Origin: Thermodesulfovibrio sp.
GTDB lineage: Bacteria > Nitrospirota > Thermodesulfovibrionia > Thermodesulfovibrionales > Thermodesulfovibrionaceae
DNA length: 60,781 nucleotides
Assembly: GCA_025057595.1 (NCBI GenBank)
Contig: JANXBK010000007.1
Span: 1 to 60,781, forward strand
Direction of reading: 5' to 3'
The notes beneath the pieces were generated by a model, which saw nothing but the letters and a program-made list of their open reading frames with translations, did no database searches and was not told where the DNA came from. This document shows positions 1 to 60,781 of the stretch, one piece after another. The position numbers were made by a program, and so were the translations under genes. Position 1 is the first letter of the stretch. The number at the start of each line of letters is the position of its first letter.

Positions 1-681
1 TTTCAAGGAAGTTATAAAGAAGCCTTTGGAGTTTTACTAATTCCTGCAACTGTAGCTCTTTTAATTCTTCTTTTCGCAAGAATAATGTATCCTTCACCGA
101 GAGATTTAGAGATAGGCAGGCCTCAAATTGAAACAAAGGGTTTAAGTAAAGTTTACTGGATCTATCTCGTAGCAGTTGCTTTAAATGGTGCAGGTTATGC
201 TGATTTCCCTTTGATTGCCTATCATTTTAAAAAGGTGGCAACAGTACCTGAACATTGGATACCTGTTTTTTATGCAATTGCAATGGGAGTTGATGCCTTA
301 GCTGCTTTGTTTTTTGGGTATTTTTTTGACAGAAAAGGCATTTCAATGCTTGTCTTTTCAGTAATACTCTCAGCAGGATTTGTACCACTTTGCTTTCTTG
401 GTGGATTTTATTCTGCCCTTTTTGGAATGATTCTATGGGGAGTTGGAATGGGAGCACAGGAGTCCATAATGAGAGCAGCTGTTTCACTTTTAGTGCCAAG
501 AGAAAAAAGAGGTATTGGTTATGGAGTTTTTAATACAGGTTATGGTTTGTTCTGGTTTTTAGGAAGCCTTATCTTAGGCGTTTTATATGATTTTTCAATG
601 AATGCTCTTGTAGTCTTTTCAGTGATTCTGCAGCTATGCTCTATACCCTTTCTTTTAAAAGTAAGAAAAATGTTACACTAA
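1..681 (+). CDS. MFS transporter, C-terminal part (5' end outside window)
   Basis: The frame is open from base 1 (reading F-Q-G-S-Y-K-E-A) to TAA at 679-681, so this is the last ~226 residues of a larger membrane protein. An ATG lies at 85, but the upstream 28 codons are hydrophobic and in frame, so it is not the start. I see about six hydrophobic helices. The cytoplasmic loop GYFFDRKG resembles MFS motif A (GxxxDRxG). The helix pattern and glycine-rich segments (GMILWGVGMGAQES, GYGVFNTGYGLFW) fit a major facilitator permease of the inner membrane. The substrate is unknown. The ChrB-like gene follows 6 nt later, so the genes are probably cotranscribed. Confidence 0.75.
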   Translation, partial: FQGSYKEAFGVLLIPATVALLILLFARIMYPSPRDLEIGRPQIETKGLSKVYWIYLVAVALNGAGYADFPLIAYHFKKVATVPEHWIPVFYAIAMGVDALAALFFGYFFDRKGISMLVFSVILSAGFVPLCFLGGFYSALFGMILWGVGMGAQESIMRAAVSLLVPREKRGIGYGVFNTGYGLFWFLGSLILGVLYDFSMNALVVFSVILQLCSIPFLLKVRKMLH

Positions 682-687
682 AAATTA

Positions 688-1215
688 ATGAAATGGCTTT
701 TTATATCATATACAGCACCTTCTAACCCTTCACGGGCAAGGGTTTTTATATGGAGAGAACTAAAAAAGCTCGGTGCTATAAACTATCAAACTGTCTGGGT
801 TTTACCTTATTCAAAGGAGCTTTTAGAAAAAATTCAAAGCCTTAGAGAAATTATAGAAAAATACGGAGGACAGGTGCTTTTATTGGAGGGAAAAATTTTG
901 AATAGAAATGATGAGGACAAGATCCTTAATGCCTTTATTGATGCGAGAAACAAGGAATATAAGGAATTAATAAAGAAATGTGATGATTTTTTTAAAGAGA
1001 TATCTTTAGAAATCGAAAGGCAGAACTTCCTATTTGCAGAGGTTGAGGAAAATGAGGAAGAACTTGATAAGCTAAAAGCATGGCTTAAAAAAATAGAAAA
1101 GAGAGATTTTTTAAATGCTCCTCTTAAAAAAGAGGCTATTGAAAAAATCAGAAGATGCACAAAAATTTTTGAGGAGTTTTCAAAAATAGTTTATAGAGAA
1201 TCCCAAAAGGGTTGA
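688..1215 (+). CDS. ChrB N-terminal-domain protein (chromate-resistance regulator-like)
   Basis: 175 residues. The first ~85 (WLFISYTAPSNPSRARVFIW, LKKLGAINYQTVWVLPYSKE, then GGQVLLLEG) match the ChrB N-terminal family: two hydrophobic strands around an invariant Arg/Trp, and the alternation of 'V-[YW]-V-L-P'. The C-terminal half is a charged, probably coiled helix (EEELDKLKAWLKKIEKR). The domain is known from ChrB, the sensor for the chromate exporter ChrA, but no chrA is visible. The upstream neighbour is an MFS permease. Chromate specificity is therefore inference; the domain call is fairly safe. It starts 6 nt after the MFS gene. Confidence 0.6.
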   Translation: MKWLFISYTAPSNPSRARVFIWRELKKLGAINYQTVWVLPYSKELLEKIQSLREIIEKYGGQVLLLEGKILNRNDEDKILNAFIDARNKEYKELIKKCDDFFKEISLEIERQNFLFAEVEENEEELDKLKAWLKKIEKRDFLNAPLKKEAIEKIRRCTKIFEEFSKIVYRESQKG

Positions 1216-1231
1216 TTCAAGGAGGTTATCT

Positions 1232-1615
1232 ATGAAAACATGGTTTGTATATGTCTTTGGACGATGGATTATTCTTTCAGGAATTGCTGGTGCGCTTCTT
1301 CAGTTTTTATTGAGTGACTATCTAAAAATTCATACTATACCTGCCTTTTTGCTTAATCAATTTTTACTTGCCAATGTATTTTGGTTTGTTGACAAAGCAA
1401 TATTTAAATCACATTTTAAAATTCCTGCATTTTATCCACTTTGGCAGATCAAAGAAAATGTTGTATGTGCTGATTGTGGAGTTATATGTGAGGGTTATAG
1501 AGTTGTAAAGACAAAAAATTATGACAGACTTTTAGATCCAAAGCCTGAGTTCAGATGTAAAACTTGTAGGGGAAAAAAATTAGAAGAACTAAGAAAAAGA
1601 GGAATAAAGATATGA
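1232..1615 (+). CDS. Small membrane protein with C-terminal zinc ribbon, function unknown
   Basis: 127 residues, preceded by a strong AAGGAGG ribosome site. Residues ~8-28 and ~36-52 are hydrophobic and predict two membrane helices. The C-terminal half carries two CxxC pairs (CADCG at ~78-82 and CKTCRG at ~109-114), the spacing of a rubredoxin-like zinc ribbon facing the cytoplasm. I do not recognise the family. It follows the ChrB-like gene closely and ends inside the hairpin at 1615-1642, so it probably closes this operon. Confidence 0.6.
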   Translation: MKTWFVYVFGRWIILSGIAGALLQFLLSDYLKIHTIPAFLLNQFLLANVFWFVDKAIFKSHFKIPAFYPLWQIKENVVCADCGVICEGYRVVKTKNYDRLLDPKPEFRCKTCRGKKLEELRKRGIKI

Positions 1616-1642
1616 TGAGGGTGGAAGTTCCTCCACCCTCAT
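1615..1642. terminator. Perfect 11-bp hairpin between convergent genes
   Basis: ATGAGGGTGGA (1615-1625) and TCCACCCTCAT (1632-1642) are exact inverted repeats with a 6-nt loop. The hairpin overlaps the stop codon of the zinc-ribbon gene and lies 12 nt beyond the end of the leftward OB-like gene. There is no long T-tract on the + side. The leftward transcript gives a modest U-rich run after the stem. A shared bidirectional terminator is the likeliest role. Confidence 0.65.
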
Positions 1643-1654
1643 AAAATAGAAAAA

Positions 1655-2041
1655 TTAAGGTTTCTTCTCCTCTTTCTTTACTTCACCTTTTTTCTCAGCC
1701 TTAGGAGCAATCTTCTTTACATTCTTTGCTACAAGCTTGCCTTCCTTCTCTACATACTTTACTACAACCTTATCACCGACTTTGATGTCTTTAATCTGCT
1801 CAGGGGTTACTCCAATTGTGAGTTCTTGTTTTTTACTCTTTACAGTGATGGTTTTGCCAGCTGTGTCAATAGCTGTAACTTCACCTGTGATCGATTTAAC
1901 TTTCTCCTTGGCTTTTTCAGCTTTTGCAGGCTCAGCTGCTTTTGGAGGCTCAGCTGGTTTTGCTGCTGGCTGCTGTGCAAAGGCTACTGATACTGTGAGA
2001 GCAAAGATTAAAGCAAATACTACTGCTAAAACTTTTTTCAT
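1655..2041 (-). CDS. Exported Ala/Lys/Pro-rich protein with OB/DUF5666-like strand repeat
   Basis: 128 residues. Residues 1-22 are a clear Sec signal peptide ending AFA, with cleavage before QQPA. Residues ~24-48 are a low-complexity Pro/Ala/Lys linker. Residues ~50-110 contain strands of the pattern SITGEVTAIDTAGKTITVK and VGDKVVVKYVEKEGKLVAKNV, typical of small periplasmic OB-like/DUF5666 domains. The tail is Lys/Glu-rich. It has a strong AAGGAGG site and lies behind a sigma-54 promoter next to an NtrC-type regulator. It is therefore probably an induced envelope-stress or metal/ligand-binding protein; that role is inferred from position only. Confidence 0.6.
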   Translation of the reverse strand: MKKVLAVVFALIFALTVSVAFAQQPAAKPAEPPKAAEPAKAEKAKEKVKSITGEVTAIDTAGKTITVKSKKQELTIGVTPEQIKDIKVGDKVVVKYVEKEGKLVAKNVKKIAPKAEKKGEVKKEEKKP

Positions 2042-2093
2042 TCTCTTTCACCTCCTTTCTTTTTTATTTACGGGGTCGGTTTTTTTAGTTGAC

Positions 2094-2109
2094 AGCAATA
2101 AATATGCCA
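2094..2109 (-). promoter_or_regulatory. Sigma-54 (-24/-12) promoter of the exported OB-like protein
   Basis: Read on the minus strand the 16 bases are TGGCATATTTATTGCT. This matches the RpoN consensus TGGCAC-N5-TTGCA in both blocks with exact spacing: GG at -24 (2107-2108) and GC at -12 (2095-2096). The start point would fall near 2083, giving a ~42-nt leader with the ribosome site at 2051-2056. The adjacent gene encodes a sigma-54 activator. A GGGAAA-TT-TTTCCC inverted repeat at 2162-2175 is a possible but unproven activator site. Confidence 0.7.
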
Positions 2110-2145
2110 GATTTACATTGGAAGTTTTCTATAATTTATAAAAAA

Positions 2146-3540
2146 TTAAATTTTCTCATTTGGGAAATTTTTCCCTTTTAAGGAAGTCTCTGAGAGTCCA
2201 AATTTTTCAAGTCTATACCAGAAAGTTTTGTAGCTCATTCCAAGGAGTCTTGCTGCTTTTGCTATAACATAGTTTGATTTTATGAGAGCCTTTTTTAGGA
2301 GTTCTTTTTCAAGTTCTTCATAGTTTATTCCTTCATCAGGAATTTCTATTTCGAAGACATTTTTAGGAGAAGATAATCTTAGTTCATCCTGTATATCTTT
2401 CAATGTGATTTTTTCATTTTCGCTTATTATGATTGCTCTCTCTATAACTGTTTCTAGTTGACGAATATTGCCAGGCCAATGGTAATTAATTAATGCTTGT
2501 AAAGCTTTTTCATCAATTCCTAAAATTTTTTTATTAAACTCCTTAGAGTATTTCTCTATAAAGAAATTTACAAGTTCTGGAATATCTTCTTTTCTTTCCC
2601 TTAGAGGCGGCAGTTTAACGCTTACAACATTTAATCTATAAAAGAGATCTTCTCTAAATCTTCCTTTTATTACTTCTTCTTCAAGATTTTTATTTGTTGC
2701 AGCAATTATTCTCACATCTACTTTTATTGTTTCTTTGCCTCCTATTCTTCTTATCTCTTTTTCTTGAATAACTCTAAGTAGTTTAGATTGAATTGAGAGA
2801 GGAATTTCAGCTATCTCATCTAGAAACAAAGTTCCTTTATTTGTGGCTTCTATAAGTCCGATTTTACGAGAGTTTGCTCCTGTAAAGGCACCTGGTTCAT
2901 AACCGAAGAGTTCACTTTCAAGTAAAGTTTCGGGAATTGCTGCACAGTTTATAGCGGTAAATGGATAGTCTTTTCTTTGAGAGTTATAGTGAATTGCTTT
3001 TGCTATTAATTCCTTACCTGTTCCACTTTCTCCATAAAGAAGAACAGTTGCATTCGTGGGTGTTACTTTTTTGATAATTTCAAGAATTTGTAATATCTTT
3101 TTTGATTTTCCTACAATTCCTTCTATCTTAAATTTTTTGTAAAGCTCTTCCTTTAATCTTAAGTTTTCTTTTATTAAATTAATTTTTTCTTCAGCTTTTT
3201 TAATTGTTATAAGAAGAATTTCCTTATCAAGAGGTTTTGGTAAATAATCAAAAGCCCCTTTTTTTATTGCATCTACTGCAGAGGAGATTGAACCGAAGGC
3301 AGTGATTACAATCACAAGTGGTTTCAAAGGATGCTCAGGTAAATAGTTTATAATTTCTATTCCATTTTGATTACCTAATTTTAAGTCAGTAAGAATTATC
3401 TCAGGTGAAAACTTTTCTAATATCTCCTCTGCCTCCTCTAAACAGGAGGCTGTAAATACATTATAGTTTTCTTCTGAAAGAATTGTTGAAAGAATCTCTC
3501 TTTGTAAAGGTTCATCGTCTATTATAAGAATTTTTGTCAT
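2146..3540 (-). CDS. NtrC/ZraR-family sigma-54-dependent response regulator
   Basis: 464 residues in the classical order. The receiver domain (1-120) has acidic pocket DDE at 8-10, phospho-acceptor Asp52 and Lys102. The AAA+ domain has Walker A GESGTGKE at 170-177, the sigma-54-contacting GAFTGA loop at 217-222 and Walker B LFLDE at 238-242. A Fis-type helix-turn-helix lies near 425-455 (AKAARLLGMSYKTFWYRLEKFG). The gene follows its kinase by 6 nt. The product should open sigma-54 promoters, and one sits just downstream in front of the exported OB-like gene. The arrangement resembles ZraS/ZraR with ZraP, but the signal is unknown. Confidence 0.9.
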   Translation of the reverse strand: MTKILIIDDEPLQREILSTILSEENYNVFTASCLEEAEEILEKFSPEIILTDLKLGNQNGIEIINYLPEHPLKPLVIVITAFGSISSAVDAIKKGAFDYLPKPLDKEILLITIKKAEEKINLIKENLRLKEELYKKFKIEGIVGKSKKILQILEIIKKVTPTNATVLLYGESGTGKELIAKAIHYNSQRKDYPFTAINCAAIPETLLESELFGYEPGAFTGANSRKIGLIEATNKGTLFLDEIAEIPLSIQSKLLRVIQEKEIRRIGGKETIKVDVRIIAATNKNLEEEVIKGRFREDLFYRLNVVSVKLPPLRERKEDIPELVNFFIEKYSKEFNKKILGIDEKALQALINYHWPGNIRQLETVIERAIIISENEKITLKDIQDELRLSSPKNVFEIEIPDEGINYEELEKELLKKALIKSNYVIAKAARLLGMSYKTFWYRLEKFGLSETSLKGKNFPNEKI

Positions 3541-3546
3541 CTTTTA

Positions 3547-4959
3547 TTATACAGAAAGATAAATTCTAAACTCACTTCCCTGTTTTTCTTTACTTAGAAA
3601 CTCAACTCTTCCGCCATGTTCTTCAATAACTTTTTTAGCAAGGGGTAAACCGAGTCCAAGTCCATGCTTTTTTGTAGTAAAAAAGGGTTCAAAAATTTTT
3701 TCTTTAAGCTCCTCTGGGATCCCGACTCCTGTGTCAATTATTTTTATGACCACTTCATCATCTACTAACTCAGTTTTTATAAAGAGTGTTTTTTGATTGC
3801 TTTCTTTCATAGCTTCTATGGCATTTAAAATCACATTCATTAAACAACTTTTAAATAAATCTATATCAAGTTCTAATATAAAATCAATTAAGTAATCTTT
3901 ATGTATCAAAATATTATACTTTTCAGCTGTAGGTTCAACTACTGATAAGACTTCTTCAAGCATTTCAACTATACTTACAGGTTTTCTATTTAATTTAAGA
4001 GGTTTAGTATACTCAAGATATTCTGTTATAAGGCTGTTAACTCTGTGGATCTCATGCTTCATGTTTTGAAGAAGTTTAACAGATGAGTTTAAGTCATAAC
4101 CGCCCTTAGTAAATTTTTCTATAAGATGATCTATACTTAAGCTAATAAAATTTAGCGGATTTCTTATTTCGTGAGTAACAATTCTGCTGAGCTCACCAAT
4201 TGCTGACAGATGTTCTGCTTCTCTAAGCCTTTGTTGTAAGATTTGATTCTCCTGTAGCTTTTGAATCATAAAGTTAAAGCTTTCTGCAATTTTACCTATT
4301 TCATCTTTTCTATTAAAATTAAGTCTATAACTAAAATCTCCTTCAGCAACTTTTCTTGCAGCCACAGTTAACTCATTTATAGGATTAGTATATCTTGAAG
4401 AGATTATGTAAGTTACAATAATACCAAAAGCAAATATAACCAATGTCATAATCACTCTTTTTAATGCATTTGTTTTTAAAATTTTTGAAAAATCATCTTT
4501 ATTTATTTTTAAATGAATATATCCATACTGAATGTTTCCTGCAATTACTGGAACAATTACATTGTAGGTATTTTCTTCCTCAAAAACAGGTTCACCTAAT
4601 TCAGCTTTTATAATTAACTCTCTTTTCTTGTGAGTTATAGGTTTACCAATATTTAGCGGATTAGTACTTGCTATTATCTCTTGAGTATTACTAATTATTG
4701 ATACTTCTTTAATTCCTTTTGTGTTTAGTTTCTTAAGATACTCTAATAGGTTATTACTTCCACCCCTTGTTACCTCTTCTACACCAACTTGTATAGCCTT
4801 GGTTAAATCAGTTGTCTGCCTTTGTATTTCCTCAAGAAGCTTTTTTTCCATCTGAGTATAAAATATATAAAGTGTAGAGATTATAGAGAAATTGAGAAAG
4901 AGTAGCAAAACAATTAATTTCCACTTAAGAGAGAGTCTATCAAGAAATTGTGTAATCAT
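3547..4959 (-). CDS. Membrane sensor histidine kinase (partner of NtrC-type regulator)
   Basis: 470 residues. Membrane helix 1 is at ~13-34 and helix 2 at ~168-188. A ~130-residue periplasmic sensor lies between them (PAS/Cache-like, strands IKEVSIISNTQEIIAST and VIAGNIQYGYIHL). A HAMP linker is at ~190-240. The phospho-acceptor is His263 in VTHEIRNPLN, followed by a HATPase domain with N-box NVILNAIEAM (~375-384) and G boxes DTGVGIP and GLGLGL. It is translated before the response regulator in one operon. The start is 18 nt from the divergent yggS start with no ribosome site visible, so a very short or absent leader is likely. Confidence 0.9.
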   Translation of the reverse strand: MITQFLDRLSLKWKLIVLLLFLNFSIISTLYIFYTQMEKKLLEEIQRQTTDLTKAIQVGVEEVTRGGSNNLLEYLKKLNTKGIKEVSIISNTQEIIASTNPLNIGKPITHKKRELIIKAELGEPVFEEENTYNVIVPVIAGNIQYGYIHLKINKDDFSKILKTNALKRVIMTLVIFAFGIIVTYIISSRYTNPINELTVAARKVAEGDFSYRLNFNRKDEIGKIAESFNFMIQKLQENQILQQRLREAEHLSAIGELSRIVTHEIRNPLNFISLSIDHLIEKFTKGGYDLNSSVKLLQNMKHEIHRVNSLITEYLEYTKPLKLNRKPVSIVEMLEEVLSVVEPTAEKYNILIHKDYLIDFILELDIDLFKSCLMNVILNAIEAMKESNQKTLFIKTELVDDEVVIKIIDTGVGIPEELKEKIFEPFFTTKKHGLGLGLPLAKKVIEEHGGRVEFLSKEKQGSEFRIYLSV

Positions 4960-4977
4960 GTATAATTTTAATATACA
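4960..4977. promoter_or_regulatory. Compact divergent promoter between kinase gene and yggS
   Basis: Only 18 bases separate the two start codons. They hold TATAAT (4961-4966) for the + strand and TATATT/TAAAAT-like -10 elements for the minus strand, inside an inverted repeat TGTATA-N7-TATACA (4959-4977). Neither gene has a Shine-Dalgarno match. Transcription would start about 4-5 nt from each ATG, so near-leaderless mRNAs are implied. No convincing -35 element was found. Confidence 0.4.
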
Positions 4978-5661
4978 ATGCTTTCAGAGAAAATATCATC
5001 TATTTTTAAAAAAATTAGTCACGCAGCACTTAGAGTTGGAAGAGAGCCAGATGATATTAAACTTATAGCTGTAACTAAGTCTCAGCCTGTTGATAAAATA
5101 AAAGAAGCAATAGACTATGGGTTAAGAATTTTCGGTGAAAACAGAGTTCAGGAGGCGAAGATCAAAATTGCAGAGCTAAAAAATTTTAATATTCAATGGC
5201 ATATGATAGGTCATCTCCAAACTAACAAAGTAAAAGACGCAGTAAATCTTTTTGAAGTGATTCATTCCGTTGATTCAGAAAAGCTTGCAAAATTTATAGA
5301 TAAGGAAGCAGAAAAAAGAGGAAAGATTCAAAGAGTTTTAATTCAAGTAAAACTTTCAGAGGAAGACACTAAATATGGGATTAAAGAAGAGGAAGTTGAA
5401 AAACTTATTGAGGTCTGTTTAAATCTAAAAAATATTAAAGTTGAAGGATTGATGACTATTCCACCGTATTTTGAAAATCCTGAAGATGTGCGTCCATATT
5501 TTAAGAAACTTAGACAGATAAGAGATGAATTAAATAGGAAAGGCTATGATTTTATAAAAGAGCTTTCTATGGGAATGTCCCACGATTTTGAGGTTGCTAT
5601 TGAAGAAGGTGCTACAATGGTAAGAATAGGAACAGCCCTTTTTGGGCAAAGAATAGATTAG
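4978..5661 (+). CDS. yggS: YggS/PLPBP-family pyridoxal-phosphate homeostasis protein
   Basis: 227 residues, the usual family length. Lys34 in LIAVTKSQP is the PLP Schiff-base lysine of the alanine-racemase-like barrel. Further family signatures are FGENRVQEAKIK, WHMIGHLQTNKV, LIQVKLSEEDTKYG, and the C-terminal LSMGMSHDFEVAIEEGATMVRIGTALFG, whose Ser/Gly residues hold the PLP phosphate. The protein buffers PLP and affects amino-acid metabolism in known members. It heads the conserved yggS-proC-yggT-divIVA string. Confidence 0.93.
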   Translation: MLSEKISSIFKKISHAALRVGREPDDIKLIAVTKSQPVDKIKEAIDYGLRIFGENRVQEAKIKIAELKNFNIQWHMIGHLQTNKVKDAVNLFEVIHSVDSEKLAKFIDKEAEKRGKIQRVLIQVKLSEEDTKYGIKEEEVEKLIEVCLNLKNIKVEGLMTIPPYFENPEDVRPYFKKLRQIRDELNRKGYDFIKELSMGMSHDFEVAIEEGATMVRIGTALFGQRID

Positions 5662-5670
5662 GAGGGCAAA

Positions 5671-6462
5671 ATGATAGGATTTATTGGTGGTGGCAATATG
5701 GCAGAAGCCCTAATAAGAGGGCTTGCTAAAGAGGGCAAAAAAAATATAATTGTCTCTGAACCTGTATCTGAAAGAAGAAGATATCTTGAAAGCTGTTATG
5801 GAATAAAAACAACTTCCTCAAATGCTGAAGTTGTAAAATCAGCAGAAATTATTATTTTAGCAGTAAAACCTCAAAATATGAAGGAGGTTTTAGAGGAAAT
5901 AAAGGATATAGTTACTGAAAGACACACTGTTGTTTCGATAGCAGCTGGGGTTCCGCTGAGTTTTCTAAAGAAATATCTTAAAACTGACAGATTAATTAGA
6001 GTTATGCCAAATTTAGCAGCAACGGTTGGTGAAGCCGTATCAGTTCTTTCACTAAGTGAATGTCTTGAGATGAAGATTGTAGTTCCTGTCAGAGAAATTT
6101 TTATGAGTGTTGGGAAGGTTGTAACTCTTCCTGAAAATTATATAGATCTTGTTACAGCTGTTTCAGGAAGCGGTCCAGGATTTTTATGCTTTATTGTAGA
6201 ACAACTAATCGAAGTAGCTACTGAGTTAGGCTTTACAGAAGAGGTAGCTCGTGAGCTTGTTACTCAAACATTTATAGGTACTGCAAAGCTTCTTGACAGT
6301 GGACTACCACCTGACAGAGTAAGACAAAAAGTAACATCTCCTGGAGGGACCACAGAGGCTGGATTAAAAATTTTATCGGAGAGTCCACTTAAAGAGATAC
6401 TTAAAGCAACTTTAAATGCAGCTATTAACAGGGCTAAAGAGTTAAGCTACAAGGAGGAGTGA
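5671..6462 (+). CDS. proC: Pyrroline-5-carboxylate reductase
   Basis: 263 residues. N-terminal NAD(P)-binding Rossmann motif GFIGGGNMAEAL (3-14). The catalytic-domain signature runs across ~163-235 (SGSGPGFLCF, then TSPGGTTEAGL), with the Thr/Ser cluster that binds P5C. It reduces 1-pyrroline-5-carboxylate to proline in the cytoplasm, the last step of proline synthesis. It follows yggS by 9 nt with an AGGAGG site and overlaps the yggT start by 4 nt (ATGA-type coupling). Confidence 0.95.
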   Translation: MIGFIGGGNMAEALIRGLAKEGKKNIIVSEPVSERRRYLESCYGIKTTSSNAEVVKSAEIIILAVKPQNMKEVLEEIKDIVTERHTVVSIAAGVPLSFLKKYLKTDRLIRVMPNLAATVGEAVSVLSLSECLEMKIVVPVREIFMSVGKVVTLPENYIDLVTAVSGSGPGFLCFIVEQLIEVATELGFTEEVARELVTQTFIGTAKLLDSGLPPDRVRQKVTSPGGTTEAGLKILSESPLKEILKATLNAAINRAKELSYKEE

Positions 6463-6764
6463 TGTTTGGAGACTTTATTTTAGTAATGGCTAATGTAGTA
6501 GATATTTTATTAACTGTCTACTCTTTTATAGTTATTGCTGCAGCAATTCTTAGTTGGTTTAATCTATCACCTTATCATCCTATTGTAAGATTCCTCTATT
6601 CCGTTACAGAGCCTGTACTTAAACCAATAAGAAGGATTTTAAGACTTAGACTTCCTATAGATATATCTCCACTTATTCTTTTGATTATAATTTATTTTAT
6701 TCAAAAATTTTTAATTATGAGTCTGATTGAGCTGGGTTATAGAGTAAAAGGAGGCAGTTTATGA
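6459..6764 (+). CDS. YggT-family membrane protein
   Basis: 101 residues with two hydrophobic segments (~5-30 and ~68-90) around the conserved loop SWFNLSPYHPIVRFLYSVTEPVLKPIRRILR, the YggT family hallmark. Family members are inner-membrane proteins linked to osmotic tolerance or, in organelles, to membrane organisation; the precise role is unsettled. Translationally coupled to proC (4-nt overlap) and to divIVA (4-nt overlap). Confidence 0.9.
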   Translation: MMFGDFILVMANVVDILLTVYSFIVIAAAILSWFNLSPYHPIVRFLYSVTEPVLKPIRRILRLRLPIDISPLILLIIIYFIQKFLIMSLIELGYRVKGGSL

Positions 6765-7231
6765 GAATAACACCCTTAGACATTCAGCAAAAGCAGTTTA
6801 AAGTGAGATTTCGTGGATTTGATATGGAAGAAGTTTACTCCTTTTTAGAGATTATCAGAGAAACATTAGAGGAGATTCTTAAAGAGAATGCAATACTCAA
6901 AGAAAAAGTAGCTCTTCTTGAAAATCAGGTAGAAGAATACAAAAAAATGGAACAATCAATAAGAGATACTCTTATAACTGCTCAAAAGCTTGTTGAGGAG
7001 TATAAGGAGAATGCAAAAAGGGAGGCTGAATTAATAGTAAAAGAGGCAGAACTTAGAGCTGAAAATATCATAAGAGAAGCTCAGGAAAAAGTAGTAAAGA
7101 TTCATGAAGATATAGTTGATTTAAAGGGTATTAGAAGACATTTCAAAGAGGAGCTCAGAAGACTTATAGAAAGCCATCTAAGAATGCTTGAGTTTGATAA
7201 AGAAAGAGAAGGTGAAGAAAGTGAGATTTAA
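6761..7231 (+). CDS. DivIVA-domain coiled-coil protein
   Basis: 156 residues. The N-terminal ~35 (ITPLDIQQKQFKVRFRGFDMEEVYSFLE) are the DivIVA membrane-curvature-binding segment with its conserved F and RG(F/Y)D turn. Residues ~36-110 are heptad-rich coiled coil (LKENAILKEKVALLENQVEEYKK). Family members organise cell poles, division or envelope growth. Its place directly after yggT matches the order seen in many Gram-positive and deep-branching bacteria. It has a good AGGAGG site. Confidence 0.85.
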   Translation: MRITPLDIQQKQFKVRFRGFDMEEVYSFLEIIRETLEEILKENAILKEKVALLENQVEEYKKMEQSIRDTLITAQKLVEEYKENAKREAELIVKEAELRAENIIREAQEKVVKIHEDIVDLKGIRRHFKEELRRLIESHLRMLEFDKEREGEESEI

Positions 7232-8468
7232 CACCTTAAGAGGAATGCGTGATATACTTCCACAAGAAATTCACTTATGGCAGTATATTGAAGAGAAAGT
7301 GAGAAAAATTTTTGAGATATATAATTTTAAAGAGATAAGACCACCTATACTTGAAGCTGCAGAACTTTTCTTAAGAAGTATAGGAGAAGATACAGATATA
7401 GTTGAAAAGGAGATGTATATTTTTCATGATAAAAAGGGAAGAACAGTTGCTTTGAGGCCAGAGGCAACAGCATCAGTTGTAAGAGCCTACATAGAGCATA
7501 GACTTTTCAATAATCCTCCACCTCAAAGATTCTATTATATTGGACCTATGTTTAGATACGAAAGACCTCAAAAAGGGCGTTTCAGACAGTTTCATCAAGC
7601 AGGAGTAGAGGTTTTCGGTATAGCTGAGCCATTAATAGAAGCAGAGTTACTCTATATGGTTAAGAGGTTGTTTGAAGATATGAATATAAGGGATTTAACT
7701 TATGAAATAAACTCAATTGGATGTTTAAATTGTAGAGCAGAGTTTAAACAGTTGCTTTTAGACTATTTAGAGAATAAAGTTTTAAAGTTGTGTAGTGACT
7801 GTCAAAGAAGATTTCAAAGAAATCCCTTAAGAGTTCTTGATTGTAAGGTTGAATCTTGTAAAAACTCTTTATCAGATGCTCCATTAATCTTAGATTTTTT
7901 ATGTGATGAATGTGAGGCTCACTTTGAGGAGTTTAAAACTCTTCTTAAAGAGTTTGATATAGATTTTATAATAAATCCTAAGATTGTTAGAGGTCTTGAC
8001 TACTATACAAAGACAGTTTTTGAGATAACGACACCTTCCCTTGGTGCTCAGTCTGCAGTTGTAGCAGGAGGAAGATATGATAATCTTGTGGAAAGTTTTG
8101 GAGGTCCTAAGACACCAGCTGTTGGATTTGCTATAGGAATGGAGAGACTAATAGAAATATTCAAGGATTTTTCATTTATAAAACCTAAGTATCCTACAGT
8201 CTATGTTGCTTATGCTACCGAGGAGTTAAGGAAAGATGCAATAAATCTAGCAAGGTTTTTCAGAGACAGTGAAATTTCAGCTGAAGCAGTATATGAGAAC
8301 ACATCCCTTAAAAGTCAATTAAGAAAAGCAGACAGATTTAATGCTTACTGGGTAATAATAGTTGGTCCAGAGGAGATGAAAAGATCTTCCTATAGATGGA
8401 AAAATATGAGAAATGGTTTAGAGGGCGAGGCAACTTTGGAAGAGATCGTAAAGCTTATAAAGAAATAA
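7221..8468 (+). CDS. hisS: Histidyl-tRNA synthetase
   Basis: About 415 residues from the GTG at 7221. Class II motifs are visible: motif 2 FRYERPQKGRFRQFHQAGVEVFG, the histidine-binding loop VRGLDYYTKTVFE, motif 3 GFAIGMERL, and a C-terminal anticodon-binding domain (PTVYVAYATEELRKDAINLARFFR). The frame extends to an ATG at 7188, but GTG 7221 has an AAGGTG ribosome site 6 nt upstream, gives the family-typical start RFNTLRGMRDILP, and overlaps divIVA by only 11 nt. An insert with two CxxC pairs (CLNC, CSDC at ~165-195) occurs in some bacterial HisRS. Confidence 0.95.
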   Translation: MRFNTLRGMRDILPQEIHLWQYIEEKVRKIFEIYNFKEIRPPILEAAELFLRSIGEDTDIVEKEMYIFHDKKGRTVALRPEATASVVRAYIEHRLFNNPPPQRFYYIGPMFRYERPQKGRFRQFHQAGVEVFGIAEPLIEAELLYMVKRLFEDMNIRDLTYEINSIGCLNCRAEFKQLLLDYLENKVLKLCSDCQRRFQRNPLRVLDCKVESCKNSLSDAPLILDFLCDECEAHFEEFKTLLKEFDIDFIINPKIVRGLDYYTKTVFEITTPSLGAQSAVVAGGRYDNLVESFGGPKTPAVGFAIGMERLIEIFKDFSFIKPKYPTVYVAYATEELRKDAINLARFFRDSEISAEAVYENTSLKSQLRKADRFNAYWVIIVGPEEMKRSSYRWKNMRNGLEGEATLEEIVKLIKK

Positions 8469-8473
8469 TACCT

Positions 8474-9469
8474 ATGGATAGAAAGCAGCTACAACAAATT
8501 TTCAGAAAATTCAAGAACATAAAAATTCTTGTTGTGGGAGACATAATCCTTGACAGATATATTTTTGGCAAAGTAACAAGAATATCTCCTGAAGCTCCTG
8601 TTCCAGTAGTTGATGTTTACGAGGAAAGTTATAGATTGGGAGGAGCAGCAAATGTGGCTAACAATATAGTCTCATTGGGTGGAAAAGCATATCTTTGCGG
8701 AATAATTGGTAAAGGACAAACTGCACAGATTTTAAGAGAACTTCTTACTGAAAGAGGGATTTTCCAGGATTTTTTATTTGAAGATCAAAGAAAAACAACA
8801 GTGAAAACAAGAGTAATAGGTGGAACTCAACAGATAGTAAGATTTGACATAGAAGAGAAAAGAAGGCTCGAAGGAAAAGCAAAAGAAAGATTTCTTTTGA
8901 TGGTAAAAGAAGCTTTAAGAGATTTTGATGCTGTAATAGTCTCTGACTACAAAAAAGGTGTTGTCTCTGAAGAGTTGTTAAAAGTTTTAATAGAATATAA
9001 GAGAAAAAACGGTCTTTTTATAGCTGTTGATCCAAAGATAGGTCATTTCAGGCTCTATAAAAATGTCTCTCTAATAACACCAAATCTTACTGAAGCATCT
9101 CATGGAGCTGAAATAGAGATTAAGGATGAAAAAACACTTGTTAAGGCTGGACATAATCTGCTGAAAAAACTATCCTGTGAGGCAGTTTTAATAACGAGAG
9201 GCGAAGAAGGAATGAGTCTTTTTGAAAAGGTTGATTCTCAAGTTAAGGTAACCCATCTTCCAACAGTTGCCAAAAAAGTTTTTGATGTCACAGGTGCGGG
9301 AGACACAGTTATTGCAACTATCACTCTTGTATATACTGCAGGTTCATCTTTAGTGGAGGCTGCAAAGATCTCAAATATAGCAGCTGGAATTGTGGTAGGT
9401 AAGGTTGGAACAGCAGTAGCTACTCCGAAAGAGATATTGCAATTTTCTAAACTTCATCCTCATGTATAA
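8474..9469 (+). CDS. D-glycero-beta-D-manno-heptose-7-phosphate kinase (HldE kinase domain / RfaE1)
   Basis: ~331 residues from ATG 8474; the frame opens further upstream inside hisS, but the start beginning MDRKQLQQIFRKF fits the family. PfkB-type sugar kinase: N-terminal ILVVGDIILDRYIFGKVTRISPEAPVPVV, the RLGGAANVANN substrate loop, and catalytic base/anion hole DVTGAGDTV near the C-terminus. It phosphorylates heptose-7-phosphate at C1 for ADP-heptose used in LPS inner core or signalling. It is the kinase half only; the adenylyltransferase partner (RfaE2) is not here. Overlaps the next gene by 8 nt. Confidence 0.9.
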   Translation: MDRKQLQQIFRKFKNIKILVVGDIILDRYIFGKVTRISPEAPVPVVDVYEESYRLGGAANVANNIVSLGGKAYLCGIIGKGQTAQILRELLTERGIFQDFLFEDQRKTTVKTRVIGGTQQIVRFDIEEKRRLEGKAKERFLLMVKEALRDFDAVIVSDYKKGVVSEELLKVLIEYKRKNGLFIAVDPKIGHFRLYKNVSLITPNLTEASHGAEIEIKDEKTLVKAGHNLLKKLSCEAVLITRGEEGMSLFEKVDSQVKVTHLPTVAKKVFDVTGAGDTVIATITLVYTAGSSLVEAAKISNIAAGIVVGKVGTAVATPKEILQFSKLHPHV

Positions 9470-10424
9470 AGCTATTGCACTTTACTCAGGAGGATTAGAT
9501 AGCCTTCTTTCAATAATTATTGTGAGAAAACAGAGTATAGAGGTTTTAGCTTTAAAATTTATAACAGGATTTAATTCTCCTCTAAAAGAACAAGATATAG
9601 CGGTTGCTAAAAGGTTTGGTTTTGAGATTGAAGAGATAGATATTAGAGAGAAATTTATAGAAGTTTTAAAAAGACCAAAATTTGGTTATGGAAAAAATTT
9701 AAATCCTTGTATTGACTGTAAAATTTTAATGCTTAAAGAGACAAAAAAGATAATGTTAAGGCACAATGCAAGCTTTATTATAACTGGCGAAGTTTTAGGA
9801 CAGAGACCCATGAGTCAAAGAAGAGAAATATTTGAATTAATGCAAAAGGAAACTGAGCTTGAAGATTTAATTTTAAGACCTTTATCTGCAAAATTACTCC
9901 CCCTAACAAAACCTGAGAAGGAAGGAGTGGTTGACAGAACTCAACTTTTTGCCATATGGGGTAGAACAAGAAAGCCTCAGATGGCTATTGCAAAGGAATT
10001 TGGTTTGAAAGAGATTCCGCAGCCAGCTGGAGGTTGTTTGCTTACTGATCCAACTTTTTGTAAAAGAGTTAAAGATCTAATAGAGCATAATGAGTTAAAT
10101 TTACAAAATGTGGAACTACTACGATTAGGAAGACATTTTAGAATTTCAGAGAGATGTAAAGCTATTGTAGGAAGAAACAAAGAGGAAAATGAGGTAATCA
10201 TCAAGATTTTCAAAGGACTAACTTTATATCCAGCAGACTTTAAAGGACCTGTGGTAGCTGTAGTTGGACAGTACACTGAAAAAGATATTGATTATGCAAG
10301 CAAAATATGTGTGTATTATTGTAAGAAGGATATGGCTGAAATTGTAATAAAGGAAGATTCTACTGAATATAAAAAAATTTATAGTGCTTTATCTATGCAA
10401 GAGATTATAAAATGCAGATTGTAA
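9462..10424 (+). CDS. PP-loop ATPase, ThiI/MnmA-like, with uncharacterised C-terminal domain
   Basis: 320 residues. The PP-loop SGGLDSLL is at ~9-16 (N-type ATP pyrophosphatase). The family-specific cysteine motif NPCIDCK is at ~82-88 and another conserved cysteine sits in PAGGCLLTD at ~188. Then LLRLGRHFRIS and GRNKEEN precede a C-terminal domain that may be NFACT-R/DUF814-like. These proteins are usually named 'tRNA 4-thiouridine synthase' or 'thiouridylate methyltransferase' by similarity. There is no THUMP or rhodanese domain, so it is not a canonical ThiI. A tRNA or small-molecule thiolation role is inference. Confidence 0.7.
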   Translation: MYKAIALYSGGLDSLLSIIIVRKQSIEVLALKFITGFNSPLKEQDIAVAKRFGFEIEEIDIREKFIEVLKRPKFGYGKNLNPCIDCKILMLKETKKIMLRHNASFIITGEVLGQRPMSQRREIFELMQKETELEDLILRPLSAKLLPLTKPEKEGVVDRTQLFAIWGRTRKPQMAIAKEFGLKEIPQPAGGCLLTDPTFCKRVKDLIEHNELNLQNVELLRLGRHFRISERCKAIVGRNKEENEVIIKIFKGLTLYPADFKGPVVAVVGQYTEKDIDYASKICVYYCKKDMAEIVIKEDSTEYKKIYSALSMQEIIKCRL

Positions 10425-10443
10425 AATTCTTAGGGAGGTCTTT

Positions 10444-10863
10444 ATGAGAAGGATAGTCATTTTTATATTATTTTTATTAATTTTCAGCTGTGGCGGTAAA
10501 AAACAAGTTAAGGTTCCCTCTTTTGAGTATACATATACAAATCAGGCTTTCAAGGTAGTTGATGAATTAAGACAGGCATATCAAAATAAGGACAATTTAG
10601 GAATAAGAAAAAATTGTTCTGAGTCTGCCTACAGAGAAATTATAGCTTCAATAAAGCCTTTTGACAAAGCAGAGCTTGAGTTTACTCCAGTATTTGCAGA
10701 GATGGAAGCTGATACTCTAAGATTGTATATTTCATGGAATGGTAGATGGAGCTATATTGGAAAAGAAACTGAAGAAAGAGGGCTTGCAATATTTTTAATG
10801 AGAGGAAGTCCTCCAAAAGTGGAAAAGATAATAAGAGGCAATCCTTTTAAATATCCTGATTAG
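10444..10863 (+). CDS. Predicted lipoprotein, function unknown
   Basis: 139 residues. An N-terminal hydrophobic stretch ends in the lipobox-like sequence LIFSC (Cys16), so lipidation by Lgt is likely, though Phe at -2 is unusual. The mature part ([26 protein letters not shown], then [26 protein letters not shown]) has the helix-then-strand pattern of NTF2/SnoaL-like folds; this is a weak structural guess. AGGGAGG ribosome site. Convergent with pstB: the two stop codons interlock at 10860-10863, so the transcripts must terminate inside the opposite gene or overlap. Confidence 0.55.
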
Positions 10864-11618
10864 CCGAATCTTCCAGTAACATACTCCTCTGTGAGTTTGT
10901 TTGAGGGAACAGTAAATATTTTTTCTGTTCTATCATATTCAATAAGCTCTCCAAGCATCATAAATCCTGTCCAATTAGAGATTCTTGCTGCTTGTTGCAT
11001 ATTATGGGTTACGATTATGATAGTTATTCTCTCTTTAAGAGAGACAATTAGCTCTTCAATCTTTGCAGTGGAGATGGGATCCAATGCACTTGTAGGCTCA
11101 TCAAAAAGTATTATCTCTGGCTCAACTGCTAACGCTCTTGCAATACAAAGCCTTTGTTGCTGACCACCGCTTAATCCAAAGGCACTACTGTAAAGTTTAT
11201 CTTTTACTTCATCCCATAACGCTGCGTCTTTTAAAGCAGTTTCAACTCTATCTTTAAGCTCTGACTTATTTTTTATACCTTTCAGTTTAAGTCCATAGGC
11301 AATATTTTCAAAGATACTCATAGGAAAAGGAGTTGGTTTTTGAAATACCATACCTATCTTACTTCTTAGCTCAATAAGATCAGTTTCTTTTGAAAGAATA
11401 TTTCTACCTTGAAAAATTATTTCACCTTCGTATTTATTTCCTGCATAAAGATCATGCATTCTGTTAAAACATCTAAGTAGTGTTGTCTTTCCACATCCAC
11501 TTGGTCCAATTAATGCAGTTACTCTATTCTTATAAACTGTCATATTAATATTCTTTAGAACATGGATATTACCAGTGTAGTAGAAATTGAGATTCCTTAC
11601 CTCAATCTCGGGCTTCAA
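10860..11618 (-). CDS. pstB: Phosphate ABC transporter ATP-binding protein, system 1
   Basis: 252 residues. Walker [10 protein letters not shown] (~38-46), Q-loop [22 protein letters not shown] signature LSGGQQQR, Walker [14 protein letters not shown] and H-loop THNM. The [10 protein letters not shown] and QKPxPFPMS signatures are PstB-specific. It powers phosphate import from the inner side of the membrane. Last gene of the leftward EAL-GH1-pstC-pstA-pstB operon, overlapping pstA by 4 nt. Confidence 0.95.
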
Positions 11619-12448
11619 AATTTATACCTCCTTCTTATTAGGATTCTTCCTAAGATTGTTGTAAAAAGAATAAAGACAGTGATCATGAAAGAAGCTCCCC
11701 AGGCTTGAGTATGCCACTCTTCATAGGGTCCCATTGCATACTGAAATATTGTTACTGTTAGAGATGCCATTGGCTCATTCATGTTTATAGAGAAAAAGGC
11801 ATTATTAAAGGCAGTAAATAAAAGAGGAGCTGCTTCACCTGTAACTCTTGCGATTGCAAGAATTACTCCAGTAAGAATTCCTGTTGATGCTCCCCGATAA
11901 ACAATTTGAATAATTACTTTATAGTAGGGTGCACCAAGTGCAAAGGCAGCTTCTCTTAATGTCCAAGGTATAAGTGAAAGCATGTTTTCTGTTGTTCTAA
12001 GCACTGTAGGAATCATAATAATCCCTAAGGCAACTCCACCTGCCCAACCACTAAAGTGTCCAAGAGGTTTTACAATTACTGAGTAAATAAAAGCACCAAC
12101 AATTATTGCGGGTATACTTACCATAATATCAGCAAGATTACTTATGAATTTTGATATTTTATATTTTCTTCCATATTCAGCAAGAAAAGTTCCTCCAAGG
12201 ATTCCTATAGGCACTCCAATCAATGTAGCACAAAGAGTAATTAAGATATGTCCAACAAAGGCATTTCTTAGGCCTCCACCGGGTTGTCCAGGTGGAGCTG
12301 GGTCTTTAAAAAATAAGTCAAAATTTATTGCACTGATACCATGTCTTAGGACATCAAAGATTATAAAGAAAAGCCAGAATATTCCCCATAAAGCAGTAAG
12401 ACAAGAGATAAAAAGAGCAATACTACTTACTATTTTTCTCCTTTTCAT
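11615..12448 (-). CDS. pstA: Phosphate ABC transporter permease PstA, system 1
   Basis: 277 residues with six predicted membrane helices. The permease EAA loop reads [31 protein letters not shown]. Also visible are [35 protein letters not shown] and [12 protein letters not shown], all PstA signatures. Forms the membrane channel with PstC. Four bases separate it from pstC and it overlaps pstB by 4 nt, so the three are co-expressed. Confidence 0.93.
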
Positions 12449-12452
12449 TTTT

Positions 12453-13388
12453 TCATCTTCTCTCAGCTTTTACTATAAAAGTTTTAGCCAGCGCAAGAAT
12501 CGCAAAGCTCATAACAAAAAGAAGTAAAGCAAGATAGTAAAGAGCACTTAAATATATATCTTTGTCTGCTTCAGTAAACTCATTAGCCAGCTTTACAGTT
12601 ACTGTAGCTGCGGCATCAAGAAGGGAGTCAGGTATTTGATTTAGATTTCCAAGAACAAAGGCAACAGCCATTGTTTCACCAAGTGCTCTACCTAAAGAAA
12701 GTCCTACTCCACCAAGAACGCCAATTTTTGAGTAAGGCAAAACAATATCTTTCACAACTTCCCACTTTGTAGCACCTATTGCGTATGCAGACTCTTTAAG
12801 AACAGAAGGTGTTAAATTAAAGGAGTCTCTTGCTATAGATGCAGTAAAAGGAATTATCATTATACTTAGAATTACACTTGCGGTGAAAAGATCAACACCC
12901 AAGGGAGTTCCTTCAAAGATTTTTCCTACTATTGGAATCTTTCCAATAGTTGATTGAAAAAAGGGCTCAATATATTTGCTCATTATCGGAGCAAGAGTAA
13001 ACAATCCCCACATTCCATAAATTATACTTGGAATAGCGGCAAGTAACTCAATAGCTGTGCCAACAGGAGTTTTTAAAAAGGGTGGAGCGATCTCTGTTAT
13101 GAAAATAGCAATGCCTATGGAGACAGGAACAGCAAGAAGGAGCGCTAAAGAGGCTGTGATTAAGGTTCCAATTAATGCTGGTGCTGCACCGAAAATTTCC
13201 CGAACAGGGTCCCACTCTGTAGAAAAGACAAAGCCTTTGAAGCCAAACTTATTTATAGCAGGAAGAGACTCTTTGAGGAGGACTAGGAATATTCCAGATA
13301 CAAGAAGAATTATACTGAAGGCTGTTAAAGCTGTAAGAATAAGAAACATAAAATCTTTAATCTTACTTTTGCTTATTTTTGACATCAA
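12453..13388 (-). CDS. pstC: Phosphate ABC transporter permease PstC, system 1
   Basis: 311 residues. N-terminal membrane helix (~13-35), then six more. FVFSTEWDPVREIFGAAPALIGTLITASLALLLAVPVSIGIAIFI and the EAA loop LKESAYAIGATKWEVVKDIVLPYSKIGVLGGVGLSLGRALGETMAV are PstC hallmarks, including the conserved GRALGET. It starts 27 nt after the GH1 gene and has no promoter room of its own. It is therefore probably expressed from the PhoB-box array upstream of the EAL gene. Confidence 0.94.
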   Translation of the reverse strand: MMSKISKSKIKDFMFLILTALTAFSIILLVSGIFLVLLKESLPAINKFGFKGFVFSTEWDPVREIFGAAPALIGTLITASLALLLAVPVSIGIAIFITEIAPPFLKTPVGTAIELLAAIPSIIYGMWGLFTLAPIMSKYIEPFFQSTIGKIPIVGKIFEGTPLGVDLFTASVILSIMIIPFTASIARDSFNLTPSVLKESAYAIGATKWEVVKDIVLPYSKIGVLGGVGLSLGRALGETMAVAFVLGNLNQIPDSLLDAAATVTVKLANEFTEADKDIYLSALYYLALLLFVMSFAILALAKTFIVKAERR

Positions 13389-13415
13389 AATATTATAAAC
13401 GAAGTTAAGAAGATA

Positions 13416-14690
13416 TTAAAACTTTCTGGATTTGATTATATACGAGTAGAAAGAAGCAGCCTTTGTAGGAATTCTTCTATATGTTTTAAAGTCTACTCTA
13501 TAAAGTCCGAATCTTGCATCAAGTCCATGAAGCCATTCATAGTTGTCAATTAAAGACCAATAAAAATATCCTCTTACATTTATTCCTTCTTTTATAGCAG
13601 ATTCTAAAACATCTATGTGGGTTTTTATGAATTTTATTTTTTTGTTATCATCTTTAGTGGCTATTCCGTTTTCAGTTATTATTATAGGAACATTTAATTT
13701 TGAGGCATATTTAAGAACTTTCTTTAATCCTTTAGGATATATTTCCCATCCCATATCTGTAAGTCCATATCCATCAATATCCTTATGTCTAAACTCAATA
13801 AAGAGCCTCTTGAAAGGATTAAATCTCATATGGACTCTGGTATAGTAGTTTACTCCAAAGAAATCTAGAGTATTTTTTATTGGAACATCAAGTTCAAAAG
13901 CTTTTCTGAAAGGAATAGATATTTTTATCTTCCCAGTTAAAAATCCTTCAATTAATGAGTGATTATAAAAATTTTTAGCTATTCTACAAAGTAATCTATC
14001 GATTGGGTTAAATCTAATCCAAGGAGAAAAGGCAGCCATATTATGAGCTATGCCTACTTTTATGTTTTTATTTTTAATATGAAGCATTCTGTAAGTAATA
14101 CTATGACACAAAAGAAGATTTTCTAATGCCTGAATAGCAAGATTTAAATCTTTAACTCCTGGTGGGATACATCCTTCAATATAACCACCAAGAATAAGTA
14201 GATAAGGCTCATTAAAAGTAATCCAGTAGTCAACTCCTCTAATATGGTCTGTGAGTCTGTCTACATACTCTGTAAATCTTTTTACTGCCTCCTTTTTATG
14301 CCAAGGATATTTTGTTATAAACCATGTAGGATGAGTAAAATGATGTATTGTGAGCATAGGAATTATATTGTTTTCAATAAGAAGATCAATAATTTTGTGA
14401 TAGTGTTTTAATGCCTCTTTATTCCAATACCTCTCAGATGGTTGAACTCTACTCCACTCAATTGAAAATCTATAGGCATTTACTCCAAGCTCCTTAATTA
14501 GTCTTATATCCCTCTGATAGAGCTCATAATGATTTGTTATTTTTGGATTTAAGCTAAGTACGCTGTCCCAAGTAGACCAATCTGCATAGGGTGAGCCTTC
14601 AAGTTGAAAAGCAGAAGTCGCTACTCCCCATAAAAACTTGTTGTTCTGATAGGATGAGAAATTTAAATTTTGTATTTTATCTGTAGGCAT
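13416..14690 (-). CDS. Family GH1 beta-glycosidase
   Basis: 424 residues, slightly shorter than the common 440-480. Both catalytic glutamates are present: acid/base Glu161 in TFNEPY and nucleophile Glu340 in IITENG. N-terminal FLWGVATSAFQLEG and C-terminal RGYFYWSLIDNYEWLHG (aglycone/glucose-binding Trp/Glu) are GH1 signatures. There is no signal peptide, so it is cytoplasmic. It would hydrolyse beta-glucosides/galactosides, or glycolipid head groups. It sits between an EAL gene (1-nt overlap) and pstCAB, an unexpected place for a sugar hydrolase; see findings. Confidence 0.9.
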   Translation of the reverse strand: MPTDKIQNLNFSSYQNNKFLWGVATSAFQLEGSPYADWSTWDSVLSLNPKITNHYELYQRDIRLIKELGVNAYRFSIEWSRVQPSERYWNKEALKHYHKIIDLLIENNIIPMLTIHHFTHPTWFITKYPWHKKEAVKRFTEYVDRLTDHIRGVDYWITFNEPYLLILGGYIEGCIPPGVKDLNLAIQALENLLLCHSITYRMLHIKNKNIKVGIAHNMAAFSPWIRFNPIDRLLCRIAKNFYNHSLIEGFLTGKIKISIPFRKAFELDVPIKNTLDFFGVNYYTRVHMRFNPFKRLFIEFRHKDIDGYGLTDMGWEIYPKGLKKVLKYASKLNVPIIITENGIATKDDNKKIKFIKTHIDVLESAIKEGINVRGYFYWSLIDNYEWLHGLDARFGLYRVDFKTYRRIPTKAASFYSYIIKSRKF

Positions 14691-15427
14691 TAATCGTAAT
14701 CTATTATATTTTCAGAAGGTACAGCAAGATAGCAACCTTGAATTAGATCTACTCTACAACTAACCACTGTTTCTAACTGATATAGAGTTTCTATTCCTTC
14801 TGCTAATACTAATATGTTTTCTTCATGGGATATTGATACTATAAAATCAATAAAATTTCTACACATACTATTAAACTCCAAATTGGATATTAATTGTCTA
14901 TCAATTTTTACAATATCAGGTTTTAGAAGTTTAAGTAGTTTTAATCCACTAAATCCTAAGCCAAAATCATCTATCGCAATTTTGTATCCTAGTTTTTTAT
15001 AGTAAAAAATTTTTACAAGAGTATTGTAATCTTCAAATATAGTTGATTCCGGAATTTCAAGTATAATCTTACCTTTAGGAAAATTGAAACTATCTGTTAG
15101 ATTTTGTTCATAGTGAGGACTAATCAATGCTTCTGGATAGATATTTATGAATAGATAGTCTTTTATTTTGTATTCTGCGGCCTTCTTTATCGCATTTCTT
15201 CTACAAATAAAATCGAGTAAAAATAGTGACCTCTCATCTTTAGCTATTTCAAATAAATTTCTTATATTGATATTTTTATGTCCTATCAATGCTTCGTATC
15301 CATAAATTTTACCACTATTTAAATTAAAGATCGGCTGGAAATAAACATTAAGTTCTGAATAGATCTCTGGTATGTTCCTTTCGCATCCAATATTAAGATT
15401 TTCGGTTTTTAACATATCTTTATTCAT
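14690..15427 (-). CDS. Stand-alone EAL-domain protein (c-di-GMP phosphodiesterase)
   Basis: 245 residues, one EAL domain without GGDEF, PAS or membrane segment. Catalytic positions look intact: Glu45 in YEALIG, Asn95 in FINI, Glu124 in LEIPES, Asp153-Asp154 in DDFG, Lys174 in KID, Glu210 in LAEGIET and Gln230 in IQGC. The EALxR Arg is replaced (EALIG-H). Likely hydrolyses cyclic di-GMP in the cytoplasm. First gene of the leftward operon EAL-GH1-pstCAB, behind the PhoB-type repeats, which would tie c-di-GMP level to phosphate status. A second in-frame ATG lies four codons in. Confidence 0.88.
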   Translation of the reverse strand: MNKDMLKTENLNIGCERNIPEIYSELNVYFQPIFNLNSGKIYGYEALIGHKNINIRNLFEIAKDERSLFLLDFICRRNAIKKAAEYKIKDYLFINIYPEALISPHYEQNLTDSFNFPKGKIILEIPESTIFEDYNTLVKIFYYKKLGYKIAIDDFGLGFSGLKLLKLLKPDIVKIDRQLISNLEFNSMCRNFIDFIVSISHEENILVLAEGIETLYQLETVVSCRVDLIQGCYLAVPSENIIDYD

Positions 15428-15444
15428 ATTATTTATGAAGAAAT

Positions 15445-15495
15445 GTTAAGGAGATTTTAAAATAATGTTAAATCTCTGTTAATTTTATTTAACAA
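15445..15495 (-). promoter_or_regulatory. Leftward PhoB-type 11-bp repeat array (EAL-GH1-pstCAB)
   Basis: On the minus strand five 7-mers occur at exact 11-bp steps: TTGTTAA (15489-15495), AATTAAC (15478-15484), ATTTAAC (15467-15473), TTTTAAA (15456-15462) and CCTTAAC (15445-15451), separated by AT-rich 4-mers. This is the geometry of PhoB/PhoP boxes. A TAAATA-like -10 follows before the EAL start. The low sequence complexity makes single units weak evidence; the phase is what convinces. Confidence 0.55.
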
Positions 15496-15526
15496 AAATT
15501 TAATTAAATCTTAATTTTTCTGTAAC
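15465..15526 (+). promoter_or_regulatory. Rightward PhoB-type 11-bp repeat array (PHP-GT operon)
   Basis: Six units at 11-bp phase: ATGTTAA (15465), CTGTTAA (15476), ATTTAAC (15487), ATTTAAT (15498), TCTTAAT (15509) and CTGTAAC (15520-15526). A -10 candidate TATCAT (15537-15542) starts 10 nt after the last unit, the same offset as in front of pstS (20099). The array overlaps the leftward one, so a single 82-bp region could fire both divergent operons. The PHP gene has no ribosome site, and the start point would lie ~4 nt before its ATG. Confidence 0.65.
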
Positions 15527-15553
15527 ATTTTCAATTTATCATAATTCCGAATT

Positions 15554-16243
15554 ATGCTTCTTTGTGATTTCCATATCCACACTAAATACTCAGACGGTTC
15601 TCTTGATTTAAGAAAAGTTATTGATCTTTTTGGACAAGCAGGATTTGATGTCATAGCTATTACAGATCATGTAGTAAATGGAGACAGCTTGATTGGAAAG
15701 TTAGCATATAGATTTAAAGTTACTGTAACAGAAAAAATCTTTAAAGAATACATAGAAAACATTAAATATGAAGCAGAGAGAGCATGGAGTAAATATGAAA
15801 TGCTTGTAATCCCCGGTGTTGAGATAAGTAAGAATTATTTATCTTCAGAAAAATCTGCACATATTTTAATAATTGATATAAAAAATTTTATCTCTGCCTG
15901 TGACTCCTATGAATCCATATTTCTTGAGGCAAAAAGGCAAAATGCATTAATAGTTGCCTGTCATCCACACCACATGAAAGGAGAAATTCACAATACACTT
16001 TATTTGTGGAAACATAGAGAGAAATATGGAAAGTATATTGATGCATGGGAGATTGCAAATAGAGACGATGTTTTCAGCATGGTGAGCCTAAAAAAATATC
16101 CTTATATAGCAAACAGTGATTTTCACAAACCAAGACATCTTTACTCTTGGAAAACTTTACTTAACTGTGAAAAAAACATTGATTCAATAAAAAAATGTAT
16201 AAGAAACAACAAAGGTGTTGCAATAACGCTTTTTAGGGGGTAA
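15554..16243 (+). CDS. PHP-domain metal-dependent phosphoesterase
   Basis: 229 residues. PHP motifs with metal-binding histidines: DFHIHTKYSDGS (4-15), AITDHV (~38-43), PGVEIS (~86-91), CHPHH (~139-143), and NSDFHKPRHL (~193-202). Family members hydrolyse phosphomonoesters (histidinol-P, nucleotides and others); the substrate here is not evident. First gene of the rightward operon behind the PhoB-type array, 4 nt before the glycosyltransferase. A phosphate-scavenging or lipid-phosphate role is inference. Confidence 0.8.
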   Translation: MLLCDFHIHTKYSDGSLDLRKVIDLFGQAGFDVIAITDHVVNGDSLIGKLAYRFKVTVTEKIFKEYIENIKYEAERAWSKYEMLVIPGVEISKNYLSSEKSAHILIIDIKNFISACDSYESIFLEAKRQNALIVACHPHHMKGEIHNTLYLWKHREKYGKYIDAWEIANRDDVFSMVSLKKYPYIANSDFHKPRHLYSWKTLLNCEKNIDSIKKCIRNNKGVAITLFRG

Positions 16244-16247
16244 AGAG

Positions 16248-17420
16248 ATGATTCTCTGGTTTATTTTATCTTTAGTTTTATTAAGTCTAATAGTTTATGT
16301 AATGCAAATTGTTGCATTAAGAAAAAAGCTCAATGAAAAATATACTCCTGCTCATACTTTTCCACCTATCTCAATTATTAAACCTCTTAAAGGTCTTGAT
16401 GATAATCTATTTGATAATCTTGAAAGTTTTTGCAAACAGGACTATCCTGAATATGAAATTATAATATCTCTTCAGGATTATAATGATTTAGCCTATAAAG
16501 TCGCAGAAAAAATAAGGAGTAAATATCCACATTTAGTAAAAATTGTAGTAGATGACTCCTATAAGGCACTAAATCCTAAAGTAAAAAATATGTATTCAGC
16601 TTATAGGATCTCCAAGTACGAGTATTTTCTCATAAGTGATAGTAATGTCTATGTTGAATCGGATTATCTTAAAAGAACAGTTTCTGCCATGACACCTGAG
16701 ACTGGGCTTGTTACAAATCTAATAATGGGAGTTGGTGGTAAAAGCTTCGGTGCCAAACTGGAAAATCTTCATCTTAACTCTTTCATTTTATTGAGTGTAT
16801 GTTTTCTTGACAAATTTCTAAAAATACCTTGTAGTATAGGTAAATCAATGCTTATGAGAAAAAGCGATTTTGAGGCAATAGGTGGTTTTGGTGTGATAAA
16901 AGATGTTTTGGCTGAAGACTACATGATAGGAGAGTTAATTCATAAGATGGGGAAGAAGGTTATTTTATGTAATTATATTATTAAAAATGTAAATGAATAC
17001 TGGTCCTTGAAAAGATTTTTAAATAGACATACAAGATGGGCAAAAATCAGATGGAAAATCGCAGGCATAAAATATTTTACAGAACCTTTAAATAATCCTA
17101 TTTTTCTTTCATCGCTTTTAACAATTTTTGATGGCTTTTCAAGAACTTCTATTTTTATATTCCTCTTAATTGTTTTGATAAAGACTGTCTTTGATCTTCA
17201 TATAAGCAGAATAATCAAGGCTTCTACAAAATTTTCAGGAATACTCATTCCAATAAAGGATTTAATTGCTATTCTCATATGGTTTATCCCTTTAGTAAGT
17301 AGTAAAATTAATTGGAGAGGCAATATCTATAAAATTAGTAGAAATACGACAATAATACCAATTGAAAAAAACACAATTAAACTTATTTACAGTAAATTAA
17401 AAACGGTATTTATAAATTAG
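16248..17420 (+). CDS. Membrane glycosyltransferase, GT21-like (ceramide glucosyltransferase/HpnI type)
   Basis: 390 residues. N-terminal membrane helix (~2-22). The GT-A catalytic domain carries the GT21 set: D51-D52 in LKGLDDNL, Asp131 in LISDSNV, Asp224 in LAEDYMIG and the RHTRW motif (~260-264). C-terminal membrane helices lie near 285-345. Relatives move sugar from UDP-sugar to ceramide, diacylglycerol or hopanoid acceptors on the cytoplasmic face. Given the PhoB-type array upstream, glycolipid synthesis under phosphate limitation is the natural hypothesis. Good AGGGGGTAAAG site 4 nt after the PHP gene. Confidence 0.8.
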   Translation: MILWFILSLVLLSLIVYVMQIVALRKKLNEKYTPAHTFPPISIIKPLKGLDDNLFDNLESFCKQDYPEYEIIISLQDYNDLAYKVAEKIRSKYPHLVKIVVDDSYKALNPKVKNMYSAYRISKYEYFLISDSNVYVESDYLKRTVSAMTPETGLVTNLIMGVGGKSFGAKLENLHLNSFILLSVCFLDKFLKIPCSIGKSMLMRKSDFEAIGGFGVIKDVLAEDYMIGELIHKMGKKVILCNYIIKNVNEYWSLKRFLNRHTRWAKIRWKIAGIKYFTEPLNNPIFLSSLLTIFDGFSRTSIFIFLLIVLIKTVFDLHISRIIKASTKFSGILIPIKDLIAILIWFIPLVSSKINWRGNIYKISRNTTIIPIEKNTIKLIYSKLKTVFIN

Positions 17421-17488
17421 GAAGAAAAAAGAGAGACTTTTAGGATAGAGATGGTAGTTTAGTAAAGATAGAGTTTTAAGAATAAAAA

Positions 17489-18202
17489 ATGAAACTAGGG
17501 ATTTTAGGAGATATTCATGGTAACATAGAAGCACTAAAAGTTGCCTATCAAATATGTTTAGATGAAAAGGTTGACAAAGTATATCACACCGGAGATTTAG
17601 GAGGTTATGCTCCATTTGTAAACGAGGTCGTAGATTTTCTTGTAGAACATAAAATTGAAGGAGTTCAAGGTAATTACGATGAAGCAGTTGCCTATGATAG
17701 ACCACATTGTGGTTGTAAATATGAAAATGACCATCAAGCTGCTATGGCATATATTTCTTTTAAGTGGACAAAGAAAAATGTAAGTGAAAGAGCAAAAAAC
17801 TATATGAAAAGCTTGCCATTTAGTATTAGTTTTCAAGTTGAGGGTAAAAAAGTAAAAATCTTCCACGCAACACCACTAAAAAATAATCTTTATTGGTATG
17901 AGGAGAGAGATACAAAATTTTATCTTCTTATGGCAGAAAAGGCAAATGCACAAATAATGATTTATGGTCATACACATATTCCATACTTTAGAAGAATTGA
18001 TGATTACTATTTTATTAATGCTGGAAGTGTGGGACAGCCTAAGGATGGTGATCCGAGAACATGTTTATGTGTTATTGAAATAGATAAAGATGTAAAGGTT
18101 CAATTTATAAGAAAAGAGTATAATATCCAAAAGGTTGTAAAAGCAATAATTCAGAAGGGACTTCCTGAATTTTTTGCTGAAAAGTTAATTTTAGCTAAAT
18201 AG
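17489..18202 (+). CDS. Calcineurin-like metallophosphoesterase
   Basis: 237 residues with all blocks of the YfcE/diadenosine-tetraphosphatase-like family: GDIHGN (7-12), TGDLGGY (~34-40), GNYDEAV (~59-65), FHATP (~125-129), YGHTHIPYF (~158-166) and NAGSVGQPKDGD (~175-186). Two-metal phosphodiesterase or phosphatase, cytoplasmic. It lies 68 nt after the glycosyltransferase, with weak AAG-rich leader and no clear promoter, so cotranscription is likely. It is shorter than and not obviously the PlcP phospholipase C type; the substrate is unknown. Confidence 0.88.
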   Translation: MKLGILGDIHGNIEALKVAYQICLDEKVDKVYHTGDLGGYAPFVNEVVDFLVEHKIEGVQGNYDEAVAYDRPHCGCKYENDHQAAMAYISFKWTKKNVSERAKNYMKSLPFSISFQVEGKKVKIFHATPLKNNLYWYEERDTKFYLLMAEKANAQIMIYGHTHIPYFRRIDDYYFINAGSVGQPKDGDPRTCLCVIEIDKDVKVQFIRKEYNIQKVVKAIIQKGLPEFFAEKLILAK

Positions 18203-18227
18203 ATTAAAGTGTAAACTTTTGTTGTAT

Positions 18228-18256
18228 TTGACAAAGATTTTGGTTATATATTAAGA
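18228..18256 (+). promoter_or_regulatory. Sigma-70-type promoter for aroD
   Basis: TTGACA at 18228-18233 is a perfect -35. The matching -10 is less clear: TTAAGA (18251-18256) has 17-bp spacing, TATATT (18247-18252) only 13. It lies in the 86-bp gap before aroD and indicates that aroD has its own promoter, separate from the PHP-GT operon. Confidence 0.45.
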
Positions 18257-18288
18257 ATAATGCTTAAAGTAAAGGATCATCAGAAATA

Positions 18289-18972
18289 ATGATGTTTTTT
18301 AAAAACATACCAGCAATAGCAGTTATATTAATAGATAAGGATGTTCTTAAATTAGAACCCCGGAGTTTAGAGGATGCGGATCTTTTAGAGTTAAGAGTTG
18401 ATATGTTTGAGGATTTAAGTAGGACAGAAGAGATATTTCTCATTGCAAAGAAGAAATTTCGTCTGCCTCTTCTTTGCACAGTTAGATCACCTAAAGAAGG
18501 TGGTAAGAAAGAGATTAAAAATAGATTAGAGATTTATAAAAGAGTTTTATCCTACTGTGAGCTATTTGATATAGAGATTTTCTCTGAAGAAGCAGAAAAA
18601 TTAAGAGAAATAACAAAAAATAGGGGCATCAAGCTTATAGCCTCTTATCACAGATTTGATATAACTCCATCTGTTGAGGAATTGGATAGAATTTTTAAGG
18701 AAGGGAAAAAGCTTAATGCAGATATTATCAAAATTGCTACAATGGTGAATGTTAGAGAAGATTTGGAAAAACTTCTTATTTTTACACTTAAGTATAAGGA
18801 AGAAAACATTATTGTGGTAGGAATGGGTGAAAAAGGTATTCCTTCAAGAATTATAAACCCTCTCTTTGGTTCTTTAATTACTTATGCAGCTTTAAATACT
18901 ATTTCTGCTCCTGGACAGATTTATCTCCAAGACATAGTAAATATTTTTAAAATATTTGGATTAAGAAAATAA
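18289..18972 (+). CDS. aroD: 3-dehydroquinate dehydratase, type I
   Basis: 227 residues, the normal length. Class I fold: LELRVDMFED (~32-41, substrate-binding Glu/Arg), LLCTVRSPKEGG, LIASYHRFD with the catalytic His (~126), IIKIATMV with the Schiff-base Lys (~154), and the C-terminal SAPGQIYLQDI. Converts 3-dehydroquinate to 3-dehydroshikimate in the shikimate pathway. The start could be either of two adjacent ATGs (18289 or 18292). It looks like a housekeeping gene caught inside the phosphate island. Confidence 0.92.
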   Translation: MMFFKNIPAIAVILIDKDVLKLEPRSLEDADLLELRVDMFEDLSRTEEIFLIAKKKFRLPLLCTVRSPKEGGKKEIKNRLEIYKRVLSYCELFDIEIFSEEAEKLREITKNRGIKLIASYHRFDITPSVEELDRIFKEGKKLNADIIKIATMVNVREDLEKLLIFTLKYKEENIIVVGMGEKGIPSRIINPLFGSLITYAALNTISAPGQIYLQDIVNIFKIFGLRK

Positions 18973-18993
18973 AAAATCTTTTTTTCTGAAACT

Positions 18994-20001
18994 CTATTTT
19001 ATATGAGTTTTCCAATAAGCTCTTATCTTTTCTTTTAAGTTCTTAGGTAAGGGAACATAATCAAGTTTTTTTGCTGTTTCATCACCATACTTGAATGCCC
19101 AATCAAAGAATTTTATAACTGATTTATTGATTTCATTTCTTTCTTTTGCCAGCAAAATATAAGTTGCTCCAGTTATGGGCCAAGCTCTTTTACCTGGTGC
19201 ATTTGTCATCCATGCATAAAAATGATTCTTTGGATCAAGTATCGCTGAAGAAGCTGCTTCAGCAAAGCTTTCAAAATCTGGTGCTACAATTTGTCCTGCT
19301 AAATTTTTAAGTTTTGCTACAGAAAGTCTATTCTGTTTTGCATAGGCAAACTCTACATAACCAATTGAATTAGGAGTTCTTTTTACATAGTTTGCAACTC
19401 CTTCATTACCCTTTGCGCCAAGTCCTGTTCTCCATTTTACAGAAGTTCCATATCCAACACTGTCAGCCCATTTTTTACATACACTACTTAAGTAATGGGT
19501 AAAGATAGCTGTTGTTCCTGAGCCATCAGAGCGATAAATGACAGCTATAGTTTTTGAAGGTAAATTAATTGTAGGATTTAATGCTTTAATCTTTGGATCA
19601 TCCCATCTTTTAATTTCTCCGAGAAATATCTCACATAAAGTTGTTCCATCAAGAATTAAACTGTCTGATGGTATTCCAGGAATATTTACAATAGGTACAA
19701 CTCCACCAATTACAGCTGGAAATTGAAGAAGTTTGGATTTTTCAAGTTCTTCAGGCTTAAGTGCCATATCAGAGGCACCAAAATCAATTGTTCTTTCTGT
19801 AATCTGTCTTATTCCTCCTCCAGAGCCAATTGATTGATAGTTGATTTTAATTCCTGTAGCTTTATAGTATTCAGCAGCCCAACTTGAATAAAGAGGATAA
19901 GGAAATGTTGCTCCGGCTCCATTTATCATCTCAGAAGAGGAAAGATCGAAGTTTAATAAAATAAACAGTAACATTATTAGAATACTTAGTCTTTTAGACA
20001 T
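18994..20001 (-). CDS. pstS: Phosphate-binding protein PstS, E. coli-type (system 1)
   Basis: ~335 residues. The frame opens at a TTG (20016), but ATG 20001 has AAGGAGAG directly upstream, so it is the start. Signal peptide ~1-24. Phosphate-binding blocks of E. coli-type PstS are present: GAGATFPYPLYSSW, SIGSGGGIRQI, FGASDMAL and RSDGSGTTAIFTHYLS, with C-terminal GATYILLAKE. Periplasmic Pi capture. It is physically separate from pstCAB system 1 (8 kb away) but the best partner for it, since the other PstS belongs to a complete operon. Divergent from pstS of system 2 over the shared regulatory gap. Confidence 0.92.
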   Translation of the reverse strand: MSKRLSILIMLLFILLNFDLSSSEMINGAGATFPYPLYSSWAAEYYKATGIKINYQSIGSGGGIRQITERTIDFGASDMALKPEELEKSKLLQFPAVIGGVVPIVNIPGIPSDSLILDGTTLCEIFLGEIKRWDDPKIKALNPTINLPSKTIAVIYRSDGSGTTAIFTHYLSSVCKKWADSVGYGTSVKWRTGLGAKGNEGVANYVKRTPNSIGYVEFAYAKQNRLSVAKLKNLAGQIVAPDFESFAEAASSAILDPKNHFYAWMTNAPGKRAWPITGATYILLAKERNEINKSVIKFFDWAFKYGDETAKKLDYVPLPKNLKEKIRAYWKTHIK

Positions 20002-20048
20002 TGAACTCTCCTTCAAGTTTTTTCTTATTTTATCATATCTAAATTACT

Positions 20049-20088
20049 TTGTAACAAAAATTTAACACTACTTTAATCTTGCTGTAAC
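20049..20088 (+). promoter_or_regulatory. Four-unit PhoB-type box array upstream of pstS (system 2)
   Basis: Units TTGTAAC (20049-20055), ATTTAAC (20060-20066), CTTTAAT (20071-20077) and CTGTAAC (20082-20088) are spaced exactly 11 bp apart with AT-rich 4-bp spacers. The -10 TATACT (20099-20104) starts 10 nt after the last unit. This is the layout of a PhoB-activated promoter lacking a -35. The minus strand holds two weaker units (GTGTTAA, TTGTTAC) that could serve the divergent pstS. Confidence 0.75.
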
Positions 20089-20140
20089 ATTAGAGCTCTA
20101 TACTAAAAATATAAAACAAAAAATTAAAAAGGAGGGTTTT

Positions 20141-21139
20141 ATGGGGTATTTAAAAAGTTTAGTTTTAATTATTTTTCTTGCCACTACTGTGGTGACTGCT
20201 TATGCTCAACCAATAATTAAGATTGATGGTTCTTCAACGGTCTTCCCTATTACAGAAGGAGTTGCAGAAGATTTTCAAAAAGCAAAAAAGGGTGCTGTGA
20301 AAGTAACAGTAGGTATTTCAGGCACAGGTGGAGGATTTAAAAAGTTTTGTAGAGGTGAAACAGATATCTCTAATGCATCAAGACCAATTCAAAAAAAAGA
20401 AATTGAAGCATGCAAAGAAGCAGGAATAAGATACATTGAACTTCCTATTGCCTACGATGCTTTGTCTGTGTTTGTTAATGTTAAAAATAATTGGATAAAA
20501 AATGACTGTATTACCATTGAGCAGCTTAGAAAGATGTGGGAGCCAGATGCACAAGGTAAGATTACAAAATGGAATCAGGTTGACCCAAGTTGGCCAGACA
20601 GACCTTTAAGACTTGCAGGACCTGGTGCTGATTCAGGCACTTTTGAATACTTTACAGAAGCAGCAGTAGGTAAGGCAAAGGCAAGCAGAGGAGATTATGT
20701 GGCAAGCGAAGATGACAACGTAATAATGACCGCGGTAATAAAAGATGAAGGTGGACTTGGTTATGTTGGTTTAGCATATGTTATTGAAAATAAAGGTAAA
20801 GTTAAGCCATTGGCAGTTAAGAATCCAAAAACAGGAAAATGTGTTTTACCCAGTGAAAAAACTGTTATGGATGGTTCCTATCAGCCATTTTCAAGACCAC
20901 TCTTTATATATATAAATGAAAAATCAGCTAAAGAAAAACCAGAAGTTAAAGAGTTTGTTGAGTTTTATCTAAAGAATGCAAGTAAGATTTCAAAACAGGT
21001 AGGCTACATTCCTCTTCCTGCTAAGGCTTATGATATGGCAATGGAGAGATTTAAAAAGATGCAGGTTGGCACAGTATTTGGTGGGGAGATAGAGGTAGGT
21101 CTTACAGTTGAAGAGCTTCTCAAAAGAGAAGCAAAATAA
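20141..21139 (+). CDS. pstS: Phosphate-binding protein PstS, SphX/Pseudomonas-type (system 2)
   Basis: 332 residues. Signal peptide 1-22 (ending VTAYAQP). Binding blocks [60 protein letters not shown] and [10 protein letters not shown] define the second PstS family (SphX-like), distinct from the GAGATFP type encoded next door. Periplasmic. It has a strong AAGGAGGG site and heads pstSCAB-phoU. The following pstC GTG abuts its stop codon. Confidence 0.94.
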
Positions 21140-22036
21140 GTGTTGATTTCTTTTATTGGTTATAAAAAATTTTTAGATAAATTTATGCTGGCAGTGTTTT
21201 TCACTGCCGGCTTTATTACAATTTTTATAACTGTAGGAATTGTTTATGTTTTACTTTCAGATGCTTTTAAGTTTTTTCAAGTGGTATCACTAAAAGAGTT
21301 TCTTACACAAAAAGAATGGACACCAGTATTTGCTACTAAAAAATTCGGAATATGGCCTCTTGTAGCAGGAACATTTCTTATAGCAGCGATTGCAATGGTT
21401 GTCTCTATACCTCTTGGTTTACTCATAGCAATATATTTGAGTGAGTATGCTTCAGTAAGAGTTAAAGAGATTGCAAAGCCAATTATTGAGTTTTTAGAAG
21501 CAGTTCCAACTGTTGTTTATGGTTACTTTACTCTTCTTTTTGTTACGCCCATTCTTCAAAAAATTATTCCAAATTTAGAAGCCTTTAACTCTCTTGCTCC
21601 TGGAATTGTACTTGGATTTATGATTTTGCCCTATACAGCTTCGATGGCAGAGGATGCTATGAAAGGAGTACCTCAAAGAATAAGAGAGGCTTCTTATGCA
21701 CTTGGAGCAACTAAATTAAGGACTGCTACTCACATTATTTTGCCTGCAGCGGTATCAGGTGTTGTAGCTGGTTTTATTCTAGGTGCATCTCGTGCAATTG
21801 GAGAGACTATGGTTGTTGCAATCGCAGCAGGTATGTATCCCAATTTAACTCTTGATCCTAGAGAGCCTATTCAGACAATGACAGGATATATAGTACAAGT
21901 TGCTTTAGGAGACTTGCCTTATGGCTCAATTGAGTATTTATCAATATTTGCTGTAGGACTTGCACTATTCATAATTGCCTTTGTTTTTAACTCCATCGCA
22001 CTTTGGCTTAGATCAAGAATAAGAGAGATTTATTAG
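21140..22036 (+). CDS. pstC: Phosphate ABC transporter permease PstC, system 2
   Basis: 298 residues from GTG 21140; an in-frame ATG at 21185 is an alternative start, and neither has a good ribosome site. Seven hydrophobic helices; EWTPVFATKKFGIWPLVAGTFLIA, EFLEAVPTVVYGYFTLLFV, and EAA loop [46 protein letters not shown]. The early codons contain a GC-rich hairpin (21187-21211) that may tune expression relative to pstS. Adjacent to pstS stop and 1 nt before pstA. Confidence 0.93.
   Translation: MLISFIGYKKFLDKFMLAVFFTAGFITIFITVGIVYVLLSDAFKFFQVVSLKEFLTQKEWTPVFATKKFGIWPLVAGTFLIAAIAMVVSIPLGLLIAIYLSEYASVRVKEIAKPIIEFLEAVPTVVYGYFTLLFVTPILQKIIPNLEAFNSLAPGIVLGFMILPYTASMAEDAMKGVPQRIREASYALGATKLRTATHIILPAAVSGVVAGFILGASRAIGETMVVAIAAGMYPNLTLDPREPIQTMTGYIVQVALGDLPYGSIEYLSIFAVGLALFIIAFVFNSIALWLRSRIREIY
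21187..21211 (+). terminator. GC-rich hairpin in the first codons of pstC (attenuator or mRNA-processing element)
   Basis: GCTGGCAGTG (21187-21196) pairs with CACTGCCGGC (21202-21211) over 10 bp with one G-U pair and a T5 loop. It is followed by the U-rich sequence TTTATTACAATTTTTAT. It begins ~50 nt after the pstS stop. It resembles a leaky intrinsic terminator or RNA stabiliser that would leave pstS mRNA more abundant than permease mRNA. Coding constraint alone could also produce it. Confidence 0.4.
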
Positions 22037-22037
22037 A

Positions 22038-22967
22038 ATGAGCAAAGACAGAAAGAAGAATAGTTTAAAATCGGATATTATATATCCTATAGTTGGCTTT
22101 ATAGCATTACTTTTAGTTATTTCCTTTATGATTACCCTTGTTTTAGATATATTTATAGACGGTTTTGAAAAGTTGAAAGATCCTTCATTTTATATCTCAT
22201 ATCCATCAAGATTTCCAGAAAAGGCAGGAATACTGTCTGGTTGGGTTGGAACGCTTTTGGTTATGTTAGGAGCAATTTTTTGGTCTTTGTTAATAGGAAT
22301 TCCAGCAGGAATTTATCTTGAAGAGTATGCTAAAAAAAGAGGTTTTCTTGGTAAAATTGAGACAATAATTGAAGTTAATATAAATAACTTGGCAGCTGTG
22401 CCTTCTATAATTTATGGACTTTTGGCATTAGGGATATTTGTATACCGATTTAAATTTGGAGAAAGTATTCTTACAGCAGGACTTACTTTGAGCATTCTTA
22501 TGCTTCCTGTAATTGTAGTTAATACAAGAGAGGCAATTAGAAGAATTCCTCGTGATATAAGGGAGGGAGCTTATGCAGTTGGTGCTACTAAGTGGGATAC
22601 TGTAAGGGATCATATACTACCATATTCACTCGGAGGAATTCTTACAGGGCTTATAATAGCTGCATCTCGTGCAATAGGCGAGACAGCACCTCTTATAACA
22701 ATAGGAGCACTTACATTTATTGCTTTTTTACCACCTTCACCTTTTACTACTGAGTTTCCATTCCTTTCATATGAAAGAGCACTGGAAGCTCTCATGTCAC
22801 CATTTACAGTTTTACCCATACAGATTTTTAACTGGGTTTCAAGACCTCAAGCAGCTTTTCAGATAAATGCAGCTGCAGCAGGTTTTATACTGCTTGTTCT
22901 AACAGTTTTAATGAATGCTTTAGCTTACTATCTTAGACAGAAAGTAAGGAGGAAGTATATATGGTAG
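22038..22967 (+). CDS. pstA: Phosphate ABC transporter permease PstA, system 2
   Basis: 309 residues, six predicted helices. [54 protein letters not shown], and EAA loop [51 protein letters not shown] are PstA signatures, the RAIGETAPL block in particular. Starts 1 nt after the pstC stop and overlaps pstB by 7 nt. Confidence 0.93.
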
Positions 22968-23836
22968 CCGTTAGTTCTCTGATTGGAACAATTAAAGATA
23001 TTTTTATAAAAAGAGAGTCCTCTAATAGAATAGATAAATCCTTTACTAATCCAATAAGTATTAGAAAAAATGAGGAAGATATAAAGATTGAGGTCAAAGA
23101 TTTAAGTTTTTATTATGGAAAATTTAGAGCTTTAAAAAATATAAATGTAAAGATTCCTGCAAAAAAAATTACTGCCCTAATCGGACCAAGTGGATGTGGG
23201 AAAACGACTTTACTTAGATGTTTTAATAGAATGCATGATTTATACCCAGGTTTTAAATATGAGGGAGCAATAATTCTATATCCTGATGGAATAAACATAG
23301 TGGATATGAAGGTTGACTTACTTGATTTAAGAAGAAAAATAGGAATGGTTTTTCAGAAGCCAAATCCTTTTCCAAAGTCAGTTTATGAAAATGTAGCTTA
23401 TGGTTTAAGAGTAAATGGAGTAAAAAATAAAAAAATTATACAAGAAAAAGTTGAATGGGCTTTGCGCTCAGCGGGTTTGTGGGAGGAAGTAAAAGATAGA
23501 CTAAACACAAATGCATATAATCTTTCAGGAGGCCAACAACAAAGACTTTGCATAGCCAGAGCTATAGCAATTGAACCAGAAATACTTCTTTTTGATGAGC
23601 CCACAAGTGCACTAGATCCTATCTCTACTGGTAAAATAGAAGAGTTAATAATAGAGCTTAAGGAGAAACTTACCATAATTATAGTAACTCATAATCTTCA
23701 GCAAGCTGCAAGAGTATCTGACTATACAGGCTTCATGTATTTAGGGGAGTTAGTTGAATTTAATAGAACTGATAAGATCTTTACTAATCCACAAAATAAG
23801 CTTACAGAAGACTACGTCACTGGAAGATTTGGATAA
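22961..23836 (+). CDS. pstB: Phosphate ABC transporter ATP-binding protein, system 2
   Basis: 291 residues: a ~45-residue N-terminal extension, then a PstB ATPase with Walker [10 protein letters not shown] (~75-83), Q-loop [19 protein letters not shown], signature LSGGQQQR, Walker [13 protein letters not shown] and H-loop THNL. The core is clearly paralogous to the PstB encoded at 10860-11618 (identical FNRMHDLY and INxxTGxxMxLGELxE blocks). The extension is charged and absent from the paralogue. AAGGAGG site within the end of pstA. Confidence 0.94.
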
Positions 23837-23925
23837 TATAATAAAAATTTTAAGACTAAGTAAAAGCCTGTAGAAGAAAGCTTTCTAAAATGTTATAATA
23901 GCTAAAGTATTTTTTGGAGGCAGAG

Positions 23926-24630
23926 ATGGGCGTATTTGATAATGAACTAAGAAAGCTTAAGGAAAAGATGCTTATACTTGCTTGTTTAGTAGAGGAGGCT
24001 ATAAGAAAATCAGTAAAGGCATTAATTGAAAGAGACAGTGAGCTTGCTAAACAAATTATATCGAGGGATAATCTTATAAATGGTCTTGAGGTTGATATAA
24101 ATGATGACTGTATAAGACTCATTGCATTAAGACAGCCTATGGCAAGAGATTTGAGATTTATTACAACAGCAATGAAGATAAGCACAGATCTGGAAAGAAT
24201 GGGTGATTTAGCAGTTAATATAGCGGAAAGAGCTATAGAACTTAATCAAGAGCCTTTTTTAAAACCTTTTGTTAATATACCCAAGATGGCTGATATAACA
24301 GAAAGCATGGTGGAAGATGCCATAAATGCTTTTGTTAAGGAAGATGTAGATCTTTGTTATGAAATTATAAAGAGAGATGAACAAGTAGATGAGCTGTTAA
24401 AGAAAAATCATAGTGAGCTTTTTGATCTAATGATTAAAAATCCGGATATAATTCCCTTAGCGCTCAAAAGAATGTTTATAGCTAAATATCTTGAAAGAAT
24501 CGCGGATCATGCTACAAATATAGCTGAAATGGTTATTTATATGGTAGAAGGCAAAATGGTAAGACAAACATATGTTACAGATGAGATAAAAAAGCTTTGT
24601 ATTGAGGATTTTACATTAAGGCAAGAGTAG
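23926..24630 (+). CDS. phoU: Phosphate signalling regulator PhoU
   Basis: ~234 residues from ATG 23926 (GGAGG 5 nt upstream; the TTG at 23914 is an unlikely start). Two PhoU three-helix repeats with metal-binding E/D motifs: LEVDINDDCIRLIALRQPMARDLRFITTAMKISTDLERMGDLAVNIAER and the second copy ERIADHATNIAEM. PhoU links the Pst transporter to PhoR and represses the Pho regulon when phosphate is ample. It closes the pstSCAB operon, but a TATAAT at 23894-23899 after a palindrome AGAAAGCTTTCT (23875-23886) suggests an additional own promoter. Confidence 0.93.
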   Translation: MGVFDNELRKLKEKMLILACLVEEAIRKSVKALIERDSELAKQIISRDNLINGLEVDINDDCIRLIALRQPMARDLRFITTAMKISTDLERMGDLAVNIAERAIELNQEPFLKPFVNIPKMADITESMVEDAINAFVKEDVDLCYEIIKRDEQVDELLKKNHSELFDLMIKNPDIIPLALKRMFIAKYLERIADHATNIAEMVIYMVEGKMVRQTYVTDEIKKLCIEDFTLRQE

Positions 24631-24951
24631 AACAATCTCATATGTGCCAATGCTTACCTTTTCAGCAATACCCTCTTTCCACAATATCTCTGTTATCTTA
24701 AGTTTTTCCTCCTTTGACAGTAAAACTGTCAATTTTTCACCAGAAAAGACAAGCTCCTTCCATCTTTTAATTCTTTGATTTGAAACAGTCTTTTCTGTGA
24801 CTATATCAATATATCCAAGAACAACTCCGTAACTCATAATTTTTAAATCAGGTGGAGGATTTTCTACAAGCTCTACATCTTGCTTTAGCTTGCTTAGCTT
24901 TTGCCTAAGTTGATGAATTAATAACTCTTTTAGATGTTTTTCTATATTCAT
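24616..24951 (-). CDS. Conserved-looking small protein, function unknown
   Basis: 111 residues, no signal peptide or membrane helix. N-terminal ~30 are helical and charged (IEKHLKELLIHQLRQKLSKLKQDVELVENPPPDLK). The rest alternates strand and helix (YGVVLGYIDIVTEKTVSNQRIKRWKELVFSGEKLTVLLSKEEKLKITEILWKEG). I do not recognise a family. It overlaps phoU by 15 nt at the convergent 3' ends and is coupled (4-nt ATGA overlap) to the upstream SspB-like gene, so it is a real translated gene of the lgt operon. Confidence 0.55.
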   Translation of the reverse strand: MNIEKHLKELLIHQLRQKLSKLKQDVELVENPPPDLKIMSYGVVLGYIDIVTEKTVSNQRIKRWKELVFSGEKLTVLLSKEEKLKITEILWKEGIAEKVSIGTYEIVLLLP

Positions 24952-25364
24952 TTTTTCTTCTTTAAATCAGTGATATTTATTATTTTTGCCTCTTTAGTAT
25001 TTTTTTCTACTGTTGTTTCCTTTTTAGTATTTTTTAATACCGGAACAGTAAATTGAATTCTTAGATCAGGAGAAAACACAGTAGCGATAAAGTTTACAGG
25101 AATATAGCATCTCTCAGGATTATTATTAAAAATTAATGTAGCAGTTAATACATTATCTTGCCAGTTAAAATTCATTCTCCGATTAAATACTAAAACAAGT
25201 CCTCTTTCTTTTTCTTCTGGAAGAAAGCCTCTTTTACCAATTATTACCGTTTCATCATAATCAACAACTGTAAACACTCTTCCAGCAAGTTCAAGAATTT
25301 CAAAAAATACATGTCTTTTTAACTCATTAAGTCTTGCTATAAGTTCTTCAGAGATTTCTATCAT
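24948..25364 (-). CDS. SspB-like / PilZ-size unknown protein of the lgt operon
   Basis: 138 residues. Helical N-terminus (EISEELIARLNELKRHVFFEILE), a strand-rich middle (LVLVFNRRMNFNWQDNVLTATLIFNNNPERCYIPVNFIATVFSPD) and a Lys/Glu/Thr tail without structure (~105-138). The middle block resembles the substrate-tethering fold of ClpXP adaptor SspB (FNxxF...xxxxVPxxAVxAIYxPE), and a disordered C-terminal tail also fits SspB, but identity is low. No zinc or membrane motifs. Coupled to lgt upstream (4-nt overlap) and to the unknown gene downstream. Confidence 0.45.
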   Translation of the reverse strand: MIEISEELIARLNELKRHVFFEILELAGRVFTVVDYDETVIIGKRGFLPEEKERGLVLVFNRRMNFNWQDNVLTATLIFNNNPERCYIPVNFIATVFSPDLRIQFTVPVLKNTKKETTVEKNTKEAKIINITDLKKKK

Positions 25365-26134
25365 TTTTTACTCCTATAAATTAATAAAACCAAACCACCC
25401 ATTATCATAATACTACACAAAATTTGTCCCATTGTAAAGATTCCAAAAATATAACCAATCTGGGGATCAGGTTCACGGAAAAACTCTACAAAAAAGCGGA
25501 AAGCTCCATAAAAAATAAGAAAGAGGGAGGATACAATACCTGAACGACTGAATTTATCTTTTAGAAACCATAAAATTGCAAAAAGTAAAACTCCCTCAAG
25601 TGCAGCCTCATAAAGTTGAGTTGGATGTCTTGGAAAAGGACCTCCTTCAGGAAAAATCATAGCCCAAGGTACATCTGTTACTCTTCCGTAAAGTTCGCCA
25701 TTAATAAAATTACCAATTCTTCCAAGTCCAATTCCAATTGGTGCGGACACAACAAGCATATCGGTGAGAATGAAAAAGTTAAATTTTTTTATTCTAGTAA
25801 ATAGCCAGGCTGCTAATGTTACTCCGATAAGTCCTCCATGAAAAGACATTCCTCCATGCCATATAGCAAAAATTTCAAGAGGATGCTGAATATAGTAAGT
25901 AAGATTGTAAAATATTACATAACCAAGCCTTGCACCAATAAGAAGGCCTAAAATCAAATAGAAATAGAGATTTTCAAGAAAATCTCTTTCAATTTTTAAT
26001 CCCCTTCTTTTTATCTCTCTTTTTACAATTATATAAGAGCAGAGAAAACCAAAAAGATACATTAAACCATACCAACGGATTGAAAGAGGTCCAATCTTTA
26101 CAATCTCAGGGTTTATATTTGGATAGGGAATCAT
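25361..26134 (-). CDS. lgt: Prolipoprotein diacylglyceryl transferase
   Basis: 257 residues with seven predicted membrane helices. The Lgt signature GRIGNFINGELYGRVT (~136-151) contains the essential Arg/Gly/Asn residues. The HGGMSFHGGLIG loop (~92-103) and LYEAALEG near 172-179 are also conserved. It transfers diacylglycerol from phosphatidylglycerol to the lipobox cysteine of lipoproteins, several of which are encoded here (10444, 37783, 39375). Confidence 0.95.
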   Translation of the reverse strand: MIPYPNINPEIVKIGPLSIRWYGLMYLFGFLCSYIIVKREIKRRGLKIERDFLENLYFYLILGLLIGARLGYVIFYNLTYYIQHPLEIFAIWHGGMSFHGGLIGVTLAAWLFTRIKKFNFFILTDMLVVSAPIGIGLGRIGNFINGELYGRVTDVPWAMIFPEGGPFPRHPTQLYEAALEGVLLFAILWFLKDKFSRSGIVSSLFLIFYGAFRFFVEFFREPDPQIGYIFGIFTMGQILCSIMIMGGLVLLIYRSKK

Positions 26135-26167
26135 GTTTATTTTTTATTTATTTTATCATGAAGAAAT

Positions 26168-26851
26168 TTAAATTTTTTCTCCACTATAAAGGTGAACGCA
26201 GCCAAAATTAAGAGGAAAAGCTTTAATATTTTTAAAACCACAACTTTGTAAAAGCTCTATAAATTCCTCAGGTTTATAAAAACTTCTTATTGATGAACTA
26301 AGATATTCATATGCGGAAGAAACAGAAAATAAAGAGGCAATAAATGGAATAAACTTTAAGTAGAGCAAATAGAGCTTTTTAAAAACTCCTTGAGGCAGAG
26401 AAAACTCAAGAATTATAACACGACCTCCTGGTTTTATAACTCTGTAAATTTCCTCTAAAGCAATCTTAGTTTTGTGCATATTTCTTATACCAAAGGCGCA
26501 TGTGACTGCATCGAAGGATTTATCCTTGAAAGGAAGCTGATAGGCTGAGGCAGAAATGGGGAAGAAACTACGATTTTTTTTCCTTTTTTCAATTTTCCTT
26601 TTACCAAATTTTAGCATCTCAAAACTTATATCAACACCTACAACTTTAATATCTCTTTCAATAAGAGCTAATGCTGAGTCTGCAGTGCCAGTGGCAAGAT
26701 CAAGTATAAATCTTTCAGCATTTTTAGAGGAGATTTTAGCCATTTTTTTTCTCCAGAAAAAATCTTGTCCAAAAGAGAGAAAATGATTGAGAAAATCATA
26801 TCTTTTAACAATTCTGTCAAACATTGATTTTATTGTTTTCTCCTCTTTCAT
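26168..26851 (-). CDS. menG: Demethylmenaquinone methyltransferase (UbiE/MenG family)
   Basis: 227 residues. Family signatures: MFDRIVKRYDFLNHFLSFGQDFFWRKKM (10-37), SAM-binding LDLATGTADSALALIERDIKVVGVDIS (~50-75), and DAVTCAFGIRNMHKTKIALEEIYRVIKPGG (~109-138). Methylates demethylmenaquinol to menaquinol, the likely quinone of this anaerobe. It overlaps the phoR start by 4 nt and follows phoB-phoR in the same direction. Confidence 0.9.
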   Translation of the reverse strand: MKEEKTIKSMFDRIVKRYDFLNHFLSFGQDFFWRKKMAKISSKNAERFILDLATGTADSALALIERDIKVVGVDISFEMLKFGKRKIEKRKKNRSFFPISASAYQLPFKDKSFDAVTCAFGIRNMHKTKIALEEIYRVIKPGGRVIILEFSLPQGVFKKLYLLYLKFIPFIASLFSVSSAYEYLSSSIRSFYKPEEFIELLQSCGFKNIKAFPLNFGCVHLYSGEKI

Positions 26852-28011
26852 TCGGAGGGTATCATTATTTTTACTTTTGTTCCAACTCCAACTTCACTCT
26901 CAATTTTTAGCTGCCAACCATGTGCTGAAACAAGATGTTTTACTATGGCAAGTCCAAGCCCTGTTCCTCCTAATAGTCTTGAGCGAGCTTTATCAACTCT
27001 GTAAAATCTCTCACCGATTCGATGAAGATGTTCTTTAGGAATGCCTATACCTGTATCTTCAACTGAAATGATACCTTTACTGTCTTCCTTATAAAATCGT
27101 ACTGTAACTCCACCTTTTTCTGTAAATTTTATCGCATTATCAATAAGATTTATAAGAATTTGTAAGAATTTTTCTCTGTCAGCAGATATTACTGTATGTG
27201 GAGGAATATCCTTTTTAAGGTAGACTCCTTTTTTTTGTGCTTTATCACTGAATATTTGAAAAACTGAATCTACCATGCTTTCAAGGAAAAGTTTTTCCTT
27301 TTCAATTTTTATCTCTCCGTACTCAATTTTGGAAAGTGTGAGAAGATCTTCTATAAGAGCATTAAGTCTGTCAGTCTGATTTTTAATAATCTCAATGAAT
27401 TTTCTTAAGTTTTCCCTGTCCTCAATAGCTCCCTCAAGAAGTGTTTCTGTATAACTTTTGATAGTTGTTACAGGAGTCTTGAGCTCATGGGAGATATTTG
27501 CAATAAATTCTGTTCTAAGGTTCTCAAGTTGCTTTAGGCGAGTTATGTCTTGTAGTAGTAGAATAAAAAAGGAGATTTTGCCGACAGAATCAAGTATAGG
27601 TATAGCCTTTGCAAGAATAGTGATATTATATCCTAATTTTTTTATTATAACCTCATCTTTAACCTCTTGCTTTGTTTCAATACACTTACGCAGAAGATTT
27701 ATCAGGTCAATATTTCTTATTACTTCAATAAATCGTTTCCCTTCTGGCGGATCATCAAGTTTCATTATGTCTTTAAAACTCTTGTTTGCAAAAGACACAT
27801 AGCCTTTGTTGTCAACTATGAGCAGTCCATCTGTAATTGATTTTATTATTGTTTCAAAATGTTCTAAACTGTCCTGTTGGTATCTGTCATTGATTTTTCT
27901 TTGAATTTTTGTAATCTCTTTACTAGATATTTTTGACAGTTGATAGATTCTTATAAGAAGAAAAGATACTACCACAATAAGAAAAATTGAGATAAAAATC
28001 CAAACTTCCAT
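26848..28011 (-). CDS. phoR: PhoR-type sensor histidine kinase
   Basis: 387 residues. One N-terminal membrane helix (3-21) with essentially no periplasmic domain, a PAS domain (~50-155), HisKA with His175 in ISHELKTPVTTI, and HATPase with N-box LINLIDNAIKFTE and G boxes DTGIGIP, GTGLGLAI. The PAS-HisKA-HATPase order with a minimal sensor is the PhoR type, which reads phosphate through PstB/PhoU rather than directly. It is 1 nt downstream of the regulator gene, and pst/phoU lie 2 kb away. Confidence 0.88.
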   Translation of the reverse strand: MEVWIFISIFLIVVVSFLLIRIYQLSKISSKEITKIQRKINDRYQQDSLEHFETIIKSITDGLLIVDNKGYVSFANKSFKDIMKLDDPPEGKRFIEVIRNIDLINLLRKCIETKQEVKDEVIIKKLGYNITILAKAIPILDSVGKISFFILLLQDITRLKQLENLRTEFIANISHELKTPVTTIKSYTETLLEGAIEDRENLRKFIEIIKNQTDRLNALIEDLLTLSKIEYGEIKIEKEKLFLESMVDSVFQIFSDKAQKKGVYLKKDIPPHTVISADREKFLQILINLIDNAIKFTEKGGVTVRFYKEDSKGIISVEDTGIGIPKEHLHRIGERFYRVDKARSRLLGGTGLGLAIVKHLVSAHGWQLKIESEVGVGTKVKIMIPSE

Positions 28012-28012
28012 G

Positions 28013-28699
28013 CTAGCTCTCTATGTAGTAACCTACACCTCTTAGAGTTTTTATATATTTAGGATTTTCTGGATCATCCTCAATCTTGATCCTTAGTCTT
28101 CTTATATGAACATCGACCGTTCTTGGGTCCACATAAATATCTTGTCCCCAAATAGCATCAAGCAAGTAATCTCTATTAAAAATCTTATTAGGTCTTTCAG
28201 CAAGAAAAACTAATAGTTTAAACTCTGTAGCAGAAAGCTTTATAGGTTGTCCTTTTACTGTAACGGTGTGTCTTTCTTTATCTATCAGGAGTTCTCTTAT
28301 TTTTATAATCTGTTCTGGAGTCTCACTCTTAGTTCTTCTTAAAACAGCTTTTACTCTTGCCACAAGTTCTCTCACGCTAAAGGGTTTAGTAATATAATCA
28401 TCGGCTCCTATCTCAAGTCCTAAAACTCTGTCAATTTCCTCAGTCTTTGCAGTAACCATAATTATCCCTGTTTTATTTAACTTTGGATTATTTCTTATGA
28501 TTTTGCAAATATCAAGTCCATCAATCTTAGGTAACATTAAATCAAGTATAACTAAGTCATAACTGTTTTTTCTTATTTTCTCTAAGGCTTCTTCTCCGTC
28601 AAAAGCTATTGAAACATCAAAATTTTCTTTTCGTAAATTATAGGCAATTATTTCTGCAATTTCTTTTTCATCCTCAACTATTAATATTTTTTTATTCAT
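28013..28699 (-). CDS. phoB: PhoB-type OmpR-family response regulator
   Basis: 228 residues. Receiver domain: acidic pocket EDE at 9-11, Asp53 in LVILDLMLP, Thr-Ala at the switch and Lys in DYITKPF. Winged-helix domain ~130-226 with PRTVDVHIRRLRIKIEDDPENPKYIKTLRGVGYYIE, the OmpR/PhoB recognition-helix block. Very close in style to PhoB/PhoP. It should bind 11-bp direct repeats, and such arrays occur at 15445-15526 and 20049-20088. I see no clear array in its own upstream gap (28700-28754). Confidence 0.9.
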   Translation of the reverse strand: MNKKILIVEDEKEIAEIIAYNLRKENFDVSIAFDGEEALEKIRKNSYDLVILDLMLPKIDGLDICKIIRNNPKLNKTGIIMVTAKTEEIDRVLGLEIGADDYITKPFSVRELVARVKAVLRRTKSETPEQIIKIRELLIDKERHTVTVKGQPIKLSATEFKLLVFLAERPNKIFNRDYLLDAIWGQDIYVDPRTVDVHIRRLRIKIEDDPENPKYIKTLRGVGYYIES

Positions 28700-28754
28700 G
28701 GTTTAATTAATTTATTAATATTATAATTGAAAATAATTTTTGTATGATATAATT

Positions 28755-30716
<1,962 letters not shown>

Positions 30717-30728
30717 TTAACAGAGTTT

Positions 30729-32225
30729 TTAACCGAGAAATCTTCTTAGATGAGCAGCCTCTACTATTATATCAGTAAGGGATTTTTTCATCCCATCTTT
30801 AATAATCTTAATAATCTGAGAGGTTATCTCTCTATGATTTAAATTTGGCTCATAAGATATATTTAAAGAGTTTATAAGCTCTATTGAGTTTAAGATAGCA
30901 TCTTTTGCATTCTTAGGTATAATATCAAGACACTTTGGGTTAAAATACTGCATTGCTACTGATAAGTCATGCTCAATGTTTCTGTAGATCTCTTTAATTC
31001 CGATTATGTCATCCTTTTTTAAAGCATTAAGTCCTATTAACTCTGGAGGAAGTCCTATCGAGTAACAGGAACAACAAAAAGCTATAACTCTAGGAAGTCT
31101 TACTTTACCAATACTCCTTGAGTATCCAAAAAGTCCAACATGTAGTTTTCTCATTCTTCTTTTAGGAACAAAATTAGATACCTCGTTGATTAGTGGAGCT
31201 ATAATTTCTACGACTCTTCTGTATTCTTGAGATGATTTTTCAATCATTAACAAAGCAAATTTTTCATCAAACTCCTTTAGAGGATATCTTGTAAAGTTTT
31301 TTAGCTTTCTTATTCCTTCAATTACATCTTCAACAGGGTTGTCAAATTTAAAAGCAGACTGTACAGTAAAAGTTTCTACTGATGGATACTCAATCAAAAC
31401 TTTATCAACTGTATATGGAGTTAAATTACCTCTGAAGGGAGGACATCCAGCTCCAAGAATAGGATAGATTTCTATATCTTTGTATTTAGATAGATTCTGA
31501 AGTTTTTTAAGAGCTACCTTGTTTGCAAGAATAGCACTTATTAAACCATAATTCATAGCTGGATCAGAACGAGCAAGAAAAACTCTCTGATAGATAAAAT
31601 TCTTATCTTTTATATACTCTAACACCACTTCATCACATCTAAGCATTGTATGTATATCTTCAAAAAGTGGAATTACATTTATGGTTTCAGGTAGAAAGCT
31701 TCCGATCCACTCAGCAAGTGTGATATCACCATTAAATATAACTCTATGTTGTCTGTCAATAAGAAAATTTTTATAAAAATAGTAAATTCTATTTAACTCT
31801 GCAGCAGATGTTGTAAGAGGAAGAATCACCTCAAAAACAGGAGAAAAGTTTTCATCTCCATAAAAAATCTTGGCCACATCCATAGACCGAGGAATACTTT
31901 CAAGAGTTTCTAAAAGAATTTTTGCCTCATCTTTTTCAACAGTAGGATTTGGAACCCTTAAAGTTAAAAATACGTCTCTACCTAATCTTTTTTGTTTGAA
32001 AAAGTAAGGATATTTTGTAAGCAGTTTTTTTACAACATAGTTGTCAACCTCTTTACCTTCGCTGTCCCACATCTGCTCACAGCATCCAAGATGAGAAAAA
32101 GCATAGTAAGCCTCTTGAATCTCATCCTCTCCAGACATATCTGATGTTTCAGCAAAAAAGGGGATAGAGACATTATCAGGATGCTGCGTCGACATCACTC
32201 TTGGTATTTTTCTCTTTGCCTGCAT
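30729..32225 (-). CDS. ppcA: Phosphoenolpyruvate carboxylase, archaeal type
   Basis: 498 residues, about half the size of the common bacterial Ppc. N-terminal RVMSTQHPDN with the sequence following (IPFFAETSDMSGEDEIQEAYYAF) is the archaeal-type PEPC signature. ILGAGCPPFRGNLTPYTV and TVQSAFKFD contain the PEP-binding glycine/arginine residues; a further family block is RVVEIIAPLINEVSNFVPKRRMRKLHVGLFGYSRS. Carboxylates PEP to oxaloacetate, feeding the TCA/rTCA branch. This class is sporadic in Bacteria, suggesting old transfer from Archaea or clostridia; base composition is like its neighbours. Confidence 0.93.
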   Translation of the reverse strand: MQAKRKIPRVMSTQHPDNVSIPFFAETSDMSGEDEIQEAYYAFSHLGCCEQMWDSEGKEVDNYVVKKLLTKYPYFFKQKRLGRDVFLTLRVPNPTVEKDEAKILLETLESIPRSMDVAKIFYGDENFSPVFEVILPLTTSAAELNRIYYFYKNFLIDRQHRVIFNGDITLAEWIGSFLPETINVIPLFEDIHTMLRCDEVVLEYIKDKNFIYQRVFLARSDPAMNYGLISAILANKVALKKLQNLSKYKDIEIYPILGAGCPPFRGNLTPYTVDKVLIEYPSVETFTVQSAFKFDNPVEDVIEGIRKLKNFTRYPLKEFDEKFALLMIEKSSQEYRRVVEIIAPLINEVSNFVPKRRMRKLHVGLFGYSRSIGKVRLPRVIAFCCSCYSIGLPPELIGLNALKKDDIIGIKEIYRNIEHDLSVAMQYFNPKCLDIIPKNAKDAILNSIELINSLNISYEPNLNHREITSQIIKIIKDGMKKSLTDIIVEAAHLRRFLG

Positions 32226-32229
32226 CTCT

Positions 32230-34146
32230 TTATTGTATTATTTTAAAAAATAAAGCTGCCAAAGGAGGAAGGGTAATTTCTATACTAAATGCTCTACCAT
32301 GAAAAGGATACTTCTCTGCCCAGACACCTCCAGAGTTCCCGTATCCGCCTCCTCCGTATATATTTGCATCACTATTTAAGAGTTCTTTCCAGTAGCCTGC
32401 TTGTGGTACTCCAACTCTATAATTATGTCTTATAACAGGAGTGCAATTAAACACAACTAGTATTATATCATTTTGATTTCTTCCTTTTCTTATAAAACTA
32501 AACACACTCTGCTCGATATCGCTGAAATCAATCCATTCAAAGCCTGCTGGATCAAAATCGAGCTCATAAAGCGCTGGTTCTGTTCTGTAAAGATTATTTA
32601 AATCTTTTACCCATCTTTGGACTCCTTGATGAGCTGGATACTGAAGTAAATGCCAGTGAAGACTTTCTTCATGATACCACTCATTCCATTGAGCAAATTC
32701 ATTACCCATAAAGAGAAGTTTTTTTCCTGGATGAGCATACATGTAGGCATAAAGAAGTCTTAAATTTGCAAACTTCTGCCAGTAATCCCCTGGCATCTTA
32801 TTTATAAGAGATCCCTTACCATAGACAACTTCATCATGAGAAAGGGGTAAAACGAAGTTTTCAGAGAAAGCATACCATATACTGAAAGTTATTTGATTAT
32901 GGTGATATTTTCTATAAATTGGATCTTTTGAAAAATAATGTAATGTATCATGCATCCATCCCATATTCCATTTCATACCAAAACCAAGCCCACCAATATA
33001 TGCAGGTCTTGACACCATAGGCCAGGCAGTTGACTCCTCAGCTATTGTTTGAGTATCAGGAAATTTCTCATATACGACTTCATTTAGTCTTCTTAAGAAA
33101 TCTATTGCCTCAAGATTTTCTTTACCTCCATATTTATTTGGTATCCATTCTCCAGGAGCTCTTCCATAGTCAAGATAAAGCATTGATGCGACTGCATCAA
33201 CCCGTAAGGCATCAATATGATACTTATCAAGCCAGAAAATAGCAGAACTTATAAGAAAGTTTTTAACTTCATTTCTACCATAGTTAAATATATAACTGTG
33301 CCAATGGGGATGATAACCTTTTTTAGGATCTTGATGCTCATAGAGATAAGTACCATCAAAAAAGCAAAGTCCATGTCCATCATCTGGAAAGTGGGATGGA
33401 ACCCAGTCAAGAATAACTCCGATACCATTTTGATGAAGCACATCAACAAGATACATGAAATCCTGTGGAGTTCCATATCTTGAGGTTGGTGCAAAATATC
33501 CAATTACTTGATATCCCCATGAGCCATAAAAAGGATGCTCCATTATAGGTAAAAACTCTACATGAGTGAACCCCATGTCTTTTACATATCTTGGAAGCCA
33601 TTCAGCCATCTCTCTGTAGGAAAGAAATCTGTTACCCTGTTCTGGAACTCTTCTCCATGAACCAAGATGGACTTCATATATTGAGATTGGAGAGTTTAGA
33701 CAGTTAAATCTATGTCTGTTTTTCATCCACTCATTATCATTCCAGCTGTACTCTAAACTCCATACAATCGAAGCTGTACCAGGTGGAGTCTCCCAAAGGA
33801 AAGCATAAGGATCACCTTTTTCCAATTGATAACCAAACTTTGATATTATGTAGTATTTGTATTTACTTCCTTTTTCAACTCCTGGAATAAAGCCTTCCCA
33901 TATTCCTGAGCCATCCCATCTTAAGGCAAGAGGATGAGAATATTTATTCCAATTGTTAAAATCTCCAATAACGTATACTTCTTGAGCATTTGGTGCCCAT
34001 AAAGCAAAGTATGTTCCTGTGATACCGTCTACTTCTAAGATGTGAGCCCCTAGTTTTTCATAAGCAGTGAAATGATTTCCCTCTTTAAAGAGATAAATGT
34101 CAAAATCCGTAAAGAGAGAGATATCATAAATAACTTTACTGTTCAT
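32230..34146 (-). CDS. glgB: 1,4-alpha-glucan (glycogen) branching enzyme
   Basis: 638 residues. N-terminal CBM48 (~20-125: [23 protein letters not shown]), GH13_9 barrel with conserved regions [26 protein letters not shown] (nucleophile Asp), [10 protein letters not shown] (acid/base Glu) and [13 protein letters not shown] (transition-state Asp). C-terminal all-beta domain to the end. Creates alpha-1,6 branches in glycogen. It is 4 nt upstream of ppcA, so storage-polymer and C3/C4 genes share a transcript. Confidence 0.96.
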
Positions 34147-34206
34147 TTTATTTTAAAGCCTATTATCATTATATCAGAAGGAATTTAAAATTAATTAAAA
34201 AATTTC

Positions 34207-34236
34207 TTGACTTTTATTTTTCTTAATATGTTAGAT
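34207..34236 (+). promoter_or_regulatory. Sigma-70-type promoter of the FBPA/P-SorC fusion gene
   Basis: TTGACT (34207-34212) and TTAGAT (34231-34236) with 18-bp spacing, in the 122-bp divergent gap between glgB and the fusion gene. A ~25-nt leader with GGGAGGGAG ribosome site follows. TATGTT (34227-34232) is an alternative -10 with short spacing. I see no obvious operator palindrome. Confidence 0.5.
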
Positions 34237-34268
34237 TTTTTCTAAATTTTTATTCGCGGGAGGGAGAA

Positions 34269-36185
34269 ATGAAAGTTACTTTATCTGTTATTAAAGCAGA
34301 CATCGGAGGATATGTTGGACATTCAAGTTCACATCCTGAAATTTTAGATACCGCAAAAAATATTTTAGAAGAGGCAAAGACAAAAAGAGCTATTTTTGAT
34401 TACTGTGTTTTAAACTGTGGAGATGATTTAGAACTAATTATAACTCATAGAAAGGGAGTAGAAAACTCTGAAATACATAATCTTGCATGGACTGTATTTG
34501 TTGAAGGTACTCGTGTTGCTAAAAAACTTAAACTTTATGGTGCAGGACAAGATTTACTCTCTGACAGCTTTGCAGGAACAGTAAGGGGAATGGGACCAGG
34601 ATTTGCCGAGATGGAGTTTGAGGAAAGAAAAAGTGAGCCTGTGGTAGTATTTATGGCTGATAAAACTTCTCCTGGAGCTTGGAATCTTCCGCTTTTTAGG
34701 ATTTTTGCAGATCCCTTTAATACAGCAGGATTAGTTATAGATCCTACAATGCGTAAGGGATTTATATTTCAGGTTCTTGATGTAATGGAAGACAGACTCT
34801 ATACATTAGCATGTCCTGAAGATATGTATGATCTTTTAGCTTTAATTGGTGCGGTTGGTAGATATGTTATAAAAAGTGTTTACAAGAAAGGCACTAACGA
34901 TATAGTAGCTGTGGCATCAACACAGAAGTTGAGTCTTATGGCTGGAAAATATGTTGGTAAAGATGATCCTGTTTTAATTGTAAGAAGTCAAAGTGGATTT
35001 CCAGCTATTGGAGAGATTCTTGAGCCTTTCTCTACACCACATCTTGTTGAGGGATGGATGAGAGGTTCGCATCATGGACCTCTTATGCCAGTGTCTTTTA
35101 GTCAGGCTACTCCGACAAGATTTGATGGACCACCAAGAGTTATTGCAGCAGGATTCCAGATATGTGAGGGAATGTTAGTTGGCCCTAGAGACTTATTTGA
35201 TGATCCAAGTTTTGATGAGGCAAGAAGGATGGCAAATCAGATAGCTACATATATGAGAAGACATGGTCCTTTTGAGCCTCATAGATTAAGCCTTGCAGAT
35301 ATGGAGTATACAACACTTCCTGAAGTCTTAAGACTTATATTTGAAGAGATAAAGTTTGAAATACCGAGAAAAGTTGAGTTTGAAGAAAAGTTTAAGGAAA
35401 AGTATAAGTTTTTAAGAGATGTAAGAGTTGTTGTTGCAGAAGGAATAACCTTTGATAAAGTTTTAAAAGTTATAGCAAAAGAGGGAGCAAACTACTTTGA
35501 AAAAATTGCTAAAGATGGTATGAAAATAGGTGTAGGATGTGGAAGAAGTATTGGTAATCTTATAACAAATCTTACACCTAAAATGTTTTCTAATCTTAAG
35601 ATTTACCCACTCTCAGTCACACCTACTTTGGAAGCAGTAGAGTATTCTTCAAATGTATTAGTAGGTCATATGGCTGCAAAGTATCCAGACTCTTTAGCCT
35701 TTAATCTTCCTTCAGTTCCTGTAGCAAATGTGAAGGAGTATGAGGAAAAGTATCTTATAAATCCTGAAGCAAAAAAGATTTATGAAGAAAGCCAAGATGT
35801 AGATATATTTCTTGTAGGAATAGGTGCAGTAGAGTTTAAAACTCCAGGTTTTGCTCACATAGCTCATCTTTACGAGGGAGTTTCTCCTGAGGAGTTAAGG
35901 AAAAAGGGAGTTTTAGCAGAGATAAACTTCTTTCCTCTTTACAAAGATGGAAAGCCTCTAACTGAAGCAAAAACAGCAGATAAAACTCTAAGACAGCTTG
36001 CTCAAAGAATCGTTGGGGTGAGTTTACAAAGACTCAAGGAGATGGCTAAAAGGTCTGATAAATATGTTATTGCTGTTTCAGGTGGGGTTGAAAAAGTGGA
36101 GGCAATAAAGACAGCATTGAAAGGAGAGTATTTTAATGTTCTTATAACAGATGTAGGTGTAGCTGAAAGAATTTTGGAAGACTGA
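34269..36185 (+). CDS. FBP aldolase/phosphatase (archaeal type) fused to a SorC/CggR-like sugar-phosphate-binding domain
   Basis: 638 residues. Residues 1-~365 are a complete bifunctional fructose-1,6-bisphosphate aldolase/phosphatase. Metal and substrate residues known from archaeal FBPA/P are in place: Asp11 in ADIGGYVGH, His18, Asp52-Asp53, Gln94, Asp131-Lys132, and the aldolase Tyr228, Lys231, Asp232-Asp233 in YVGKDDP. Residues ~395-638 match the effector domain of SorC/DeoR-type regulators (GVGCGRSIGNLI, VDIFLVGIGA, GVSLQRLKEMA, SGGVEKVEAIKTAL, NVLITDVGVAERIL), without a DNA-binding HTH. The enzyme makes fructose-6-phosphate for gluconeogenesis; the added domain probably senses a phosphosugar. 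Confidence 0.9.
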   Translation: MKVTLSVIKADIGGYVGHSSSHPEILDTAKNILEEAKTKRAIFDYCVLNCGDDLELIITHRKGVENSEIHNLAWTVFVEGTRVAKKLKLYGAGQDLLSDSFAGTVRGMGPGFAEMEFEERKSEPVVVFMADKTSPGAWNLPLFRIFADPFNTAGLVIDPTMRKGFIFQVLDVMEDRLYTLACPEDMYDLLALIGAVGRYVIKSVYKKGTNDIVAVASTQKLSLMAGKYVGKDDPVLIVRSQSGFPAIGEILEPFSTPHLVEGWMRGSHHGPLMPVSFSQATPTRFDGPPRVIAAGFQICEGMLVGPRDLFDDPSFDEARRMANQIATYMRRHGPFEPHRLSLADMEYTTLPEVLRLIFEEIKFEIPRKVEFEEKFKEKYKFLRDVRVVVAEGITFDKVLKVIAKEGANYFEKIAKDGMKIGVGCGRSIGNLITNLTPKMFSNLKIYPLSVTPTLEAVEYSSNVLVGHMAAKYPDSLAFNLPSVPVANVKEYEEKYLINPEAKKIYEESQDVDIFLVGIGAVEFKTPGFAHIAHLYEGVSPEELRKKGVLAEINFFPLYKDGKPLTEAKTADKTLRQLAQRIVGVSLQRLKEMAKRSDKYVIAVSGGVEKVEAIKTALKGEYFNVLITDVGVAERILED

Positions 36186-36223
36186 TTTGACATTTTTTAT
36201 TTTTTCGTTGTAGTTTATTTTAA

Positions 36224-36718
36224 ATGGACACTGAATCGTTAAAAAATACGGTCTTTCAAAGTCCGACATATGGCTCTATAAATTTTGATATGGTTTTTGA
36301 AAAAATCGTAGATTTCATTAAAGAGGAGCCAGACAGAAGATATAGTCTTATTGTTGGAAGTGACTCTTTTAGAGGAGAAGATACAGTATTTGTAACAGCA
36401 ATAATAATTCATAGAAAAGGCTCTGGTGGAAAATATTTTTACAGGAAAGTGAGATATCAAAAGATAGAAAACTTGAAATCAAGGATTTTTATAGAGGCTT
36501 CTTTAAGTTTAGAGGTAGCAGAGGCATTAAGAAGAAGACTTTCTGAAAATGGATTTTCAAAACTTCCAGTTGAGATTCATCTTGACATTGGCAAAAATGG
36601 TGCAACAAGAGCTCTTGTAAAAGAAGTAATAAAGATGATAGCTGGTTCAGGATACATAGCTGTTACAAAACCTGACTCCTTTGGCGCTACAAAAGTTGCA
36701 GACAGACACACAGTCTAA
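36224..36718 (+). CDS. YkuK-family RNase H-like protein (DUF458)
   Basis: 164 residues. IVGSDSFRGEDTVFVTAIIIHRKGSGGKYFY (~43-73) provides the first acidic strand of an RNase H-like fold, and VEIHLDIGKNGATRALVKEVIKMIAGSGY (~121-150) matches the YkuK block HLDIG-NG-TR. Function in the family is unknown; some relatives are linked to ribosomes or RNA. It starts 38 nt after the FBPA/P gene with no strong ribosome site. Confidence 0.8.
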   Translation: MDTESLKNTVFQSPTYGSINFDMVFEKIVDFIKEEPDRRYSLIVGSDSFRGEDTVFVTAIIIHRKGSGGKYFYRKVRYQKIENLKSRIFIEASLSLEVAEALRRRLSENGFSKLPVEIHLDIGKNGATRALVKEVIKMIAGSGYIAVTKPDSFGATKVADRHTV

Positions 36719-36728
36719 GTTATAAGCT

Positions 36729-36762
36729 TTTAATTACGAATAAGTTATTTTGTCGCTGAACT
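36729..36762 (-). pseudogene. Decayed tRNA-Thr remnant (D-arm to anticodon arm)
   Basis: Read on the minus strand, a gapless 34-bp stretch matches the D-arm-to-anticodon-stem part of the tRNA-Thr at 36799-36870 in 23 positions. The match includes an uninterrupted ATTCGTAAT over the anticodon loop. Nine of the 11 differences are transitions, mostly towards A/T. No acceptor or T-arm is recognisable. It lies 37 nt beyond the 3' end of the intact tRNA, suggesting a tandem duplicate that has rotted, or an old recombination scar. Confidence 0.5.
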
Positions 36763-36798
36763 TTGCCACTTTAGGATTGAGATTTATTTATTAATCTA

Positions 36799-36870
36799 AG
36801 CCGGGAATGGGATTCGAACCCACGACCAGCTGATTACGAATCAGCTGCTCTGCCACTGAGCTATCCCGGC
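36799..36870 (-). tRNA. tRNA-Thr (anticodon CGU)
   Basis: 72 nt on the minus strand. Acceptor GCCGGGA/TCCCGGC, D-arm GCTC-AGTGGCA-GAGC, anticodon stem GCTGA/TCAGC with loop TTCGTAA giving anticodon CGT (reads ACG), T-arm GTGGG-TTCGAAT-CCCAT (one mismatch at the stem end) and discriminator T. The 3' CCA is not encoded. Its 5' end is 3 nt downstream of the macro-domain gene stop codon, so it is probably transcribed as read-through from that gene. Confidence 0.95.
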
Positions 36871-36873
36871 TAC

Positions 36874-37401
36874 TTATATTTTATCAAACTCGGCTTTGAA
36901 ATATTTATATGTGTCTTCATCAAAAAGGCAAAACTCAATCTCTTTTATAGTTGTTTGCTCATTTTTTAAATACTCAGCGGCTGTATTCACAAGTACTTTT
37001 GCTACAACCTCTTTCGGCACTCCGTAAATTCCTGAGCTTATGGCAGGGAAAGATATGCTCTTAAGTTTATGCTCATTTGCAATTTTTAAACTGCTTAGGA
37101 TAGCACTTCTTAGTTTACTTTCCTCATCTCCTTCACCCCATTTTGGACCAACAGCATGGATGACATATTTTGCTTTTAAAGCACCAGCAGTTGTAATAGC
37201 AGCTGAGCCCGTAGGAACAAAACCTATTTTGTCACTTTCTTCTTGTATTATCTGCCCTCCCTTCTTTACTATTGCTAAAGCAACTCCTCCTGCATGCTTA
37301 AGATGATTATTTGCTGCATTAACAATCGCCTCTGTGTTTCTTTCTGTTATATCACCAATCATTATTCTTAAGGTTTTTTCTTCTATTTTTTTCTCTTCCA
37401 T
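36874..37401 (-). CDS. Macro-domain protein (ADP-ribose-binding / de-ADP-ribosylase type)
   Basis: 175 residues, one macro domain. IMIGDITERNTEAIVNAANNHLKHAGGVALAI (~14-45) holds the adenine/ribose-binding Asp, Asn-Asn and GG loop. GSAAITTAGALKAKYVIHAVGP and ISFPAISSGIYGVPK (~118-132) form the diphosphate loop. Members bind ADP-ribose or hydrolyse O-acetyl-ADP-ribose and protein ADP-ribosyl esters. An AGGAGG site is present. Directly upstream of tRNA-Thr. No ADP-ribosyltransferase partner is visible nearby. Confidence 0.9.
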   Translation of the reverse strand: MEEKKIEEKTLRIMIGDITERNTEAIVNAANNHLKHAGGVALAIVKKGGQIIQEESDKIGFVPTGSAAITTAGALKAKYVIHAVGPKWGEGDEESKLRSAILSSLKIANEHKLKSISFPAISSGIYGVPKEVVAKVLVNTAAEYLKNEQTTIKEIEFCLFDEDTYKYFKAEFDKI

Positions 37402-37463
37402 AATTAACCTCCTACAGTTTTCTTTTAATTTATGATAATATATTTTAAGTTAAAGGTGAAGGT

Positions 37464-37814
37464 ATGATAGAAGAATGGATTAGGGATATAAAAAAGCAGT
37501 TTTCTAAAGATTTATTAGGTATGATTTTAATTCATAATGGCGTTGTAAGAGCAACATCTCGTGACGGTAAAGTGGTTAAGGGTATGAGACTTTCTTATAG
37601 TTTTCAAAAACTTAAAGAAGTATTAGAAGATATTAGGAGAAGACCTGGTATAGTTGATGTAAGAGTTTGGATTAATGAAGGAGAGCTAAAAGTTGGAGAT
37701 GATATAATGAAGGTTTTAATAGCTGGTAGGCTTAGGACCGATGTGTTTCCTGCTATGGAGGAGTTAGTAGGTAGGATAAAAAATGAAGTTGTGTATGAAG
37801 AAGAAATATATTAA
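37464..37814 (+). CDS. MoaE-like protein with altered active site
   Basis: 116 residues. The central part (GMILIHNGVVRATSRDGKVVKGMRLSY, then RRPGIVDVRVWINEGELKVGDDIMKVLIAGRLRTDVFPAMEELVGRIKNEVVYEEEIY) follows the fold and order of molybdopterin synthase large subunit MoaE, but is shorter than usual. The Lys corresponding to the first catalytic lysine (RIKNE) is kept, while the second (WK(K/R)E in MoaE) reads YEEE. The HRG substrate motif reads GRLR. So it may be a divergent paralogue rather than the working MoaE. Overlaps the M48 gene. Confidence 0.6.
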   Translation: MIEEWIRDIKKQFSKDLLGMILIHNGVVRATSRDGKVVKGMRLSYSFQKLKEVLEDIRRRPGIVDVRVWINEGELKVGDDIMKVLIAGRLRTDVFPAMEELVGRIKNEVVYEEEIY

Positions 37815-39078
37815 AACTCTTTTTTTCTTAGTGTTTCTTTTCTTTATATCTGGTTGTATAACAGAAGTTGATCCTCTATCTGGTAAAAAAACATATACTT
37901 TGCTTTCAACTGAGCAGGAAATAAAAATTGGGCAAAAGATTATCCCTTCTGCAATAAACGAGACAGAAGGGGTTTATCCGGACCCAGAGGTTCAAAAATA
38001 TATAAGAGATATAGGATATAAAATTTCATCGTTGACTCCCAGGAAAGTAGATTATCAGTTTTATATTGTAAACTCCTCAGAAGTTAATGCCTTTGCTTTA
38101 CCAGGTGGCCCTATCTTTATAACAAGAGGTCTTCTACTTAAGATGGATAAAGAATGCGAGCTGGCTGGAGTTTTAGCTCATGAGCTCGGACATATAAATG
38201 CAAGACATCATGCAAAGTTTCTTGAAAAAAACTTTGGAATGAGTATTCTTTTAAGTATTCTTGGAATCGCTATACAAGACAGTGGATATGCCTCTTTGGT
38301 TATGACTCTTGCAGAAGTCTCAGCAAGCTTACTTCAGCTTAAATTTAGTAGAGACCAGGAAAATGAGGCAGATACTTTAGGAGTTGATTTTAGCTATAAA
38401 GCAGGATATGACCCTAAGGGTTTATTAATTATGTTTGAAAAATTTAAGACATTGCAGAGAACTACTACTGTAGAGTGGCTTAGTACTCATCCGCTTCCTG
38501 ATACGAGAATTAAAAAGGTTAAGGAGATGATCTCTCAGAGATATCCAGTCTCTTCCAGATTAATAGTTGACACTGAAGGTTTTCAAAGAATTTTAACATC
38601 TGTAAAAGCAACAGCAGAGTCTTATGAATATGTAGAAAAAGCAAAGAGATACATAAGAAGTGCTAACTACTACGAGGCTCTTAATCTTCTTGATAAAGCT
38701 ATACAACTTTATGGAAGTAATCAAGCCTATACATATAGAGCTATGGTTAATATGAATCTTAAAAGGTATAAAGAGGCAGCTGAAGATGCCGACAAAGCCA
38801 TAAAAGTTGACAGACTATACTTTAAACCTTTTTTGATAAAGGGAATTTCTCTTACAAAGCTTGGACAGTACAGTGAAAGCATAAATACTTTAGAGAAAGC
38901 TAAATTACTTATAGGTAATAATCCTGATTTATACTACTGGCTTGGAGTAGACTATCAGGCAGTAGGCGACAAATTTAAGGCAATAGATAATCTCTCTACA
39001 GCTCTTCAACTTACTGATGGAAGTCGGGGATGGGAATCGGATGCGAAAAGAAGACTAAGAACCTTAAGAGGTTATTAA
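37783..39078 (+). CDS. M48-family metalloprotease lipoprotein with TPR repeats (BepA/YfgC-like)
   Basis: 431 residues (or 427 from ATG 37795). Signal and lipobox FFISGC (~21-25). Zincin motif HELGH (133-137) in LAGVLAHELGHINARHH and the third ligand Glu in DQENEADTLGVDFSYKAGYDP (~195). C-terminal tetratricopeptide repeats from ~283 to ~425 (AKRYIRSANYYEALNLLDKAI and following units). The BepA family is periplasmic and repairs or degrades stalled outer-membrane proteins such as LptD/BamA substrates. bamD is two genes downstream, which fits. Confidence 0.88.
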   Translation: MKLCMKKKYIKTLFFLVFLFFISGCITEVDPLSGKKTYTLLSTEQEIKIGQKIIPSAINETEGVYPDPEVQKYIRDIGYKISSLTPRKVDYQFYIVNSSEVNAFALPGGPIFITRGLLLKMDKECELAGVLAHELGHINARHHAKFLEKNFGMSILLSILGIAIQDSGYASLVMTLAEVSASLLQLKFSRDQENEADTLGVDFSYKAGYDPKGLLIMFEKFKTLQRTTTVEWLSTHPLPDTRIKKVKEMISQRYPVSSRLIVDTEGFQRILTSVKATAESYEYVEKAKRYIRSANYYEALNLLDKAIQLYGSNQAYTYRAMVNMNLKRYKEAAEDADKAIKVDRLYFKPFLIKGISLTKLGQYSESINTLEKAKLLIGNNPDLYYWLGVDYQAVGDKFKAIDNLSTALQLTDGSRGWESDAKRRLRTLRGY

Positions 39079-39086
39079 AAAGTAGT

Positions 39087-39362
39087 ATGAAAAGAGTTCA
39101 CCTTTTTATAAGTGGAAGAGTTCAAGGAGTTTTCTACAGAGCCTTTACAAAAGAAGTTGCAGATTCACTCGGGCTTTCTGGATGGGTAAGAAATCTAAGA
39201 GATGGCAGAGTTGAAGCAGTTTTTGAAGGAGACGAAGACAAAATCTCATTTGCTATTCAACGTTGTAAGGAAGGTCCTCCCTATGCAGTAGTTTCTAATA
39301 TAGAAATAATTTGGGAGGAGCCTGAGGGAATTAAGGGTTTTGAAATAAAAAGAACTTTTTGA
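39087..39362 (+). CDS. acyP: Acylphosphatase
   Basis: 91 residues from ATG 39087; the frame opens earlier inside the M48 gene, but this start gives the exact family length and N-terminus. FISGRVQGVFYRAF (~7-20) holds the phosphate-binding loop with catalytic Arg, and GLSGWVRNLRDGRVEAVFEG (~29-48) contains the catalytic Asn. Hydrolyses acyl-phosphates such as carbamoyl- or 1,3-bisphosphoglycerate; small stable cytoplasmic enzyme. Confidence 0.93.
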   Translation: MKRVHLFISGRVQGVFYRAFTKEVADSLGLSGWVRNLRDGRVEAVFEGDEDKISFAIQRCKEGPPYAVVSNIEIIWEEPEGIKGFEIKRTF

Positions 39363-39374
39363 AGGAGAAAGAAT

Positions 39375-40115
39375 ATGAAAAGACTGTATAAAAATCTTAT
39401 AGTGTTAATAGTCTTTTTTCTTCTGATAAGTTGCGGTGGGAAAGAGCCTATTAAAAAAGAAGAGTTTAATCCTCTCACTTATCTTAAAAAAGCTGATGAA
39501 TTAATAAATAAGAAAGAATATGAAGAAGCAAGAAAACTCCTAGTTGAAATTAAAAATAGAGAATCTGCCAAGGAGTACGCTCCTCTTGCTCAACTTAAAA
39601 TAGCAGATTCCTATTTAAAGGAAGAAGAAGTAGAGCTTGCAATTACTGAATACAGAAGATTTATTGAACTTTATCCAGAGTCAACCTATGCTCCTTATGC
39701 TCAGTACAGTATTGCAATGGCATATTTTAGACAAATCGAAGGTCCTGAAAGAGGTGCAGGAGCTGCGCAAAAGGCACTTGAAGAGTTTTTAAAACTTGAA
39801 AAAATGTATCCAAGACATCCATATGGAGATATTCTTCCACTTCGGATTAAGAAGTGTCGTAATATTATTGCAGAGGGTGAGTTTATAATTGGCAAATTTT
39901 ATTATAAAAAAGGTTCCTATAAAGCTGCAATTGGAAGATTTGAAGGTATTGTTAGAAATTACTCGGATTTCAAAAATTTTGATGAAACTCTTTATCTTTT
40001 GGTAGATTCTTACAGAAAACTGAATCAAACTGAAAAAGCTATACAATATATTAAGTTACTTAAGGAGAAATTTCCAGATAGTCAATTCACTAAGAGAGCT
40101 GAGAAACTCATCTAA
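39375..40115 (+). CDS. bamD: Outer-membrane assembly lipoprotein BamD (YfiO family)
   Basis: 246 residues. Signal peptide with lipobox LLISC (Cys20). Five TPR-like units with the BamD pattern: YLKKADELINKKEYEEARKLLVEI, APLAQLKIADSYLKEEEVELAITEYRRFIELYPEST, YAPYAQYSIAMAYFRQIEGPERGAGAAQKALEEFLKLEKMYPRHPY. The insert (IEGPERGAGAAQKALEEF) is typical of BamD rather than other TPR lipoproteins. Essential partner of BamA in outer-membrane protein insertion. It shares a 1-nt junction with the next gene. Confidence 0.9.
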   Translation: MKRLYKNLIVLIVFFLLISCGGKEPIKKEEFNPLTYLKKADELINKKEYEEARKLLVEIKNRESAKEYAPLAQLKIADSYLKEEEVELAITEYRRFIELYPESTYAPYAQYSIAMAYFRQIEGPERGAGAAQKALEEFLKLEKMYPRHPYGDILPLRIKKCRNIIAEGEFIIGKFYYKKGSYKAAIGRFEGIVRNYSDFKNFDETLYLLVDSYRKLNQTEKAIQYIKLLKEKFPDSQFTKRAEKLI

Positions 40116-40750
40116 TGGTTAAATTTTTCCCGATTCTTATTGATATAAGAGATAAGCACTGTGTAGTTGTTGGGGGAGGCTCTGTAGCTGAAAGAAAAGT
40201 AAAAACACTCCTTAAATATGGAGCAAAAGTAACTGTGATAAGTCCAAATATTACTCAAAGATTAAGGAAAATTTTTTTAGAAAAAAAGATAGGTTATATA
40301 AATAGAAAATATAAGAAGGGAGATTTAAAGGGAGCTTATTTAGTGGTAGCAGCAACATCTGACAGAAAAGTGAATCTTCAAGTAGCAAAGGATGCAAAGT
40401 TTCTTGTAAATTTAGTTGAAAAAACTGAAAAAATAAAAAACTCAAATATTGTTTATATTGTTCCTGCTGTTGTTGAAAAAACTTCTCTCACTGTAGCGAT
40501 CTCTACAGAGTTTCCGGCATTAAGTAGAAGTTTAAAGAATGAATTGTCTAAATTTTTTGGCAAAGAATTTGCCTTATTTACAAGATATCTTAGAAAACTA
40601 AGAAGAGAAATTCAAAAAAAAGTTCCTAATACTAAAAAAAGACAGAGTATTTTTAGAAAGATTGCTTCTGAAGAGATTGTGTCAATTTTGAGACAGTATG
40701 GTTTCAAGGAAGCAAAAAAGGAGGTAGAAAAAATTCTAAATGAAATATAA
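40115..40750 (+). CDS. Precorrin-2 dehydrogenase / sirohydrochlorin ferrochelatase (siroheme synthase N-domain type)
   Basis: 211 residues, without the C-terminal methyltransferase of CysG. FFPILIDIRDKHCVVVGGGSVAERKVKTLLKYGAKVTVIS (5-44) is the NAD-binding block, and STEFPALSRSLKNELSKFFGKEFALFTRYLRKLR (~130-163) the dimerisation/catalytic helix region. Makes sirohydrochlorin and siroheme, needed by sulfite reductase in a sulfate-reducer-like organism. In such lineages the same protein often feeds the Ahb heme pathway. Overlaps the gnnA start by 11 nt. Confidence 0.9.
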   Translation: MVKFFPILIDIRDKHCVVVGGGSVAERKVKTLLKYGAKVTVISPNITQRLRKIFLEKKIGYINRKYKKGDLKGAYLVVAATSDRKVNLQVAKDAKFLVNLVEKTEKIKNSNIVYIVPAVVEKTSLTVAISTEFPALSRSLKNELSKFFGKEFALFTRYLRKLRREIQKKVPNTKKRQSIFRKIASEEIVSILRQYGFKEAKKEVEKILNEI

Positions 40751-41663
40751 GGTTGTCCTTATAGGTGCTGGCTATTTTGGACAGAGACATCTTAAAACAT
40801 TAAGTGAGATGCCAGATGTTAAGATAGCCGCAGTTGTTGATATAGACTCGGAGAAGCTTTTAAATCTTGCAAAAATTTTTAACTATCAATACTTCACAGA
40901 TTATAGAAAAACATTTAATTTAGCAAATATTTTTTTTATTGTTACGCCTACTACGACTCACTACAGTATCGCAAAAGAACTTATTGAATTAGGTAAGGAT
41001 ATATTTATTGAGAAACCCTTAACTGAAAAGCCGGAACTAGCAAAGGAATTGATAGAAGAGGCTAAAGGGAGAAATATTATTTTTCAAGTTGGATTAATTG
41101 AAAGGTTTAATCCTGCTTTGAGAGCTTGTATTGAGCTCATAGAGAATCCTCAGTTTATATCTGCTCAAAGAGTTTCAGTTTTTTCAGGAAGAGCAACGGA
41201 TACTTCTGTGATCTTTGATTTAATGATACATGATTTAGATTTAGTATGGATGATTTTAAGAAAGATGGGAAAAGTAGAAGTTAAAAATATGAAAATATTT
41301 AATAAAAATATAATCACCGATAAAATTGATTTTTCTCATGTATTAATAGATTTTAGCGTAAATGACAGAGTTATTCAGGTTGACTTATTAGCAAGTAGAG
41401 TTGCTCCGGAAGCTCTAAGAAAAATCACTTTAATACAAGAGAACAATGTAATAAATATTGATCTTGGATTAAAAAAAGCTTGCATTGTAGACAAAAAAGG
41501 AGATATCAAAGATATAGAAGTTAACTCAGAAGCTCAGCCACTTACTGAGGAAATAAGAGATTTCTTAAATTCTGTAAAAGAAAGAAAACCTTCTAAGATA
41601 GCTCCTACAAATGAAGAGATTGTTTCAGTTATAGATTTGGCAAATAGAATTCTTGGAGGATAA
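40740..41663 (+). CDS. gnnA: Gfo/Idh/MocA oxidoreductase, probably GnnA (UDP-GlcNAc 3-dehydrogenase)
   Basis: 307 residues. NAD-binding VVLIGAGYFGQRHLKTL (4-20), EKPLTEKPE (~98-106) with the family Lys-Pro, VGLIERFNPALRA (~119-131) and DLMIHDLDLVWM (~160-171) with the catalytic His/Asp. The GnnA group oxidises UDP-GlcNAc at C3. The assignment rests on the immediate downstream aminotransferase and lpxB-waaA, the gene company of gnnA/gnnB in organisms with 2,3-diamino-glucose lipid A. A different nucleotide-sugar substrate cannot be excluded. Confidence 0.78.
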   Translation: MKYKVVLIGAGYFGQRHLKTLSEMPDVKIAAVVDIDSEKLLNLAKIFNYQYFTDYRKTFNLANIFFIVTPTTTHYSIAKELIELGKDIFIEKPLTEKPELAKELIEEAKGRNIIFQVGLIERFNPALRACIELIENPQFISAQRVSVFSGRATDTSVIFDLMIHDLDLVWMILRKMGKVEVKNMKIFNKNIITDKIDFSHVLIDFSVNDRVIQVDLLASRVAPEALRKITLIQENNVINIDLGLKKACIVDKKGDIKDIEVNSEAQPLTEEIRDFLNSVKERKPSKIAPTNEEIVSVIDLANRILGG

Positions 41664-41664
41664 A

Positions 41665-42765
41665 TTGAAACCTTTTGTTGATCTTAAATCTCAATACCTA
41701 ACAATTAAAGAAGAAATTCTTGAAGCTTTAGAGGGGGTACTTGAAAGCTCTCAATACATTCTTGGAAAAAATGTAAAAGCCTTTGAAGAGGAAGTAAAAA
41801 ACTATCTTGATGTTAAAGAAGCGGTAGCAGTAGCCTCAGGCACTGATGCGCTTCATCTGGCATTAAAAGCTTTAGGTATTGGCAAAGGAGATGAAGTAGT
41901 GACAACTCCTTTTACTTTTTTTGCTACCATTGAGGCAATTCTTTATGTTGGAGCAACTCCAGTTTTTGTGGATATTGATGGGGAGACATATAACATAAAT
42001 CCAGATTTAATTGAAGAGAAAATAACATCCAATACAAAAGCTGTTTTAGCAGTACATATATTTGGTGCTCCAGCAGATATGATAAAAATAAAAACTGTCG
42101 CAGACAAATATGGTATATATTTAGTTGAAGATGCTGCTCAAGCTTTTGGTGCAATGATAGGAGGCAGAAAAGTAGGAAGCATCGGAGATGTTGGTTGTTT
42201 TAGTTTTTATCCAAGTAAAAATCTTGGCTGTTTTGGTGATGGTGGAATGGTAGTGACAAATAATAGTGAGATAGCTGAAAAAATCAGAATTCTAAGAAAT
42301 CACGGTTCTCGAGGTGGATATATTCATGAAACAGTTGGGTTTAATTCAAGGCTTGATGAGATTCAAGCAAGTATTTTGAGAGTTAAATTAAAGTATATAG
42401 ATAAATACAATGAGTTAAGAAGGAAAAAAGCAGCACTCTACAACCAATACCTAAGTGGAAAGGTTATTACTCCTAAAGAAAAAGAGGGTAGCTATCATGT
42501 TTATCATCTCTACAGTATACGCTCACCATTAAGAGATAAAATAAGGGATTTACTGAAAGTTCAAGGAATTCCCTCTGTTGTGTATTACCCTTTACCAATG
42601 CATCTTCAGAAAGCTATTAGTTTTCTAGGCTACAAAGAAGGAGATTTTCCAGTAGCAGAACAGGTTTCAAAAGAAATACTCTCTTTACCAATATATCCCG
42701 AGATACCTGAGGAAGAAGTCTTTTATATTAGTCAATGTATTTTAAAATGCCTAGAAAACTTCTGA
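41665..42765 (+). CDS. gnnB: DegT/DnrJ/EryC1 aminotransferase, probably GnnB
   Basis: ~366 residues. I place the start at TTG 41665 because GGAGGA (41655-41660) sits just upstream and the gnnA stop ends at 41663; an earlier TTG at 41653 overlaps that ribosome site. DegT-family blocks: PFVDLKSQY, ASGTDALHLAL, FTFFATIEAI, VEDAAQAFGA (cofactor Asp), YPSKNLGCFGDGG (PLP Lys) and GFNSRLDEIQASIL. Would transaminate the 3-keto sugar made by GnnA to UDP-GlcNAc3N, giving amide-linked lipid A chains. Confidence 0.82.
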   Translation: MKPFVDLKSQYLTIKEEILEALEGVLESSQYILGKNVKAFEEEVKNYLDVKEAVAVASGTDALHLALKALGIGKGDEVVTTPFTFFATIEAILYVGATPVFVDIDGETYNINPDLIEEKITSNTKAVLAVHIFGAPADMIKIKTVADKYGIYLVEDAAQAFGAMIGGRKVGSIGDVGCFSFYPSKNLGCFGDGGMVVTNNSEIAEKIRILRNHGSRGGYIHETVGFNSRLDEIQASILRVKLKYIDKYNELRRKKAALYNQYLSGKVITPKEKEGSYHVYHLYSIRSPLRDKIRDLLKVQGIPSVVYYPLPMHLQKAISFLGYKEGDFPVAEQVSKEILSLPIYPEIPEEEVFYISQCILKCLENF

Positions 42766-43883
42766 TTGTAGCTGGTGAGACTTCGGGAGAGCTTTATGGA
42801 AGTTTGCTGGCAAAAGCACTAAATGATTTTAAGCTTTTTGGCATCGGTGGTAAAAAGATGTTTCAGGCAGGAGTAGAACTTGTGGGAGAGATTACTCACT
42901 CTTTTGGAATTATAGAAATACTAACTCATTTAACTAAGCTAAGAAAGAATATGAACTCAGCAATAGCACTACTTAAGGAGATAGATGGAGTCGTTTTAAT
43001 TGATTTCCCTGATTTTAATTTAACATTAGCAGAAAAAGCTAAAAGAATAGGGAAAAAAGTGATTTACTATGTAGCTCCTCAGATTTGGGCGTGGAGATAC
43101 GGAAGAATAAAAAAGATAAAAAAATATATAGATTTTGTTGCTTCTGTACTTCCTTTTGAAGAAGATATTTATAAAAAAGAAGACATACCTGTTAAGTTTG
43201 TAGGACATCCAATCACTGAGTTACTTAAAGAAGAGTTAGGCTTAGATTTTGATAAGTTTAGAATAAGAAAAAGCTTAGGTATTGAAAGCAAAACAGTTAT
43301 AACATTTATGCCAGGCAGTAGACCTTCTGAAATAAAAAAGATCTTGCCTTTTATGTTTAGAATCCTTCAAAGCTTAAGAAACTCAAATATTCACTTTATT
43401 ATTCCACTGGCACCAAACATTGAGTTTGATGAGATAACTTTAAAAAAGTTTATTTTTTATGAAAACTTAACCATTCTGAAAGAGCGTTCATTTACTGCAC
43501 TTGCAGCAAGTGACCTGGCAGTTATAACTTCTGGAACATCAACACTGCAGGCAGCGCTTCTTAAAATTCCAATGATAGTTGTCTATAAATTAAATCCTAT
43601 CTCATATGCTATCGGAAGGTTATTTGTAAAGGGAGTGAGACATATCTCACTCCCAAATATTATTGCAGATTTTATGAATTTAGATTCTACTGTAAGAGTT
43701 TTAGAATTTATTCAGAGTTTTAATGAAAAAGAAGTTTTAAATGAGATAGAAAGACTAATTCATGATAAAGACTACAGACAGAAAATAATAAATTTCTTAG
43801 AAAAGATAGGAAGTTACTTTATTCATAGACAACCTTCTCAAGAAGTAGCAGAGTTATGCAGAAAAATTTTTTTTACAGCTTAA
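42747..43883 (+). CDS. lpxB: Lipid A disaccharide synthase
   Basis: ~378 residues from ATG 42747 (another ATG four codons earlier). GT19 signatures: VAGETSGELYGSLL (N-terminus), IDFPDFNLTLAEKAKRIGKKVIYYVAPQIWAWRYGRI, FVGHPITE, FMPGSRPSEIKK, and SGTSTLQAALLKIPMIVVYK. Joins UDP-diacylglucosamine and lipid X at the inner membrane. It overlaps gnnB by 19 nt and waaA by 28 nt. Its coding sequence contains a perfect hairpin (43631-43654). Confidence 0.95.
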   Translation: MPRKLLIVAGETSGELYGSLLAKALNDFKLFGIGGKKMFQAGVELVGEITHSFGIIEILTHLTKLRKNMNSAIALLKEIDGVVLIDFPDFNLTLAEKAKRIGKKVIYYVAPQIWAWRYGRIKKIKKYIDFVASVLPFEEDIYKKEDIPVKFVGHPITELLKEELGLDFDKFRIRKSLGIESKTVITFMPGSRPSEIKKILPFMFRILQSLRNSNIHFIIPLAPNIEFDEITLKKFIFYENLTILKERSFTALAASDLAVITSGTSTLQAALLKIPMIVVYKLNPISYAIGRLFVKGVRHISLPNIIADFMNLDSTVRVLEFIQSFNEKEVLNEIERLIHDKDYRQKIINFLEKIGSYFIHRQPSQEVAELCRKIFFTA

Positions 43884-45124
43884 TTTATCTTTTAGCTCTA
43901 GTATTTTTTTTACCTAAGGAGTATTTTAAAAGACCAAAAGATTTAAGAAGAAGATGGATAAAGGAGAAATTCGGCTTTTTTGATTATCCAGCTCAATCCT
44001 TTAAGCCTAAGATATGGATTCATGCAGTAAGTGTGGGAGAAGTTTTAGCAGTAACAAATTTTATAAAAAAGCTCTCAGAAAACTATGATATAGTTTTAAG
44101 TACAATAACAGATACTGGACAAAAAGTAGCCTATGAAAGATTTAAAAGTTTTCCAGTAAAAATTATTTATTTACCCCTTGATATTCCTTTTGTTATAAAA
44201 AGAGTATTAAAGTTTTTTAATCCTGTAGCTTTAATTCTTACAGAGACTGAAATTTGGCCAAATTTGATAAAGTATGCTTCTCAAAGAATTCCTGTATTTT
44301 TGATAAATGGAAGAATAAGTGAGAAATCCTTTAAAGGTTACAGAAAGATAAGATTTTTTATAAAAGAGATTTTAAACTCTATAAAACTTTTTTGTGTTCA
44401 AGAAGAGGAGTATAAAAAAAGATTAATTGCATTAGGAGTTTCAGAAGAAAAGATTTATGTTACCGGCAATATGAAATTTGATTTAAAAATTGAAAGATTA
44501 GAGTTTCCTTGGGAGAAATCTCTTCCAAAACCTATAGTTTTAGCAGGAAGTACGCATGAACCTGAAGAAATAATTATATTAGATGCGTTTTTAAAGTTAG
44601 ATATTCCTTCAACTTTAATAGTTGCACCAAGGCATCCAGAAAGATTTAATGAAGTAGAGAAATTAATGAAGGAATATATAAAAAACAGAGAAGATATATT
44701 TTTTTCAAAAATAAGCAACTTAAGTGAAAGTTTAGTAGAAAAAAGTAGATTAATAGTTCTTGTTGACAAAATCGGAATTCTTGCCTCTCTTTACAGAGTT
44801 TGTGATGTTGCTATAGTTGGAGGAAGCTTTATACCCCATGGTGGACAAAATCCTCTTGAGCCGGCTTATTGGAGAAAACCTATAGTCTGTGGTCCCTACA
44901 TGTTCAATTTTCCTTTTATAGAGGAGTTTGTAAAAGAAGAAGGTTGTCTAATTGTTGACGATAAAGCTCTCTTTAGTGTGCTTAAGGAGCTTATTGAAAA
45001 TCAGGAAAAGAAAAATAAAGTTGGAGAGAATGCCTACAGAGTTTTTTCTAAAAAATCTGGTGCTACAGATAAAACTATAGATTTAGTTATGAGGAGCCTT
45101 TTGCAATACTTTCAAGTAAATTAA
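43856..45124 (+). CDS. waaA: 3-deoxy-D-manno-octulosonic acid (Kdo) transferase
   Basis: 422 residues. N-terminal membrane anchor (~5-20), GT-B fold with family blocks WIHAVSVGEVLAV, LTETEIWPNLIKYA (acidic catalytic region), NGRISEKSFKGYRKI, LAGSTHEPEE, and GGSFIPHGGQNPLEPAYWRKPIVCGPYMFNF. Adds Kdo to lipid IVA in inner-core LPS. Together with gnnAB-lpxB this shows that the cell makes LPS. Its 3' end overlaps the convergent potassium-channel gene by 38 nt. Confidence 0.94.
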   Translation: MQKNFFYSLIYLLALVFFLPKEYFKRPKDLRRRWIKEKFGFFDYPAQSFKPKIWIHAVSVGEVLAVTNFIKKLSENYDIVLSTITDTGQKVAYERFKSFPVKIIYLPLDIPFVIKRVLKFFNPVALILTETEIWPNLIKYASQRIPVFLINGRISEKSFKGYRKIRFFIKEILNSIKLFCVQEEEYKKRLIALGVSEEKIYVTGNMKFDLKIERLEFPWEKSLPKPIVLAGSTHEPEEIIILDAFLKLDIPSTLIVAPRHPERFNEVEKLMKEYIKNREDIFFSKISNLSESLVEKSRLIVLVDKIGILASLYRVCDVAIVGGSFIPHGGQNPLEPAYWRKPIVCGPYMFNFPFIEEFVKEEGCLIVDDKALFSVLKELIENQEKKNKVGENAYRVFSKKSGATDKTIDLVMRSLLQYFQVN

Positions 45125-46076
45125 GTTTATCAGTTTGTCCTAAGACAATAAGAGTGTCTCCTTCCATAATAGTTGTTTGAGAGGTAGGATTGAATATCAT
45201 TTTTCCATCTGCTCTTTTAATTCCTACTATTATCACTCCTATATCTTTTCCAATACCGCTTTGAGCAATTGTTTTTCCAATAAGAGTAGAGTTTGAAGAA
45301 ACTTCAATTTCTTCTATTTGAATCTCAATATGTTCAGATCGAGTTGCAAACTCTAAGAAATCAACAACTGTTGGTCTTAAGACAGTATGAGCAATTCTTA
45401 ATCCTCCAATAAGATAAGGAGAAACAACCCTGTCTGCTCCTGCTCTCTTTAGTTTTGCCTCTGCCTCCTTTTCAATAGCTCTTGCAACAATAAAAAGTTC
45501 TGGATTTAGCTCTCTTGCACTTAAAACTACATATAAATTTTCAGCATCAGAAGGCAAAACAGTTATTAATCCCTTTGCTCTTTCAACTCCTGCTGCTTTT
45601 AAAGTTTCATCATATGTAGCATCTCCCTCAACGTATAGAAATTCTTCCTCAGGAATATTACTTTTGTTTTTTTCAATGATTACAAATTTAATATTATTTA
45701 CTTTAAGCTCTTTTGCGATTATGCTACCCATTCTTCCATAACCACAAATAATATAATGTCCTGTTAACTCTTTAATCATCTTTTTCATTCTTCTTTTTTT
45801 ATAAACCTCCTTTAATTCTCCTTCTATTATAATTTTAGCTCCTGTTGTTAGTGTATATGTAAATATTCCAAAACCACAAAAAATTAAAAGGATTGTAAAA
45901 ATTTTTCCATCTTCATCAAGCTCTTTAACTTCTTTAAATCCTACAGTGGCGATAGTAATTACAGTCATGTAAAAGGCATCAATAAAGCTCATCTCTTCAA
46001 CGACAATATAACCAACTGTACCGAAGGCTAAAACAAGCAAAAAAAGAAATAAAATAAAAAAGAGTTTCTTTTTCAT
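45087..46076 (-). CDS. Two-helix potassium channel with RCK (TrkA-N/TrkA-C) domains
   Basis: 329 residues. Helix 1 (~4-24), pore helix and filter ITIATVGFKEV (~40-50), helix 2 (~58-80). RCK N domain with ELTGHYIICGYGRMGSIIAKEL (NAD/nucleotide-binding GxGxxG, ~103-124) and RCK C domain from ~250 (STLIGKTIAQSGIGKDIGVIIVG). A MthK/VIC-like ligand-gated K+ channel. The filter TVGF-x-EV rather than TVGYGD is common in this bacterial subfamily and is not a defect. Confidence 0.9.
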   Translation of the reverse strand: MKKKLFFILFLFLLVLAFGTVGYIVVEEMSFIDAFYMTVITIATVGFKEVKELDEDGKIFTILLIFCGFGIFTYTLTTGAKIIIEGELKEVYKKRRMKKMIKELTGHYIICGYGRMGSIIAKELKVNNIKFVIIEKNKSNIPEEEFLYVEGDATYDETLKAAGVERAKGLITVLPSDAENLYVVLSARELNPELFIVARAIEKEAEAKLKRAGADRVVSPYLIGGLRIAHTVLRPTVVDFLEFATRSEHIEIQIEEIEVSSNSTLIGKTIAQSGIGKDIGVIIVGIKRADGKMIFNPTSQTTIMEGDTLIVLGQTDKLNLLESIAKGSS

Positions 46077-46160
46077 TCTAAAATATTTTAAAAGACAGTA
46101 TTGAATATTGCAAGAGATTAAAGTTGAAAAAAGTTGACTAATTAATGTATAAATGTTTTT

Positions 46161-47363
46161 ATGAAAAAATTTCTGATTAGTTTTTTTCTACTTTTCCTCC
46201 TTTTACCCTTAGAAGCTTTTACAGAAGATGAAACACTACAAAAAAATGATATACCAGTTATTAAACAAGATGAAAAAAAGGAAATAATCTTTTCTTTCGA
46301 TGTTGAGCTTATTCCTGAATCCTCTGAAAGTTTAATTAGAAAAATTGAAAAAAATATATTGCTTTTTTCAGAAAAACTCAAAAATAAATTCTCTGTATGG
46401 CTTTCTCGTTCTACGAAGTATATTGAGAAGATGAAAGAGATTCTTAGTGAAAAGGGATTACCTGAGGATCTCGTTTATTTACCACTGATTGAAAGTGGAT
46501 TTAATGTTAATGCTCGTTCACCGAAAAATGCTATTGGTCCTTGGCAATTCATAGAAAGTACTGCTAGAAGATACGGACTAATAGTTGATTGGTGGAGGGA
46601 TGAAAGAAAAGATCCTATAAAATCAACTTATGCTGCAGCAAAATATCTTAAAGATCTCTACGGTATGTTTGGGGATTGGTCTTTAGCACTTGCTGCTTAT
46701 AACGCTGGAGAAGGACGTATATTTAAAGCAGTAAATAAAGCAGGAGAAAATGACTACTGGATATTATTAAATACTAAATTTTTACCTAAGGAGACTAAAG
46801 AATATGTTCCAAAATATATAGCTGCATTAACTATAGCTAAAAAACCTGAAAATTTCGGCTTTGAAAATATTGAAAATCATAATCCTCTCTCTTATGAGGA
46901 AGTTACAATTCCTTCTCCTGTCGATTTAGACATTATTGCTGAATGTTTACAAGTTGATCTAAATACCGTAAAAGAGTTAAATCCTGAGCTTAAAAGATGG
47001 TCAACTCCGATGAATGTTAAAGAATATACAATAAGAATTCCTACGGGTAAAAAAGCTGAGTTTCTTGAAAATCTAAATAAAATTCCTCCAGAAAAAAGAT
47101 TTAGTTACGATGTATATATAACTAAAAAAGGGGATACCGTCAGTAAAATCGCAAAAAAATATAAACTTTCAATAACTGTTCTGTATGAGATGAATGGAAG
47201 AGAAATCTTCAAAAATTTAAAACCTGGCACAGAAATAATGCTTCCACCTCATAATAAATTTATACCTCTTAAGGAAGATTTTTATATAGAGAAAAAATCT
47301 AAAAGAATCAATAAAAAGAGAGTATCTCAAAGAACTCAGATTAAAAAATCTAAGAAGGTATAA
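46161..47363 (+). CDS. Lytic murein transglycosylase with LysM (MltD-like)
   Basis: 400 residues. Signal peptide 1-21. SLT domain ~95-230 with catalytic Glu111 in VYLPLIESGFNVNARSPKNAIGPWQF and the AAYNAGEGRI block (~178-187). A degenerate LysM-like segment (~255-298) precedes a clear LysM (~311-355: YITKKGDTVSKIAKKYKLSITVLYEMNG). Lys/Arg-rich C-terminal tail (~375-400), suitable for peptidoglycan contact. Cleaves the glycan backbone to 1,6-anhydro products in the periplasm. A TTGAAA/TTGACT-TATAAA promoter-like region lies in the 84-bp divergent gap. Confidence 0.9.
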   Translation: MKKFLISFFLLFLLLPLEAFTEDETLQKNDIPVIKQDEKKEIIFSFDVELIPESSESLIRKIEKNILLFSEKLKNKFSVWLSRSTKYIEKMKEILSEKGLPEDLVYLPLIESGFNVNARSPKNAIGPWQFIESTARRYGLIVDWWRDERKDPIKSTYAAAKYLKDLYGMFGDWSLALAAYNAGEGRIFKAVNKAGENDYWILLNTKFLPKETKEYVPKYIAALTIAKKPENFGFENIENHNPLSYEEVTIPSPVDLDIIAECLQVDLNTVKELNPELKRWSTPMNVKEYTIRIPTGKKAEFLENLNKIPPEKRFSYDVYITKKGDTVSKIAKKYKLSITVLYEMNGREIFKNLKPGTEIMLPPHNKFIPLKEDFYIEKKSKRINKKRVSQRTQIKKSKKV

Positions 47364-47954
47364 CTACTGTTTAATCTTATCTTTTACAATCTCAGCAAAG
47401 GGTGAAGAAGGAAATCTCTTTATAATTTCTTCATGATATATTTTGGCTTGTTCTCTATTACTTTCTTCGTAAATTTTTGCTAACTCATAAAGAGCAGCAT
47501 CTTTTATGAAATCCCTTTTACCGTTAACTATCTGTTTTAACTTATTTGCTGCCTCTTCTTTATTTGTTTTCTTCAATATCATCGCTAATTTAAACTTTGC
47601 AAGATTTGAAAAGACCTCATCATCTGAATTTTCAACTTTTTCTAAAACCTCAATAGCTTTTTTATCTTCTCCTGCAAAGCTAAAAGCATAACCTGCATTA
47701 AGTAAATAAACGATATTTTTTTCGTTATCATAAGCCCTAAGAAACAACTCTGCGGCTCTTTTGAAATCTTGCTTGTAGTAGTTTCTATATGCTTCATACT
47801 CATACTGTTTTGCTTTGTCTTTTTTTATTAAATTAAAAATATAAATTCCTATGGCACCTCCAACTAAAGCTAAAAATATAAAAAATAATAGAACAACTTT
47901 TTTTCTTTCTAACATAATTTTTTCTTTAAAAGTTTGAATATTCATTTTTTTCAT
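47364..47954 (-). CDS. Single-pass membrane protein with TPR repeats (YfgM-like layout)
   Basis: 196 residues. Cytoplasmic N-terminus, one membrane helix (~19-43), then TPR-like helices (~50-190: EYEAYRNYYKQDFKRAAELFLRAY, YLLNAGYAFSFAGEDKKAIEVLEKVE, AKFKLAMILKKTNKEEAANKLKQI). The shape recalls YfgM/Tol-Pal-associated TPR proteins, which act as periplasmic chaperone adaptors, but specific identity is not claimed. Last gene of the nine-gene leftward operon; start overlaps the PHP stop by 1 nt and its stop abuts the stop of the transglycosylase gene. Confidence 0.7.
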   Translation of the reverse strand: MKKMNIQTFKEKIMLERKKVVLLFFIFLALVGGAIGIYIFNLIKKDKAKQYEYEAYRNYYKQDFKRAAELFLRAYDNEKNIVYLLNAGYAFSFAGEDKKAIEVLEKVENSDDEVFSNLAKFKLAMILKKTNKEEAANKLKQIVNGKRDFIKDAALYELAKIYEESNREQAKIYHEEIIKRFPSSPFAEIVKDKIKQ

Positions 47955-48601
47955 TAACTTTTCCTCCTTGCAATCTCTTCCATATTTTTGAAAACTCTGT
48001 AGATATCTTTCTCTGTTAAACTAGCACCTTTCAAAATTTTGACTGCAAAATCTTTTGTGATAAAATCCTTTGGCGAATGGGAGTCAGTACTTATAACTAA
48101 CTTTGCTTTATACTTTAAGGCTAATTTTGCAACATAACCATTACTCAAACTATGTCCTTTTCGTGATGTTATCTCAAGGTAAATCCCTTTTTTAGCTGCT
48201 TCTTTAACCTCCTCTTCTTTTATTAAACCAGGATGAGCCAAAATATCAATATCAGAGTCTAATGCTTTTTCATTTGTTCCTTCTTTAACTGGCTCTACTA
48301 AAGTCTCTCCGTGGACAACGATAATTTTAGCACCAAGTTTTCTTGCTTCTTTTGCTAACTCAGGAATTAATTTAGGAGGAACATGGGTTATTTCAACACC
48401 CGGGATTAAAACAACTGATGTAAATGGTTGAATTTCTCTGAAGACTTTTATAATTCTTGGAACAACTAAATCAATATTAGACTGATCTGCATGATCTGTT
48501 ATTGCTAAGGCTTTATAACCAATCTGTTCAGCTCTCCTTACAATCTCTGCAGGTATAAGCTCTCCGTCACTAAATACACTATGTATATGAAAATCCATCA
48601 T
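47954..48601 (-). CDS. PHP-domain phosphoesterase (histidinol-phosphatase-like)
   Basis: 215 residues. DFHIHSVFSDGELIP (3-17), AITDHADQSNID (~35-46), PGVEITHVPP (~66-75), VVHGET, ILAHPGLI (~120-127) and VISTDSHSPKDF (~170-181) give the full set of PHP metal ligands. The size fits stand-alone phosphoesterases rather than HisJ. It is cytoplasmic; the substrate is unknown. Coupled by 4-nt overlap to the isochorismatase-like gene. It is a different subgroup from the PHP protein at 15554. Confidence 0.82.
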   Translation of the reverse strand: MMDFHIHSVFSDGELIPAEIVRRAEQIGYKALAITDHADQSNIDLVVPRIIKVFREIQPFTSVVLIPGVEITHVPPKLIPELAKEARKLGAKIIVVHGETLVEPVKEGTNEKALDSDIDILAHPGLIKEEEVKEAAKKGIYLEITSRKGHSLSNGYVAKLALKYKAKLVISTDSHSPKDFITKDFAVKILKGASLTEKDIYRVFKNMEEIARRKS

Positions 48602-49164
48602 TTTACAAACTCCAGAATTTTTTTAAACTCTTCAGTTCCAGCTTTTTCAAGAATCTGAAAGACTAAAGCTTCTGTACAAGTAATTATACATCCAACATCT
48701 CTCATCAGTTGAAGAGCAGTTTGCCAATCTTCCTTTCTACGGCTACATACAGCGTCTGAAGGAACAAAGACACTGTAGCCTCTTAAAACTAAATCAAGAG
48801 CAGTTTGCCATATACAAATGTGAGCCTCCATGCCTGTAAGTATTATCTGGTTTTTTTCAGCTCGTATAATTCTTCTAAAAAATTCTTCTTCTTTAATACA
48901 ACTAAAATGAATCTTTTCAATAGCTTCTTCATCAACTAGCTCCTTAATTTCAGGAAGAGTTCTTCCTAATCCTTTAGGATATTGCTCAGTAATAATTACA
49001 GGAATTTTATAGAGCTTACTGAGTTGAATAAGTAATAGGATATTTTTTACTAATTTTTCAACTACATCTTTTTTCATAGCTAAAGAAAGTTTCTCCTGAA
49101 CATCAACCACTACAAGACAGAGATTGTTAGGATTTAAAATAAATTTTTCTGGCTCTTTATGCAT
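48598..49164 (-). CDS. Isochorismatase-family cysteine hydrolase
   Basis: 188 residues. Catalytic triad of the family: Asp21 in LVVVDVQEKL, Lys64 in ITEQYPKGLG and Cys117 in GMEAHICIWQTAL, plus the cis-peptide region. The YcaC/isochorismatase-domain group includes amidases, ureidosuccinate and nicotinamide hydrolases; the substrate here is undetermined. It overlaps the response-regulator gene by 8 nt. Confidence 0.85.
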   Translation of the reverse strand: MHKEPEKFILNPNNLCLVVVDVQEKLSLAMKKDVVEKLVKNILLLIQLSKLYKIPVIITEQYPKGLGRTLPEIKELVDEEAIEKIHFSCIKEEEFFRRIIRAEKNQIILTGMEAHICIWQTALDLVLRGYSVFVPSDAVCSRRKEDWQTALQLMRDVGCIITCTEALVFQILEKAGTEEFKKILEFVK

Positions 49165-49528
49165 CCTGCAACTCCTTAAAAAGTTTTATTATATCCTCTA
49201 TCTTAAAAGGTTTTGTAATATACCATTTTACACCAAGCTCTTTTGCTGTCTGTTTGTCTATCTCTTGACCTTTCGCAGTTAAGATAACTATCTTTATATT
49301 CCAATCTAGTGGCTCACTTTGAAGAATTCTACAAATCTCAAATCCGCTCATCTTTGGCATCATTATATCAAGAAAGACTATATCTGGCTTTTCTTTTTTT
49401 ATCAGTTGAAGTCCCTCAACTCCATCAGCTGCCTGCAGACTTTGTATCTTAACTCCCTCAATCTCTTCCAATATCTGTAAGATAAGCTCTCTTATCAGTG
49501 GTTCGTCATCTACTACTAATACTTTCAT
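49157..49528 (-). CDS. Single-domain CheY-like response regulator
   Basis: 123 residues, receiver only. Acidic pocket DDE (7-9), phospho-acceptor Asp54 in IVFLDIMMP, Thr/Lys in ILTAKGQ and WYITKPFK (Lys ~105). It has no output domain, so it must act by protein contact or as a phosphate relay. Directly abuts the hybrid-free sensor kinase gene upstream (no intergenic base), making them a likely pair. Confidence 0.9.
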   Translation of the reverse strand: MKVLVVDDEPLIRELILQILEEIEGVKIQSLQAADGVEGLQLIKKEKPDIVFLDIMMPKMSGFEICRILQSEPLDWNIKIVILTAKGQEIDKQTAKELGVKWYITKPFKIEDIIKLFKELQDA

Positions 49529-51382
49529 CTATTTTCCTCTATTTTCTAAAGATATAGTGAAATAAAAAGTACTTCCTTTTCCGACTTCACTTTCTACCCA
49601 TATTTTCCCCCCATGTGCTTCAATTATTTGTTTTGAAATGGCAAGACCTAATCCTGTTCCTTTAGGTTTACTTCTAATAAGATCTCCAACCTGTTTAAAC
49701 TTTTCAAAGATTTTATCTTTCTCACTTTCTGGTATACCTATCCCTGTGTCTTCTACGCTCACAAGAACTTCTTTGCCATTCAATGAAGCTTTGCATTTTA
49801 CATATCCTTTTTCTGTAAACTTTATAGCATTTGACAAAAGATTTATAACAACCTGTATAATTCTTTCTTTGTCAACTGTAATTGGTGGAAGATTAGGTTG
49901 TATCTCTATATAACAGGGCAATCCTCTCTGCTCAAACAAAGATGATAAAGCCTTATATGCATTTATTATAATTTCTTGTATTGACGTTTCTTCAAATTTC
50001 CAGTATATCTGGCCTGATTCAAGTTTTGAGATATCAAGAATGTTATCTATTAAAGAAGTGATTCTTTCTCCTTCAGAAAGTATAATATTCAAATTTTTAT
50101 TAATTTTATTTGCTACTTTTAGGATCTTTTCATCTGCTAAATTAAGCTGAGAAATTATCGTATCATTGAATTTTTTATTTATAATCTCAACAAAACCAAG
50201 TATGGAGGTTAAGGGAGTTCTAAGTTCATGGCTTACTACGGTGATAAATTCAGTTTTTAATCTATCAATTTCTTTTTCTTGGGTAATATCTCTAATAAGT
50301 ATAACTGATCCAAGAAGACCTTTAGCCTCTGACTCTTCTGAAAAATACTCCTTTTTAATACTTTTTGCAACTGCTTTACCAACTCTGCCATCTACTAAAT
50401 TAATCTCTGTTGAGACCACCTCTTCTTTAATAAGAGATTTATTTACTAATTTGTCTAACTCTGGATCAAGAATTTTTATATTTTTGCCAACCATCTCAAA
50501 TTCTTGTTTTCCAAACATTTCTGAAGCAGCTGGGTTTACATGAGATACTATTCCGTCTTTATCTACAACAATGAGTCCATCTGCCATATTATCAATTATT
50601 GTGGTTAAATAGGCAAGTGTATCTTGAAGTTCTAAAACTGCGTCTTTTAATGCAAACTCATATCTATCAAAAACTTCATTAATATTATTAGCCATTGATT
50701 GCATTGTCTGTGCAAGAAGTCCTATCTCATCTTTTGAATTAATATCTACTTTTGCATCAAAATCGTGAGTAAGTAGTTTTTTTGCATACTCAGTAAGTTT
50801 GTTTAAAGGTTGAGAGATCTTATTTACCATAAAATATGCAAGAGTAACACTTAAGAGAAATATTAACAACAGAAGTGTAAGTTGTCTGCTAAGGACAAGC
50901 CACATTTTTTGAGTTATAATTGTCTTATTCATACCAACATGGACATAACCGATAGAGCCTTCAGTTATTGGAGATACTATATCTAAAAAATTTCCCATAC
51001 CTTCAATATAAACATCCTTTATTCCACTTTTGTGAGTATGAGCTATTTGCTTTATCTCTGACGGAATAGCAGGAGTAAAGGTATGAGAGATTATCTCTCC
51101 AGTTGAGTCTATAACAAAAACATATGCAACTCCCTCAATATCTAAGAACTGATCAATCATTGCCTGAATAGTGGCTGAATCAAGAGTAAGAATTGTCTCT
51201 GCTGAAGAGGAAGCAATGCTACTTGCTATAGCCATTCCTTTTGATTTATACTCCTCTGCTAAATTTCTGTAAAGATTCCAACCTGAGAAAAAACTAATTG
51301 TTATAAATATTACGGTAAAAAGAAAAATTACTCCTAAAAGAGTTTTCTGAAAAAGTTTTGACATTCTCATCTGTATTTTCAT
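49529..51382 (-). CDS. Membrane sensor histidine kinase with HAMP and PAS
   Basis: 617 residues from ATG 51382, which overlaps the upstream stop as ATGA (the frame also has a GTG at 51391). Helix 1 ~12-36, ~125-residue periplasmic sensor (PDC/Cache-like, VAYVFVIDSTGEIISHTF and GSIGYVHVGMN), helix 2 ~165-187, HAMP to ~238, PAS ~258-365 (IIDNMADGLIVVDKDGIVSHVNPAASEMFG), HisKA with His385 in VVSHELRTPLTSI and HATPase with DTGIGIPESE and GTGLGLAI. The substrate-binding protein translated just before it may be its periplasmic ligand partner. Confidence 0.9.
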   Translation of the reverse strand: MKIQMRMSKLFQKTLLGVIFLFTVIFITISFFSGWNLYRNLAEEYKSKGMAIASSIASSSAETILTLDSATIQAMIDQFLDIEGVAYVFVIDSTGEIISHTFTPAIPSEIKQIAHTHKSGIKDVYIEGMGNFLDIVSPITEGSIGYVHVGMNKTIITQKMWLVLSRQLTLLLLIFLLSVTLAYFMVNKISQPLNKLTEYAKKLLTHDFDAKVDINSKDEIGLLAQTMQSMANNINEVFDRYEFALKDAVLELQDTLAYLTTIIDNMADGLIVVDKDGIVSHVNPAASEMFGKQEFEMVGKNIKILDPELDKLVNKSLIKEEVVSTEINLVDGRVGKAVAKSIKKEYFSEESEAKGLLGSVILIRDITQEKEIDRLKTEFITVVSHELRTPLTSILGFVEIINKKFNDTIISQLNLADEKILKVANKINKNLNIILSEGERITSLIDNILDISKLESGQIYWKFEETSIQEIIINAYKALSSLFEQRGLPCYIEIQPNLPPITVDKERIIQVVINLLSNAIKFTEKGYVKCKASLNGKEVLVSVEDTGIGIPESEKDKIFEKFKQVGDLIRSKPKGTGLGLAISKQIIEAHGGKIWVESEVGKGSTFYFTISLENRGK

Positions 51383-52611
51383 TTTTTCCACTCACTCCAA
51401 TCTTTTATTGGAATAGACTTGCCGTTTTTATAGGTAGTGTAGTAAACTTTGTCAAGAGCTTGATGTTTTTTTTCAGAAAAACTTATCTTTTCATCAATGC
51501 CTATATCAAGATTTTTTATAGACTCAACTACTCTTTTAATATTTTCTCTTTTTGGTTCATGTCCAAGTCTTTTTAGCATCTCTATAACCACTTTTGCATT
51601 TAAAAAACCTTCAAAACTTACGAAACTGTATTTTAAAGGTTTATAATCAGGATCAATTAAATTTGGAGGAGGCATAGGATTATAAAAATCCATAAGTTTT
51701 CTATACTCTCTCACTGCAGGTAAACTCAGATCTTCGTAACTTGGAACTACCTGAGAGTTTATTAGATTATAGGTATACTTTCTTCCTGTTTTTCTTTCCT
51801 CTTCAAGCAAAATATTTATTATAAACTCACTACCTGCAAAAGAAACATTGGCTATCGGAACATCCCACCCCATATCTCTCGCATCTCTTATAAAACCTGA
51901 GCAAGCTGCATATGCTCCTACTGATATCACCGCATCTGTACCTGCATCCTTAAGAATTTGAACCTGTTTTTTAAAACTATCAGTATATTTAGCCCCTCTT
52001 TTATATGTTGCTTCTGCTACTATTTTAAGCCCGTATTTAGCCAATGTCTTTCTTACTCCATCCCATCCGCTTCTGCCATAAGCATCTGCTTGATAAAAAA
52101 TACCTATTTTTTTTCTACCTATTTTTAGAAAGTTCTCTACAAGGCCTCCTGTTTCCTGCTCATAGGAGGCTCTTAAATTAAACACATACTCATCATATGG
52201 TGGTTTTCTGTGAGGCATAGCTCCAGTAAAAGGGAAAAATAGATATATATGTTTATGACTATTGCTTTTCAGTATTGGAAGAACTCTTGTCACTGTAGGA
52301 GTTCCAACATAGTTAAAGAGTATGAATACTTTGTCCTCTTCAATTAGTTTAATCGTATTTTTTATTGCTGGAGTTGGATTATAGCCATCATCATAGGCTT
52401 TAATTAAAATCTTTTTGCCGTTAATTCCTCCATTTCTGTTAATATGCTCAATATATGCCATGGCTCCTCTGTAAAGTTCTGCTCCAATTCCTCCAGTAGG
52501 ACCCCTAAAAGCTGCTGACATTCCAAGAACAATCTCATTGGCAGCAAAACAAACAAAAGGAGAAAATAATAAAATAAAAGGAACTATTACTTTCAGAATT
52601 GAACTTGGCAT
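51379..52611 (-). CDS. Orphan periplasmic substrate-binding protein (Peripla_BP_6, branched-chain amino acid type)
   Basis: 410 residues. Signal peptide 1-23 (ending CFAA). Type I periplasmic-binding fold: IVLGMSAAFRGPTGGIGAELYRGAMAYIEHINRNGGINGKKI, KRLIEEDKVFILFNYVGTPT-like segment, and KKIGIFYQADAYGRSGWDGVRKTLAKYG. Members bind branched-chain amino acids, amides, urea or aromatic acids. No permease or ATPase gene is adjacent. Instead the stop codon overlaps a histidine kinase start, implying a sensing rather than transport role. Confidence 0.85.
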   Translation of the reverse strand: MPSSILKVIVPFILLFSPFVCFAANEIVLGMSAAFRGPTGGIGAELYRGAMAYIEHINRNGGINGKKILIKAYDDGYNPTPAIKNTIKLIEEDKVFILFNYVGTPTVTRVLPILKSNSHKHIYLFFPFTGAMPHRKPPYDEYVFNLRASYEQETGGLVENFLKIGRKKIGIFYQADAYGRSGWDGVRKTLAKYGLKIVAEATYKRGAKYTDSFKKQVQILKDAGTDAVISVGAYAACSGFIRDARDMGWDVPIANVSFAGSEFIINILLEEERKTGRKYTYNLINSQVVPSYEDLSLPAVREYRKLMDFYNPMPPPNLIDPDYKPLKYSFVSFEGFLNAKVVIEMLKRLGHEPKRENIKRVVESIKNLDIGIDEKISFSEKKHQALDKVYYTTYKNGKSIPIKDWSEWKK

Positions 52612-52817
52612 CTTTTTACTCCACCACCTTCATCTTTTATCCACAAAAGAGCTTTATTATTTCTTTTACACCAGTTTTTTACATCATTTTCAAATGTAGG
52701 GCAGTCAGCAACAACCTCAAGTATGTCTCCTTTTTTCATCTTTAAAGCTTTTATCGTCATCTGAATTGTTGGTTGAGGACATTTTAGACCACGACAATCA
52801 AGAACTACAACTGCCAT
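52593..52817 (-). CDS. TusA-family sulfur carrier protein
   Basis: 74 residues. LDCRGLKCPQPTIQM with Cys13 in the CPxP motif is the TusA signature. Two-layer alpha/beta fold evident from KMKKGDILEVVADCPTFENDVKNWCKRNNKALLW. Carries persulfide sulfur between enzymes in tRNA thiolation or dissimilatory sulfur metabolism. Overlaps the HdrA-like gene (13 nt) and the substrate-binding-protein gene (19 nt). Pairing with HdrA-like proteins is seen in sulfur-oxidising and reducing bacteria. Confidence 0.92.
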   Translation of the reverse strand: MAVVVLDCRGLKCPQPTIQMTIKALKMKKGDILEVVADCPTFENDVKNWCKRNNKALLWIKDEGGGVKRCQVQF

Positions 52818-54622
52818 CTTTCTATCTCCTTACATGCATTTATTATACCTTCAATTTCAGATAAGATCTGCTCTTTTGTATCTCCTTCAAGATCAATTGC
52901 ATTGGTAGGGCAGGAAGAAACACAGCTTCCACATCCTTCACATAAAACTTCTAAGATCTTTATTTTGCCATCTTCACTTTCTATAGCTTTATATGGGCAT
53001 TGCAGCAAACAAATTCCACAAAGGCTACATTTATTTTGATTAATTTTTACAACAATTGGTGATTTAATTAAAAAATCACTTTTTTTAAGCTCTGAGAGAA
53101 TCTCTGCAGTTTGTGCTAAGGCATCTTTAATTGTTTCTTTTATGCTCATAGGCTCTTTTGCTGAACCTATTGGAAAAACTCCGGAAGTTTTTGGAAACTC
53201 CTCAGGAATAATAGCAGAGCATAAAACTACAATATCACAAACTATAGATTCCCCATTAAAATACAAAGTTAAAGAATGTTTTTTTTCAATTCTTAAATCG
53301 TCAATTGAGTTATATCTGTATATTTTTGTTAAAGGATCTTTTTTGATTTGAAAATAAATTTTATATGCTTCGCTACCTGGAATAACTACTTCTTTAACAA
53401 AATGAATAATCTCTACATGTGGAACCCTCTGTCTTATTACTCTGTTAAACTTAAAGGCATACTGACAACATATTTTACTGCAGTAGGGATAGTATTTTTC
53501 TTCAAGGCTTCCAACACAATGGATAATTATAATTCTATGAGGAATCTGTCCGTCTTCCTTAACTAACTCTCCTTTTGTTGGACCTTCGGCATTTAGAATT
53601 TCTTCAAACTCTAAAGCATCATAGATATCTTTAAATTTCCTATATCCAAGCTGAGGAAAACTACTACAGTCGAATACTCTAAAACCTGTTGCCCAAAGGA
53701 CTACACCCACTTTTAAATTTAACTCTTTTTGCTCTTCTGAAAAATCAATACTTTCTACAGGACATTCATTGATACAGTAGGAGCACATCTTTTCTTTAAA
53801 TCTTAAACATCTGTCTGAATCAACTACTGCTACAGGAGGTAATCTCATAGGATAAACTCTTATTGCTTTTTCAGGACATACGTACTCACAAGCTGAACAG
53901 CCAATACATTTTTTATAATCCACATAAATAGGCTTTGTTTTTATTTTTGCGTGGATATTTCCATAAAAACCTTTAATCTCAATTAATTCTGAATTAAGCA
54001 TTAATTCAATACTACTGTCTAACAAATCTGAAACTAAGGGATGCACAAAACAAGGTCCACAGGAAAGATCAGGAAATATTTTTTCATATTTTGTTACTTT
54101 GCCGCCCAAAGCTGTCTCTTTTTCAACTAAATAAACCTTTCTGCCTGCTTTTGAAAGAGTTTTAGCTGCTGTGATTCCAGCTACTCCTCCTCCTACAATT
54201 AAAATATCGTCTGTTATTGGAATTTTTCTTGCAATAAGGGGCTTTTGTTTTTTTATTCTCCCTAAGGCTGCTATACAAAGCACATAAGCCTTCTTAAGAG
54301 CTTCTTTCTTATCTAAGGTAACCCATGCTACATGTTCTCTAAGATTTACAACATTAATCATATAGGGATTTACTCCTGCTTTAGTTGCTATCTCTCTGAA
54401 GACTTCTTCTTTATTTAGTGGCGAGCAAGCTAAAAAAAGAACTGCTTCTGGTCTTTTTTTCCTTAAGAAATTTATAATCTCATTTTTTTTGTCTTCAGTA
54501 CATATAACTTCACAAGATTTAATCCAAGAGATTTTGTTTTTTATAAGTTCTTCAATTTTAGAGAAATCAATCTTTTCAGTAATCTGACCTGCACAACTAC
54601 AGAAAATTACTCCTATTCTCAA
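52805..54622 (-). CDS. HdrA-like FAD/iron-sulfur protein (heterodisulfide-reductase A family)
   Basis: 605 residues. N-terminal ~130 residues with conserved cysteines (FCSCAG, FLACSP), FAD-binding ILIVGGGVAGITAAKTLSKAG (~140-160), ferredoxin motifs CIGCSACEYVCP (C239, C242, C245, C249) and CSYCINECP (~280-288), the HdrA block CVGSLEEKYYPYCSKICCQYAFKF, and two more 4Fe-4S motifs at the C-terminus (CSLCGICLLQCP, CEGCGSCVSSCP). Electron-bifurcating or -confurcating cytoplasmic flavoprotein. No HdrB/HdrC, MvhD or dehydrogenase partner is adjacent; the ferredoxin gene 10 nt upstream and TusA downstream are the visible partners. Confidence 0.9.
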   Translation of the reverse strand: MRIGVIFCSCAGQITEKIDFSKIEELIKNKISWIKSCEVICTEDKKNEIINFLRKKRPEAVLFLACSPLNKEEVFREIATKAGVNPYMINVVNLREHVAWVTLDKKEALKKAYVLCIAALGRIKKQKPLIARKIPITDDILIVGGGVAGITAAKTLSKAGRKVYLVEKETALGGKVTKYEKIFPDLSCGPCFVHPLVSDLLDSSIELMLNSELIEIKGFYGNIHAKIKTKPIYVDYKKCIGCSACEYVCPEKAIRVYPMRLPPVAVVDSDRCLRFKEKMCSYCINECPVESIDFSEEQKELNLKVGVVLWATGFRVFDCSSFPQLGYRKFKDIYDALEFEEILNAEGPTKGELVKEDGQIPHRIIIIHCVGSLEEKYYPYCSKICCQYAFKFNRVIRQRVPHVEIIHFVKEVVIPGSEAYKIYFQIKKDPLTKIYRYNSIDDLRIEKKHSLTLYFNGESIVCDIVVLCSAIIPEEFPKTSGVFPIGSAKEPMSIKETIKDALAQTAEILSELKKSDFLIKSPIVVKINQNKCSLCGICLLQCPYKAIESEDGKIKILEVLCEGCGSCVSSCPTNAIDLEGDTKEQILSEIEGIINACKEIERWQL

Positions 54623-54632
54623 AGATTGCCTC

Positions 54633-54860
54633 TTACTCTTCTATAAAAACTTCTATCGCGATTTCAGGACAAACAACTGCACACATTGCACAACCTGTGC
54701 ATTTTTGTGGTTTTATAAATTTAGCCACAAAGTAACCAGAAGAGTTAAAGGTAGATGAAATCTCTAGACACTCATTTGGGCACGTTAAAACACAGTATTT
54801 ACAGCCTTTACATCTTTCAGAATCAATAACTATAGTTCCTTGTTTAGTTTTAGTTCGCAT
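54633..54860 (-). CDS. 2x[4Fe-4S] ferredoxin (KorD/PorD-like)
   Basis: 75 residues from ATG 54860 (the frame runs on to 54923, but the added N-terminus would cover the promoter region of the divergent gene). Cluster motifs CKGCKYCVLTCP (~14-25) and CTGCAMCAVVCP (~54-65) with an intervening strand segment as in the delta subunit of 2-oxoacid:ferredoxin oxidoreductases. Here it precedes an HdrA-like protein, so it more likely passes electrons to or from that flavoprotein. First gene of the leftward nine-gene operon. Confidence 0.88.
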   Translation of the reverse strand: MRTKTKQGTIVIDSERCKGCKYCVLTCPNECLEISSTFNSSGYFVAKFIKPQKCTGCAMCAVVCPEIAIEVFIEE

Positions 54861-54917
54861 AAAATTAATTTTAAAAATTTTTAATCCTTCAGTCAAACTT
54901 TTGTTATACTTATAATT

Positions 54918-55427
54918 ATGCATCCTTATGTTGAGTTAGCAAAAAAGACTGTAGAGGAGTTTATAAAATTTGGAAGAATTCCGGAAAAACCAGCAGAAAT
55001 TCCTGAAGATATGAAAAGGAAGGCTGGAGTTTTTGTTTCAATAAAGAAGAAAGGGAAGCTTCGTGGATGTATTGGCACTTTTTTACCTGCCACTGAAAAT
55101 ATATACAATGAGATAGTAAGAAATGCAGTTGCTGCTGCAACCGAAGATCCTCGTTTTCCTCCTGTATCTGCTAATGAGCTTCATGAGCTTGAATACTCAG
55201 TTGATATTCTAAGCCAACCACAACCTGTAAAAAATCTTGATGAGCTTGATCCGAAAAAATATGGAGTTATTGTAGTTAAGGGATGGCAAAAGGGATTACT
55301 TCTTCCAGATATAGAGGGAGTAAACACAGTTGATGAGCAGTTAGCAATAGCTAAGATGAAAGCCGGTATATCTCCATATGATTCTGATATAGAGATATAT
55401 AAATTTACTGTACAACGCTATAAGTAA
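54918..55427 (+). CDS. AMMECR1-domain protein
   Basis: 169 residues covering the whole AMMECR1 domain: [37 protein letters not shown] (with the family LRGCIG motif), [26 protein letters not shown] and [36 protein letters not shown]. The function is unknown across life; bacterial copies often sit beside radical SAM and Memo genes, not seen here. Its 3' end overlaps the convergent hflX by 23 nt. Confidence 0.92.
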
Positions 55428-57042
55428 ATATTTCGCTCCATAGTTTGTTTTTTATCTCCTCAACAAGGGGTAGAAGAGTATCCTTATTAATTGCTGAAAT
55501 ACCAATTGCATTATATCTACGACATATCTGTCTTACTTCTTCAGGAGAAACTCTGTCAATCTTATTAAAAACAAGAATTTTTGGTTTTTTATCAAGATTA
55601 AGCTCTTTAAGAATTTTATTTACTGAGTCAATATGATTTTCAAACTGTGGATTTGATATATCAACAAGATGAATCAGAAGATGAGCATCTTCAAGCTCTT
55701 CAAGCGTAGATTTAAAAGCAGCTACAAGATCTTCAGGTAAATCTCTTATAAAGCCTACGGTGTCAGTAATTATTATCTGTCTGTCTTCAGGAAATCTAAG
55801 TCTGCGCGAAGATGGATCAACAGTAGCAAACATTTTATCTTCAACAAAAACTGAGCTTTTTGTAAGAGTATTAAGAAGTGTTGATTTTCCAGCATTTGTA
55901 TAGCCAATTATAGACACTATAGGAATTCCAATTTCTTTTCTTTTTTTTCTTCTTTGCTGTCTTGCTAAAGCAATTTTTTTAAGCTCTGTTTCAAGATGAT
56001 GAATTCTTTCCTTTATTCTTCTACGGTCTATCTCAAGTTTTGTTTCTCCAGGACCTCTTCCACCAATTCCCCCAGCAAGCCGAGACATCGCTGTGCCTTT
56101 GCCTACAAGCCTTGGAAGCATATATTTCAATTGAGCAAGTTCAACTTGAACTTTTCCCTCAGCTGAATGGGCTCTTTTTGCAAATATGTCAAGAATTAGT
56201 TGACTACGATCTATTACTTTAAGCTCTGTAATCTCTGAGATTGCTCTTATTTGAGATGGAGTTAGATTTTGATCAAAAACTAAAAGTGTGGCTCCCATAT
56301 CCATTGCCTTTATGATTAACTCTTTGAGTTTTCCCTCTCCTAAAAGATATTTAGGATTAATCTCTTTTACCCTTTGAATGATTTTGTCTATTACTACTAA
56401 ATCTGTGGAATTAGCAAGCTCTTCTAATTCTGCCATGTGTTCTTCAAGCAGATACTTTGGTGCATTAGATACACTTATAAGAATTGCTCTTTCTCTTTTG
56501 TCTTCCATATCTACTACTCTTGCTCTCAGCATCTCCTCTTCAAGATTAGTTATAAACTCTTTAAAATTCATTCTGAAGCTATAAAGATTAGATGAGATAA
56601 TCTCATACTGTTTATCATTACCCAGTGGAAGCAAATAAGCTACATAAATATTTTCGGGCAGGCCTTTTTCATGAGTTAAAACCACCATTAAATCAAATCT
56701 AAGAAGTCTCAAATCAGTAATATCTTCTCTGTTTGGTTGCTCTTTGTTTAGGTGGGTATGTATATATCTTAAACCTCTTAGTGGTTTTCTGCCCAATGGG
56801 AAATCATTAAGCTCTGGAAGCAAGATAGATTGTGCTGTTCCAACAACTACATGAGTTACAGTGCCTGACCTGTCAACTAAAACTCCTATTTGTTTATTTG
56901 ATTCGTAAGAGAGAGAGCATAGAGATTTTGCTAAATCAAAAGTTAAAACAATATCTTGAGGTTGTTTTTTTCTATAGATTCTTTCTAAGCTATGAATTAA
57001 ACTTTTTTTAAGTCCTAATGTATTACCATAAACTTTCGCTAT
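55405..57042 (-). CDS. hflX: GTPase HflX, apparent AUA (non-AUG) start
   Basis: About 545 residues if started at ATA 57042, read as [14 protein letters not shown]. HflX N-domain, glycine-rich linker [20 protein letters not shown], and G domain: G1 [10 protein letters not shown]3 DTVGFI, G4 NKID. Splits hibernating or stalled ribosomes. The frame is open from a TGA at 57064-57066 with no ATG, GTG or TTG until TTG 56823. The ~73 codons in between encode the conserved N-domain ([29 protein letters not shown]). AAAGGAGG lies 10 nt before ATA 57042. A truncated call from 56823 would lose this domain. Confidence 0.8.
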
Positions 57043-57097
57043 CTTAAGACAACCTCCTTTATTTCAAAATATCAAAAAATACCAAATTTTCTCAAAT

Positions 57098-59011
57098 TTA
57101 GATAAAGAAGGACAAAAAAATCTTAGATACAAAAGCTAAAATTAGAGCTACCAGAAGAGTAATTACTGTTATAATTAACATTTTCTTTATACCACACTCT
57201 TTTATTAATGCTCCGATAGTTCCTACACAGGGCATATAAAAAACTGTAAATACAGTGAAAACAATTAATTGAATATTACTCATTACTGCAGAAAGATCTG
57301 TGGTATGCATTGCCTGAAAAAGCATAATCATTGAAAGCTCCTTTCTTAAAATTCCAAAAAGAAGGGTTATTCCCACTTGTTCAGGTAAACCAAGTAATAA
57401 ACTAACGATAGGAGAAAGAAACTTGTTTAAAAAGATGTCAACTTTCAAATACTCAAGTAAACTTAAGGTGATACTGCTGACGACTAAAAGAGGCCAGGCA
57501 ACAGTGATAAAATCCTTAAGTCTAAGCCATGTTTTCATATATACATTTTTAAGCGTAGGAGCTCTCAAAGGCGGAATTTCCATTATTAGTCCGGGGGTTA
57601 CCTCTGGAGCAAATTTTGTTAAAATTGCTCCTAAAAGCATAATTATTAGGATATTAAAGATATAGACAGCTGCAACCGCGGTTCCTCCGATAAAGGCTCC
57701 AACTATTCCAAATATTACAGATGTTCTTGCTGCACAGGGAACAAAAACAGATAAAGCCGCAGTAATAAAACGATCTCTCTGTGATTCAAGTATTCTTGTT
57801 GCCATTACTCCAGCAACATTACAACCATAGGATACTACGAAGGGTAGAATACTTTTTCCGTGAAGTCCGATTCTGTGCATTACTGTATCCATTAAAAAAG
57901 CCATTCTTGGTAGGTATCCGATATCTTCAAGAATTGTTAGACCAATAAAAAAGGGTATTAAATAGGGAATAGCAACACCCATTCCTCCTGAAAAGCCTTC
58001 AAGTAGACCTTTAATTAAAAAGAAGCCTAAAGAGCCTTCTTTTATTATTGATGGAAGCTTTTCTATAGCTAATTCAAATAAACTAACAATAGGTTTTTCA
58101 ACTATTTTCCCAACTTCAAAAACTAAAAAAAATATTCCAAAAATTATAGAAAACAGTAGAGGATATCCTAAATACCTATTTGTAAGAATGTCATCTACTT
58201 TTTCTCTTAAAGTTTTTAAAGGCTCTCCTATTTTTGTTACTTCTTCAAAAATATTCATTGTTAAGGCATGTCTTTCTGAGGAAATCACCATGTCTGTATC
58301 TCTACCATGGGTTATTTTAATTTCCTCTCTAATGTGATTGATTTTTTTTAGGATCTCAGAGTAACTTTTAACTCCTTCAAACAACTCCTCATCACCTTCA
58401 AGGAGTTTCACAGCTATGTATCGTCTTGGAAGATTTTTAAAGAAATTTTTAGGAATCGTTCTCTCAATCTCTTCGATTCTTTCTTCTATGTCTCTATGAA
58501 AAAATTGAATTTTTGGGATTAATTTTTTTTGATAAACCTCTTTAGCAGATACAAAGATTTTGTCAATGCCTATTCCTTTATTTGCGATAGTCTCTATTAC
58601 TGGTACACCAAAGATTTGAGAAAGTTTTTCTGTATCTATCTTAAGTCCTTTTCTTCTTGCTTCATCAATCATATTTAAACATATAACCATCGGAACTTGA
58701 AGCTCAGTAAGCTGAAGAGTAAGTTCAAGGCTTCTTGAAAGAGTAGAGGCATCGATAACATTAATTACAACATCAGCCTGTCCCGAAAGAATATATTTTC
58801 TTGCTTCAAACTCTGCTTTGTCTATTGCTGTAAGAGAATAAATTCCTGGAAGATCTACTATTTCAAAGATGTCCTCACCGACTTTTACTTTACTTATTGT
58901 ATAATGAACTGTTTGTCCTGGAAAGTTTGCTGTTATTGTTTTATAGCCAGCAAGTCCATTAAAGAGAGTGCTTTTTCCTGCATTGGGCTGCCCTATAAAG
59001 GCTATTTTCAT
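57098..59011 (-). CDS. feoB: Ferrous iron transporter FeoB
   Basis: 637 residues. Cytoplasmic G domain: G1 GQPNAGKST (7-15), switch FPGQTVHYT, G3 DLPGIYSL, G4 NMID (~120). Helical GDI-like spacer ~165-265. Membrane domain with ~8 helices including Gate motifs (PFVVSYGCNVAGVMATRILES and VFVPCAARTSVIFGI, LLFGILRKELSMIMLF). Fe2+ uptake across the inner membrane. Shorter than E. coli FeoB, as usual outside Proteobacteria. Coupled to feoA by 4-nt overlap. Confidence 0.95.
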   Translation of the reverse strand: MKIAFIGQPNAGKSTLFNGLAGYKTITANFPGQTVHYTISKVKVGEDIFEIVDLPGIYSLTAIDKAEFEARKYILSGQADVVINVIDASTLSRSLELTLQLTELQVPMVICLNMIDEARRKGLKIDTEKLSQIFGVPVIETIANKGIGIDKIFVSAKEVYQKKLIPKIQFFHRDIEERIEEIERTIPKNFFKNLPRRYIAVKLLEGDEELFEGVKSYSEILKKINHIREEIKITHGRDTDMVISSERHALTMNIFEEVTKIGEPLKTLREKVDDILTNRYLGYPLLFSIIFGIFFLVFEVGKIVEKPIVSLFELAIEKLPSIIKEGSLGFFLIKGLLEGFSGGMGVAIPYLIPFFIGLTILEDIGYLPRMAFLMDTVMHRIGLHGKSILPFVVSYGCNVAGVMATRILESQRDRFITAALSVFVPCAARTSVIFGIVGAFIGGTAVAAVYIFNILIIMLLGAILTKFAPEVTPGLIMEIPPLRAPTLKNVYMKTWLRLKDFITVAWPLLVVSSITLSLLEYLKVDIFLNKFLSPIVSLLLGLPEQVGITLLFGILRKELSMIMLFQAMHTTDLSAVMSNIQLIVFTVFTVFYMPCVGTIGALIKECGIKKMLIITVITLLVALILAFVSKIFLSFFI

Positions 59012-59238
59012 TCAACTTCCTCAACCTCAATCTTAGAGGCAACACCTCTACCTAATGCAACATCGTAACCATTTACCTCTAAGAGAACAGGTCCTCCTAA
59101 AAAAGAACCTTTCTTTAAAATTACTATATCACCAATATGAATACCGAGACACTGAAGATGCTGTCTAACAGTTTTTCCACCAGATATCTTTAGAATTTTT
59201 ACTTTTTTACCATCATCTATGTTAAGTAATGTTTTCAT
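59008..59238 (-). CDS. feoA: FeoA-family SH3-like protein
   Basis: 76 residues. KVKILKISGGKTVRQHLQCLGIHIGDIVILKKGSFLGGPVLLEVNGYDVALGRGVASKIEVE is the FeoA fold (five-strand SH3-like barrel, LG(I/L)-x2-G and ALGRGxAxxI signatures). Accessory to FeoB. Divergent from cydA over a 124-bp gap. I could not find a convincing Fur box there. Confidence 0.93.
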   Translation of the reverse strand: MKTLLNIDDGKKVKILKISGGKTVRQHLQCLGIHIGDIVILKKGSFLGGPVLLEVNGYDVALGRGVASKIEVEEVE

Positions 59239-59304
59239 TCTTCAATTAAAAAAACTATTGTTAATAATAAAACATTTTTATAGGCTCTTGCAAGAAAATA
59301 GATA

Positions 59305-59334
59305 TTGACAAAATTTTTTAAAAGTGGATAAAAT
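59305..59334 (+). promoter_or_regulatory. Strong sigma-70-type promoter of cydAB
   Basis: TTGACA (59305-59310) and TAAAAT (59329-59334) with 18-bp spacing, ~28 nt before the cydA start with a TTAGGAGGGAG ribosome site. TATTGTTAA (from ~59257) upstream and TCAACAATA downstream of the -10 are near-inverted repeats flanking the promoter and might be operator halves; this is tentative. Confidence 0.6.
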
Positions 59335-59362
59335 TAGTCAACAATAAATTTTAGGAGGGAGT

Positions 59363-60667
59363 ATGGATACAGTTTTATTAAGCAGGCTACAGTTTGCAAT
59401 AACTGCTGCTTTTCATTTTATATTTGTTCCGCTTACGCTTGGACTTTCATTGCTTATTGCCTATATGGAAACGAAGTATGTAAAAACTGGAGACAAAGAC
59501 TACTTAAGGATGGCAAAATTTTGGGGAAGGCTTTTTATTATTAACTTTGTCTTAGGAGTTGTAACTGGTATCACATTAGAGTTTCAGTTTGGAATGAACT
59601 GGGCTGAGTATTCTCGCTATGTGGGTGACATTTTTGGCTCACCTCTTGCAATTGAGGCAACAGTAGCTTTCTTTCTTGAGTCAACCTTTCTTGGTGTATG
59701 GATTTTTGGTTGGAACAGAATCTCTCCAAAACTTCATGCCCTTTCTATATGGCTTGTTGCTCTTGCTACTAATCTTTCAGCACTATGGATTTTGATTGCC
59801 AATGGATGGATGCAGCATCCTGTTGGATATGTAATTAATAATGCTCGTGCTGAGATGGTTGATTTTTGGGCAGTTGTAACAAATCCCTATGGACTTCTTA
59901 AGTTTGCCCATACAGTGCTTTCAGGCTGGGCTTTAGCAGGATTTTTTGTACTTGGTGTTTCATCCTACCATCTTTTAAAGAAAAATGAAACTGAATTTTT
60001 CAAGAAATGTTTTAAAATTGGAGCAGTATTTGCCCTTGTAAGCTCTATTTTAGTTGTTGGTGTTGGCGATTTTCATGCAAAAGAAGTTGCCCGTACCCAA
60101 CCGACAAAGCTTGCTGCAATGGAAGCCCTCTGGGAGACAACAAAAGATGCTCCCATGTATCTTTTGATAATTCCTGATCCTAAGAATGAAAGAAACTCAG
60201 TTGAAGCAATTGGAATACCTTCTATGTTAAGTATTTTAGCAGGAAAGGAGGAAATTAAAGGATTAAAGGAGTTTCCACCATCTGAAAGACCACCTGTTAC
60301 ACTTACCTTTGTAAGTTTCAGGATAATGGTAGGTTTAGGTTTTCTCTTTATTTTACTTGGCCTTTGGGCAGTTATTAAAATGAAAAAACCCGAGACAAGC
60401 CCTTTAATGTTACGGGTGCTTCTCTGGTCAATTCCACTGCCCTATATTGCTGGGCAGCTTGGCTGGATTGTAGCAGAGGTGGGTAGACAGCCTTGGATTG
60501 TGTATGGACTGCTTAAAACAGCAGATGCTGTATCAAAAGCTATTGAGCCCTCACAGGTTCTGGCTTCCTTAATTGGTTTTACTCTCTTTTATGGTGCCTT
60601 AGGTATAGTTGATATATACCTTCTTGCAAAATATGCAAGAAAAGGTCCTGAGCCAAAGGAGGTGTAA
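59363..60667 (+). CDS. cydA: Cytochrome bd quinol oxidase subunit I
   Basis: 434 residues, the short Q-loop type. RLQFAITAAFHFIFVPLTLG carries the N-terminal haem-ligand His, FAHTVLSGWALAGFFVLG the second His, and QLGWIVAEVGRQPWIVYG the GRQPW block. Around nine membrane helices. Reduces O2 with quinol electrons. In a presumed strict anaerobe it would serve oxygen detoxification. 2 nt before cydB. Confidence 0.95.
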   Translation: MDTVLLSRLQFAITAAFHFIFVPLTLGLSLLIAYMETKYVKTGDKDYLRMAKFWGRLFIINFVLGVVTGITLEFQFGMNWAEYSRYVGDIFGSPLAIEATVAFFLESTFLGVWIFGWNRISPKLHALSIWLVALATNLSALWILIANGWMQHPVGYVINNARAEMVDFWAVVTNPYGLLKFAHTVLSGWALAGFFVLGVSSYHLLKKNETEFFKKCFKIGAVFALVSSILVVGVGDFHAKEVARTQPTKLAAMEALWETTKDAPMYLLIIPDPKNERNSVEAIGIPSMLSILAGKEEIKGLKEFPPSERPPVTLTFVSFRIMVGLGFLFILLGLWAVIKMKKPETSPLMLRVLLWSIPLPYIAGQLGWIVAEVGRQPWIVYGLLKTADAVSKAIEPSQVLASLIGFTLFYGALGIVDIYLLAKYARKGPEPKEV

Positions 60668-60669
60668 AG

Positions 60670-60781
60670 ATGGAGTTTCAAATAATATGGTTTATTCTAT
60701 GGGGATTGCTATGGGCAGTATACTTTGCCCTTGATGGCTTTGATTTTGGAGCAGGCATTCTTTATCCCTTTATTGCAAAAG
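60670..60781 (+). CDS. cydB: Cytochrome bd quinol oxidase subunit II (3' end outside window)
   Basis: Only the first 37 codons are present, open to the window edge. The start MEFQIIWFILWGLLWAVYFA followed by LDGFDFGAGILYPF is the conserved CydB N-terminus with its first membrane helix. AAAGGAGGTG ribosome site inside the end of cydA, so translation is coupled. Confidence 0.93.
   Translation, partial: MEFQIIWFILWGLLWAVYFALDGFDFGAGILYPFIAK

Follow-up and report, generated by a model that had tools for sequence, protein, structure and literature searches.

In a heat-loving Thermodesulfovibrio bacterium, translation of hflX, the gene of a ribosome-splitting GTPase, probably begins at a genuine but weak AUA codon behind a strong Shine–Dalgarno (SD) sequence, an arrangement of the infC kind that would keep HflX low and probably couple its synthesis to initiation factor IF3. 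The AUA start itself, as judged by alignment with relatives, is real and conserved and not an assembly error. infC is the textbook case of the start codon as a regulatory device, and to our knowledge conserved additions to this type of regulation are few. In the following, AUH denotes AUA, AUC or AUU, and 'usual' start codons are ATG, GTG and TTG; the window is the whole stretch of 60,781 nucleotides that was analysed (Thermodesulfovibrio sp., contig JANXBK010000007.1).

The hflX start region

hflX lies on the minus strand of the window in a frame that runs uninterrupted from 57063 to the stop codon at 55405–55407 and is closed on the 5′ side by an in-frame TGA (57064–57066). The initial annotation had described this frame as lacking a usual start codon for 80 codons, and re-reading the sequence confirmed that ATG, GTG and TTG are absent between the TGA and TTG 56823. 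The strong SD that it placed 10 nt before ATA 57042 is likewise present, as AAAGGAGG at 57060–57053 (minus strand), with an anti-SD duplex energy of −12.3 kcal/mol and with 10 nt separating its last G from the A of the ATA. From the predicted AUA initiation codon (57040–57042, minus strand), the coding sequence (55405–57042, minus strand) specifies a protein of 545 amino acids. The 5′ neighbour feoB (57098–59011, minus strand), outside the feature, ends 55 nt before the AUA.

Two other ways of starting hflX were considered and rejected. The AAG just before the AUA, whose distance from the SD would be the modal one, varies among relatives (AAA, AAT, AAC or GAC) and is a TAA stop in one of them (L013). 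Readthrough from feoB would arrive in a different frame, and a further relative (L037) has an overlapping purE-like gene as 5′ neighbour in place of feoB, with the AUA retained. The TAA of this purE-like gene ends one base before the hflX ATA (L037:2502-3003), a junction that suggests translational coupling.

Conservation of the AUA within Thermodesulfovibrio

Our same-genus set comprised 13 genomes holding the hflX 5′ end, including the source genome, a fragmented assembly (1.17 Mb, 72 contigs) with an estimated completeness of 72%, a quality that might favour reading the ATA as a miscalled or misassembled ATG. The codon aligned with the start is nevertheless ATA in all 13 independent genomes and a usual start codon in none, with a contig of Thermodesulfovibrio sp. 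N1, an isolate record carrying no MAG label, among them, while ATC or ATT occupies the site in other relatives. This comparison of close relatives, proposed as a check in the initial annotation, excludes a sequencing error, and we give the error reading practically no credence. An altered code in which AUA stands for methionine, or a special initiator tRNA, has nothing to recommend it beyond the start codon itself and is vanishingly improbable. Aligned codon by codon, the 13 genes share 27 invariant isoleucine columns, of which only column 1 is ATA throughout; at the other 26, AUA interchanges freely with AUU and AUC, and AUC and AUU also serve at the same hflX site in relatives. As far as alignments can show it, selection maintains the AUA codon of hflX throughout Thermodesulfovibrio, and these comparisons, together with the coding conservation that follows, support the non-canonical initiation proposed initially.

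The codons following the AUA evolve as coding sequence. For codons 2–73, dN/dS is 0.05–0.16 in five closer pairs, comparable to the remainder of the gene; they are under purifying selection and hence translated. An in-frame TAA stands immediately 5′ of the ATA in four relatives (L013, L020, L043 and L046), so that translation cannot begin further 5′ there. These data bear on the possibility that translation starts downstream at a usual codon, leaving the 5′ part untranslated or restricted to a minor isoform. The first usual codon 3′ of the AUA, TTG 56823 (56821–56823, minus strand), would, if used, remove a conserved domain; it has no SD and its position is not conserved. In relatives the first usual codon falls at codon 37, 55, 56, 74, 83, 102 or 111 depending on the species, and is therefore not a conserved start. 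Another candidate for a downstream start is the ATG at codon 171 (56530–56532, minus strand), which would yield an HflX of classic length, lies just 5′ of the recognized core beginning at residue 185, occurs in 13/13 same-genus genes and is preceded by GAAGAGGAG in the window. Met 171 is, however, not conserved beyond the group and in most cases has no SD before it, and a downstream start would leave unexplained both the coding evolution of codons 2–73 and a 184-residue domain that is conserved across the sampled phyla with 12 invariant residues. We consider it highly improbable as the principal start; codon 171 is a possible internal start for a minor short isoform.

An additional N-terminal domain

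The 545-residue protein scores 457 bits with the NCBIfam model TIGR03156 (GTPase HflX; cut-off 216.75), and PF13167, PF16360 and PF01926 are all above their gathering thresholds; its score against NF008280, the model of E. coli type HflX, is 317 bits, below the cut-off of 441. The initial annotation had taken the 5′ stretch for the N-domain of HflX, an assignment that did not hold: the TIGR03156/PF13167 core begins only at residue 185–200 of 545. The canonical GTPase core spans residues 185–533 (55444–56490, minus strand), and residues 1–184 (56491–57042, minus strand) are an additional domain, not the usual HflX N-domain. This domain, to which codons 2–73 with their low dN/dS belong, matched no Pfam model and is conserved over the phyla sampled, with 12 invariant positions in 52 sequences, including H95, H97 and D107.

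An AlphaFold2 model of residues 1–184 is confident (pLDDT 91), and its best Foldseek matches in the PDB are mostly MPN/JAMM proteins, at E values of 0.001–0.02 and TM-scores of at most 0.56. Relative to the JAMM zinc motif (Glu, H-x-H, S-x-x-D), H95-x-H97 and D107 are invariant; Ser is not retained at its position, and no counterpart of the Glu was found. The predicted fold resembles JAMM/MPN weakly, and residues 1–184 are a likely candidate for a diverged JAMM-like domain.

AUH starts and strong Shine–Dalgarno sequences across phyla

A survey of 118 distinct long HflX genes found ATA, ATC or ATT at the start site in 82, ATG, GTG or TTG in 33 and a possible CTG start in 3. In 65 of the 82 AUH genes, no usual start codon occurs between the site and the nearest in-frame stop on its 5′ side (ATA 37, ATC 18, ATT 10). 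AUH starts occur in Nitrospirota, Acidobacteriota, Gemmatimonadota, Deferribacterota and several lineages labelled Deltaproteobacteria, the labels being taken from record titles and partly unreliable; nearly all long hflX genes with a usual start are from Desulfobacteria. On a FastTree phylogeny, three changes between AUH and usual starts suffice, against about 29–31 with shuffled labels, on a tree in which some long branches are unsure and which, being unrooted, does not give the direction of change. Three Nitrospirota loci, L018 and L019 (G021, G043) and L277 (G081), have a TTG or ATG two codons 3′ of the AUH position and are apparent switches to usual start codons.

The AUH starts are also set apart by their SD sequences. 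Median anti-SD pairing is −10.0 kcal/mol at the 82 AUH hflX starts, compared with −3.9 kcal/mol at ATG starts of neighbouring open reading frames and −2.7 kcal/mol at usual-start hflX orthologues (Mann–Whitney p about 1e-25 and 1e-16, respectively, for sequences that are related and thus not independent). Within the limits of sequence data, AUA, AUC or AUU with a strong SD is shown to be held across most of the long-HflX lineages sampled. The spacing is a weakness of the case for the AUA start: it is 9–10 nt in most Thermodesulfovibrio hflX genes, as against a genome mode of 6–7 nt, and 10 nt lies in the tail of the range. A structured autocontrol leader was rejected, as RNAalifold found no consensus structure in 13 hflX leaders and single-sequence folds fell mostly inside the range of shuffled sequences.

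hflX and infC in a two-genome scan

The scan set 1.6 Mb of one Thermodesulfovibrio genome against the window and 0.8 Mb of a second genome of the genus. It retained 760 gene pairs, and in 531 of these the identity was 60% or more across 80 or more residues. Coding conservation extended clearly 5′ of every usual start codon in hflX (ATA), infC (ATA) and rplJ (CTG), a lower bound, since a usual codon close to the actual initiation site would hide a gene from the scan. Two other matches, recognized from their sequences, are prfB with its frameshift and selD with its selenocysteine UGA, both known exceptions, and the rest of the listed matches are short and, by inspection, unlike coding extensions. 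Among the 531 well-aligned pairs, the AUA-start genes were thus hflX and infC, the gene for IF3, only. The parallel with infC drawn in the initial annotation gains from this result: infC of these genomes itself starts with AUA, and hflX is the sole other AUA-start gene in the scan. Over the 30 Nitrospirota loci in which we read the infC start, it is AUA in 29 and AUC in 1. Desulfobacteria combine AUA in the infC genes read with a usual start in hflX, from which it follows that the state of hflX does not simply track a change in the initiation machinery, and also that the link to IF3, if any, is not universal.

A weak start proposed to be under the control of the initiation machinery

In the mechanism we favour, the strong SD would recruit the ribosome to AUA 57042, where the ordinary fMet initiator tRNA would read AUA despite a mismatch at the third base, and the protein would begin M-A-K-V-Y-G-N-T. 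Weak pairs at the third base are excluded by IF3, and EF-G and RRF work to the same effect in vitro (PMC10158994). Since AUH starts would have a small fraction of the efficiency of AUG and be rejected by IF3, HflX synthesis should be low while IF3 is plentiful and rise when there is little free IF3 for the 30S subunits present. HflX acts under stress to split 70S ribosomes, and IF3 then keeps the 30S apart (PMC9067457), and the ribosome-splitting factor and the anti-association factor, whose gene also starts with AUA, would in this way come under one shared control. The pattern suggests that hflX may be throttled by the initiation machinery itself. A bolder proposal, which we find plausible without leaning towards it, is that AUH initiation discriminated by IF3 governs a second gene, hflX, in several phyla, and that hflX and infC together form a circuit for subunit splitting and anti-association that senses the ratio of free IF3 to 30S subunits. 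HflX might also lower its own initiation directly, which is conceivable because EF-G and RRF, with IF3, suppress mismatched initiation in vitro (PMC10158994).

The main rival accepts the AUA as the start and holds that it merely sets a fixed low level of HflX, with no feedback from IF3; low but unregulated expression would leave the same sequence pattern. Non-AUG starts reduce yield generally (PMC13009471), E. coli hflX starts with TTG, and the usual-start orthologues of Desulfobacteria, which have no SD (median −2.7 kcal/mol), would represent another route to a low level, which suggests that a low HflX level may be the common aim. Against this, a merely low level could drift to GUG or UUG, or to a weak SD, with a frequency above that implied by the three changes among 118 genes, and it is AUH with a strong SD that is specifically retained, as in infC, with hflX and infC the sole AUA genes in the scan. 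We regard a fixed low level as unlikely, although a serious contender, and favour a weak AUH start that is probably coupled to IF3.

Relation to known non-AUG starts

The closest known system is infC (AUU in E. coli, AUA in Staphylococcus aureus), which shares with hflX a conserved near-cognate AUH start behind a strong SD and a product that keeps ribosomal subunits apart, and which has AUA in the present genomes too. The two differ in that IF3 autocontrol of infC in E. coli was demonstrated by experiment (Butler et al. 1986/1987, as cited in PMC13009471 and PMC1780047), control of hflX by IF3 being proposed here by analogy, and in that it is not HflX that reads the codon. In S. aureus, infC (AUA), ccpN (AUA) and cvfC1 (AUU) have extended SD sites, and the non-AUG starts tested there yielded, in poor medium, about 10% of the output obtained with AUG (PMC13009471). 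ccpN and cvfC1 resemble hflX in their conserved non-AUG start with an extended SD, the output being lower than from AUG (PMC13009471), but they are different genes whose conservation was reported among staphylococci, as compared with several phyla for hflX. E. coli pcnB also has an AUU start, which limits its expression (Binns and Masters 2002, as cited in PMC1780047), but is a single enzyme gene. For lepA, like hflX the gene of a ribosome-associated GTPase, an AUU start was proposed in Borrelia and Bacillus licheniformis (PMC1780047); that proposal came from the annotation of two genomes, and broad conservation is not reported in PMC1780047.

We found no report of a non-AUG start for hflX in the literature searched, most subscription papers lying outside it. 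An AUH start kept in several phyla for the gene of a ribosome-splitting factor opens to testing the question whether IF3 has control targets beyond its own gene. There is a practical side too, as gene callers restricted to ATG, GTG and TTG would in many genomes overlook hflX or call it too short, and lose a whole conserved N-terminal domain.

Possible CTG starts

CTG was encountered at two kinds of locus. A small clade of long hflX genes (L059, L095 and L096) has a conserved CTG behind a strong SD at the hflX site, neither an AUH nor a usual start. In rplJ, which encodes ribosomal protein L10, a CTG lies behind GGAGG (locus L111; G012:C1, about position 3451, plus strand), and a CTG was present in 7/7 genomes matched by pattern search (G002, G003, G004, G005, G007, G008 and G009); rplJ of Thermodesulfovibrio appears to start at this CTG.
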